This document shows positions 1 to 34,371 of a stretch of DNA of 34,371 bases, in pieces; position 1 is the first letter of the stretch, and every line of letters begins with the position of its first letter. The DNA comes from Chloroflexota bacterium (lineage in GTDB: Bacteria; Chloroflexota; Limnocylindria; Limnocylindrales; CSP1-4). The translations under genes and the position numbers were made by a program. Location of the stretch: positions 1 to 34,371 of the forward strand of contig JANYJG010000124.1 in assembly GCA_025358515.1 (NCBI GenBank), written 5' to 3'. The notes beneath the pieces are model-generated. The model was not told where the DNA came from. It saw nothing but the letters and a program-made list of their open reading frames with translations, and did no database searches.

Positions 1-1
1 G

Positions 2-34
2 GCGCTCTACGAGGCCCTCGGCATTCACGCGTGA
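2..34 (+). CDS. C-terminal tail of an unidentified protein, cut by the window edge
   Basis: Frame 2 is open from the left edge to a TGA at 32-34, giving ten residues ending LYEALGIHA. The stop lies five bases before the ATG of the PIN-domain pseudogene, a spacing typical of an antitoxin gene preceding its toxin, so a VapB-like antitoxin is possible. The fragment is too short to identify a family. Confidence 0.35.
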   Translation, partial: ALYEALGIHA

Positions 35-39
35 CGTAG

Positions 40-313
40 ATGCCGCAGCCCATCCTTCTCGACACCGACGTTCTGACCTACCTGACCGACAGCCGCAACC
101 CTTGTCCGGAATGGGATGCGATCGTTCAGGGCCGAACCCTCTGTCCTTCGTAACCGTCGGAGAGGTCTTGCACGGCGTCATGTTGGCCGGTTGGTCGGAG
201 CGGAGGATTGCCGACATCGAGTCGCGCCTGCGTGCCTACCCGGTCATTCCTGGCACTGTGGGTGTCTCGAGGAAGTACGCCGAGTTGCGGCGGAGGTTCT
301 TCAAGACGAAATC
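40..313 (+). pseudogene. Broken PIN-domain (VapC-like) toxin gene
   Basis: An ATG at 40 opens frame 1 and encodes MPQPILLDTDVLTYLTDSRN, the first PIN beta strand with its conserved acidic residues (LDTD). This frame stops at a TAA at 151-153. Homology resumes in frame 3 from about 138 with SFVTVGEVLHG, which carries the second conserved acidic position (Glu), and continues through helices to YAELRRRF near 300. The two halves join only by assuming an indel around 135-145. After about position 313 neither frame continues into the expected third part of a PIN domain (the segment with the later Asp residues), so the gene is both frameshifted and truncated. VapC toxins are Mg-dependent endoribonucleases; this copy is very unlikely to be active. 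A sequencing error could explain the frameshift but not the missing C-terminus. Confidence 0.72.
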
Positions 314-511
314 CTGCAGGTCTACGGGGTCTGAGGGGGGCGGGCGACGCCGATTCCTCCATAGAAGCCGGAACGGAGCCGCAGCCCTGAGCAGGTCAAT
401 GCGAGTGTGGTAGCTTCCCGGTTGGCACGGGACCTTTGATCCGTTGGTTGCCGGCAGGATAGGTCCAAGATTGGGCCGACAGAGCAAGTGTTTAGTTTTA
501 GGGGATTTTGG

Positions 512-874
512 ATGTTCGGCTTTCGCCGACGCTCTGCGTCTTCGCTTTACGTACCGCTGACCATCGCTGTCTGGCGTGAAGGTTCCAGCTGGGTTTCTCA
601 GTGCGTCGAATTGGATATTGCCAGCTGCGGCGACACGCCCGATGAGGCCGCCCAGGAAGCCATGGATGCGGTTTGCTCTTACGTCAACACGCTGGAAGAG
701 CTGGGCGAACGAGATGCCGTGTTCGCCAAGCGGTCCGTCAAGATTTTTGCGATGCCCCCGGAGTCCGTCCCGCTTGCTGACCTGCCGAGAGAGATTGCGG
801 ATCGCAGCCAGCTCCAGGTTCGTCCTTGGCACCTTCCCGTCGCGAGTGAGTGCCAGCAGCCAGTCCACGCCTAG
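512..874 (+). CDS. hicB: HicB-family antitoxin
   Basis: The 120-residue product contains the HicB partial RNase-H-like fold: a beta strand followed by WVSQCVELDIASCGDTPDEA at residues 27-46 and the helix AAQEAMDAVCSYVNTLEELG. HicB proteins bind and neutralise the HicA mRNA interferase and often repress their own operon. The ATG at 512 is preferred over an in-frame GTG at 488 because AGGGG at 500-504 lies seven bases before it. The C-terminal forty residues show no clear helix-turn-helix or ribbon-helix-helix, so DNA binding is uncertain. hicA follows 15 bases downstream, so the order is antitoxin first, the reverse of the most familiar hicAB order. Confidence 0.8.
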   Translation: MFGFRRRSASSLYVPLTIAVWREGSSWVSQCVELDIASCGDTPDEAAQEAMDAVCSYVNTLEELGERDAVFAKRSVKIFAMPPESVPLADLPREIADRSQLQVRPWHLPVASECQQPVHA

Positions 875-889
875 CTAGCCGCAGATCTG

Positions 890-1132
890 ATGCCTATTTC
901 GAGCGCCCAACTCATCAAGGCGGTCGAGGGGCACGGATACTCACAGAGCAGGGGTACGGGCAAGAAGGGCACCCACCGCACTTGGAAACGCTCCCCGGCT
1001 GGTCCTGGCCAGCTGCACCAGACGGTGGTCATCCCACTGAACAAGCGCGACATCCCCGAGGGCACGATCGGCTCGATTCTTCGCCAACTTGGGGTTGACC
1101 GGGCCACGCTTAACTCATGGATGGCCGACTAG
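890..1132 (+). CDS. hicA: HicA-family mRNA interferase toxin
   Basis: The 80-residue product has the HicA double-stranded-RNA-binding-like fold. It opens with PISSAQLIKAVEGHGY, then a basic loop with G-T-H at residues 27-29 whose His29 matches the catalytic histidine of HicA (usually G-S-H). It ends with the strand TVVIPL and a helix EGTIGSILRQLGV, which match the family's TVVPxH...KGTLRSILKQAGI pattern. HicA cleaves mRNA independently of the ribosome and is held inactive by HicB. It follows the hicB gene directly and probably shares its transcript. Length is normal for the family, and nothing suggests decay, in contrast to the neighbouring PIN pseudogene. Confidence 0.82.
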   Translation: MPISSAQLIKAVEGHGYSQSRGTGKKGTHRTWKRSPAGPGQLHQTVVIPLNKRDIPEGTIGSILRQLGVDRATLNSWMAD

Positions 1133-1215
1133 ACCCTGGCGACGAGCCAGTTCCAGGACCGCGACAAGTGTCAAGCGAGGCGCCGACCCAGGAGTGCCGC
1201 CCGCGGGGCGCGTGC

Positions 1216-1677
1216 TCAGGTGTCGGAGCGGAGCCGCTCAAGTGTGAGGGTCAGCACGTCCTTGCGGGCGAAGATGCCCAGGAAGCGAACGCCGCAGAGG
1301 AAGAGCGCCACTCCAAGCCCGCTGTAGAAGAAGGCGATGGTCCAGTCCGGCATCACGTGCGAGAGCCGGAGTGCCATGCCGCCGCCCATCATGACGGCCA
1401 TCACCGCCCAGGACGAGGCGTTGAAGAAGTGCCAGAAGGGGAGTCGATCTTCCGCCCGCCCGCGGATTCGATCGGTGTGCTTACGGACGAGCCGGGAGAA
1501 AACGACGAAGTAGAACACGAGGAATATCAGCACGGCGAGCGGCAGGAGGACCAGGTGCGAGGGCGCCAGCCCGAACTCCAGCGGCAGTCCGATCATGCCG
1601 ACCATCGCGCCCGCCGCGCACCAGACCAGGCCGGCGATGAGCATCAGGTGGTTCTTGGGAATGTGGGCGATGTGCAC
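1216..1677 (-). CDS. Small four-helix membrane protein of unknown function
   Basis: The product is about 153 residues if translation begins at the GTG at 1677, which has AGGAG ten bases upstream. An in-frame ATG at 1743 would add 22 residues that lack any recognisable feature. Four hydrophobic segments are visible at roughly residues 11-30, 41-61, 89-107 and 112-134, separated by a basic loop (SRLVRKHTDRIRGR). The pattern, IPKNHLMLIAGLVW at the start and IAFFYSGLGVALFLCGV near the end, resembles a conserved group of short bacterial membrane proteins that has no assigned role. It is transcribed towards hicA and divergently from the DUF427 gene. No function can be assigned. Confidence 0.7.
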   Translation of the reverse strand: MHIAHIPKNHLMLIAGLVWCAAGAMVGMIGLPLEFGLAPSHLVLLPLAVLIFLVFYFVVFSRLVRKHTDRIRGRAEDRLPFWHFFNASSWAVMAVMMGGGMALRLSHVMPDWTIAFFYSGLGVALFLCGVRFLGIFARKDVLTLTLERLRSDT

Positions 1678-1796
1678 GCTTTGAAAACTCCTGACGCACT
1701 GGTCGATGGCTGGCGCGATTGTACGCACAGGTGGGTGACCCATCCAAATGGGCGGATCTCTCGAAAGGTTACCGATTAGCAGTTCGAGGAACGACC

Positions 1797-2294
1797 ATGG
1801 ATCGAATCGATCGTGTAGCGCCAGGGCCGGGGCAAGAGTCGGTGTGGGACTATCCGCGGCCTCCGCGGGTGCAGCCCGTGCCTGAGCAAATCCGGGTCGT
1901 TGCCGGTGGCCTGACGATCGCCCAGAGTACCAGGGCGCTGCGCGTAATCGAGACGGCCGGCCCGCCCGTGTACTACGTTCCGCCGGAGGACGTGCGCATG
2001 GACCTTATGGTGCCCACGCCACACCGGAGTTTGTGCGAGTTCAAGGGCGAAGCGCGCTACTGGACGGTAGCCTTTCCAGGCCGGGTGATCCCGAACGCCG
2101 CCTGGTCCTACTCGCAACCGAACCCGGGCTACGAGGCAATCCGCAACCACCTCGCGTTCTACGCGTGGGCCGTGGATGAAGCCTGGGTCGGCGATGAGCT
2201 CGCCACGCCGCAATCGGGTCGGTTCTACGGCGGCTGGGTAACTTCGCGGATCGTTGGCCCTTTCAAGGGCGGACCGGGCAGCTTTGGCTGGTGA
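1797..2294 (+). CDS. DUF427 domain protein
   Basis: The 165-residue product contains one DUF427 domain at about residues 32-133. Recognisable family features are the first strand (IRVVAGGLTIAQST), VYYVPPEDV, then the conserved HRSLCEFKGEARYWTV (family pattern T-x-C-x-W-K-G-x-A-x-Y), followed by NAAWSYSQPNP and a final helix AIRNHLAFYAW. DUF427 proteins are small beta-rich proteins without an established reaction. The ATG at 1797 is chosen because GAGGA at 1786-1790 lies six bases before it; a reading frame starting further upstream has no such site. The C-terminal tail of about thirty residues is rich in Gly and Phe and is outside the domain. It stands alone, divergent from the membrane protein. 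Confidence 0.85.
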   Translation: MDRIDRVAPGPGQESVWDYPRPPRVQPVPEQIRVVAGGLTIAQSTRALRVIETAGPPVYYVPPEDVRMDLMVPTPHRSLCEFKGEARYWTVAFPGRVIPNAAWSYSQPNPGYEAIRNHLAFYAWAVDEAWVGDELATPQSGRFYGGWVTSRIVGPFKGGPGSFGW

Positions 2295-2541
2295 AGGCTA
2301 CGCGTCCCAAAGCCGCAGCCTCGAGGCCGATGGTTCTGCCGCGCCGGATCTTGCTTGCGCAGGCCGCTTTGCCGGCTGTACGGACGCGCGCACTCGAACG
2401 GCGGCGTGTCTGATCCCTCCATCGATTGTCGTGGCCCGAAGAGGTGGCACGGCCACGTCTGTGGATCCAATCTCCAGGCAGATGTTCGCTCCGTCCACGC
2501 TATGGCAAACTGTGTGGGCAGTCAGCGACGTAGAGGTGCCC

Positions 2542-3156
2542 ATGACCCAAACCAGTGGGACGCATGAAGGCGAGTTGGATGACGCGACGCTGGTCCGCCG
2601 GGTGCAGGAGCGGGATGAACGAGCCATCGAAGAACTCGTCCGGCGTTACGACGCACCGCTTTTCTCGTTTGCCTACCGGCTCGTGGGCAGGGATGACTTC
2701 GCCCAGGACGTTGTGCAGGAGGTCTTTCTGACGCTCTGGCGCGACGCGATTCGGTACGACCCAACGCGCGGTGCCGTCTCGAGCTGGCTCCTGACGATGA
2801 CTCGCTACAAGGCGATTGATCTCGTGCGCCGCGAAACGGGACCGCGCCGCAGAACCGTCGACGCGGATCTGTCTCTCGAGCGGTCCGAAATGGATGTTCA
2901 TGAGGAGGCGTGGCTGAACGCGCGACGAGCGAGAGTGCGTGCCGCGCTGGACGAGTTGACCGAGGCTCAGCGAGAGGCGGTCACGCTGGCGTTCTTCGAC
3001 GGCCTCACGCATCCTGAGGTCGCGGAGGCCCTGGCGCTTCCGCTCGGAACGGCCAAGACGAGGATCCGCGACGGTCTCCTACGGCTCCGTTTGATATTGG
3101 GGGACTCCCTGAACGACACGCCGGTCGGCTTTGGGCCGACGGGAGAGACCCGATGA
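2542..3156 (+). CDS. ECF-type RNA polymerase sigma factor (SigK/RpoE-like)
   Basis: The 204-residue protein has sigma region 2 at about residues 30-97 (AIEELVRRYDAPLFSFAYRL, then DFAQDVVQEVFLTLWR and SWLLTMTRYKAIDLVRR) and region 4 at about 133-185 (LDELTEAQREAVTLAFFDGL, then EVAEALALPLGTAKTRIRDG). It lacks regions 1 and 3, as ECF sigmas do. The ATG at 2542 has AGAGG at 2532-2536. Its last codon overlaps the start of the anti-sigma gene (ATGA at 3153-3156), so the two are translationally coupled. Pairing with an RskA-type anti-sigma is typical of SigK/ECF19-like systems, which respond to redox or envelope signals. The DUF4397 gene downstream is a plausible target by analogy with other sigK loci, but that is inference. 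Confidence 0.92.
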   Translation: MTQTSGTHEGELDDATLVRRVQERDERAIEELVRRYDAPLFSFAYRLVGRDDFAQDVVQEVFLTLWRDAIRYDPTRGAVSSWLLTMTRYKAIDLVRRETGPRRRTVDADLSLERSEMDVHEEAWLNARRARVRAALDELTEAQREAVTLAFFDGLTHPEVAEALALPLGTAKTRIRDGLLRLRLILGDSLNDTPVGFGPTGETR

Positions 3157-4031
3157 ACGATCACGAGCCGTTCCTCCAGCTCATCGCCGGACGCCAGTTG
3201 GGTGACCTCGACGCAGTCGAGGCGGCAGAGCTAGACGACCACCTCGCGACCTGCTCCACGTGCGCGTCGGGAGCCCGGTCCATCGCCGATGCTGCGGCTG
3301 AACTTGCCTTCGCGGCAGCCGTCCGCCGACCGCCCAAGGAACTGCGCCCCGCGATCATGGCTGCGATCCACGCCCTGGCCACTGCAGAGATGGCAAGCGT
3401 CCCGACCCAGACGGCGGCTGCGGCCCATGCTCGCGATATCGTGCCTTCGGCCCCGCGTCGCGAGCCGGCTCATGCGGCCGGTTCCGGACGACCGTCCGGT
3501 GGCCGGCTCGCCTGGCTCCTCGGCCCCCGCATGGGTTTGGCGGCCGCTTGTCTTGCGGGCGTCCTTGTCGTCACATCGATCGGGATAGGCCTCCGCGCCC
3601 TCGATCTCCAGTCGCAACTCGACGCCCGGAACCGGACGGTCACGGCCGCCCAGCAGCGCCTTGACACCGAGGCGGCCGCAATCGCGGTGGTGCTCGACCC
3701 ACATCATGTGGCTGCGACCCTCGCGGCGGAGCCGCTCGCACCCTCGGCGGTCGCCCAGGTCGTCTATCGACCCGGCTCCCACGAGGCATACCTCATCGCC
3801 AACAATCTCCCGGCGACGCCGGCCGGCATGGTCTACCAGCTATGGTATGCCGACGCCGCCGGGGCTCATCCGCTTGGCACCCTAGCCTTCGATGGCACCG
3901 GCACTCTCGTTGCGTCGTTCGGGGTAGATCTGGGCGGCAAGACCGCAGCAATGGTCACCCTCGAGCACACGGGTGGCTCGACCGGTGCGCCCGGCCCGCA
4001 GGTGGTCTTCGGCAGCCTTACAAAGGCATGA
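3153..4031 (+). CDS. RskA-type membrane anti-sigma factor
   Basis: The 292-residue protein begins with a cytoplasmic anti-sigma domain carrying the zinc-binding signature H30-x3-C34-x2-C37 (DDHLATCSTC). A variable Ala/Pro linker follows, then one transmembrane helix at about 127-148 (MGLAAACLAGVLVVTSIGIG). Outside lies a coiled stretch (LDLQSQLDARNRTVTAAQQR) and an RskA C-terminal domain at about 175-289, with YLIANNLP, GMVYQLWYAD and VTLEHTGGS. Such proteins hold the partner sigma at the membrane and release it on regulated proteolysis. It is expressed with the sigma gene through a four-base overlap. Start and stop are unambiguous. The nature of the signal sensed is not visible. Confidence 0.9.
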   Translation: MNDHEPFLQLIAGRQLGDLDAVEAAELDDHLATCSTCASGARSIADAAAELAFAAAVRRPPKELRPAIMAAIHALATAEMASVPTQTAAAAHARDIVPSAPRREPAHAAGSGRPSGGRLAWLLGPRMGLAAACLAGVLVVTSIGIGLRALDLQSQLDARNRTVTAAQQRLDTEAAAIAVVLDPHHVAATLAAEPLAPSAVAQVVYRPGSHEAYLIANNLPATPAGMVYQLWYADAAGAHPLGTLAFDGTGTLVASFGVDLGGKTAAMVTLEHTGGSTGAPGPQVVFGSLTKA

Positions 4032-4329
4032 GACCTGCTGGCCCGGCTGCCCGAGGACGGGGCGCCGCCCGCAACTAGCCCTCGTCGTTCCGGCGGCCGA
4101 CCGAGGCGCCGGCCCGCGTCTGATCTTCGGCAGCCTGCTTGCAGCCTGCCTGAGGACTGGCACGGACCGCCTGTCGGGACACATGCCTGGAATGCTGTCT
4201 CTTCCATCGCCCGGAGACGCGAACCTCCAATCCATCGGCCCGGACTTCGCGAAAGGCGGTTGTCAAGCAGCCCGGCCCACCAGAGGGCCAAGGCCCAACC
4301 ACCCAGACGACAACGGAGGAAACAGGCTC

Positions 4330-5226
4330 GTGAAGATCCGAATTACCCGACTGGCCGCCATCGGAGCCGCCGTCGCACTCGCCCTTACCGTAGTCGGCGC
4401 GGTCGCTGCGGCCGGCCCAGCCAAGCTCACGCTCGCTGTCGCCGACACGACCGCAGGACCCACGACGGCCACCGGCAACGCGCACGTCCGGGTCGTCCAC
4501 GGCTCGCCCGATGCGCCCAAGGTCGACGTCTATGCCGGCGCCACCCTCGCCACCGCGACGAAGGTCGCGGCTCTGTCAGGCCTCTCGTTCGGTCAAGTCT
4601 CGGCCTACGCCAACATCCCGGCCGGCTCATACGCGATCAAGGTCTGCGCCGCATCTGACAGCTCCGTCTGCCCCATCCAGGTTCCCTCGCTCAGCCTTGC
4701 TGCGGAGACGTACTACACGATCGGCGCCTCGAACCTGCTCGCCTCTATCAAGGCCACCGTGTTCACCGATACACCCGCGCCGTCCGGTGCCGGCGCACAG
4801 CTCCGTGTCTATCACCTGGCTGCCGACGCCCCAGCGGTCGACGTTCTGACCTCGACTGGCGCCGACATCAACCCGGCTCTCGATAACCTGTCCTACCCGA
4901 ATGCGACCGGCTACCTGACGCTGCCGGCAAACACCTACCAGGTCAAGGTCTGCGCCCACGCCGACCATGCTGTGTGCCCGATCGGGCCGGCGGCGCTCAC
5001 CGTCGCGGCCAACCACACCTACAGCATCTTCGCGATCGGTTCGCTCGCCGCGACCCTCGCAACGCCCACCCCCTCCACCATGACGCCTCCTCCGACCTCG
5101 ACGACCACCGACAACACCACGTCGGGCTCGTCCAGCTCCATGCTCGCTCTAGTACTCGCCGTCCTCGCCCTGTTCGTGGGCGCTGCCGGCGCCCTGCGCT
5201 TCGCCGCGGTCCGCAACCGCCGCTGA
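4330..5226 (+). CDS. Exported, C-terminally anchored protein with two DUF4397 domains
   Basis: Translation probably begins at the GTG at 4330, preceded by GGAGG at 4315-4319. The 298-residue product has a signal peptide (KIRITRL then a hydrophobic run to about residue 28). Two DUF4397 repeats follow at about 52-140 (HVRVVHGSPDAPKVDVYAG) and 157-240 (LRVYHLAADAPAVDVL). A Thr/Pro/Ser-rich spacer (244-270) leads to a transmembrane helix (271-291) and the basic tail RNRR. Each repeat holds a cysteine pair with identical spacing (C106/C114 and C208/C216), suggesting one disulfide loop per domain. DUF4397 is an extracellular beta-sandwich of unknown activity. Position directly after a sigma/anti-sigma pair suggests it belongs to that regulon. 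A strong terminator closes the unit. Confidence 0.85.
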   Translation: MKIRITRLAAIGAAVALALTVVGAVAAAGPAKLTLAVADTTAGPTTATGNAHVRVVHGSPDAPKVDVYAGATLATATKVAALSGLSFGQVSAYANIPAGSYAIKVCAASDSSVCPIQVPSLSLAAETYYTIGASNLLASIKATVFTDTPAPSGAGAQLRVYHLAADAPAVDVLTSTGADINPALDNLSYPNATGYLTLPANTYQVKVCAHADHAVCPIGPAALTVAANHTYSIFAIGSLAATLATPTPSTMTPPPTSTTTDNTTSGSSSSMLALVLAVLALFVGAAGALRFAAVRNRR

Positions 5227-5244
5227 GCCAGGCTCCTTCTTTTC

Positions 5245-5279
5245 AGAAAGACGGCCCGGGGCACCCGGGCCGTCTTTCT
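5245..5279 (+). terminator. Intrinsic terminator after the DUF4397 gene
   Basis: A perfect 16-base-pair stem (5245-5260 with 5264-5279) surrounds a three-base loop GCA; its core is GACGGCCCGGG/CCCGGGCCGTC. The descending arm ends in TCTTTCTT, a U-rich tract in RNA. It begins 18 bases after the DUF4397 stop codon and separates that unit from the heliorhodopsin gene. Confidence 0.92.
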
Positions 5280-5310
5280 TCCTAATCCGCGGTCAAACCG
5301 CGATCATCGA

Positions 5311-5370
5311 CGCCGTCACTGCCACCTGCGCACCGACTTTGGAGGTCAGATGTCCGCCGTCACTGCCACC
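5311..5370 (+). repeat. 16-bp direct repeat spanning the heliorhodopsin start
   Basis: CGCCGTCACTGCCACC occurs exactly at 5311-5326 in the leader and again at 5355-5370, codons 2-7 of the heliorhodopsin gene. The copies are 44 bp apart in phase. It may be a slippage or duplication scar, or a sequence read in the mRNA leader. A small inverted repeat (CGCGGT-CAA-ACCGCG, 5288-5302) lies just upstream. Confidence 0.7.
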
Positions 5371-6153
5371 GCTATCCCGGCCGATCGATCGGCCAACCTG
5401 TTCCGCTGGAATGCTGTCCTGTCAGTGCTCCATTTCGTCCAGGGCGCCACGATCCTGGCGCTCTCTTTCGCAAAGAACCCCGTGGTTACCTCGCCCGTCG
5501 TGAGCACGTATCTTCGCTTTGACCAGGCGACCCAACATCTCGTGACTGCCCAGCGTTCCATCTGGGACCTGCCGATCGGGCCGGCTGTCGCCCTGTTCTT
5601 CCTGATGAGCGCAGTCGCCCACTTCACCATGGCCTTCCCGTCGCGGCGCTGGTATGAGGCACACCTCGCTCGTGGCCAGAACCCGGTCCGCTGGATCGAG
5701 TACTCGTTCAGTTCGAGCGTGATGATCGTCGTAATCGCCGGGCTTGCCGGCGTCCAGGAGATCGGGAGCCTGATCGCCATTTTCGGTGTCAACTCGGCGA
5801 TGATCATGTTCGGCTGGAGCATGGAAATCGCCAATGAGGGGCGCGACCGGCCGCAGTGGCTGCACTACATCTTTGGCTGCATCGCCGGCGCCGTTCCGTG
5901 GCTGGTCATCAGCGTGACGATCCTGGTCTCGGCCACGGCGCCGGGCTCGGCTCAAATCCCCGCTTTCGTGATCGCGATCTTCGTGACCCTGTTCATCGGC
6001 TTCAATGTCTTCGCCGTAAACATGGTTCTGCAGTACCGGAAGATCGGCCGGTGGCGCGACTACCTCTACGGCGAGCGGGCCTACATGCTTTTCAGCCTGA
6101 TCGCCAAATCGCTCCTGGCCTGGCAGGTATTCTTCGGCACGCTGCGCCCGTAA
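5350..6153 (+). CDS. Heliorhodopsin
   Basis: The 267-residue protein has seven hydrophobic helices and the heliorhodopsin signature. TM7 reads LFSLIAKSLLAWQVFFGTL, placing the retinal Schiff-base lysine at K253 with the conserved serine four residues before it (S249). TM3 reads NPVRWIEYSFSSSVM, giving the counterion E117. H28 in TM1 and H91 in TM2 match the two conserved pocket histidines, corresponding to H23 and H80 of the founding heliorhodopsin 48C12 (K241, E107 and S237 are the other equivalents). Heliorhodopsins are inverted in the membrane, bind all-trans retinal and have slow photocycles without ion pumping; sensory or enzyme-regulating roles are proposed. GGAGGT at 5341-5346 supports the ATG at 5350. 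No retinal-synthesis gene (carotenoid oxygenase) is nearby. It stands alone, after a terminator. Confidence 0.95.
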   Translation: MSAVTATAIPADRSANLFRWNAVLSVLHFVQGATILALSFAKNPVVTSPVVSTYLRFDQATQHLVTAQRSIWDLPIGPAVALFFLMSAVAHFTMAFPSRRWYEAHLARGQNPVRWIEYSFSSSVMIVVIAGLAGVQEIGSLIAIFGVNSAMIMFGWSMEIANEGRDRPQWLHYIFGCIAGAVPWLVISVTILVSATAPGSAQIPAFVIAIFVTLFIGFNVFAVNMVLQYRKIGRWRDYLYGERAYMLFSLIAKSLLAWQVFFGTLRP

Positions 6154-6288
6154 GCCGCAACCGACGGAAGCGGGAATCGTGGTGCCCGCCGATTGGTGGA
6201 GCGACTTGCCGAGCGCGACCCGTCGGGCGAGCCGCCCAGCCTGCGCGCCGTGGGTCGTGAGGCGGGGTCAGCGCGCCGCGGCGCGGCC

Positions 6289-7305
6289 TCATGGTAGGAG
6301 CCTGACGGGGGCGCCAGTCTCTATGGATCGGTAGGCCGCCGCCACGATTTCGACTGCCCGCAGGCCATCGACTCCGGAGACCGCCGGTGCTCGCCCTTCG
6401 GCCACGACGGCCACGAACTCATCGAGCGTTCCCTGGTCCTCGTCGGGACCCCAGGACGGCCAGGCGACGCCGAACCCCGTCCCACCGTAAATTGCGAGCC
6501 GTTGCCGGAATGCATCCACCCGGAGGGTGCCGGCCGTACCGATCGCGTCGATGGCGAGTCCGCCCCACGTCGGATACGAGCGCGGTTTGCTCCAGCTGCA
6601 GTCGATCGTGGCGAACGCCCCTCTCGCGAAGCGGAGCATGACCAGCCCGCCAGTCTCCACCCGGTCGAACCGCTCCCGGAGGATTCGGTTAGCGACGGCG
6701 TAGACCTCGACGACTTCGTCCTGAAGGATCCATCGATAGAGGTCGGCGAGGTGCACGACGTGGTCCATGAGCGCCCCACCGCCCGATCGAGCGGGATCGA
6801 CGAACCAAGGCGCCAGCGTGTCGGGCATCCGACTCGAGTTGACGCCCTCCAGGCAGACGACGGAGCCGAGGGCGCCGGATCGCACCGCCGCTTCGAGGGA
6901 GCGAATGACCGGGCTGAAACGCATCGGGAACGCAGTCATGAGACGAACTCCCGCCCGGTCGCAGGCCGCCACCATCGCCTCCGCGTCGGCAACGGTAACG
7001 GCAAGCGGCTTGTCGCACAGGACGTCGACGCCGGTGGCCGCGGCTCGCTCGGTGAGCTCGCGGTGGTCCGCATTCGTCGAGGCGATTACCACGCCATCCA
7101 CCATGCCCAGCAGATCCTCGACCAGCGGCACCGCCCGCGTTCCCGCGCGTTCTGCGGCTGCGCTCGCCCGCGCCTGATCCTCGTCCCAGATCCCGATCAG
7201 TTCGACGCCCGGCATCTGGCCAAGCAGCCGGATATACGAGGCTGCGTGCATGTGCTCCGTGGAAAGGACACCGATCCGGACGGGTCGTCGGGCCTGATCT
7301 GCCAT
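6289..7305 (-). CDS. Gfo/Idh/MocA-family NAD(P)-dependent oxidoreductase
   Basis: The 338-residue protein has an N-terminal Rossmann domain and the C-terminal alpha/beta domain of the family. The nucleotide loop is the variant GVLSTEHMHA, with histidines in place of the usual G-x-G-x-x-G, a form seen in one branch of this family. The catalytic lysine motif appears as DKP at residues 98-100 (usually EKP), and a conserved histidine lies in LMDHVVHLADLYRWI. Family members oxidise or reduce sugars, inositols and opine-type compounds. The ATG at 7305 overlaps the TGA of the preceding oxidoreductase (TGATG), so the two are coupled and may form a heteromer or act in sequence. It is the last gene of the minus-strand operon. 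The substrate is unknown. Confidence 0.88.
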   Translation of the reverse strand: MADQARRPVRIGVLSTEHMHAASYIRLLGQMPGVELIGIWDEDQARASAAAERAGTRAVPLVEDLLGMVDGVVIASTNADHRELTERAAATGVDVLCDKPLAVTVADAEAMVAACDRAGVRLMTAFPMRFSPVIRSLEAAVRSGALGSVVCLEGVNSSRMPDTLAPWFVDPARSGGGALMDHVVHLADLYRWILQDEVVEVYAVANRILRERFDRVETGGLVMLRFARGAFATIDCSWSKPRSYPTWGGLAIDAIGTAGTLRVDAFRQRLAIYGGTGFGVAWPSWGPDEDQGTLDEFVAVVAEGRAPAVSGVDGLRAVEIVAAAYRSIETGAPVRLLP

Positions 7306-8321
7306 CACGCGCCAACCGGAGCGTCGAGCCAGATCGCCCGCCCACCGCTGCGGGCCGACTCATCGGCCGCCAGGGCGAGCCGCAATGTTGCGAGCGCATC
7401 CGCGCCGTCGATCCTCGGCTGGACGCCCGCCACGATCGCTTGGGCGAATTCGGCGAGTTCGAGCCGGAACGGGTCGCCGTTGAGCACTAAGTCTGCGGGT
7501 GCGGCCGGGCCACCGCCCGTACCGCCGGAGGGCAGCGACCATTCGATGGGGGCCGTCCGGTCGGAGTCCTGCTCGATCAGGCCGTGTGAGCCGGCCAGCT
7601 CGAACGCGGTCCGGAACGCCGGCGGCGCGTATGCCCAGGAGGCTGAGACATGACTGATCGCACCCGATGCGTGCGTGAGGATCGCAACCGCGTGGTCGAT
7701 GCCGGCGTCCGGGCGCTCAAAGATCGCGGACCGGCAGGCCACGGAGACGACCTCCCCGGCCACCCAGCGGGCGTAGTCGAGGTCATGGATCATCAGGTCG
7801 AGAATGATGCCGCCAGATCTTGCATGGTCGAAGAACCAGTGATCCGGTGGCTGCTGAGGACGGCTGCTGGCTCGCGTCAGGCGAAGCACCGCGAGCTCAC
7901 CCACGGCCCCGGCGAGGACTGCTTGCCGGGCGGCCGCGTACTCCGGGAAGAAGCGCACGACATGGCCGACGAGCAGCCGGACGTCGGCGTCTTTCGCTGC
8001 TGCGATCATCGCCTCTCCGTCGGCGAGCGTCCGTGCCAGCGGTTTCTCGCAGATGACGTGGCGCCCGGCGCGGGCGGCGGCGAGTGCGATCGAAGCGTGG
8101 AGATGGGTCGGCGTGCAGATGTCCACGACGCACGTGGCGGCTAGGAGAGCCTCGATCGTCGGCGCGACCGTCGCACCGAGGCGCTCGGCGAGTGCAGAGG
8201 ACCGGGCTGGGTCCTCGTCGAAAACTACAACCTCGACCCCTTCTGCCCGCCACGCCGCGAGGTGCCTTTGTCCGATGAACCCGGTGCCGATCAGGCCGAC
8301 GCGCAGTCCGGTGCCGCTCAC
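7305..8321 (-). CDS. Gfo/Idh/MocA-family NAD(P)-dependent oxidoreductase
   Basis: The 338-residue protein shows the standard NAD(P) loop GLIGTGFIGQRH at residues 9-20 and the catalytic EKP motif at 92-94 (HVICEKPLA). The C-terminal domain has GHVVRFFPEY and a conserved histidine in LDLMIHDLDYARW. It starts with a GTG eight bases after the cutC stop and its own stop overlaps the next oxidoreductase. It is clearly diverged from that neighbour (different Rossmann loop and catalytic triad), so this is not a recent tandem duplication. Its association with an amino-acid importer and asparaginase suggests action on a sugar or sugar-amino-acid intermediate, but no substrate can be deduced. Confidence 0.9.
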   Translation of the reverse strand: MSGTGLRVGLIGTGFIGQRHLAAWRAEGVEVVVFDEDPARSSALAERLGATVAPTIEALLAATCVVDICTPTHLHASIALAAARAGRHVICEKPLARTLADGEAMIAAAKDADVRLLVGHVVRFFPEYAAARQAVLAGAVGELAVLRLTRASSRPQQPPDHWFFDHARSGGIILDLMIHDLDYARWVAGEVVSVACRSAIFERPDAGIDHAVAILTHASGAISHVSASWAYAPPAFRTAFELAGSHGLIEQDSDRTAPIEWSLPSGGTGGGPAAPADLVLNGDPFRLELAEFAQAIVAGVQPRIDGADALATLRLALAADESARSGGRAIWLDAPVGA

Positions 8322-8329
8322 GTCGGGTT

Positions 8330-9118
8330 TCAGCGCACGGGGAGCGGGTGGCTCGAGGCGACCTGCTCGTCGAGTCCGGAAGCCGCGGCCATCGTCGCCT
8401 CGATCACGTCTCGCGATGTGACCGTTCGGACGTACTCGGACTGGCGCAGTGAATCGCCCATGAACGTGCGCGTATTGCGGAAGACGGTCGGGCTCGCGGT
8501 TGGGACCAGCGCGGCGAAGTGCATTTCCCGGACGCCCGTCGCGAGCGCGATTCGTGCGGCGTTGCCCGAGGTGATTCCGCCGCCCGCCATTACCGTGATC
8601 CGGTCGCCGGCCTGGCGCACGAGGTCCGCGATGAGCGGTGCGCCCTCGAGCGCAGTGCTCTCCTGGCCGGACGTGAGGATCCGGTGACAGCCGAGCCGCA
8701 CGAGTGTCTCGAGTGTCTCGCGCGGCTCCGCGACCATGTCGAACGCCCGGTGGAACGTGATCTGCATCGGACCGGCAGCCGCCATGAGCCTATCTGTCGT
8801 CGCGAGGTCCACCTCGCCAGCCGGTGTGAGCGCCCCGATGACCACGCCGTGTGCCCCGGCGGCACGGACGGCCTGGATATCTCGGACCATCGCCGCGACC
8901 TCGTGCTCGTCGTAGATGAAGTCGCCCCCACGAGCCCGGATCAACACATGGACTCGGAGCGACGTCACCCTGGCGAGGGTAGTTTCGATGAGCCCGAGGC
9001 TCGGCGTGATACCACCCTCGAAGAGCGCGCTGCAGAGCTCGACCCGGCTCGCGCCCGCGGCAGCGGCGTCAATCGCACCCGCGGTGCTGTCTATGCAAAT
9101 CTCGTACGTCAGGTCCAT
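8330..9118 (-). CDS. cutC: CutC family TIM-barrel protein
   Basis: The 262-residue protein has the conserved CutC motifs in order: RVELCSALFEGGITPS, LIRARGGDFIYDEHE, MQITFHRAFD, RILTSGQ and VMAGGGI, covering the whole barrel. The family was named for copper tolerance in E. coli, but that role has been disputed, and the fold resembles sugar-phosphate and metal-dependent barrels. The ATG at 9118 is preferred over the GTG at 9130, since GAGGA lies six bases before it. It sits between an asparaginase and two sugar-type oxidoreductases in a probable operon behind an amino-acid importer, and no copper transporter or chaperone is present. The context favours a catabolic enzyme role over copper handling, which is inference. 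Confidence 0.9.
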   Translation of the reverse strand: MDLTYEICIDSTAGAIDAAAAGASRVELCSALFEGGITPSLGLIETTLARVTSLRVHVLIRARGGDFIYDEHEVAAMVRDIQAVRAAGAHGVVIGALTPAGEVDLATTDRLMAAAGPMQITFHRAFDMVAEPRETLETLVRLGCHRILTSGQESTALEGAPLIADLVRQAGDRITVMAGGGITSGNAARIALATGVREMHFAALVPTASPTVFRNTRTFMGDSLRQSEYVRTVTSRDVIEATMAAASGLDEQVASSHPLPVR

Positions 9119-9151
9119 GAATTTCCTCACTTGCTGGTTCCCTGGTGGTTC

Positions 9152-10102
9152 TCAGATCGAGAGAAGCGCGCGGACGACGCCGACTGGGCGGCCTCCTCCG
9201 AGCAACGGCAGTGTTGCAAAGGCCTCGGCGCTCGTCGTATCTACCCCGAGCGTCGCGAGTGCGCTCAGGGCGATAGGGGTGCAAGCGCGGGCCGACCCAT
9301 CGATGACCTTCATCGCGACGGCGTATCCGTCGGCGGTCGCGGCCGCGAACACGCCCTCAGCTCCACCTTTCGCGATGGCTCCGGGCATCGCCCGCATAAG
9401 TTCAGTATTTATGTGGCCCGTCCCGCCCACGAACTCTGGATGGGCTCGCATGGCCGCCGCGACCGCGGACTCGGGCGAGTCGTCACCCGCAATCGTGAGT
9501 GCCCGGATCGCGCGTGCCAGCCCGGTGAGTGTGAGAGCCAGTGTTGGTGCTCCGCAGCCGTCGACCGCGACGTGGGAGACACGCTCCCCGGCTAGACGTT
9601 CCATCGTCTCCCGGATCCGCCTCTGCACAGGATGCTCGGGGGCGAGGTAATCGTCCGTCGACCACCCGTTGGCGACGCAGGCCGACAGCATTGCTGCATG
9701 CTTGCCGGAGCAGTTGTGGCGAATTCGGGCCTCGCCGGCCCCAGCCCGGATCATTGCCACCCGCGTCGCCTCATCCTCGGGCCAGCTTGCTGGGCACTGG
9801 AGCGCGTCGGCGGTGAGGCCGGCATCCGCGAGGATGCGGAACACGGCCGCGACATGCCGCTCCTCGCCTGTGTGGCTGCCGGCCGCGATGGCGAGCCGCT
9901 CTGCCGTCGCCCGCGCCCCAGCCCCGAGTGAGCCGGCGGCCTGCAGTGGCTTGGAGGTCGAGCGCGGCAGGACGGGGGCACCGGCATCGCCGAGGCTGAT
10001 GGCGACATCGCCGCTGGCGTCGAGCCCAATGAGACTGCCGAAGTGGCGGCTCTCTGTGAAGCTGGATCGAGTCACCTCGGCCAGCAGGGCATATCCATTC
10101 AC
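9152..10102 (-). CDS. L-asparaginase of the Rhizobium etli thermolabile (AnsA) type
   Basis: The 316-residue protein belongs to the asparaginase II family (PF06089), unrelated to the E. coli-type enzymes. Active-site features known from the R. etli enzyme ReAV are in place: RSTSKPLQA gives S48 and K51, HNCSGKHAAM gives C131 and K134, and VDGCGAPT gives C183, the last three matching the zinc-binding Cys/Lys/Cys set. The loop AGSHTGEERH is also typical. The reaction is hydrolysis of asparagine to aspartate and ammonia, and related amides may be accepted. The start is a GTG at 10102 with GGAGG about thirteen bases upstream, a rather long spacing. It follows the second permease gene closely, tying hydrolysis to uptake. 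Confidence 0.9.
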   Translation of the reverse strand: MNGYALLAEVTRSSFTESRHFGSLIGLDASGDVAISLGDAGAPVLPRSTSKPLQAAGSLGAGARATAERLAIAAGSHTGEERHVAAVFRILADAGLTADALQCPASWPEDEATRVAMIRAGAGEARIRHNCSGKHAAMLSACVANGWSTDDYLAPEHPVQRRIRETMERLAGERVSHVAVDGCGAPTLALTLTGLARAIRALTIAGDDSPESAVAAAMRAHPEFVGGTGHINTELMRAMPGAIAKGGAEGVFAAATADGYAVAMKVIDGSARACTPIALSALATLGVDTTSAEAFATLPLLGGGRPVGVVRALLSI

Positions 10103-10121
10103 GCGGTTCTTCTGACCTCCG

Positions 10122-10964
10122 TTATTCGGCGTCTGGCTCGACCCGAACCGCCCGCCCGCCCGCCTGCGTCGACCGCTGTCGGGCTTCGAGGGTCCGTGCC
10201 AATTTCGAGAGCGAGCCGTTCACGACCAGATAAATGAGCGCGACGATGAGGTACGTCTGGATCACGCGATGGGTGAAGCTCGCGAGCACCTGGCCGCTAA
10301 AGAGCAGCTCGTTGTAGCTGACGATAAAGCCCAGTGAGGTGTCCTTGAGCACCCCGACTGACTGGCTGATGATCGCGGGTAGCAGCCGCAACACGGCCTG
10401 CGGGAGCACGACGTAGCGCATCGTCTGCGTGTGCGTGAGCCCGATCGCGAGCCCGGCCTCGCCCTGGCCCCGCTCGAGAGACAGGATCCCCGCCCGGAAG
10501 ATCACAGCGAAGGACGCCGCGCTCGAGACAGAGAGTGGGACGACGAGCTTCCAGAAGACGGGGAGATTGATGCCGTACTCAGGGAGCGCGAAGATCATCA
10601 CGTAGATGAGCAGAAGCGCCGGGATCGTCCGCATGACTTCGATGTACGCATATGCGGGCCAGCGGAGAAGGCGCCGTGAGGATAGGCGGCAGAGCGCCAG
10701 AACTATCCCGCCGGCCATCGCGAGCACTATGGAAACGCCGGCCGCTTCGAGCGTCCCCACGAGTCCCAGGAAGAGGAACCGGAGCAGCGGAAGAGACGTA
10801 TATTCCTGCCATCGAGCCCAGTCGAGTTGGCCGTTGGCGGCAAACTGGCGCATGCCGGCCGCCACAAGAAGGACGACGAGCACGGTCGAGATGGCTGTCG
10901 CGACCCTGATTCGGCGACGCCCGCGGGGACCGGGGGCGTCAAAGAGAAGGCGGTTGGCGCTCAT
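10122..10964 (-). CDS. Polar amino-acid ABC transporter permease (GluD/HisM-like)
   Basis: The 280-residue membrane protein has a long N-terminal arm, a first helix at about 20-40 and the HisMQ-type permease core. The core includes TLEAAGVSIVLAMAGGI, EVMRTIPALLLIYV and the ATPase-contacting EAA-like loop EAGLAIGLTHTQTMRYVVLP. Such permeases pair with a second one to form the channel of glutamate, glutamine or other polar amino-acid importers. The ATG at 10964 overlaps the stop of the other permease gene (ATGA), indicating translational coupling. The substrate range cannot be told from the permease. Confidence 0.92.
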   Translation of the reverse strand: MSANRLLFDAPGPRGRRRIRVATAISTVLVVLLVAAGMRQFAANGQLDWARWQEYTSLPLLRFLFLGLVGTLEAAGVSIVLAMAGGIVLALCRLSSRRLLRWPAYAYIEVMRTIPALLLIYVMIFALPEYGINLPVFWKLVVPLSVSSAASFAVIFRAGILSLERGQGEAGLAIGLTHTQTMRYVVLPQAVLRLLPAIISQSVGVLKDTSLGFIVSYNELLFSGQVLASFTHRVIQTYLIVALIYLVVNGSLSKLARTLEARQRSTQAGGRAVRVEPDAE

Positions 10965-11605
10965 CGGACGATGGCCATCCGGCGCTCAACCATGCCCGTC
11001 ACGAGCGCGCCCACTGCCGCGATCGCCATGTACCCGACGGCGGCGCCGACGTAGATCGGGATCGGCTGCGCCTCGATCAGGTTGACCTGGTTCGCGGTCT
11101 CAGTGAGTTCTACGATCCCTACCCCCGCCGCTAGTGCCGTGTTCATGGTCAGGGCGATGAAGAGCGTCCCGATCGGCTGGATCACCGCGCGTAGGGCTTG
11201 CGGCATGATCACAAAACGAAGGGACTGGCCGAACGACAGACCGAGTGCCCGGGCCGCCTCGCTCTGGCCCAGGGCAACAGTGTTGATCCCAGCGCGGATC
11301 GCCTCGGCGATGAAGGCCGCCTCGTAGACGGCGATGACAAGCGCTGCAGTTGTGAAAAGGTCGGCCTGTAGGCCCACCTCGGGTAGGGCGAAGATGGCGA
11401 TGATTAGCAGAGCGAGCAGTGGGATGTTCTGGAGAGTTTCGACGTAGACCGTGCCGACGCCACGAAGGATGGGAACTGGATTCACGCGCAGGATCGCGAC
11501 GACAATCCCGGTCGTCAGCGCGCCGACGAAGCCGAGCACCGTGAGGGAAATCGTCGTGATCATCCCGCTCTCGAACTGCGGGAGGTACTGCAGGATAACG
11601 TTCAT
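10961..11605 (-). CDS. Polar amino-acid ABC transporter permease (GluC/HisQ-like)
   Basis: The roughly 214-residue protein begins MNVILQYLPQFESGMITTISLTVLGF, typical of the first helix of GluC-type permeases, and continues with YVETLQNIPLLALLIIAIF and the EAA-like loop SEAARALGLSFGQSLRFVIMP. The ATG at 11605 is chosen because homology begins there; an in-frame start at 11662 would add a charged segment unlike the family. It lies between the binding-protein gene and the second permease gene, with which it overlaps by four bases. With its partner it would form the membrane channel of the importer. Confidence 0.92.
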   Translation of the reverse strand: MNVILQYLPQFESGMITTISLTVLGFVGALTTGIVVAILRVNPVPILRGVGTVYVETLQNIPLLALLIIAIFALPEVGLQADLFTTAALVIAVYEAAFIAEAIRAGINTVALGQSEAARALGLSFGQSLRFVIMPQALRAVIQPIGTLFIALTMNTALAAGVGIVELTETANQVNLIEAQPIPIYVGAAVGYMAIAAVGALVTGMVERRMAIVR

Positions 11606-11685
11606 GGCATCGCTGGTCCGTGAGCGGCTGGGTAAGTTACGGGTGAGTGCGAGTAATCGCACTCACCCGTCTTGTTACTCGAAGG

Positions 11686-12699
11686 TTAGGATCCTGCGAC
11701 GGAGCCGAGCTTCGGCGGTGTCGGCGCATTCCCGACGACGACCGTGCCGACTGTCTCCTTCCACACCTGGGCCCAGACCCCGTTGGCGTAGATCTTCTGG
11801 AGCCAGTTGTTGACAAACGTCTTCATTTGCGTGTCGCCGAACTTGAGGCCGATGCCGTACGGCTCGGATGTGAGCGGGTTCGTGTCGATCTGGAGCTTGG
11901 GATCCGCGGCGCCGTCGGCCAGTAGCAACGCCTGGTCCTGGACGTAGGCGACGCCACGGCCCTGCTCGAGCGCTTGAACGCACTCGGGGTCCGTGCCGAA
12001 GGTGACGATCTTCGCGGTCGGCGCCTCAGCCTTGATTGCTGTCACTGCCGGCGTGTTGGCACCGGCGATCACGGTCTGGCCGGCAAGAGCGGCCAAACTC
12101 GTAAAGATCGGCTTACCCTTCGCCGTGGCGATGACGAGACCCGAAGTGAAGTACGGCCCGGCGAAGTTGACCTGTGTCGCGCGCTTCGCGGTGATGGTGT
12201 AGGTCTGGAAGACCACATCTACCGTCCCGGCCCCGAGCAAGGCCTCGCGGGTCTGGGTGGCCGAACTGACGATCTGTGCCGCCTCTGGCTTGCCCGTCAC
12301 GTAGTAGGCCAGGAGCTTGCCCAACTCGGCGTCGAAGCCTTCGAATTGGCCTGTCGTGGGGTTGATCTGCGACCAGATCGGCGCGTCCATCGATCCACCG
12401 ATGACCAGGACGCCACGCTGCTTGATCTTGTCCATCGTCGAGCCGGCCGGAATGTCACTGGCCGCGGCGACCGGCGCGTTTGCGTATATTCCACCCGGAT
12501 TGGCCGCCTGCGAGGGCGCTGCGCTCGCGGCCCCCGACGGCTGGCCGATGACTGAAGTCGGCGCCCCCGTGATCACGGGCGATGGGCTCACCGACGCTGA
12601 GCAGGCTGTGAGCGTGGCCACCAAAACGCCGATGAGCGCCAGGAATCCCGGCCTCACGGATCCTCTTCCGAGGATGTGGCTGCGTGTCGTGGTTACCAT
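11686..12699 (-). CDS. Amino-acid ABC transporter substrate-binding lipoprotein
   Basis: The 337-residue protein has a lipoprotein signal: a basic start, a hydrophobic run and the lipobox L-T-A-C with the lipidated cysteine at residue 33. An Ala/Ser/Pro linker follows, then a class 3 solute-binding domain from about residue 85: STMDKIKQRGVLVIGGSM, GFDAELGKLLAYYV, LLGAGTVDVVFQTYTIT, and RATQVNFAGPYFTSGLVIA. AGGAGG eight bases before the ATG supports the start. The overall pattern matches GluB-like binding proteins for glutamate and related polar amino acids. The ligand-binding residues cannot be resolved by eye. Anchoring by a lipid suits a cell without an outer membrane. Confidence 0.93.
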   Translation of the reverse strand: MVTTTRSHILGRGSVRPGFLALIGVLVATLTACSASVSPSPVITGAPTSVIGQPSGAASAAPSQAANPGGIYANAPVAAASDIPAGSTMDKIKQRGVLVIGGSMDAPIWSQINPTTGQFEGFDAELGKLLAYYVTGKPEAAQIVSSATQTREALLGAGTVDVVFQTYTITAKRATQVNFAGPYFTSGLVIATAKGKPIFTSLAALAGQTVIAGANTPAVTAIKAEAPTAKIVTFGTDPECVQALEQGRGVAYVQDQALLLADGAADPKLQIDTNPLTSEPYGIGLKFGDTQMKTFVNNWLQKIYANGVWAQVWKETVGTVVVGNAPTPPKLGSVAGS

Positions 12700-12732
12700 T
12701 GGTGTTGCCTCCTGTTCGTTCGTATGACGAGA

Positions 12733-13485
12733 TCAGTCGCGAAGGACCTTCGCCAAGAAACTCCTGGCGCGCTCGCTCTCTGGGCTGTGGAAGAACTCCT
12801 TGGGCCGTCCCGTCTCGACGATCTCGCCGCGATCCATGAACACGACGCGATCGGCGACCTGACGGGCGAAGCCCATCTCGTGGGAAACGATGACCATCGT
12901 CATGCCCTCGCTCGCCAACGTGGCCATCACATCGAGGACCTCCTTGACCATCTCGGGGTCGAGGGCAGAAGTTGGCTCATCGAAGAGGATGACCTTGGGC
13001 CGCATGGCCAGCGCCCGGGCGATGGCGGCACGTTGCTGCTCACCACCAGACAGCTGCGCGGGGAACTTCTGAGCCTGGTCTGCGATGCCGACCCGATCGA
13101 GAAGTTGCCTCGCAAGTGTTTCGGCGTCCGTGCGCTTTAGCCCGCGCACCTTCATTGGGGCGAGCGTGACGTTCTGTAACACCGTTTTATGCGGAAATAG
13201 GTTGAAGGACTGGAAAACCATCCCGACCTCGGCCCGCAGGGCGGCGAGTTCGCGTCCCTCCTCGGGGATCGGTTTCCCCTCGAATAGGACCTGGCCCGAA
13301 TCAATAGTCTCAAGCCTGTTGAGACATCGGCAGAGTGTCGACTTCCCGGAGCCGGATGGACCTATAACCACGACGACTTCTCCGGGGTCAACCTCGAGGC
13401 TGACGTTCCGAAGCGCGAAAACCGCGCCGTACTTCTTGGTGACGCCGCGGACTTCGATCAATGGCGAGGAGGCCACTTCAGCCAC
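12733..13485 (-). CDS. Polar amino-acid ABC transporter ATPase (GluA/GlnQ-like)
   Basis: The 250-residue ATPase has Walker [10 protein letters not shown] (residues 42-50), Q-loop Gln92, signature LSGGEQQR (145-152), Walker [14 protein letters not shown] (165-177) and switch His202. These place it in the polar amino-acid uptake group. The GTG at 13485 is preferred because AGGAG lies six bases before it; the open frame runs to 13662, but the added residues are not conserved. It is the first gene of the transporter set, 183 bases after the ROK regulator gene, so a separate promoter in that gap is possible, although I see no convincing one. The gap contains a 6-bp inverted repeat, GCACGC/GCGTGC (13514-13519 and 13539-13544). 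Confidence 0.94.
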
Positions 13486-13668
13486 GCTCGGCTCCTGTAG
13501 TTCGTTCCATTGAGCACGCAGCCCGGGCGATGCCCATGGCGTGCAACCTAAGAATCGGAGGACCCACGAGGCGATTTGGTTCAGGGGATCGGCGAAGAGC
13601 GAACCTCCTTCTAGCGAGGTTGTCATCGAGGCGGGGTGGGAAATCAAGTTTTGAGCACTCACTCCTCG

Positions 13669-14937
13669 TCACGGCCACGTTGCCTCCTCGGGCACTGGCG
13701 ACGTTGGCGAGGCGACAGGAAGCGGCTGCCGATTAACTGCTCCGATCCGGCGGGGCGGCTTCCCGGACTGGACCCGCAGGCGCAGGTTCAGGCCGAGCTC
13801 GCGTTGAACTAGCAGCGCGGCCGATCCGATGATGACGATGTCGTCGGCCTGACCGAGTTCGACACTCACGTCGCGCATGAGCGCGGGCAGGGCCACCTCT
13901 GACATCTCAGCGCGAACCGCCGTGAGCCAGCGTTGCCCGAACGTCGGCATCGTCCCGGCGAGGACGATGTGGTGGACGTTGAGCGTCCCGACGATGCCGG
14001 CGATTGCGGCACCGAGGTATCTGCCCGCCTCGAGCACGATCTTCACGACGACCTCATCGCCCGCTTCGAATGAGGCGACGGCTTCCTCCAGCAACGGCGG
14101 CGGGGTCCCTCGGTCCACGCCGATGCGGGCTAGCACAGCCCGCGTGCTTGCGACCGTCTGCAGGCACCCCCGCCTTCCACACTGGCAGAGAAGGCCGCCG
14201 GGAGCGACGATCGTGTGCCCGATCTCACCGGCCCCCTGGCCATCGCCCTGGTAGAGCGAGCCGTTGAGGATGAGACCCGCGCCGATGCCGCCGCTGACCT
14301 TCACCGCGACAAGGTTCGACCGACGCACCGAACCGAAGGAGTGCGCGGCAAGGGCTGCCACCTGGCTGTCGTTGATGACGTAGACGGGCAGGCCCCAGCG
14401 TGCGCCGACGATGGCGCCGAGGGGAACACCGCGCCAGTCGATGTTCACTGCCTGGACAACGGTCCCGTCCTCGGTGTTGATCAGCCCAGGCGCCCCAATA
14501 CCGATCCCAAGGACGGGCCAAGACGTCGACCCGAGCAAGAGGTCGAGCAGTTGATTGACTCGCTTGAGCGCGCTCTCCCCGTTGCTGTCGCCGGAAGGAA
14601 CCTCGGCGACCTTGATCATCTCGCCGTTGAGATTGACCACCGCTCCCCGAAAGACGCGCTCGCCAAGGTCGATCCCGATCACATGGCGGGCGCCCGCCGG
14701 GACCTCAAGCAGGATCGGTGCCTTGCCCCTTCGGGATGGACCAAGTCCGATCTCGCGGGCCAGTCCTCGCTTCAGGAGGTCACCGACGACGTCGGACACA
14801 GTCGTGCGAGTTAGCCCGGTGAGGCGCGCGAGGTGAGCTCGACTCGCCGGGCCGATCTCGTAGATCGTCGAGAGGACGAGGCGCTCGTTGTGCGTCCGCG
14901 CGTCACGAATGGTCGCCTTAGGCGGTCGCCGGATCAT
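13669..14937 (-). CDS. ROK-family transcriptional regulator
   Basis: The 422-residue protein has an N-terminal winged helix-turn-helix (about residues 15-62, with ASRAHLARLTGLTRTTVSDV) and a ROK sugar-kinase-like domain. The latter has VIGIDLGE (87-93), GIGAPGLI, VINDSQVAALA with the catalytic-type aspartate D190, EIGHTIV and the zinc motif C251-x-C253-x4-C258 with H241. This NagC/Mlc/XylR arrangement is typical of regulators that bind sugars or their phosphates. The ATG at 14937 has GAAGGG upstream; a GTG six bases earlier is too close to it. A promoter and an overlapping inverted repeat lie just upstream, suggesting autoregulation. It probably controls the transporter-catabolism operon downstream. 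Confidence 0.93.
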   Translation of the reverse strand: MIRRPPKATIRDARTHNERLVLSTIYEIGPASRAHLARLTGLTRTTVSDVVGDLLKRGLAREIGLGPSRRGKAPILLEVPAGARHVIGIDLGERVFRGAVVNLNGEMIKVAEVPSGDSNGESALKRVNQLLDLLLGSTSWPVLGIGIGAPGLINTEDGTVVQAVNIDWRGVPLGAIVGARWGLPVYVINDSQVAALAAHSFGSVRRSNLVAVKVSGGIGAGLILNGSLYQGDGQGAGEIGHTIVAPGGLLCQCGRRGCLQTVASTRAVLARIGVDRGTPPPLLEEAVASFEAGDEVVVKIVLEAGRYLGAAIAGIVGTLNVHHIVLAGTMPTFGQRWLTAVRAEMSEVALPALMRDVSVELGQADDIVIIGSAALLVQRELGLNLRLRVQSGKPPRRIGAVNRQPLPVASPTSPVPEEATWP

Positions 14938-14953
14938 CTTCACCCTTCAATAG

Positions 14954-14966
14954 TCCAGAACCTGGA
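14954..14966 (-). promoter_or_regulatory. Candidate ROK operator (inverted repeat)
   Basis: TCCAG-AAC-CTGGA is a perfect 5-bp inverted repeat with a three-base spacer. It overlaps the predicted -10 box and start point of the ROK gene, a usual position for an autorepressor site. Binding is inferred from position only. Confidence 0.45.
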
Positions 14967-14990
14967 TAGAAGGCTACCATCCGGTGTCAA
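14963..14990 (-). promoter_or_regulatory. Candidate sigma-70-type promoter of the ROK gene
   Basis: On the minus strand TTGACA (14990-14985) is a perfect -35 box. After sixteen bases comes TATCCA (14968-14963), a weak -10 box. The start point would fall near 14956, leaving a short leader containing the GAAGGG ribosome-binding site before the ATG at 14937. Confidence 0.5.
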
Positions 14991-15001
14991 TGGGACAATC
15001 A

Positions 15002-15026
15002 AGCGTGATAAGACATATGTCACGCT
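15002..15026. promoter_or_regulatory. Inverted repeat in the ROK/SDR divergent region
   Basis: AGCGTGA (15002-15008) and TCACGCT (15020-15026) are perfect inverse copies eleven bases apart, and GACATATGTC (15012-15021) is a 10-bp palindrome inside. A second inverted repeat, TGGACT/AGTCCA, follows at 15034-15039 and 15047-15052. The region could hold regulator sites for either divergent gene. Confidence 0.45.
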
Positions 15027-15197
15027 CACACGGTGGACTTTTCCACAGTCCAGGGGCGGCATTCGGATCAGCATCCAGCCCTTAAGTCCGATAAGTGGAC
15101 AAGTAAGTGGCCCCGATCGCGAACAGGGCCCGCGCTCGGCTCAGATCATGCTGTGGACGCCCGTGGGAGAGTTGGATGGGCGAGTTACCATCGACAC

Positions 15198-16628
15198 ATG
15201 CACATCCTGATCGTCGGTGCCAGCGGATACATCGGCGGACGATTGGTGCCCCTCATCGCGCGCCGAGAGGCAGACCTGACGCTGGTCAGTCGCGATGCCG
15301 GTTCGCTCGCAGATCGTTTCCCGGGGCTGCGAGTCCTGAAGGCTGATCTTCTAGATGCGGGCAGTCTTGCACCGGCGGTCGAGGGGATCGATGTCGCCTA
15401 CTACCTTGCCCATTCGATGAGCGGCGGAGAGGCAGGGTTTGCGGAACGCGACCTGCGGGCGGCGCGGGCGTTTGCCTCCGCCGCAGCCGCCGCCGGGGTT
15501 CGACGCATCATCTACCTGGGCGGGCTCGGCGATGACACCAAGGATCTCTCGCACCACTTGTCCAGTCGCCACGAGGTCGGCGCGGAACTGGCTCGACACG
15601 GCGTCCCGGTGACCGAGTTTCGGGCGGCGGTCGTCATCGGCTCCGGCAGCGCATCTTTCGAGATCCTGCGCCACCTGACGGAGCGGCTGCCGGTGATGAT
15701 CACGCCGCGCTGGGTCGCAACTCGCTGCCAACCCATCGGAATCCGCGACGTCCTCTCCTACCTGGTCGCGGCCTTGGATCACCCGGAGGTGAAGGGGGTG
15801 GTCGAGATCGGCGGGCCGGACATCCTCTCGTACGGTCAGATGATGATCCGGTATGCCCACCTGCGCGGACTGCGGCGCCTCATGATTCCGGTCCCGGTGC
15901 TAACGCCCAGACTTAGCTCCTACTGGGTCAACCTGGTCTCACCAGTCCCGGCGAACATCGCCCGGCCGCTGATCGAGGGTCTTCGCAACGAGGTCGTCGT
16001 TCGCGACCCGGGGCCGGCTCGAGCATTCGGCATTACTCCCGGAAGGTACGACGATGCGCTGGCGCTGGCGATGGATCGGTCTGCCGGCAGTGAGGTTGAG
16101 TCAACCTGGTTCGACGCTTTGCGCGCCCACGATCGGCAAGGGCTCGCCACGGTGGAGTCGCGCGAAGGGATGATCATCGACCGCCGGGTGCGCCGAGTGG
16201 CGGCGACGCCCGAGCAGGTATTCGCCGCCGTCGAGCGAGTGGGCGGCGCCGCGGGGTGGCCTTATGCGAACTTCCTGTGGCGCGCTCGCGGACTTCTCGA
16301 CCGCATGGCTGGGGGCGTGGGCATGCGTCTGGGGCGCCGCGATCCGAGCCGGCTCCGCGTCGGCGATGCCCTCGATTTCTGGCGAGTGGAGAAGATCAGC
16401 CGGCCCAGTCTGCTGCGCCTGCGCGCCGAAATGAAGGTTCCCGGGAAGGCCTGGCTCCAGTTCGAGGTTAGCCCCGACGGCGCCGGCAGCCGGCTGACGC
16501 AGACGGCGTTCTTCGAACCGAAGGGCGTTCCCGGACTGGCCTACTGGTACTTGCTCTACCCGGCCCACGCCGCGATCTTCCGGGGCATGGTCAGAGTGCT
16601 GGCGAAACGAGCTGCGGGCGGGGAGTGA
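15198..16628 (+). CDS. NAD(P)-binding SDR-type protein fused to a DUF2867 domain
   Basis: The 476-residue protein has an atypical short-chain dehydrogenase domain in the first about 300 residues: the nucleotide loop VGASGYIGGRL (6-16), LKADLLDAGSL, and VAYYLAHSM. From about residue 320 a DUF2867 domain follows (IDRRVRRVAATPEQVFAAVE, GRRDPSRLRVGDALDFWRVE, FFEPKGVPGLAYWYLLYPAH). This two-domain layout is widespread in actinobacteria and related phyla. Its substrate is not established; the C-terminal domain resembles START/SRPBCC-type ligand binders. Translation starts at the ATG at 15198, where homology begins, although no clear Shine-Dalgarno sequence is present. It faces the lipid-kinase gene tail to tail. 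Confidence 0.88.
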   Translation: MHILIVGASGYIGGRLVPLIARREADLTLVSRDAGSLADRFPGLRVLKADLLDAGSLAPAVEGIDVAYYLAHSMSGGEAGFAERDLRAARAFASAAAAAGVRRIIYLGGLGDDTKDLSHHLSSRHEVGAELARHGVPVTEFRAAVVIGSGSASFEILRHLTERLPVMITPRWVATRCQPIGIRDVLSYLVAALDHPEVKGVVEIGGPDILSYGQMMIRYAHLRGLRRLMIPVPVLTPRLSSYWVNLVSPVPANIARPLIEGLRNEVVVRDPGPARAFGITPGRYDDALALAMDRSAGSEVESTWFDALRAHDRQGLATVESREGMIIDRRVRRVAATPEQVFAAVERVGGAAGWPYANFLWRARGLLDRMAGGVGMRLGRRDPSRLRVGDALDFWRVEKISRPSLLRLRAEMKVPGKAWLQFEVSPDGAGSRLTQTAFFEPKGVPGLAYWYLLYPAHAAIFRGMVRVLAKRAAGGE

Positions 16629-16683
16629 GGATTCGGGTCAGCAGCGCAATCGCGACGTCCGGACGGTGGTACTCGCCCGGCCC

Positions 16684-17598
16684 TCAGGACGCTGGAACGA
16701 TCACCGTCAAGGCTTGGGCCCGGATCGAGGCGACGATGGGCGTCCTGCCTACGACGCTGCCGTCCGTCTCGACGAGCCGCCGGAATTTGGTCTGGATACG
16801 GACCTCCCGGGCCTGCGCCCGAAAGACATGACCCGCATCGCTCTCGCCCAGGTCGCGTTGGCGCAGCGCCTCCCAGGCGGCGAGCAGTCCCATCACCGGC
16901 CCCGGCGCCTGGACGACTATTACGTCGAGCAGGCCATCGTCGGGCTCGATCTCCCGCCTTGTCTTTACCAGCGAGCCCATCCCGCCAAAATTGGCGATGA
17001 GGATCTGAGCGGCCTTCCTCGTGCTACGGACGCCGTCGAGGGTGATGTCATAGGTGACGTCGCGGACCAGCGCCGCCTTGCGGACGGCCTGGACGACGTA
17101 CGCGAGCTTGCCAAGTCGCAGCTTCTCCCGTGTGCCGGTCGCCTCCATCACATGGGCGTCGAATCCCACACCGCAGGCCACTGCGAAATAGCGGTCCTTG
17201 CCGTCGACATTAAGGCCTCCGAGGTCGATTCTGCGGTGTTGGCCATTTACCAACACATTCACGGCAGCCTCGAGCGCATGGGGAATTCCGAGGTTGCCGG
17301 CTAGAAGATTTCCGGTACCCATGGGGACAATCCCGAGAGCGGTCTTGGTCTTGGCCAGGGCGTTGACGACCTGGAGCACGGCTCCGTCGCCGCCAACCGC
17401 GACGACAACGTCCACTCCGTCATGGACAGCGTTGGTGGCGCGCTTGCGCAGGGCACGTTTGCGCTGCACGACGATGCCGTCGACCTTCCAGCCCGCGGCC
17501 TTGAGACGCTGTTTCGTCTCGCCCACCGCCTCGTCGATCTTGCGGCCGGGACGGCGCCGGCCTATGACCAAGGCATGGATCGCTTTGTCGCCACTCAT
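16684..17598 (-). CDS. Diacylglycerol/sphingosine-kinase-like lipid kinase
   Basis: The 304-residue protein has the DAGK catalytic domain: VVVAVGGDGAVLQVVNAL with the nucleotide-binding GGDG at residues 69-72, then VPMGTGNLLAGNLGIP (91-106). The C-terminal beta-rich domain carries CGVGFDAHVM and EPDDGLLDVIVV. These enzymes phosphorylate diacylglycerol or a related lipid with ATP at the inner membrane face. The ATG at 17598 has GGAG about twelve bases upstream and lies just after the PAP2 stop codon. Coupling with a PAP2 phosphatase suggests opposing steps in phosphatidate turnover or use of an undecaprenyl-type lipid, which is inference. Confidence 0.9.
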   Translation of the reverse strand: MSGDKAIHALVIGRRRPGRKIDEAVGETKQRLKAAGWKVDGIVVQRKRALRKRATNAVHDGVDVVVAVGGDGAVLQVVNALAKTKTALGIVPMGTGNLLAGNLGIPHALEAAVNVLVNGQHRRIDLGGLNVDGKDRYFAVACGVGFDAHVMEATGTREKLRLGKLAYVVQAVRKAALVRDVTYDITLDGVRSTRKAAQILIANFGGMGSLVKTRREIEPDDGLLDVIVVQAPGPVMGLLAAWEALRQRDLGESDAGHVFRAQAREVRIQTKFRRLVETDGSVVGRTPIVASIRAQALTVIVPAS

Positions 17599-17613
17599 GC
17601 GCTGACACTCCAA

Positions 17614-18393
17614 TCAGGTAGATCTCGGGGGCTCGCCACGATGCAAGAGATTGGGGCCGACCTTGAGCCCGAGGCGCGAAAGGGGGCCAACCCGGAATGC
17701 GGCACCCACGACGAGCAGCCAGGCGGTGCCCGCCAGCAAGCCACCGACTACATCGGTCAGGTAGTGGTAGCCGAGGTAGATCCGGCTCGCGCCGATGAGC
17801 AGTGTGAGAAAGATGGCTGTGGCGAGGCAGGCAAGCCCAACTCGGCGTCCGTAGAGCGACCAAAGGACAAGGGCGAGCGCCACGAAGAACGCCAGTGAGT
17901 TCATGGTATGGCCGCTCGGGAAGCTGTAGTCGGGCAGGACTTGGGCCCAGGCGAGCTGTGGTCTGGGCCGCTGGAAAAAGAGCTTCATAGTCTCGTTGAG
18001 CACGAAACTGCCGCCGATCGCAATCGCCAGGAATAGCCATTCGCGCGGTCTGCGGTGCCGGACCAGCCACGTCACGGCCACTGCGAACAGCGGCCCAATG
18101 ACCATGTTGGATCCGGCGAACGTGGCCGCATTCATGATCCAATCGAGGGCGGGCGACGCGAGGCCGTGCAGGAAAGGCGTCGCAAAGGAGTCCAGGACGT
18201 TCAGCTCCTTGTCGCGAATAGCCTGGGCCAGCAGCCCCAGCACCAGGAGACACGCGACCAACGCGAGGAAGCCGCCGACGACCGTAATGGACGCGGTGCT
18301 GACAGGCGTGCCGACGGCCGACCGAAGCGGGCCGCGGCTTGTCCTGCCGGCCGGCAGCCGAGCCTCCGGCTGCTCCTCAGGGTGATCTTTCAT
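17614..18393 (-). CDS. PAP2-family membrane phosphatase
   Basis: The 259-residue protein has about six transmembrane helices and all three phosphatase motifs intact: K137-x6-R144-P145 (KLFFQRPRP), PSGH at 159-162, and S203-R204-x5-H210-x3-D214 (SRIYLGYHYLTD). PAP2 enzymes dephosphorylate lipid phosphates such as phosphatidate or undecaprenyl diphosphate at the outer membrane face. The ATG at 18393 is preferred, with a GGGAGA upstream; an open frame extends further but overlaps the leader of the divergent PhoD-like gene. The lipid kinase gene follows 15 bases downstream. Confidence 0.93.
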   Translation of the reverse strand: MKDHPEEQPEARLPAGRTSRGPLRSAVGTPVSTASITVVGGFLALVACLLVLGLLAQAIRDKELNVLDSFATPFLHGLASPALDWIMNAATFAGSNMVIGPLFAVAVTWLVRHRRPREWLFLAIAIGGSFVLNETMKLFFQRPRPQLAWAQVLPDYSFPSGHTMNSLAFFVALALVLWSLYGRRVGLACLATAIFLTLLIGASRIYLGYHYLTDVVGGLLAGTAWLLVVGAAFRVGPLSRLGLKVGPNLLHRGEPPRST

Positions 18394-18479
18394 GTCCCCA
18401 TCTCCCACGACACAGCCGAAACAGGCTGATACGTCACCGGGCCAACGCACCGACCCTCGACAATGGTACAAATGGGCCC

Positions 18480-20165
18480 ATGCCAACACTTCTTCTGGGA
18501 CCGCTGCTGCGATATGTCGGCGAGCACGAGGCGTCTGTATGGGTGGAGACCGCTGCGCCGTGTACAGTCGAGGTCCGCGCCGGCGACGCGAGCGGCACCG
18601 AGACTACTTTCACGGTGTCGGGTCATCACTATGCCCTGGTCGTGCTGACTGGGCTGGGCTCCGGCTCGTCGACCCCATATGAGGTCCTTCTGGAGGGCGA
18701 CCGGGTCTGGCCGCTGCCGGGATCGGCCCATCCGCCGAGTCGTATCCGGACGCTTGCCACCGGGCGACCTGTCCGACTGTTGTTTGGTTCTTGCCGCGAG
18801 CCGTCCCTCGGGAGTCGTAGCCAAAGACGCGGCCTTGACCCGGACGTGATGGATGCGTACGCGCTTCGAATGGCCAGTCAGGCACACGAGGAGTGGCCAG
18901 ACGCGCTTCTCATGCTCGGCTACCAGATCTACGCCGACGAGACCTCCCCAGACGTCCAAAACTTCATCCGCGCCAGGCGGGACGTCCGTCGCGCGCCGAA
19001 GCTGGAGGTCGCCGACTTCGAGGAGTACACCCGGCTGTACTACGAATCGTGGGGCGACCCAAACATTCGCTGGCTCCTCTCCACGCTCCCGAGCTGCATG
19101 ATCTTCGATGACCATGACGTCCGCGATGACTGGAATACATCGCATGCGTGGCGCCAGGAGATGCAGGCGACGCCGTGGTGGGAAGAGCGGATCACCGGCG
19201 CCCTCGCGTCCTACTGGATCTACCAGCATCTCGGCAACCTGTCGCCGGCCGACCTCGCCGCCAATGAGGTCTATGCCGCGGTGCGCGCCGTACCCGACGG
19301 CGAGGGCCCGCTGCGGGTGTTTGCCCAGGCCGCCGACCGAGAGGCCGACGGAGCCAAGGGCGCGATGTGGTCGTATCGGCGGGATCTGGGCCACGTCCGC
19401 CTGCTTGTCATCGATTCGCGCTGCGGCCGGATACTGGATGAAAATCGGCGCTCCATGATTGGGGAGGCGGAATTCGCCTGGATCGAGGCCCAGGTCGAGG
19501 ACGGCCCATACGACCATCTGGTCGTCGGGACGTCGCTGCCGTGGCTCCTCCCCAGGGCCCTCCACGATGTCGAATCGTGGGACGAAGCGCTTTGCGCCGG
19601 ATCCCGCGGCCGCCTGTTTGCCAGGTTCGGCGAGTGGCTGCGGCGGGCCGTCGATCTTGAGCACTGGGCGGCCTTTCGAGAGTCTTTCGACCGTCTGGCG
19701 CGGCTGTTCGCCCGCGTCGGTCGGGGCGAGCACGGCTTCGCTGCCCCCGCCACCATCTGCGTCGTGTCGGGTGACGTTCATCACACGTATGTGGCCGAGG
19801 CCCACTATCCTGCGTCGCTTGCGTCGCGGGTCTACCAGATCACCTGTTCGCCGATTCACAACACGATCCCGCGCCTCATGCGCTTCGTGTTTCGGATGGG
19901 CTGGAGCCACAGGACTGAGCGGGCCACCCACGCCCTCGGCCGTTTCGCGCGGGTCCCGGCCCTGCCGATCTACTGGCACCATCCGACCGGCCCGCACTTC
20001 GGCAACGAGCTGGCGCTGCTGGTCTTCGACGGTAGGTCCGCCCGGGTCGTGCTAGAGCGGTCGTTGCCTGCGGCGAAGGGCGTGCCGGGCGAGGACGAGC
20101 ACGGGTGGAAGCCAGGTCTCGCGATCGTGGTCGACCAGCCGCTGACGGGCGAATCGTCCACTTAG
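18480..20165 (+). CDS. PhoD-like alkaline phosphatase with an altered metal-site motif
   Basis: The 562-residue protein has an N-terminal beta domain (about 1-95), then a PhoD-type metallophosphatase core. It shows LLFGSCRE, ADFEEYTRLYYESW, CMIFDDHDVRDDWN (about 206-219) and VVSGDVHHTYVAEAHY. These are the expected metal-binding segments, except that the usual G-D-Q-(I/V)-Y-A-D appears as GYQIYAD, with Tyr148 in place of the metal-ligand Asp. The codon is TAC (18921-18923), one base from GAC. PhoD-like enzymes hydrolyse phosphodiesters and monoesters outside the cell. I see no twin-arginine signal, as in many actinobacterial members of this branch. Its stop overlaps the convergent PAP2 stop in the four bases TTAG. 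Confidence 0.88.
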   Translation: MPTLLLGPLLRYVGEHEASVWVETAAPCTVEVRAGDASGTETTFTVSGHHYALVVLTGLGSGSSTPYEVLLEGDRVWPLPGSAHPPSRIRTLATGRPVRLLFGSCREPSLGSRSQRRGLDPDVMDAYALRMASQAHEEWPDALLMLGYQIYADETSPDVQNFIRARRDVRRAPKLEVADFEEYTRLYYESWGDPNIRWLLSTLPSCMIFDDHDVRDDWNTSHAWRQEMQATPWWEERITGALASYWIYQHLGNLSPADLAANEVYAAVRAVPDGEGPLRVFAQAADREADGAKGAMWSYRRDLGHVRLLVIDSRCGRILDENRRSMIGEAEFAWIEAQVEDGPYDHLVVGTSLPWLLPRALHDVESWDEALCAGSRGRLFARFGEWLRRAVDLEHWAAFRESFDRLARLFARVGRGEHGFAAPATICVVSGDVHHTYVAEAHYPASLASRVYQITCSPIHNTIPRLMRFVFRMGWSHRTERATHALGRFARVPALPIYWHHPTGPHFGNELALLVFDGRSARVVLERSLPAAKGVPGEDEHGWKPGLAIVVDQPLTGESST

Positions 20166-20866
20166 AGTGCCCCCTCGGCAGGCGCAGCCGATCGAGGGCG
20201 GGTGAGCCACCCGTACACGCCCAGAGTTCCACTGCCGCCCAGTAGACCGGCCAGCACATCGCTTGGATAGTGCTCGCTGAGCGCCATGCGGGCAAGCCCC
20301 ACCAGCAGAACCCACACGATTACCACAATCACCAGGGTCAGTCTGACGGCCCGAGGTCGGGAACTCCGCCAGCCCCTGATGGTGATGATTCCCAGGATCG
20401 TTAGGGCTTCCAGGACATGGCCCGACGGGAAGCTGTATACGACGCCCGGGATCTTGGGATCGGTTCCCAGCGGGCGCGGTCGCGCCACGAGCTCCTTGAC
20501 CCCCTCGCTGCCAATTGTCACCGCGGCGAGCATGAACAACACGATGACCGCTTCGCGGCGTCGCTTGGTGGCAAAGAGCCATATCACGATCCCAAGGCCG
20601 ATAACGATGAGCGGAAGATTCGCCGAGTCCGACAGGGCCTGCCACACACCCGTCCACCCCAGGCCTTGCGCAAAGGCCAACACAGGCTGATCGAATGGGA
20701 TGGTGACTTTGCTCATCACGATCGCGGTCAGCAGGACGAAGCCTGCCAGGCCGAGCACGGCGACGAGCAACCATGCGGCCGGGCCCCCGGCTCCAGCCCC
20801 GAGTCGGGATGACGTTTGGTCCGGGGCTCGCTGCGCGTGTATTCCTGCGTGCTGATCGGTTGTCAT
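20162..20866 (-). CDS. PAP2-family membrane phosphatase
   Basis: The 234-residue protein has about six hydrophobic helices and PAP2 motifs K124-x6-R131-P132 (KELVARPRP), PSGH at 147-150, and A192-R193-x5-H199-x3-D203. In the last motif Ala replaces the usual Ser before the arginine, a tolerated variation. It dephosphorylates a lipid-linked phosphate or diphosphate by family analogy. The ATG at 20866 has only a distant GAGGG; a TTG two codons earlier is an alternative. It is distinct in sequence from the first PAP2 gene of the window. It converges with the PhoD-like gene. Confidence 0.9.
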   Translation of the reverse strand: MTTDQHAGIHAQRAPDQTSSRLGAGAGGPAAWLLVAVLGLAGFVLLTAIVMSKVTIPFDQPVLAFAQGLGWTGVWQALSDSANLPLIVIGLGIVIWLFATKRRREAVIVLFMLAAVTIGSEGVKELVARPRPLGTDPKIPGVVYSFPSGHVLEALTILGIITIRGWRSSRPRAVRLTLVIVVIVWVLLVGLARMALSEHYPSDVLAGLLGGSGTLGVYGWLTRPRSAAPAEGAL

Positions 20867-20944
20867 ACGCAAAGTGTTGCCACCCTCCAGGTCAACAGAC
20901 GATATCAATACCGCTTGAGACATTGCAGCCGCAACGCAAACGAG

Positions 20945-20984
20945 GCCGATCCATCAAACCACCAGCCGATCCATCAAGCCACTA
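20945..20984 (+). repeat. Two tandem 20-bp repeats
   Basis: GCCGATCCATCAAACCACCA (20945-20964) is followed directly by a second copy differing at two of twenty positions (20965-20984). The pair lies in the divergent region upstream of the PAP2 gene and the small ORF. Its two-turn periodicity suits a protein-binding site, but it could also be a chance duplication. Confidence 0.75.
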
Positions 20985-21066
20985 GAAGTCCCCCGATTGT
21001 CAGGGTCCTGCAATGCCCACGACGGGAGGTGCAGTGGAGACGGGTCGGGCGAGCCGCTACTGTCAA

Positions 21067-21082
21067 GCGATCGCGCGATCGC
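21067..21082. promoter_or_regulatory. Perfect 16-bp palindrome, GCGATCGC repeated
   Basis: GCGATCGCGCGATCGC reads the same on both strands and consists of two abutting GCGATCGC octamers. It lies 28 bases before the small ORF start at 21111. It could be an operator or a small hairpin near the transcription start; no T-run follows, so it is not a terminator. Confidence 0.6.
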
Positions 21083-21110
21083 AATAGCGGATCGTAATGA
21101 AGGAGTGACG

Positions 21111-21197
21111 ATGGACCACCCAATCATCACGGCGGTCTATGCAGGATCGGCCGGCTTGGGTGACATCGCGCACCCGACTTGGGCGGCGCCGCGATGA
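21111..21197 (+). CDS. Putative 28-residue small ORF coupled to the next gene
   Basis: An ATG at 21111 preceded by an ideal ribosome-binding site (AAGGAG, five-base spacer) opens a frame for MDHPIITAVYAGSAGLGDIA and eight more residues, ending in TGA at 21195-21197. The stop overlaps the ATG of the downstream membrane-protein gene (ATGA at 21194-21197), while that gene lacks its own good ribosome-binding site. The arrangement fits a leader peptide whose translation delivers ribosomes to the next gene. The peptide has no recognisable family. Support is the strong ribosome-binding site and the overlap only; conservation was not testable. Confidence 0.5.
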   Translation: MDHPIITAVYAGSAGLGDIAHPTWAAPR

Positions 21198-22318
21198 CGA
21201 CCCTCGTCTCCCTCTTTGGAATTGCGGGACGCTTGGCCGGGGATCTCCTCACCAGCGCGCTGAGCTGGGCCAGCAGTCTGTTGTTCGGCCGGGTGCCCCG
21301 TTCCCACCAAATCTACCTCGTCCTGATGATGGCGGGGTCCTTCGCATGGCTCATGCTGGTCATGGGTCTGCTGATCCCGAGCGTCGCGTCGCTGTTTCTG
21401 GCCGCAACGCCCCATCCGCCGTTCGTCGATCAGGCCTGGCTCGGCATCGCTCTCCTGGTCGGGGTGATCCTGGTTCCGCTCGGGGTCGGCCTCGTGGGCT
21501 TCCTCGTGCCGGCGGAGGGAGAGCGGCCGGGCGGGGCGGCCATGCTTCTCGAGCCACTCCGAGGCTACATTCTGACTCCCCTTATCAGCGGACTGCTGAT
21601 TTTCCTCGCCGGAGTAGGGATAGTGAGGAAGATCCGGAGCCGTCGCCACGGGTGGTCGGACGTCCACGTTCCGATTGTCGTCAAGCCCGGCGGCTACGAC
21701 CAGATGGTGGCCGATCTGCAGAAAGCACTGGTCGGGGCTGCCCTGCCGACAACCGCCGAGGACGCACCGCGGGTTCTGACGGTTCCGGCCTGGCTTCTGA
21801 CACGTATGGCCGGCAGCCATGTCCGGAAGCTCCGGCCGGATCGTTTGATCGAACTGAAACGCCGGGACCTCCGTATTGGGGTGTACCCGTCGGACATTGC
21901 CATCTCCGGTGCCTTACGTGACAGGACGCGGGCGCGAGCGGCGATTATGAGCCGACTTGCGACCACCTCCGCCCACATGACGATGAGTGCGGAAGGACAG
22001 GAGTTCGAAGATCGACTGGAACGTTTGGCGAAGTCTTCCGTTCCGACCGGTGGCATATCGAGAGCCGCCGCACCTGCTTCGTTCAAGGCCATCGATGCAC
22101 GGTTGTTAGATCTGGCCGTCCCCACGGACGAATGGGACGTCCTCTATCGGCTGCGCCTCCAGATCGAACGGGACATCCTCACCGGGTCGGAGCCTGGGAC
22201 CTCATTTCCAGGAGGTGCGCCCGATCCCGGCAGGGTTGCGGCCTCGGGGTCACTCCGAGACGACGGAAACTCCGCCACGGTCGACCGACCCTTCTTGGCC
22301 AATCGCCCCGAACTCTGA
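21194..22318 (+). CDS. Membrane protein of unknown function with a cytoplasmic C-terminal domain
   Basis: The 374-residue protein has three hydrophobic segments at about residues 40-62, 82-104 and 126-145. A largely soluble region of some 230 residues follows, beginning with a basic stretch (RKIRSRRHGW) and including VPIVVKPGGYDQMVADLQKA and several Arg-rich helices (ELKRRDLRIG, LRDRTRARAA). The last forty residues look disordered (Gly, Ser, Pro). I recognise no domain. The ATG at 21194 overlaps the stop of the small upstream ORF and has no good Shine-Dalgarno of its own, so it probably relies on translational coupling. The PAP2 gene is divergent. Confidence 0.75.
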   Translation: MTTLVSLFGIAGRLAGDLLTSALSWASSLLFGRVPRSHQIYLVLMMAGSFAWLMLVMGLLIPSVASLFLAATPHPPFVDQAWLGIALLVGVILVPLGVGLVGFLVPAEGERPGGAAMLLEPLRGYILTPLISGLLIFLAGVGIVRKIRSRRHGWSDVHVPIVVKPGGYDQMVADLQKALVGAALPTTAEDAPRVLTVPAWLLTRMAGSHVRKLRPDRLIELKRRDLRIGVYPSDIAISGALRDRTRARAAIMSRLATTSAHMTMSAEGQEFEDRLERLAKSSVPTGGISRAAAPASFKAIDARLLDLAVPTDEWDVLYRLRLQIERDILTGSEPGTSFPGGAPDPGRVAASGSLRDDGNSATVDRPFLANRPEL

Positions 22319-22388
22319 ACTTCTCCGGCCGACGGGTGGGCCCGCTGTACGTCAAAGGCTTGTCGAGCCCAGACTGCTCAGGGCAAAG

Positions 22389-22402
22389 TACAATCCACTG
22401 TA
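22389..22402 (+). promoter_or_regulatory. Possible -10 box or small inverted repeat upstream of the sugar catabolic genes
   Basis: TACAAT (22389-22394) resembles a -10 box, and TACA-N6-TGTA (22389-22402) forms a short inverted repeat. No acceptable -35 box lies at the right distance. The first gene starts about 100 bases downstream. Confidence 0.25.
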
Positions 22403-22495
22403 AGTAGCGCGCCATGGAGCGGGGACGACCTGTGGCGAACGAGGACCGATTAGAGGCAGGTAGCAGGCGGCAGTCGGCATGCCTGCCCCGGACCC

Positions 22496-23710
22496 ATGAC
22501 GTCGGAGGTTGTCCCTCTCCTAATGACTCACCGCAGCGACATCGGCGCCGCCGTAATCGGCAGCGGTTTCATCGGCACTATCCACATCGAGGCCCTCCGA
22601 AGGATCGGCGTCAACGTCCTCGGATTGCTCGAGGCCTCGCCGGCCCTCGGCGCAACCCGCGCGGAGGAGATGGGCATTCCCACTTCCTACGCCTCACTGG
22701 ACGAGCTACTGGGCGACGACCGCGTTCGAGTCGTTCACGTCACCTCCCCCAACAACCTGCACTATTCCCAAGCCAAGCGGATCCTCGCGGCCGGCCGGCA
22801 CATCGTCTGCGAGAAGCCGCTGTCGCTCACTTCCGCGGAGTCGGCGGAACTGGTCAAACTCGCGGCCTCGAGTGGACTCGTCAACGCCGTCAACTTCAAC
22901 ATCCGCTTCTACCCCCTCAATCAGCACGTAGCCGAGCTGATCCGTGGCGGTGGCGTCGGTGACGTCAGACTCGTCACCGGCCACTACTTCCAGGACTGGT
23001 TGCTGTACGACACGGACTGGAACTGGCGCCTCGAGCCGGAATATGGAGGCGCGTTGCGCGCCGTCGCCGACATCGGTTCGCACTGGCTCGATCTCACGTC
23101 TTTCGTGACCGGCTTGCAGGTCGAATCCGTTATGGCCGACCTGGCCACGGTCGTCCCGGTTCGCCGCAAGCCCGTCAAGTCCGTGGCAACGTTCGCCACC
23201 GATCGTGAGGCCGAGACGACGCCCGTAGCCATCCGAACCGATGACGTGGCGCTGATAACTCTCCGCTTCCAGGGTGGTGCCCGGGGCTCCGTGGCGATCT
23301 CTCAGGTCAGCGCCGGCCGCAAGAACAGCCTCGAGTACGAGATCGACGGCGCCGCTTCCGCGGTCGCCTGGAACTCAGAACAACCCGACAGCCTCTGGAT
23401 CGGCCATCGGGATCGACCCAACGAGATTCTCCTTCGGAATCCGGCCTTGATGAACTCGCTCGGACGGGCTGCCGCGCGGCTTCCGGGCGGGCACGTCGAG
23501 GGTTTCGCCGACACCTTCGCCGCTCACTTCAGCCCGATCTATGACGACGTGATCGCCGGCCGGCCCGCGGCTCGTCCCGCGTACGCGACGTTCGCCGACG
23601 GCCACACAGAGATGCTCCTGGGAGACGCCATCGCGGATAGCGCCCGGACCGGTCGTTGGGTCGACGTGGCCGGGGCGGCGCCGGCAAGCTCCCGATCGCC
23701 GGAATCCTGA
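22496..23710 (+). CDS. Gfo/Idh/MocA-family NAD(P)-dependent oxidoreductase
   Basis: The 404-residue protein has the NAD(P) loop VIGSGFIGTIH (20-30), the catalytic EKP motif at 106-108 (HIVCEKPLSL) and, further on, a conserved histidine in ADIGSHWLDLTSFV. It resembles sugar and inositol dehydrogenases of the group that handle pyranoses or their acids. The ATG at 22496 is used; an ATG at 22523 is a credible alternative because GGAGG lies upstream, though about fourteen bases away. It leads a plus-strand series with the TIM-barrel isomerase 48 bases downstream, a frequent pairing in inositol and sugar catabolic loci. The substrate is unknown. Confidence 0.9.
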   Translation: MTSEVVPLLMTHRSDIGAAVIGSGFIGTIHIEALRRIGVNVLGLLEASPALGATRAEEMGIPTSYASLDELLGDDRVRVVHVTSPNNLHYSQAKRILAAGRHIVCEKPLSLTSAESAELVKLAASSGLVNAVNFNIRFYPLNQHVAELIRGGGVGDVRLVTGHYFQDWLLYDTDWNWRLEPEYGGALRAVADIGSHWLDLTSFVTGLQVESVMADLATVVPVRRKPVKSVATFATDREAETTPVAIRTDDVALITLRFQGGARGSVAISQVSAGRKNSLEYEIDGAASAVAWNSEQPDSLWIGHRDRPNEILLRNPALMNSLGRAAARLPGGHVEGFADTFAAHFSPIYDDVIAGRPAARPAYATFADGHTEMLLGDAIADSARTGRWVDVAGAAPASSRSPES

Positions 23711-23758
23711 CATCTTCCGTCAACCCGCCACTCTATCTGCCCTGGAGGGCCAACTGCT

Positions 23759-24673
23759 ATGAAGCTCGGGTTCCTGACCGCCCCATTCCCAGAGACGCCG
23801 CTCATGGAGGTCGCCGATTGGGGGGCCGGCGCCGGCTTCGAGGTGCTCGAAGTCGCGTGCTGGCCGGTCGCCAGCGGCCCCACCCGCCGATATGCCGGAA
23901 CGAGCCACATCGACGTGGCCAATCTCACGCCCAGCCAGGCGACCGAGACCGTCGCTGAGATCGCGGCCAAGGGCCTTTCGATCTCGGGGCTTGGCTTCTA
24001 CCCGAATCCGCTCCATCCCGACCCGGAACATCGCGCCCAGGTCATCGGCCACCTCAAGCACGTCATCACCGCCGCCGAGAAGATGAACGTTCCACTCGTG
24101 AACACGTTCATGGGCGGCGACGGCTCCAAGAGCCAGGACGAGAACTGGGAAGTGGCGCTCGAGGTCTGGCCCGACATCGTGAAATTCGCCCAGGACCACG
24201 GCCGCAAGATAACCATCGAGAACTGCCCGATGATCTTCAGCCGCGACGAGTGGCCGGCCGGCCACAACATCGCCTGGTCGCCGTACATGTGGCGCCGGAT
24301 CCTTGAGCAGTGGGGCGGCACCGTTGGGCTCAACTACGACCCATCGCATCTGGTCTGGCTGATGATCGACCAGGAGCGGTTCATCCGCGAGTTCGGGCCG
24401 CACATCCTCCACTTCCAGGCGAAGGACGTCGAGATCGACCTGGACGGTTTGTATGAGCGCGGCACGCTCTCCAGTGGCATCGGCTGGCAGGTGCCGCGAC
24501 TGCCCGGCCTCGGCCAGGTTCCGTGGGCGCGTGTCTTCGCCGCCCTGTGGAAGGCCGGTTACGCGGGGGATTGCATCATCGAACACGAAGACCGGAAGTT
24601 CGAGAAAACCGACGAGCTTGTTAAGCGCGGGTTCCTGATTGCCCGCGATGTCCTGCGGCCGTATGTGAAGTGA
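23759..24673 (+). CDS. Sugar phosphate isomerase/epimerase, IolE-like TIM barrel
   Basis: The 304-residue protein is of the xylose-isomerase-like TIM-barrel family. Four probable metal ligands sit at the ends of barrel strands: E154 (ITIENCPM), D194 (GLNYDPSHL), H218 (ILHFQAKD) and E275 (DCIIEHED). The family covers epimerases, isomerases and inosose dehydratases that act on sugars and inositol derivatives. GGAGGG at 23742-23747 supports the ATG at 23759. The stop overlaps the GTG start of the DeoC gene, so the two are coupled. Together with the Gfo/Idh gene it suggests oxidation followed by isomerisation of a sugar. Confidence 0.88.
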   Translation: MKLGFLTAPFPETPLMEVADWGAGAGFEVLEVACWPVASGPTRRYAGTSHIDVANLTPSQATETVAEIAAKGLSISGLGFYPNPLHPDPEHRAQVIGHLKHVITAAEKMNVPLVNTFMGGDGSKSQDENWEVALEVWPDIVKFAQDHGRKITIENCPMIFSRDEWPAGHNIAWSPYMWRRILEQWGGTVGLNYDPSHLVWLMIDQERFIREFGPHILHFQAKDVEIDLDGLYERGTLSSGIGWQVPRLPGLGQVPWARVFAALWKAGYAGDCIIEHEDRKFEKTDELVKRGFLIARDVLRPYVK

Positions 24674-25416
24674 ACAAAATGACCCTCTCCATCGAAAACC
24701 TGACCGAACGCGATATCGCCAAGACGATCGACCACTCGCTGCTCAAGCCCGAGCTTGACGATGCGTTCGTCGAGGCCGGGTGCCATCTCGCGGCCAAGTA
24801 CGACGTGGCCTCGGTGTGCGTCAGACCGGCCGACGTAAAGCGGGCCAAGGCCATCCTGGCCGGAACCGACGTCGCCGTCGGTACGACAATCGGATTTCCT
24901 CATGGCAACCACGTCACCGAGATCAAGGTGGCGGAGGCTCTGCGAGCTCTAGCGGACGGCGCCACCGAACTCGACATGGTGATCCAGATCGGCGCCCTCA
25001 AGGCCGGACGCGATGCCGACGTCGAGTCGGACATTCGTGCGGTCGTGGAAGTCGGCCATGCGGCCGGAGCGCTCGTCAAGGTCATCTTCGAGAACGCGTA
25101 CCTGACCGACGAAGAGAAAATCCGCGCTTGTCATTTGACTGAGGCGGCCGGGGCCGACTTCGTCAAGACGAGCACCGGCTTCGCGCCCTCCGGTGCCACC
25201 CTGGATGATCTGAGATTGATGCGGGCCAACACATCGCCGCACATTCGAGTCAAGGCAGCCGGCGGCGTCCGGACTCTCGACGCGTTGCTCGAGGTGATGG
25301 ACGTCGGCGTCACGAGGATCGGCGCGACAGCGACGGAGGCCATCATCCAGGATTTCCGCGCCCGAAAGGCCGGGTTGGCTCCCGCCGCGGGCGGTGTGCT
25401 CGGGGGCGGGTACTGA
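24670..25416 (+). CDS. deoC: Deoxyribose-phosphate aldolase
   Basis: The 248-residue protein is a class I aldolase of the DeoC family. D102 (ELDMVIQIG), the Schiff-base lysine K166 (DFVKTSTGF) and K195 (IRVKAAGGVR) are all present, matching the catalytic Asp/Lys/Lys of the E. coli enzyme. The reaction cleaves 2-deoxyribose 5-phosphate to glyceraldehyde 3-phosphate and acetaldehyde. The GTG at 24670 overlaps the preceding stop (GTGA); an ATG three codons later is also possible. No nucleoside phosphorylase or deoxyribokinase is nearby, so its partner here may be a different deoxy-sugar phosphate. The Gly-rich C-terminus (AAGGVLGGGY) is a family feature that reaches the active site. Confidence 0.94.
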   Translation: MNKMTLSIENLTERDIAKTIDHSLLKPELDDAFVEAGCHLAAKYDVASVCVRPADVKRAKAILAGTDVAVGTTIGFPHGNHVTEIKVAEALRALADGATELDMVIQIGALKAGRDADVESDIRAVVEVGHAAGALVKVIFENAYLTDEEKIRACHLTEAAGADFVKTSTGFAPSGATLDDLRLMRANTSPHIRVKAAGGVRTLDALLEVMDVGVTRIGATATEAIIQDFRARKAGLAPAAGGVLGGGY

Positions 25417-25432
25417 TCGCGGGAGCAGGCTC

Positions 25433-26290
25433 TTGGAAGTAACGATTCGTGAAGGTGTCCTGGACGACTGTCAGGAGGCCGGACGCATCTGCTACGAGGC
25501 GTTCGCGAGCCTGGCCGCACGTCACGGGTTTCCGCCGGACTTTGCGTCCGTCGAGGCGGCGACCGGGCCAATCAAGTACTTCATCCAACATCCCCACATC
25601 TACGGCGTCGTAGCCGAGTGCGACGGCCGCATTTTGGGCAGTAACTTCCTCGACGAACGGTCGGCTATCTACTCGATGGGTCCGATCAGCGTCGATCCCA
25701 TGGCCCAGGACCGCCATGTCGGGCGCCTGTTGACTCAAGCCGTCCTCGACCGCGCGGTGGACCGCCGGGCCCAGGGCGTGCGTCTGCTCCAGATCGCTTA
25801 CCACAACCGCTCGCTAAGCCTCTACGCCAAGCTTGGTTTCGACGTCCGGGGCTCGTTCGCGGCGATGCACGGCCGGCCGATTGGGCTGACGATGCCGGGC
25901 TATGACGTTCGGGCGGCCACCGCTGCCGATGAGGCCGCGTGCAACGCGTTATGCATCAGCGTCCACGGCCACGATCGGGCGGGCGAGCTCCGGGAGGCCA
26001 TCGATGGCGGCGCGGCAAAGGTCGTTGAGCGCCTGGGCCGGATCACGGGCTACACGGCGGGGATCCAGTATTTGGCTCACTCGGTCGCCAAAACGAACGA
26101 CGACCTGCAGGCGCTCATCGGGGCGGCGGCGGATTTCGGGACGCCGGGCTTCCTCGTCCCCCTCGGTAACACGCCACTCTTCCGCTGGTGTTTAGGCCAC
26201 GGGCTGCACGTCTTCTTCGTCGCCAACATGATGACGATCGGGATCTACCAGGAGCCCAAAGGCGCCTACTTGCCGTCGGTTGGCTACTGA
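25433..26290 (+). CDS. GNAT-family N-acetyltransferase, probably two-domain
   Basis: The 285-residue protein has an N-terminal GNAT domain: VTIREGVLDDCQEAGRICYE, the acetyl-CoA loop region ISVDPMAQDRHVGRLLTQAV (85-104) and YNRSLSLYAKLGF-like motif B near 124-136 (HNRSLSLYAKLGF). The second half (about 150-285, from YDVRAATAADEAACNALC) repeats a GNAT-like topology but lacks a clear acetyl-CoA loop. TTG at 25433 is chosen as start because GGGAG lies seven bases before it and homology begins there. The gene is 16 bases after deoC, so probably in the same transcript. The acceptor substrate is unknown. It converges with the SDR gene. Confidence 0.8.
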   Translation: MEVTIREGVLDDCQEAGRICYEAFASLAARHGFPPDFASVEAATGPIKYFIQHPHIYGVVAECDGRILGSNFLDERSAIYSMGPISVDPMAQDRHVGRLLTQAVLDRAVDRRAQGVRLLQIAYHNRSLSLYAKLGFDVRGSFAAMHGRPIGLTMPGYDVRAATAADEAACNALCISVHGHDRAGELREAIDGGAAKVVERLGRITGYTAGIQYLAHSVAKTNDDLQALIGAAADFGTPGFLVPLGNTPLFRWCLGHGLHVFFVANMMTIGIYQEPKGAYLPSVGY

Positions 26291-26296
26291 CCGAGA

Positions 26297-27286
26297 TCAG
26301 GCCAGGACGCGATGGAGATACTCGGCGTCCAGCGAGCCGTTGGCGAGGGCGGCCCGGTAGGAGTCCACGGTTCGGCTAACGCCCTCTTGGAGTGGCGTCT
26401 CCACGTAGGCCCCGAGCGCCTCGACAATCGGGCGGCCGTCGAAGGCTTCGGGGAATACCATCTTTCGATCGTCGACCGTTATCCGGCCGCGGGCGGTGGG
26501 GTCGGCCGCTTCGATGCACGTGACGATCTCGTCGACCCCAAAAACGCTGCCTCCGATGCTGTAGACTGCGGCGCCCTGGAACTGGGAGTGGACGGCGCGT
26601 ACAAACGCCTTGGCGGCGTCATCGGTGAATTGGAACTGGTAACGGCCGCTGAAGTTGATGTTGTAGCGGCGCCCGGCAGCCGCGGCGATCATGGCCACCG
26701 TCGGCTTTGAGGTGGCGCCCTGGTCGCGGCCCGGACCGTACACGGAATGCGGCCGCAGCCCGATGCTCGAAATCCCGTCGTTCTGCCAGTAGACCCGGGC
26801 GCTTTGCTCGTTGGCGACCTTGTAGACGCCGTAGTGGGACGTCGGGAAGAACTCGGCGTCCGGGCCCAGGACCGCCTCCGGGTAGTGGCTCGCCGGTCCG
26901 TAGACGGCTGCGCTACTCGCATAGACGAGACGTTGAATGCCGAGGCGCCTGGCAAGTTCGAAGATCGTGATAGTGCCGCCGACATTGACGGCCGCGCCCG
27001 CGATCGGGTCGGCCGCGCAGAATGGGAACTGCAGGCCCGCCAGATGGATGATCCGATTGACGTGGTGCTGTCGCGCCGCGCTTTCGAGCGCAGCGATGTC
27101 CGTGACGTCCGCGGTCACGAAGGTGATGGCGTCAAACTCGGCCTCGGTCAGGATCAGCTTCAGGCGCCCGAAACGCTGACTGGAAGTCAGGGCGACGACC
27201 GCCGCCCCTTCCTGCAACAGATTCCTTACCACCCACGAGCCGATGCAGCCTGTGGCGCCGGTGACGAGCACGCGCTCTTCAGACAC
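26297..27286 (-). CDS. NAD-dependent epimerase/dehydratase (extended SDR)
   Basis: The 329-residue protein has the extended-SDR NAD loop LVTGATGCIGSWVV (7-20), the catalytic serine region VYASSAAVYGP (121-131) and the active-site Y152-x3-K156 (HYGVYK). The C-terminal substrate domain includes YQFQFTDDAAKAFVRAV. Such enzymes epimerise, dehydrate or oxidise nucleotide sugars or free sugars. The GTG at 27286 has GAGGAAG upstream. It follows the ABM-fold gene on the minus strand, 59 bases away, and probably shares its transcript. Given neighbours for sugar-acid use, a free sugar or uronate is as likely a substrate as a nucleotide sugar. Confidence 0.88.
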   Translation of the reverse strand: MSEERVLVTGATGCIGSWVVRNLLQEGAAVVALTSSQRFGRLKLILTEAEFDAITFVTADVTDIAALESAARQHHVNRIIHLAGLQFPFCAADPIAGAAVNVGGTITIFELARRLGIQRLVYASSAAVYGPASHYPEAVLGPDAEFFPTSHYGVYKVANEQSARVYWQNDGISSIGLRPHSVYGPGRDQGATSKPTVAMIAAAAGRRYNINFSGRYQFQFTDDAAKAFVRAVHSQFQGAAVYSIGGSVFGVDEIVTCIEAADPTARGRITVDDRKMVFPEAFDGRPIVEALGAYVETPLQEGVSRTVDSYRAALANGSLDAEYLHRVLA

Positions 27287-27345
27287 GACTTCCTCTCAAT
27301 CCTGCGCTACCGACGAACAGCTCAACCCATGACGCGTCACCGGCT

Positions 27346-27633
27346 TCAACCAATGACTTGGTAACCCTGGATTGCCATGTCCAGGTGAAGCAGCTTCAGC
27401 GCGGGCTGCAGTCCCTGATGGACCTCCGAGGTCCGCCAAGCAGCTGCGCTGTCGGCATCCTCGAAGCGGAGGACCAACTGGTAGCGGGTAGTGCTGTCGG
27501 CCTCGCGAAGGAGTTCGCACTTCACGAATCCGGGCGACTTCGCCATCGCCGGCCTGTACGCGCCGGTTATGAACTCCTCGAAGGCGGCCTCTTTGTCCGG
27601 ATATACGTTGAAGGTGATGTGTCGTTCGATCAA
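27346..27633 (-). CDS. ABM-fold (dimeric alpha/beta barrel) small protein
   Basis: The 95-residue protein matches the antibiotic-biosynthesis-monooxygenase-like ferredoxin fold: IERHITFNVYPDKEAAFEEF, then MAKSPGFVKCELLRE, RYQLVLRFEDADSAAAWR and LQPALKLL. The family includes cofactor-free oxygenases, haem-degrading enzymes and many unassigned stress or catabolic proteins. The start is a TTG at 27633 with GGAG upstream. It is the first gene of the minus-strand pair, divergent from the GntR regulator, whose operator lies between them, so it may belong to the same regulon. Confidence 0.82.
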   Translation of the reverse strand: MIERHITFNVYPDKEAAFEEFITGAYRPAMAKSPGFVKCELLREADSTTRYQLVLRFEDADSAAAWRTSEVHQGLQPALKLLHLDMAIQGYQVIG

Positions 27634-27684
27634 GGCGAGGTCTCCGTTCGGGTCGCGATACCGGCTTAATGGCGTTCGGTCGAT

Positions 27685-27695
27685 TGGTCTTACCA
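27685..27695. promoter_or_regulatory. Candidate FadR/GntR-type operator
   Basis: TGGTCTTACCA matches the TGGT-Nx-ACCA pattern bound by FadR-subfamily GntR regulators. It ends one base before the -35 box of the regulator's promoter. Two more ACCA half-sites follow at 27700 and 27708, so ACCA recurs every eight bases from 27692. It also lies between the regulator and the divergent ABM-SDR pair. Confidence 0.6.
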
Positions 27696-27696
27696 G

Positions 27697-27725
27697 TTGA
27701 CCACTATACCAGCCTCGTCTAGGAT
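27697..27725 (+). promoter_or_regulatory. Candidate sigma-70-type promoter of the GntR-molybdenum hydroxylase operon
   Basis: TTGACC (27697-27702) and TAGGAT (27720-27725) are separated by exactly 17 bases. A start point near 27732 would lie before the AAGGGAG ribosome-binding site at 27745-27751 and the GTG start at 27763. Confidence 0.6.
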
Positions 27726-27762
27726 GTCGTTGGTTGGATTTTCGAAGGGAGCGCCCGGTTCA

Positions 27763-28605
27763 GTGGAATCAATTCCCGCTCGCGCCGCCCCGGATGGTCT
27801 CGCAGGGACCGCTCTGGGAAGTCGGTTCACCGTCATCCCGCGCAGCACACTTCCCGAGGAGGTGGCCAATCGCCTGCTCACGCTCATCAAGGAGCGCGAG
27901 CTGCGGCCCGGCGCCAAGCTGCCGGCTGAACGCAATCTCGCCCGCATGATGGAGGTTGGCCGCCCCGCCGTGCGGGAAGCCCTTCGAGCGCTGGCGCTCA
28001 TGCGCGTCGTTGACATCCGTCAGGGCGACGGGACCTATATCACGTCCCTGGAGCCGAGCCAGCTGATCGCCCATCTGGACTTCGTGTTTCCCAAAGACAG
28101 CGTGGCGCTCGTTCAGCTGCTCGAGGCCCGGCGGGTCATCGAAGCCGGCAATGCCCGCCTCGCGGCATCTCGAGTCACCGATAGCCAGATAGCAGCGCTC
28201 GGGGATCTCGTGATCGCGCTGGAGAATTCCATCGACGATCTCGATCGATTCAGCCAGCTGGACATCGCCTTGCACGAGGCTGTGTGCGCCGCCGCGAACA
28301 ATTTCCTGCTATCCCAGTTCATGAAGATCGTCAGCGCCCTCGGCAAGGTCAGCCGAGAAAGGACGGGCGGTCTTCGCGAAGTCCGCGAGGCGGCGCTGCG
28401 CGATCAGCGCCGGATCGTCGATGCGTTGCGTGCGCATAATCCGGACGCAGCCCAGCGAGCAATGCTGGACCACCTCGATCACGTCGAGCAAGGGCTGATG
28501 TCGGCGGTGGCAGAAGCGGGCGCGGTTACAGGGAACGACGCGAAAGCTGCCGGGACGGCCTCCGATACCGTCGAGCCCGCCTTGGCCGGACGGTGGGTGC
28601 GATGA
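27763..28605 (+). CDS. FadR-subfamily (FCD) GntR transcriptional regulator
   Basis: The 280-residue protein has a GntR winged helix at about residues 26-95 (LPEEVANRLLTLIKERELRP, LPAERNLARMMEVGRPAVRE, IRQGDGTYI) and an FCD effector domain at about 115-250. The usual metal-site segments are seen in part: D167-x3-H171 (LDIALHEAV) and a distal histidine (H237 or H240). The position normally held by a middle histidine (E-H-x-x-I) reads D214-Q215-R-R-I. FCD ligands are often carboxylic acids such as lactate, gluconate or uronates. The GTG at 27763 follows AAGGGAG and is consistent with the predicted promoter; earlier in-frame starts would lie inside it. Its stop overlaps the CoxG start (ATGA), placing the regulator in the operon it probably controls. 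Confidence 0.92.
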   Translation: MESIPARAAPDGLAGTALGSRFTVIPRSTLPEEVANRLLTLIKERELRPGAKLPAERNLARMMEVGRPAVREALRALALMRVVDIRQGDGTYITSLEPSQLIAHLDFVFPKDSVALVQLLEARRVIEAGNARLAASRVTDSQIAALGDLVIALENSIDDLDRFSQLDIALHEAVCAAANNFLLSQFMKIVSALGKVSRERTGGLREVREAALRDQRRIVDALRAHNPDAAQRAMLDHLDHVEQGLMSAVAEAGAVTGNDAKAAGTASDTVEPALAGRWVR

Positions 28606-29096
28606 AGATCCACGGAGGCCACACGCTGAGCGCGCCGCGGGCAGCGGTCTTCGCCGCGATCTGCGACCCCGATGTCCTCCTGGGCGTGATCCCCGGCTGC
28701 CGGGAGATCGAGCAGACGGGCGACGCCGAGTATCGGGGCTTGATCTCGCTTCGGCTCCCCGGCATCGTCGGGACGTACCGAACGGTCGTCCGCCTGGTCG
28801 ATGCCGAGGCCCCCAACTACGGCCGGCTCGATGGTGAGGTCGACGGCACACTCGGCACGATCAAGGGGTCCGCCACATTCCGTCTCGCCGAATCCGGCGC
28901 CGGAACCAGAATCGACTACGAAGGCCACGCCACCATCGGCGGACCGCTAGCCCGGCTCGACAACCGATTCATCGAGGGCCTGGCCGGCTCGCTCATAAAC
29001 CAGGGCTTGCGCAACCTCGACGCGCGACTGCAGGGCGATCCGCCGGCCCGAGTAGCGCTCGACCGCGGGCAGCAGACAAGGGAGACTCGAGCGTGA
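28602..29096 (+). CDS. CoxG-like protein (CO dehydrogenase subunit G family)
   Basis: The 164-residue SRPBCC-fold protein has the CoxG pattern: LSAPRAAVFAAICDPDVLLG, VIPGCREIE, then GTIKGSATFRLAESGAGTRI, DYEGHATIGGPLARLDNR and the final helix. CoxG proteins are encoded with molybdenum hydroxylases; in carboxydotrophs they assist membrane attachment or maturation of CO dehydrogenase. The ATG at 28602 overlaps the regulator stop, and its own TGA overlaps the GTG of the FAD subunit. Its presence marks the downstream enzyme as a CODH/xanthine-dehydrogenase relative but does not indicate CO as substrate. Confidence 0.9.
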   Translation: MKIHGGHTLSAPRAAVFAAICDPDVLLGVIPGCREIEQTGDAEYRGLISLRLPGIVGTYRTVVRLVDAEAPNYGRLDGEVDGTLGTIKGSATFRLAESGAGTRIDYEGHATIGGPLARLDNRFIEGLAGSLINQGLRNLDARLQGDPPARVALDRGQQTRETRA

Positions 29097-29944
29097 CTGT
29101 CAGGAGTTACTTCTTGCCCCGATCGCTTCCGGAGGCGCTTAGCTTGCTGGACGCGCATTCGCCGGAGCTGCTGGTCATGGCCGGCGGAACCGTCGCCATG
29201 CCCCTGATCAACGACGGCATCTCCCTTCCCGATGCCGTGATGGGCTTGCGACTCGCGGGCCTCGACACGCTGGAGCGCGACGTCGACACGCTCCGGATCG
29301 GGGCGACGGCGACGCTGACGCAGCTGCTGAACCAGGACGCCGTCCCGATGCTGCGGGAAGCCGCCAGAAACACGGCGGGCTGGTCCATCCGCAACATGGG
29401 CACCGTCGGCGGCAACCTCTTTACCCCGCCCCCGGGCGGCGATGTCGCGGTCGCTCTGCTGGCCCTCGACGCGACCGTGACGCTGGCCAGCACCAGGGGA
29501 GAGCGAGTTCTCCCTATGGTCGACTTTCAGACCGGCTTCATGACCAACGCCCTGGCGCCCGATGAGCTGCTCGTCGAGATCGCGGTGCCCATCCGCAGCG
29601 AGCCCACGGCGTACCTCAAGTTTGGCCGCAAGCACGCCAACACGCCCGCCGTGGTGACCGTCGCCGTCCGCCTCGAGTGGGCCGGCGAACGCGTGGCCGT
29701 GGCGCGGATCGCCCTGGGCGCCGTCGGCCCTCATCCGATCCGTGCTCGGCTGGCCGAGGAGAGCCTGATAGGCACGGGCCTGGGCGCCGGCGCCATCGCG
29801 GCAGCGGCGGCCGCAGCCGTGCAGGAATGCGAACCCTTCACGGATGGGATCGCTACCGAGTGGTATCGGCGCAAGATGGTCGGCCTCTTCGTGGGCCGTG
29901 CCCTGGAGCAACTGGCGGCCGGAGCCGCGGGAGAAGGTCGATGA
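29093..29944 (+). CDS. Molybdenum hydroxylase FAD-binding subunit
   Basis: The 283-residue protein is the medium, FAD-binding subunit (CoxM/XdhB/NdhF type). FAD contacts appear in VMAGGTVAMPLI (28-39, pattern A-G-G-T) and NMGTVGGNLFTPPPGGD (101-117). The C-terminal CO-dehydrogenase flavoprotein domain follows (YLKFGRKHANTPAVVTVAVR and RIALGAVGPHPIRA). It passes electrons from the iron-sulfur subunit to an acceptor. GTG at 29093 overlaps the CoxG stop, and its own stop overlaps the ATG of the iron-sulfur subunit, so all are translationally coupled. Confidence 0.93.
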   Translation: MTVRSYFLPRSLPEALSLLDAHSPELLVMAGGTVAMPLINDGISLPDAVMGLRLAGLDTLERDVDTLRIGATATLTQLLNQDAVPMLREAARNTAGWSIRNMGTVGGNLFTPPPGGDVAVALLALDATVTLASTRGERVLPMVDFQTGFMTNALAPDELLVEIAVPIRSEPTAYLKFGRKHANTPAVVTVAVRLEWAGERVAVARIALGAVGPHPIRARLAEESLIGTGLGAGAIAAAAAAAVQECEPFTDGIATEWYRRKMVGLFVGRALEQLAAGAAGEGR

Positions 29945-30438
29945 GCATCGAGTCCACGATCGTCAGGTTCGAGCTCGGCGGCCGTGAAGTCGAGGTCATG
30001 GTCAAGCCCATGACTACTTTGCAGTCGGCTCTGCGGAACCACCTTGGCTATACCGCCACGAAGGAGGGCTGCCGGCAGGGCGGCTGCGGCAGCTGCACGG
30101 TCCTCGTTGACGGCGAGCCGATGATGTCCTGCCTGCTGCCGGTCGAGGATGTCGCCGGGAAAAAGGTGACCACGGTCGAAAGCATCACCCCGACCGAGGG
30201 TCTGCACCCGATCCAGCGGGCGTTCCTCGACGGGTACGCCTTCCAGTGCGGCTACTGCACACCGGGCATGGTCATGATCTCCAAGGCCCTGCTCGACCAC
30301 GATCCCGCTCCGAGCGGCGACGACATCCGCCAGGCGCTGACGGGCAACATCTGTCGATGCACCGGCTACCAGCCGATCGTTCGAGCCATAGAAAACGCCG
30401 CCGAGACGCTGCGCAACACCGCGGGGCAGGCACGATGA
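29941..30438 (+). CDS. Molybdenum hydroxylase 2Fe-2S subunit
   Basis: The 165-residue protein has the plant-ferredoxin-like cluster C44-x4-C49-x2-C52-x11-C64 (GCRQGGCGSC) and the four-helix-bundle cluster C103-x2-C106...C138-x-C140 (FQCGYCTPGM and NICRCTGYQPIV). All eight cysteine ligands are present. It carries electrons from the molybdenum site to FAD. The ATG at 29941 overlaps the stop of the FAD subunit gene, and its own stop overlaps the start of the catalytic subunit at 30435. Length is normal for CoxS/XdhC/NdhS-type subunits. Confidence 0.95.
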   Translation: MSIESTIVRFELGGREVEVMVKPMTTLQSALRNHLGYTATKEGCRQGGCGSCTVLVDGEPMMSCLLPVEDVAGKKVTTVESITPTEGLHPIQRAFLDGYAFQCGYCTPGMVMISKALLDHDPAPSGDDIRQALTGNICRCTGYQPIVRAIENAAETLRNTAGQAR

Positions 30439-31784
30439 ATTCCGAACTCAACGTCGTCGGCCAATCGGTCGCCCGCGCCGACGGGATCGGCCATGTGACC
30501 GGCCGAACCCAATACGCATCCGACCGCTCCTTCCCGGGCATGCTCCACCTCAAGATGGTTCGGAGCCCGCTCCACCACGCCCGGATCAAGGGCATCGACA
30601 TGTCCGAGGCCGAGCGCGTACCGGGTTTCGTCCGCGCTCTGACCGCACAGGACGTCCCCCACAACCGGTACACGATCCTGTCGCTGATCGGGGTCGAGCC
30701 GGAAGAGGAATTCGTGCTGGCCGAGGATCGCGTCCGCTTCAAGGGCGAGGCGATCGTCGCCATCGTCGCCGAGACGGAAGCGGCCGCATTCGAGGCTGTC
30801 TCCAAGGTCCACCTGGATCTGGAGGAACTGCCTGCCGTCTTTGACGTCGAGGAGGCGCTCAAACCGGGCGCTCCGATCGTGACCCATTGGGGCAACAACA
30901 CCTTCATGTACGAAGGCCACCCCTGCCGGCGCGTCCGCTTCGGCGACGTGGACAAGGCGTTCGAGCAAGCCGACTACATCGTCGAGGGCGTCTACAACAC
31001 CAGCCCCATAGAGCAGGCACCGACCGAGACGACGGGCTGTATCGCCGTACCCGAGGCGAACGGTCGCTACATCGTCTACACCAACACCCAGGCGCTCTAC
31101 TTCAGCCTGGACAACACATCGATCATCCTGCAGATGCCGGGCCACAAGCTCCACTTCATCGGGGGCACGGTCGGCGGAGGCTTTGGCGGCAAGGTCGACG
31201 TCATCGTCGAGCCAATCGCCACGCTGGCGGCCATCCTGACCAACCGCCCGGTGCGGTTCGTCTACACGCGCTCCGAAGAAATGCAGGTGTCCTCGACGCG
31301 CAGCGCCTGGCGCATCTACATAAAGGACGGGGTCATGAAGGACGGCCGGATCGTCGCCCGCAAGGTGACGAGCTACGCCGACTCCGGGGCGTACAGCCGC
31401 CAGACCCCGTACGCGCTCACCAAGCACGCCGCCAATGCCGCGGGTCCGTACGCCATCCCGAACGTGTCGATCGACGCGTACTGCGTTTACACGAATCGCC
31501 AACCGAGCAGCGCCATGCGGGGCTTCGGGATCACGATGGCGTCGTTCGCGCTCGAGGTTCAGATGGACAAGATCGCCGAGCGAGTGGGCCTGGATCCCTG
31601 GACGATCCGCTTCCTCAACGCCTATCGCAACGGCGACATGAAGCCTCATCGGAAAATCGTGGAGGACGCCACGTTGATCGAAACGATGCAGGCAGCGGCC
31701 AAGCTTGTCGGGCACGAACTGTCGGACGAGATCAAAGCCATGACGTCGGCGCCACGCACCGCCGGCCACGACGGAGGCTCATAG
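30435..31784 (+). CDS. Molybdenum hydroxylase catalytic subunit, N-terminal half as a separate gene
   Basis: The 449-residue protein holds the a/b hammerhead domain (about 10-140) and the first molybdopterin-binding domain. It has GGTVGGGFGGKVDV (243-256) and PSSAMRGFGITMASFALEVQMD (starting at 358), both typical cofactor-binding segments. It ends at TAG (31782-31784) where homologues of about 750-800 residues would continue into the second cofactor domain. That second part is encoded by the next gene, in another frame. The same division occurs in nicotinate dehydrogenase of Eubacterium barkeri (NdhL about 50 kDa, NdhM about 37 kDa). The ATG at 30435 overlaps the iron-sulfur subunit stop. The substrate could be an aldehyde, a sugar or an N-heterocycle. 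Confidence 0.92.
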   Translation: MNSELNVVGQSVARADGIGHVTGRTQYASDRSFPGMLHLKMVRSPLHHARIKGIDMSEAERVPGFVRALTAQDVPHNRYTILSLIGVEPEEEFVLAEDRVRFKGEAIVAIVAETEAAAFEAVSKVHLDLEELPAVFDVEEALKPGAPIVTHWGNNTFMYEGHPCRRVRFGDVDKAFEQADYIVEGVYNTSPIEQAPTETTGCIAVPEANGRYIVYTNTQALYFSLDNTSIILQMPGHKLHFIGGTVGGGFGGKVDVIVEPIATLAAILTNRPVRFVYTRSEEMQVSSTRSAWRIYIKDGVMKDGRIVARKVTSYADSGAYSRQTPYALTKHAANAAGPYAIPNVSIDAYCVYTNRQPSSAMRGFGITMASFALEVQMDKIAERVGLDPWTIRFLNAYRNGDMKPHRKIVEDATLIETMQAAAKLVGHELSDEIKAMTSAPRTAGHDGGS

Positions 31785-31786
31785 CG

Positions 31787-32830
31787 ATGGCCAAGTTGCG
31801 CGGGACGGGTATCGCCGCCGTCAACTATCCCACCGGCATGAATCTGGGCGGCGATCCCTCGCAGGCCCTGATCCACGCCACCACCAGCGGCTCGTTCGTC
31901 GTGTCCCTCTCGGCCACCGACCTCGGGCAGGGGCTTAAGACGGCCATGGGCCAGATCGCAGCCGAAACGCTCGGGGTCGAGTACGACCAGATCGTGATCG
32001 ACACCGCCGACACGGACACGGGTCCGCACGACATGGGCACATTTGCCAGTCGCGCCACTCACCGAGTGGGCAACGCGGTGATCGCGGCCGCGACTGAAGC
32101 CCGCCGGGCCCTGCTCGAAGTGGCCGCCCTCGAACTCGATGCGGCCGTGGACGATCTCGAACTAGACGGGCACGGGAACGTCACGGTCAAGGGCTTTCCT
32201 GCCCGTACCGCCAGGGTGGCGGATATCGCCGCCAACGCCCAGTTCAAGTACGGCAAGATGATCGCGGGTCGCGGGATCTTTATGAAGCCGAAGAGCCCAG
32301 TGGATCCCGAGACAGGCGCCATGGATCCGGACTCGACCGAGGCGCATGCTTGCACCGTGGTCGAGGTCGAGGTCGACACCGAGACGGGCGAGGTCGCCGT
32401 CCTGAGCATCAAGAGCGCTTACGAGGTGGGGCGTCAGGTCAACCCCGCCCTCGTCCGTGGCCAGATCGTCGGCGGCGCTTGGATGGGCATGTCCCACACC
32501 CTGTACGAAACCACCCAGCCTTACTACCCTGCGACCGATCACAGCCCCAAGGATTTCAGCGAGTACCTGATGCCGGGGACGCTGGAGATGCCGCAGATCG
32601 ATGCCGTCATCCTGGAAGTGCCGTCCGCGAACGGTCCGTACGGCGTCAAGGGCGTGGGCGAGATGACGGCGAACTCGCCGATCCCGGCCATCGTCAATGC
32701 CATCTATCACGCCACGGGTGTCCGGATCGATGAGTTGCCGGTCACGCCCGAGAAGGTCTTGCGCGGCCTCGAAGCCAAGCAGGCGCGCGAACTCGAGGCT
32801 CGCCGGGAGACCGTTGCCGCTCGGACCTGA
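31787..32830 (+). CDS. Molybdenum hydroxylase catalytic subunit, C-terminal half as a separate gene
   Basis: The 347-residue protein is the second molybdopterin-binding domain alone. It has SATDLGQGLKTAMGQIAAE (42-60; D-x-G-Q-G contacts the cofactor), SRATHRVGNAVI and the catalytic-glutamate segment GPYGVKGVGEMTANSPIP, with the glutamate at about residue 292. The gene begins two bases after the stop of the N-terminal half, in a different frame. It has its own GGAGG (31773-31777), nine bases before the ATG, so it is a designed gene rather than a read-through remnant. The two halves must assemble for activity. Product size agrees with an NdhM-type subunit. Confidence 0.92.
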   Translation: MAKLRGTGIAAVNYPTGMNLGGDPSQALIHATTSGSFVVSLSATDLGQGLKTAMGQIAAETLGVEYDQIVIDTADTDTGPHDMGTFASRATHRVGNAVIAAATEARRALLEVAALELDAAVDDLELDGHGNVTVKGFPARTARVADIAANAQFKYGKMIAGRGIFMKPKSPVDPETGAMDPDSTEAHACTVVEVEVDTETGEVAVLSIKSAYEVGRQVNPALVRGQIVGGAWMGMSHTLYETTQPYYPATDHSPKDFSEYLMPGTLEMPQIDAVILEVPSANGPYGVKGVGEMTANSPIPAIVNAIYHATGVRIDELPVTPEKVLRGLEAKQARELEARRETVAART

Positions 32831-32876
32831 GCGCTACCCTCGGTAAAGTCCTCCGTACTGGAGCATGGAGATCTCA

Positions 32877-33266
32877 ATGGGCCAGATCACGACGTGGGAT
32901 GAGTTCCCGACGGTTGAGTACATTCCCGGCGTCTTCCGCCAGACCGTCTCGGGCGAGAAGGCGATGATGACTCGCATCGTCTACCGGGGCGGCGTTGTAA
33001 TCCCCGAGCACTTCCACGAAGCCGAACAGATCATGCTCGTCGAGCGGGGCCGGTTGTGGGCAAAGGTCGGCGACGAGGAATCCGAAGTTGGCCCCGGCTC
33101 GCTGCTGATCATTGCCTCCAACTACGTCCACGCCTTTCGCCAGCTGGGCGAGGAGGACGTGGTCTTCTACGAGTGCTTCGCCCCCATCCGGCTCGAGTAC
33201 CTCATCGGCTTCAAGGGCCCGGATCCATCGCTGGCCATGATGAAAAAGGCCCTCGCGGAGAAGTAG
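32877..33266 (+). CDS. Small cupin, KdgF-like
   Basis: The 129-residue single-domain cupin has metal-binding residues in PEHFHEAEQIMLVERG (H45, H47, then Q51 or E50) and VHAF (H85), with GPGSLLIIASNYVH as the second cupin motif. Size, the EQI sequence after the H-x-H pair and the end FAPIRLEYLIGF resemble KdgF, which linearises 4,5-unsaturated uronates in pectin and alginate breakdown; many unassigned cupins look similar. The ATG at 32877 is preferred (GGAG six bases upstream) over one at 32865. It lies 46 bases after the molybdenum subunit gene and faces a KDG-type kinase, which supports a role in sugar-acid metabolism. Confidence 0.82.
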   Translation: MGQITTWDEFPTVEYIPGVFRQTVSGEKAMMTRIVYRGGVVIPEHFHEAEQIMLVERGRLWAKVGDEESEVGPGSLLIIASNYVHAFRQLGEEDVVFYECFAPIRLEYLIGFKGPDPSLAMMKKALAEK

Positions 33267-33270
33267 GGCG

Positions 33271-33290
33271 GGAGCCATCGGGAGCCATCG
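33271..33290 (+). repeat. Tandem 10-bp repeat after the cupin gene
   Basis: GGAGCCATCG occurs twice in a row (33271-33290), with a partial third copy (GGAG). It lies five bases after the cupin stop in the convergent gap. No terminator-like T-run is present. Confidence 0.7.
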
Positions 33291-33345
33291 GAGGGCGGAC
33301 ACGCCCGGCGCCGCGTCGCGCCCCGCGCCGCGTGGGCAGTTCGGA

Positions 33346-34371
33346 CTAGCGGTTGACCCGGGCGGACGCGCCTGCGATCAGCTGCTCGACTTCCGCCAGC
33401 GTGGCCATCGACGTATCGCCCGGGGTCGTCATCGCCAGGGCGCCGTGCGCCGCGCCGTACTCCAGGGCCTCGGCCACCGGATGCCCGGTCAGCAAACCGT
33501 AAATGAGCCCGGAGGCGAACGAGTCCCCGCCGCCCACGCGATCGAGGATCTCCAGGTCCGACCGTGTGGTCGCGACGTGGAGGGTGCCGTCGGCGTAGCA
33601 AGCGGCCCCCCAGTCGTTGTGGCTGGCCGTTCGGGCGTTGCGGAGCGTCGTGGCCACGAGGCGCAGGTTCGGATAGGCGCGCATTAGCTCGCCCATCATC
33701 CGGCCGAAGTTCGCCGGATCGAGCGCCGAGAGGTTCGCATCGAGCCCCTCCACCTCGAAGCCGAGGGCGGCGCTGAAGTCTTCTTCGTTGCCCAGCATCA
33801 CATCCACCAGGGGAGCCAACCTCTGGTTGACCTCGCGGGCCCTGGCCTGACCGCCGATCGCCTGCCACAGCGACGCCCGGTAATTCAGGTCGTAAGACAC
33901 CACGACACCGTGCCGCCGCGCCGCTTCCATCGCCTCGACGGCAACATCCGCCGTGGTGTCGCTCAAGGCCGCGAAGATACCGCCGCAGTGGAACCAGCGC
34001 GCGCCATCGGTGCCGAAGATGCGTTCCCAGTCGACGTCGCCGGGGCGAAGTTGCGAGACCGCGGTATGGCCGCGATCGGAACAGCCGATCGCCCCGCGCA
34101 CCCCGAAGCCGCGCTCGGTGAAGTTGAGACCGTTGCGGATGCTGCGGCCGACCCCGTCGTATGGGAGCCAGCGAACGAGGGACAGATCCACTCCGCCCTG
34201 GAGCATCAGGTCCTCGACCAGGCGGCCGACCGGATTGTCGGCGAACGCCGTGACGATCGCCGTCCGCATGCCGAAACAGCGCCGCAGACCGCGGGCCACG
34301 TTGTACTCGCCGCCGCCTTCCCAAGCGCGGAAGGTTCGGGTCGTCGCGATACGACCCTCGCCGGGATCGAG
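33346..34371 (-). CDS. PfkB-family sugar kinase, 2-keto-3-deoxygluconate kinase type (5' end beyond the window)
   Basis: The frame is open to the right edge, giving 341 residues without a start. It begins GEGRIATTRTFRAWEGGGEYNVARGL, where GGGEYNVA matches the substrate-binding G-G-x-x-N-x-A of PfkB kinases. The C-terminal signature DRVGGGDSFASGLIYG (around 33,500-33,540) carries the catalytic aspartate. The EYNVARGLRRCFG start and HNDWGA segment resemble KDG kinases of the KdgK type, which phosphorylate 2-keto-3-deoxygluconate to KDPG. It is convergent with the KdgF-like cupin. The kinase family is secure; the exact sugar is inferred. Confidence 0.85.
   Translation of the reverse strand, partial: LDPGEGRIATTRTFRAWEGGGEYNVARGLRRCFGMRTAIVTAFADNPVGRLVEDLMLQGGVDLSLVRWLPYDGVGRSIRNGLNFTERGFGVRGAIGCSDRGHTAVSQLRPGDVDWERIFGTDGARWFHCGGIFAALSDTTADVAVEAMEAARRHGVVVSYDLNYRASLWQAIGGQARAREVNQRLAPLVDVMLGNEEDFSAALGFEVEGLDANLSALDPANFGRMMGELMRAYPNLRLVATTLRNARTASHNDWGAACYADGTLHVATTRSDLEILDRVGGGDSFASGLIYGLLTGHPVAEALEYGAAHGALAMTTPGDTSMATLAEVEQLIAGASARVNR

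Follow-up and report, generated by a model that had tools for sequence, protein, structure and literature searches.

A conserved heliorhodopsin in a Chloroflexota genus without detected carotenoid genes, and a predicted CarH-type light neighborhood in related genera

Gene neighbors are the main clue to the role of heliorhodopsins (HeRs). Members of this family have been linked to two-component systems and oxidative stress by Bulzu and co-workers (PMC8612252), and HeR operons were sorted by Cho and co-workers into ten groups, among them MerR, photolyase, glutamine synthetase and SDR (PMC11109279). The 34,371-nucleotide stretch of Chloroflexota DNA analyzed here (contig JANYJG010000124.1, hereafter the window) carries a HeR gene in a different setting, because it lies on the same strand as, and downstream of, genes for an ECF sigma factor, an RskA-like anti-sigma factor and a DUF4397 protein, all three of which had been recognized in a first-pass annotation and are confirmed by Pfam (Table 1). 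This arrangement raises the question of whether the protein is a functional light receptor, where its retinal would come from, and whether its neighbors reveal what it does.

Table 1. Features of the HeR locus, in window coordinates.
Feature	Position	Strand	Basis or remark
ECF sigma factor	2542..3156	+	Pfam; judged a neighbor, not a partner
RskA-like anti-sigma factor (zf-HC2 + RskA_C)	3153..4031	+	Pfam; judged a neighbor, not a partner
DUF4397 leader/promoter region in common with G054	4153..4329	+	homology stops at 4153
DUF4397 protein, signal-like N-terminus, C-terminal hydrophobic anchor	4330..5226	+	Pfam; anchor read from the sequence
Strong hairpin (stem of 16 bp) separating DUF4397 from HeR, probable terminator	5245..5279	+	folding
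Short space for any HeR promoter (about 70 bases)	5280..5340	+	placement in the window is putative
Shine-Dalgarno GGAGG	5341..5345	+	conserved ahead of the HeR genes of the genus
HeR coding sequence, 267 aa	5350..6153	+	ATG at 5350, stop at 6153; Pfam, PDB, AlphaFold/Foldseek
Codon of counterion Glu117	5698-5700	+	
Codon of retinal Lys253	6106-6108	+	

The predicted protein matches the Pfam heliorhodopsin family (PF18761) over its full length (residues 17-265, 2e-91) with a score of 306 bits, compared to a family cut-off of 26.7 bits, and its closest relatives in a PDB sequence search are the heliorhodopsins TaHeR and 48C12 (1e-54 to 1e-57). An AlphaFold model computed from 35 aligned sequences has a mean pLDDT of 91.8 and exhibits the seven-helix fold of solved HeRs. 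Foldseek aligns this model to TaHeR and 48C12 with TM scores of 0.83-0.93, and to type-1 rhodopsins with scores of about 0.5-0.7. Glu107/Glu108 serves as the counterion in characterized HeRs (PMC9385722). When residues are numbered from the ATG at 5350, K253, S249, E117, H28 and H91 of the window protein align in the PDB search with K241, S237, E107, H23 and H80 of 48C12, precisely as had been proposed, placing a retinal Lys in helix G and a counterion Glu in helix C. We presume that the inverted topology of the family, with its cytoplasmic N-terminus, likewise applies to this protein, and the same may hold for the slow photocycle of HeRs, which pumps no ions. On these sequence and model comparisons, the gene is a real, intact and ordinary heliorhodopsin, and thus adds a member to an established family. 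The one correction to its earlier description concerns the start, which had been put at 5281. That position is in frame with the HeR gene but is not a start codon, and the true start at 5350 is directly preceded by GGAGG, the commonest upstream motif among the HeR genes of the genus.

The two structurally solved relatives are instructive for comparison. The window protein resembles 48C12 (PDB 6su3, 6uh3) in fold (TM about 0.9), in sequence (about 40% identity) and in the retinal Lys, the counterion Glu, both His residues and the Ser of the Schiff base region, whereas it is a few residues longer between helices A and B in the alignment and belongs to a Chloroflexota host without detected carotenoid genes. 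TaHeR, from Thermoplasmatales (PDB 6is6, 7u55), is the best fold match and has the same retinal site at about 40% identity, but is archaeal.

Conservation of the gene is equally evident. A class-wide search, conducted on genomes that are incomplete drafts (the host assembly spans 2.78 Mb and is 93% complete), detected HeR in 65 of 177 genomes, including 18 of the 21 from the genus of the window. Omega values range from 0.08 to 0.15 between the window HeR and its sisters, with a median of 0.11 over 120 pairs, and purifying selection evidently keeps HeR in the genus. Residues H28, H91, E117, S121, S249, K253 and W258 are invariant across the intact HeRs of the class. The sole entry without the Lys (L200, in genome G063) matches HeR over a short stretch only, and looks like a fragment.

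The position of the gene behind the hairpin agrees with its earlier description as a stand-alone gene separated from the upstream unit by a terminator. The hairpin has a folding energy of -34.6 kcal/mol (z = -6.2), and a GC-rich inverted repeat occupies the same gap between DUF4397 and HeR in G054, a member of the genus. The window hairpin is a probable terminator, but it was not flagged by a simple terminator scan because its T tail sits inside the stem. In sister genomes a motif resembling a promoter, CTGGACA-N15-GTATCGTT, precedes the HeR start codon by 38-56 nt in most cases, and this motif scored a log-likelihood of 169 versus 129-138 in shuffles when the Shine-Dalgarno part was cut off. 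The window matches it poorly, with a -10-like GATCAT about 40 nt before the ATG, and a sigma-70 consensus scan of positions 2300-6400 returned no promoter. By analogy with the sister genomes, HeR likely has its own promoter in the window, although the weak match makes read-through from DUF4397 possible. Given the upstream hairpin and the genus-wide motif, HeR is probably monocistronic.

How the protein would obtain its chromophore is less straightforward. No retinal-pathway gene was recognized in the window from the open reading frame lists and from Pfam searches of some of the frames, as had been noted before, and the genome-level search that was then suggested leads to the same outcome. No RPE65-type carotenoid oxygenase scored above the cut-off in the 21 genus genomes, and phytoene synthase was detected in none of them (the host genome and 20 mates). 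The phytoene synthase search is effective, giving positives for further genera of this family as well as for seven of 14 control genomes. Across the class, phytoene synthase went undetected in 43 of the 65 genomes that carry HeR. A search for Blh (PF15461) gave no match in the 177 genomes of the class, in 10 selected HeR hosts or in 61 genomes of another order, but was silent in every control too, and so we relied on phytoene synthase and concluded nothing from Blh. By the phytoene synthase search, the genus seems unable to make the carotenoid precursor, and retinal probably comes from outside the cell; scavenging is the simplest explanation. Searches of the same 21 genomes also detected no type-1 rhodopsin and no photolyase.

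Two further observations concern the physiology of HeR hosts in the class. Most of the freshwater-type genomes G107-G125, which are about 1.1 Mb in size, hold a type-1 rhodopsin, a heliorhodopsin and phytoene synthase together (with no match in the uninformative Blh search). In four genus mates (L040, L043, L046, L054), genes that by eye resemble NADH-dependent iron hydrogenase adjoin HeR, suggesting anaerobic hosts.

A distinct kind of neighbor emerges in other genera of the class. In nine genomes from four genera, a gene with MerR and B12-binding domains is the immediate neighbor of HeR or is found within one or two genes of it, as a rule in divergent orientation. The encoded protein matches CarH photoreceptor structures in the PDB (1.5e-27), and most copies that could be read through retain the Wx9EH motif and the ligand His. 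Their promoters are similarly suggestive, in that 46 ACA pairs at 11-bp spacing occur in 23 upstream regions compared to 1.4 in shuffles. These direct repeats fit the published CarH operator unit nnnnTnnACAn, which overlaps the -35 element (PMC9304148). Known CarH (PDB 5c8d; PMC9304148) controls carotenoid genes, whereas the neighborhoods of the CarH-like gene in these relatives comprise HeR and, often, a secreted fasciclin-like or DUF4397 protein, an SRPBCC-epimerase, photolyase and glutamine synthetase. DUF4397 adjoins the CarH-like gene in G094, G103, G062, G096 and G092, and either adjoins HeR or lies close to it in G094, G054 and the window genome. In L071 and L073 (genomes G005 and G004), HeR is the first gene divergent from the CarH-like gene, and CarH-type repeats lie some 160 bp ahead of the HeR match; this is the cleanest case of a predicted B12- and light-controlled HeR. 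A related arrangement is found in L203, L207 and L209 (G166, G170 and G169). There the CarH-like gene and an ECF sigma gene point away from each other across a set of CarH-type repeats, which recalls a sigma factor induced by light.

The window HeR itself does not fall in a predicted regulon of this type. No CarH-like ortholog was found in the host genome, and within the genus one was found only in G055, on a different contig from HeR; nor are there CarH-type repeats upstream of the window ECF, DUF4397 or HeR genes. Elsewhere in the window, an NAD-epimerase fused to DUF2867/Polyketide_cyc2 (15033-16628, plus strand) is similar in domain type to the SRPBCC-epimerase encoded in the CarH-linked operons, with the domain order reversed.

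Taken together, the account that we favor, and consider somewhat more likely than not, is that the window encodes a canonical retinal-binding HeR, probably transcribed alone, that acts most likely as a light-dependent regulator. Retinal would be held on Lys253 with Glu117 as the counterion, and would most likely be taken by the host from its surroundings. Light would isomerize the retinal, and the ensuing slow photocycle would alter the protein on its cytoplasmic side and thereby the activity of a partner encoded elsewhere. The ECF-RskA unit would be unrelated, and DUF4397 and HeR would be remnants of a light-responsive neighborhood over which related genera keep a CarH-like, B12-based photoreceptor. 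Loss of this regulator from most of the genus would have left HeR an orphan. A bolder evolutionary version carries rather less than even confidence. It holds that HeR belongs across the class to a CarH regulon together with DUF4397 or fasciclin surface proteins, the SRPBCC-epimerase and photolyase, and that in the genus of the window HeR and DUF4397 outlived the regulator, leaving HeR as the only light-related receptor detected and dependent on retinal from other organisms.

Several competing accounts were weighed against this one. One is that the genus keeps a retinal-free apoprotein for some other role, for example as a membrane protein that binds lipids or small molecules. The failure to detect a carotenoid or retinal pathway, photolyase or any other rhodopsin in the genus would fit, as would the source of its nearest named relatives, which are metagenome-assembled genomes called "Chloroflexi bacterium isolate fen_..." that, to judge from these names, come from peat fen, some of them probably from dark layers. 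Such a role is nonetheless unlikely, since Lys253, Glu117 and the majority of the residues lining the pocket do not vary within the genus or the class, which is hard to explain without a Schiff base. The opposite solution, that the host makes retinal by an unrecognized route and HeR is self-sufficient, has a precedent in Aurantimicrobium minutum, which makes retinal without any known gene for it (PMC7734400), and such a route is therefore conceivable here. We consider it improbable, because phytoene synthase is missing from every genus genome, though further genera of that family do have it. A third account, in which light acts through HeR to switch a metabolic or repair enzyme encoded close by, draws on the glutamine synthetase (PMC9529153) and photolyase (PMC9769723) partners described in other bacteria. 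Within the class, glutamine synthetase adjoins HeR or lies a few kb away in four genomes of one genus (g25) and in G156, and photolyase occurs in the HeR neighborhoods of G100 and G094. Neither enzyme gene is found beside HeR in the window or at the sister loci, and photolyase is undetected in the whole genus, leaving this as the least probable of the accounts considered.

The remaining alternative is the one that the locus itself invites, namely that HeR is functionally tied to the ECF-RskA-DUF4397 set and serves an envelope-stress response, for instance by feeding a light signal into it or by being among the genes that the sigma factor controls. In its favor, the genes are adjacent on one strand, and a DUF4397 ortholog that is 78-84% identical lies directly upstream of HeR in G054 as well. 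In addition, an ECF gene whose product is 57% identical is convergent to a DUF4397 gene in G020 (L184), and the three genomes in which a CarH-like gene is divergent from an ECF gene (all from family f5) could be read in the same way. However, when 60 class HeR loci were searched with the window proteins, none of the ten further loci of the genus whose upstream sequence reaches at least 6 kb carried an ECF, RskA or DUF4397 gene like those of the window, and ECF-RskA adjoined HeR in no other class genome examined. RskA orthologs (at least 40% identity) in nine other genomes are never near HeR. Moreover, the DUF4397-hairpin-HeR block in common with G054 begins before DUF4397, beyond which G054 carries a divergent SRPBCC-epimerase gene, and so ECF-RskA falls outside the block; the hairpin, too, stands between DUF4397 and HeR. 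From these comparisons the ECF-RskA unit looks like an incidental neighbor, and we regard an envelope-stress connection as improbable. The earlier suggestion that co-occurrence of HeR with this set would be a new clue to function thus fails for the set as a whole. It survives in part for DUF4397, which is rare (20 of 177 genomes, and within the genus confined to the window genome and G054) and is recurrently linked to HeR or to the CarH-like regulator, which is a different clue from the one proposed. On a DUF4397 tree, the window copy falls in an 11-member clade with seven light-linked copies. The tree does not support a single group of light-linked copies, because the clustering of linkage lacks significance, with values as low in 198 of 500 shuffles. 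Separately, in another genus an RskA ortholog (L230, G029:C66, 4867-5892) lies about 1.5 kb from phytoene synthase (7412-8182) and from what is probably crtI, a hint that ECF-RskA units of this type could have some connection to carotenoid genes there.

Some of these neighbors have been encountered before. Like the HeRs with published operon partners, which also include the OmrDE transporter and MerR/SDR groups (PMC11109279), class relatives of the window HeR have MerR, photolyase and glutamine synthetase neighbors, whereas the window HeR has none of these. Because a MerR group is among those published, the MerR-HeR link is known. What the accessible text of that report does not contain is the B12/CarH identity of the MerR neighbor, its operator repeats, and the link to DUF4397, which is not among the ten groups as described there. 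Searches of the accessible full-text literature that combined heliorhodopsin with CarH or with DUF4397 found no paper. At many of the HeR loci of another genus (f2/g28, among L074-L088), a tryptophan 2,3-dioxygenase match lies just downstream of HeR, and TauE/SafE-like or peptide ABC transporter genes were seen by eye upstream.

For the family, the failure of the ECF-RskA-DUF4397 set as a clue removes a false lead, and our survey offers two others in its place. One is a genus that is apparently unable to make carotenoids, having no detected genes for them, and yet keeps its HeR fully conserved, and in which the scavenging of retinal by HeR hosts can be tested directly. The other is the possible control of HeR by CarH operators in relatives, several of which have HeR directly under a predicted operator, such that HeR expression in these organisms should depend on both light and vitamin B12.
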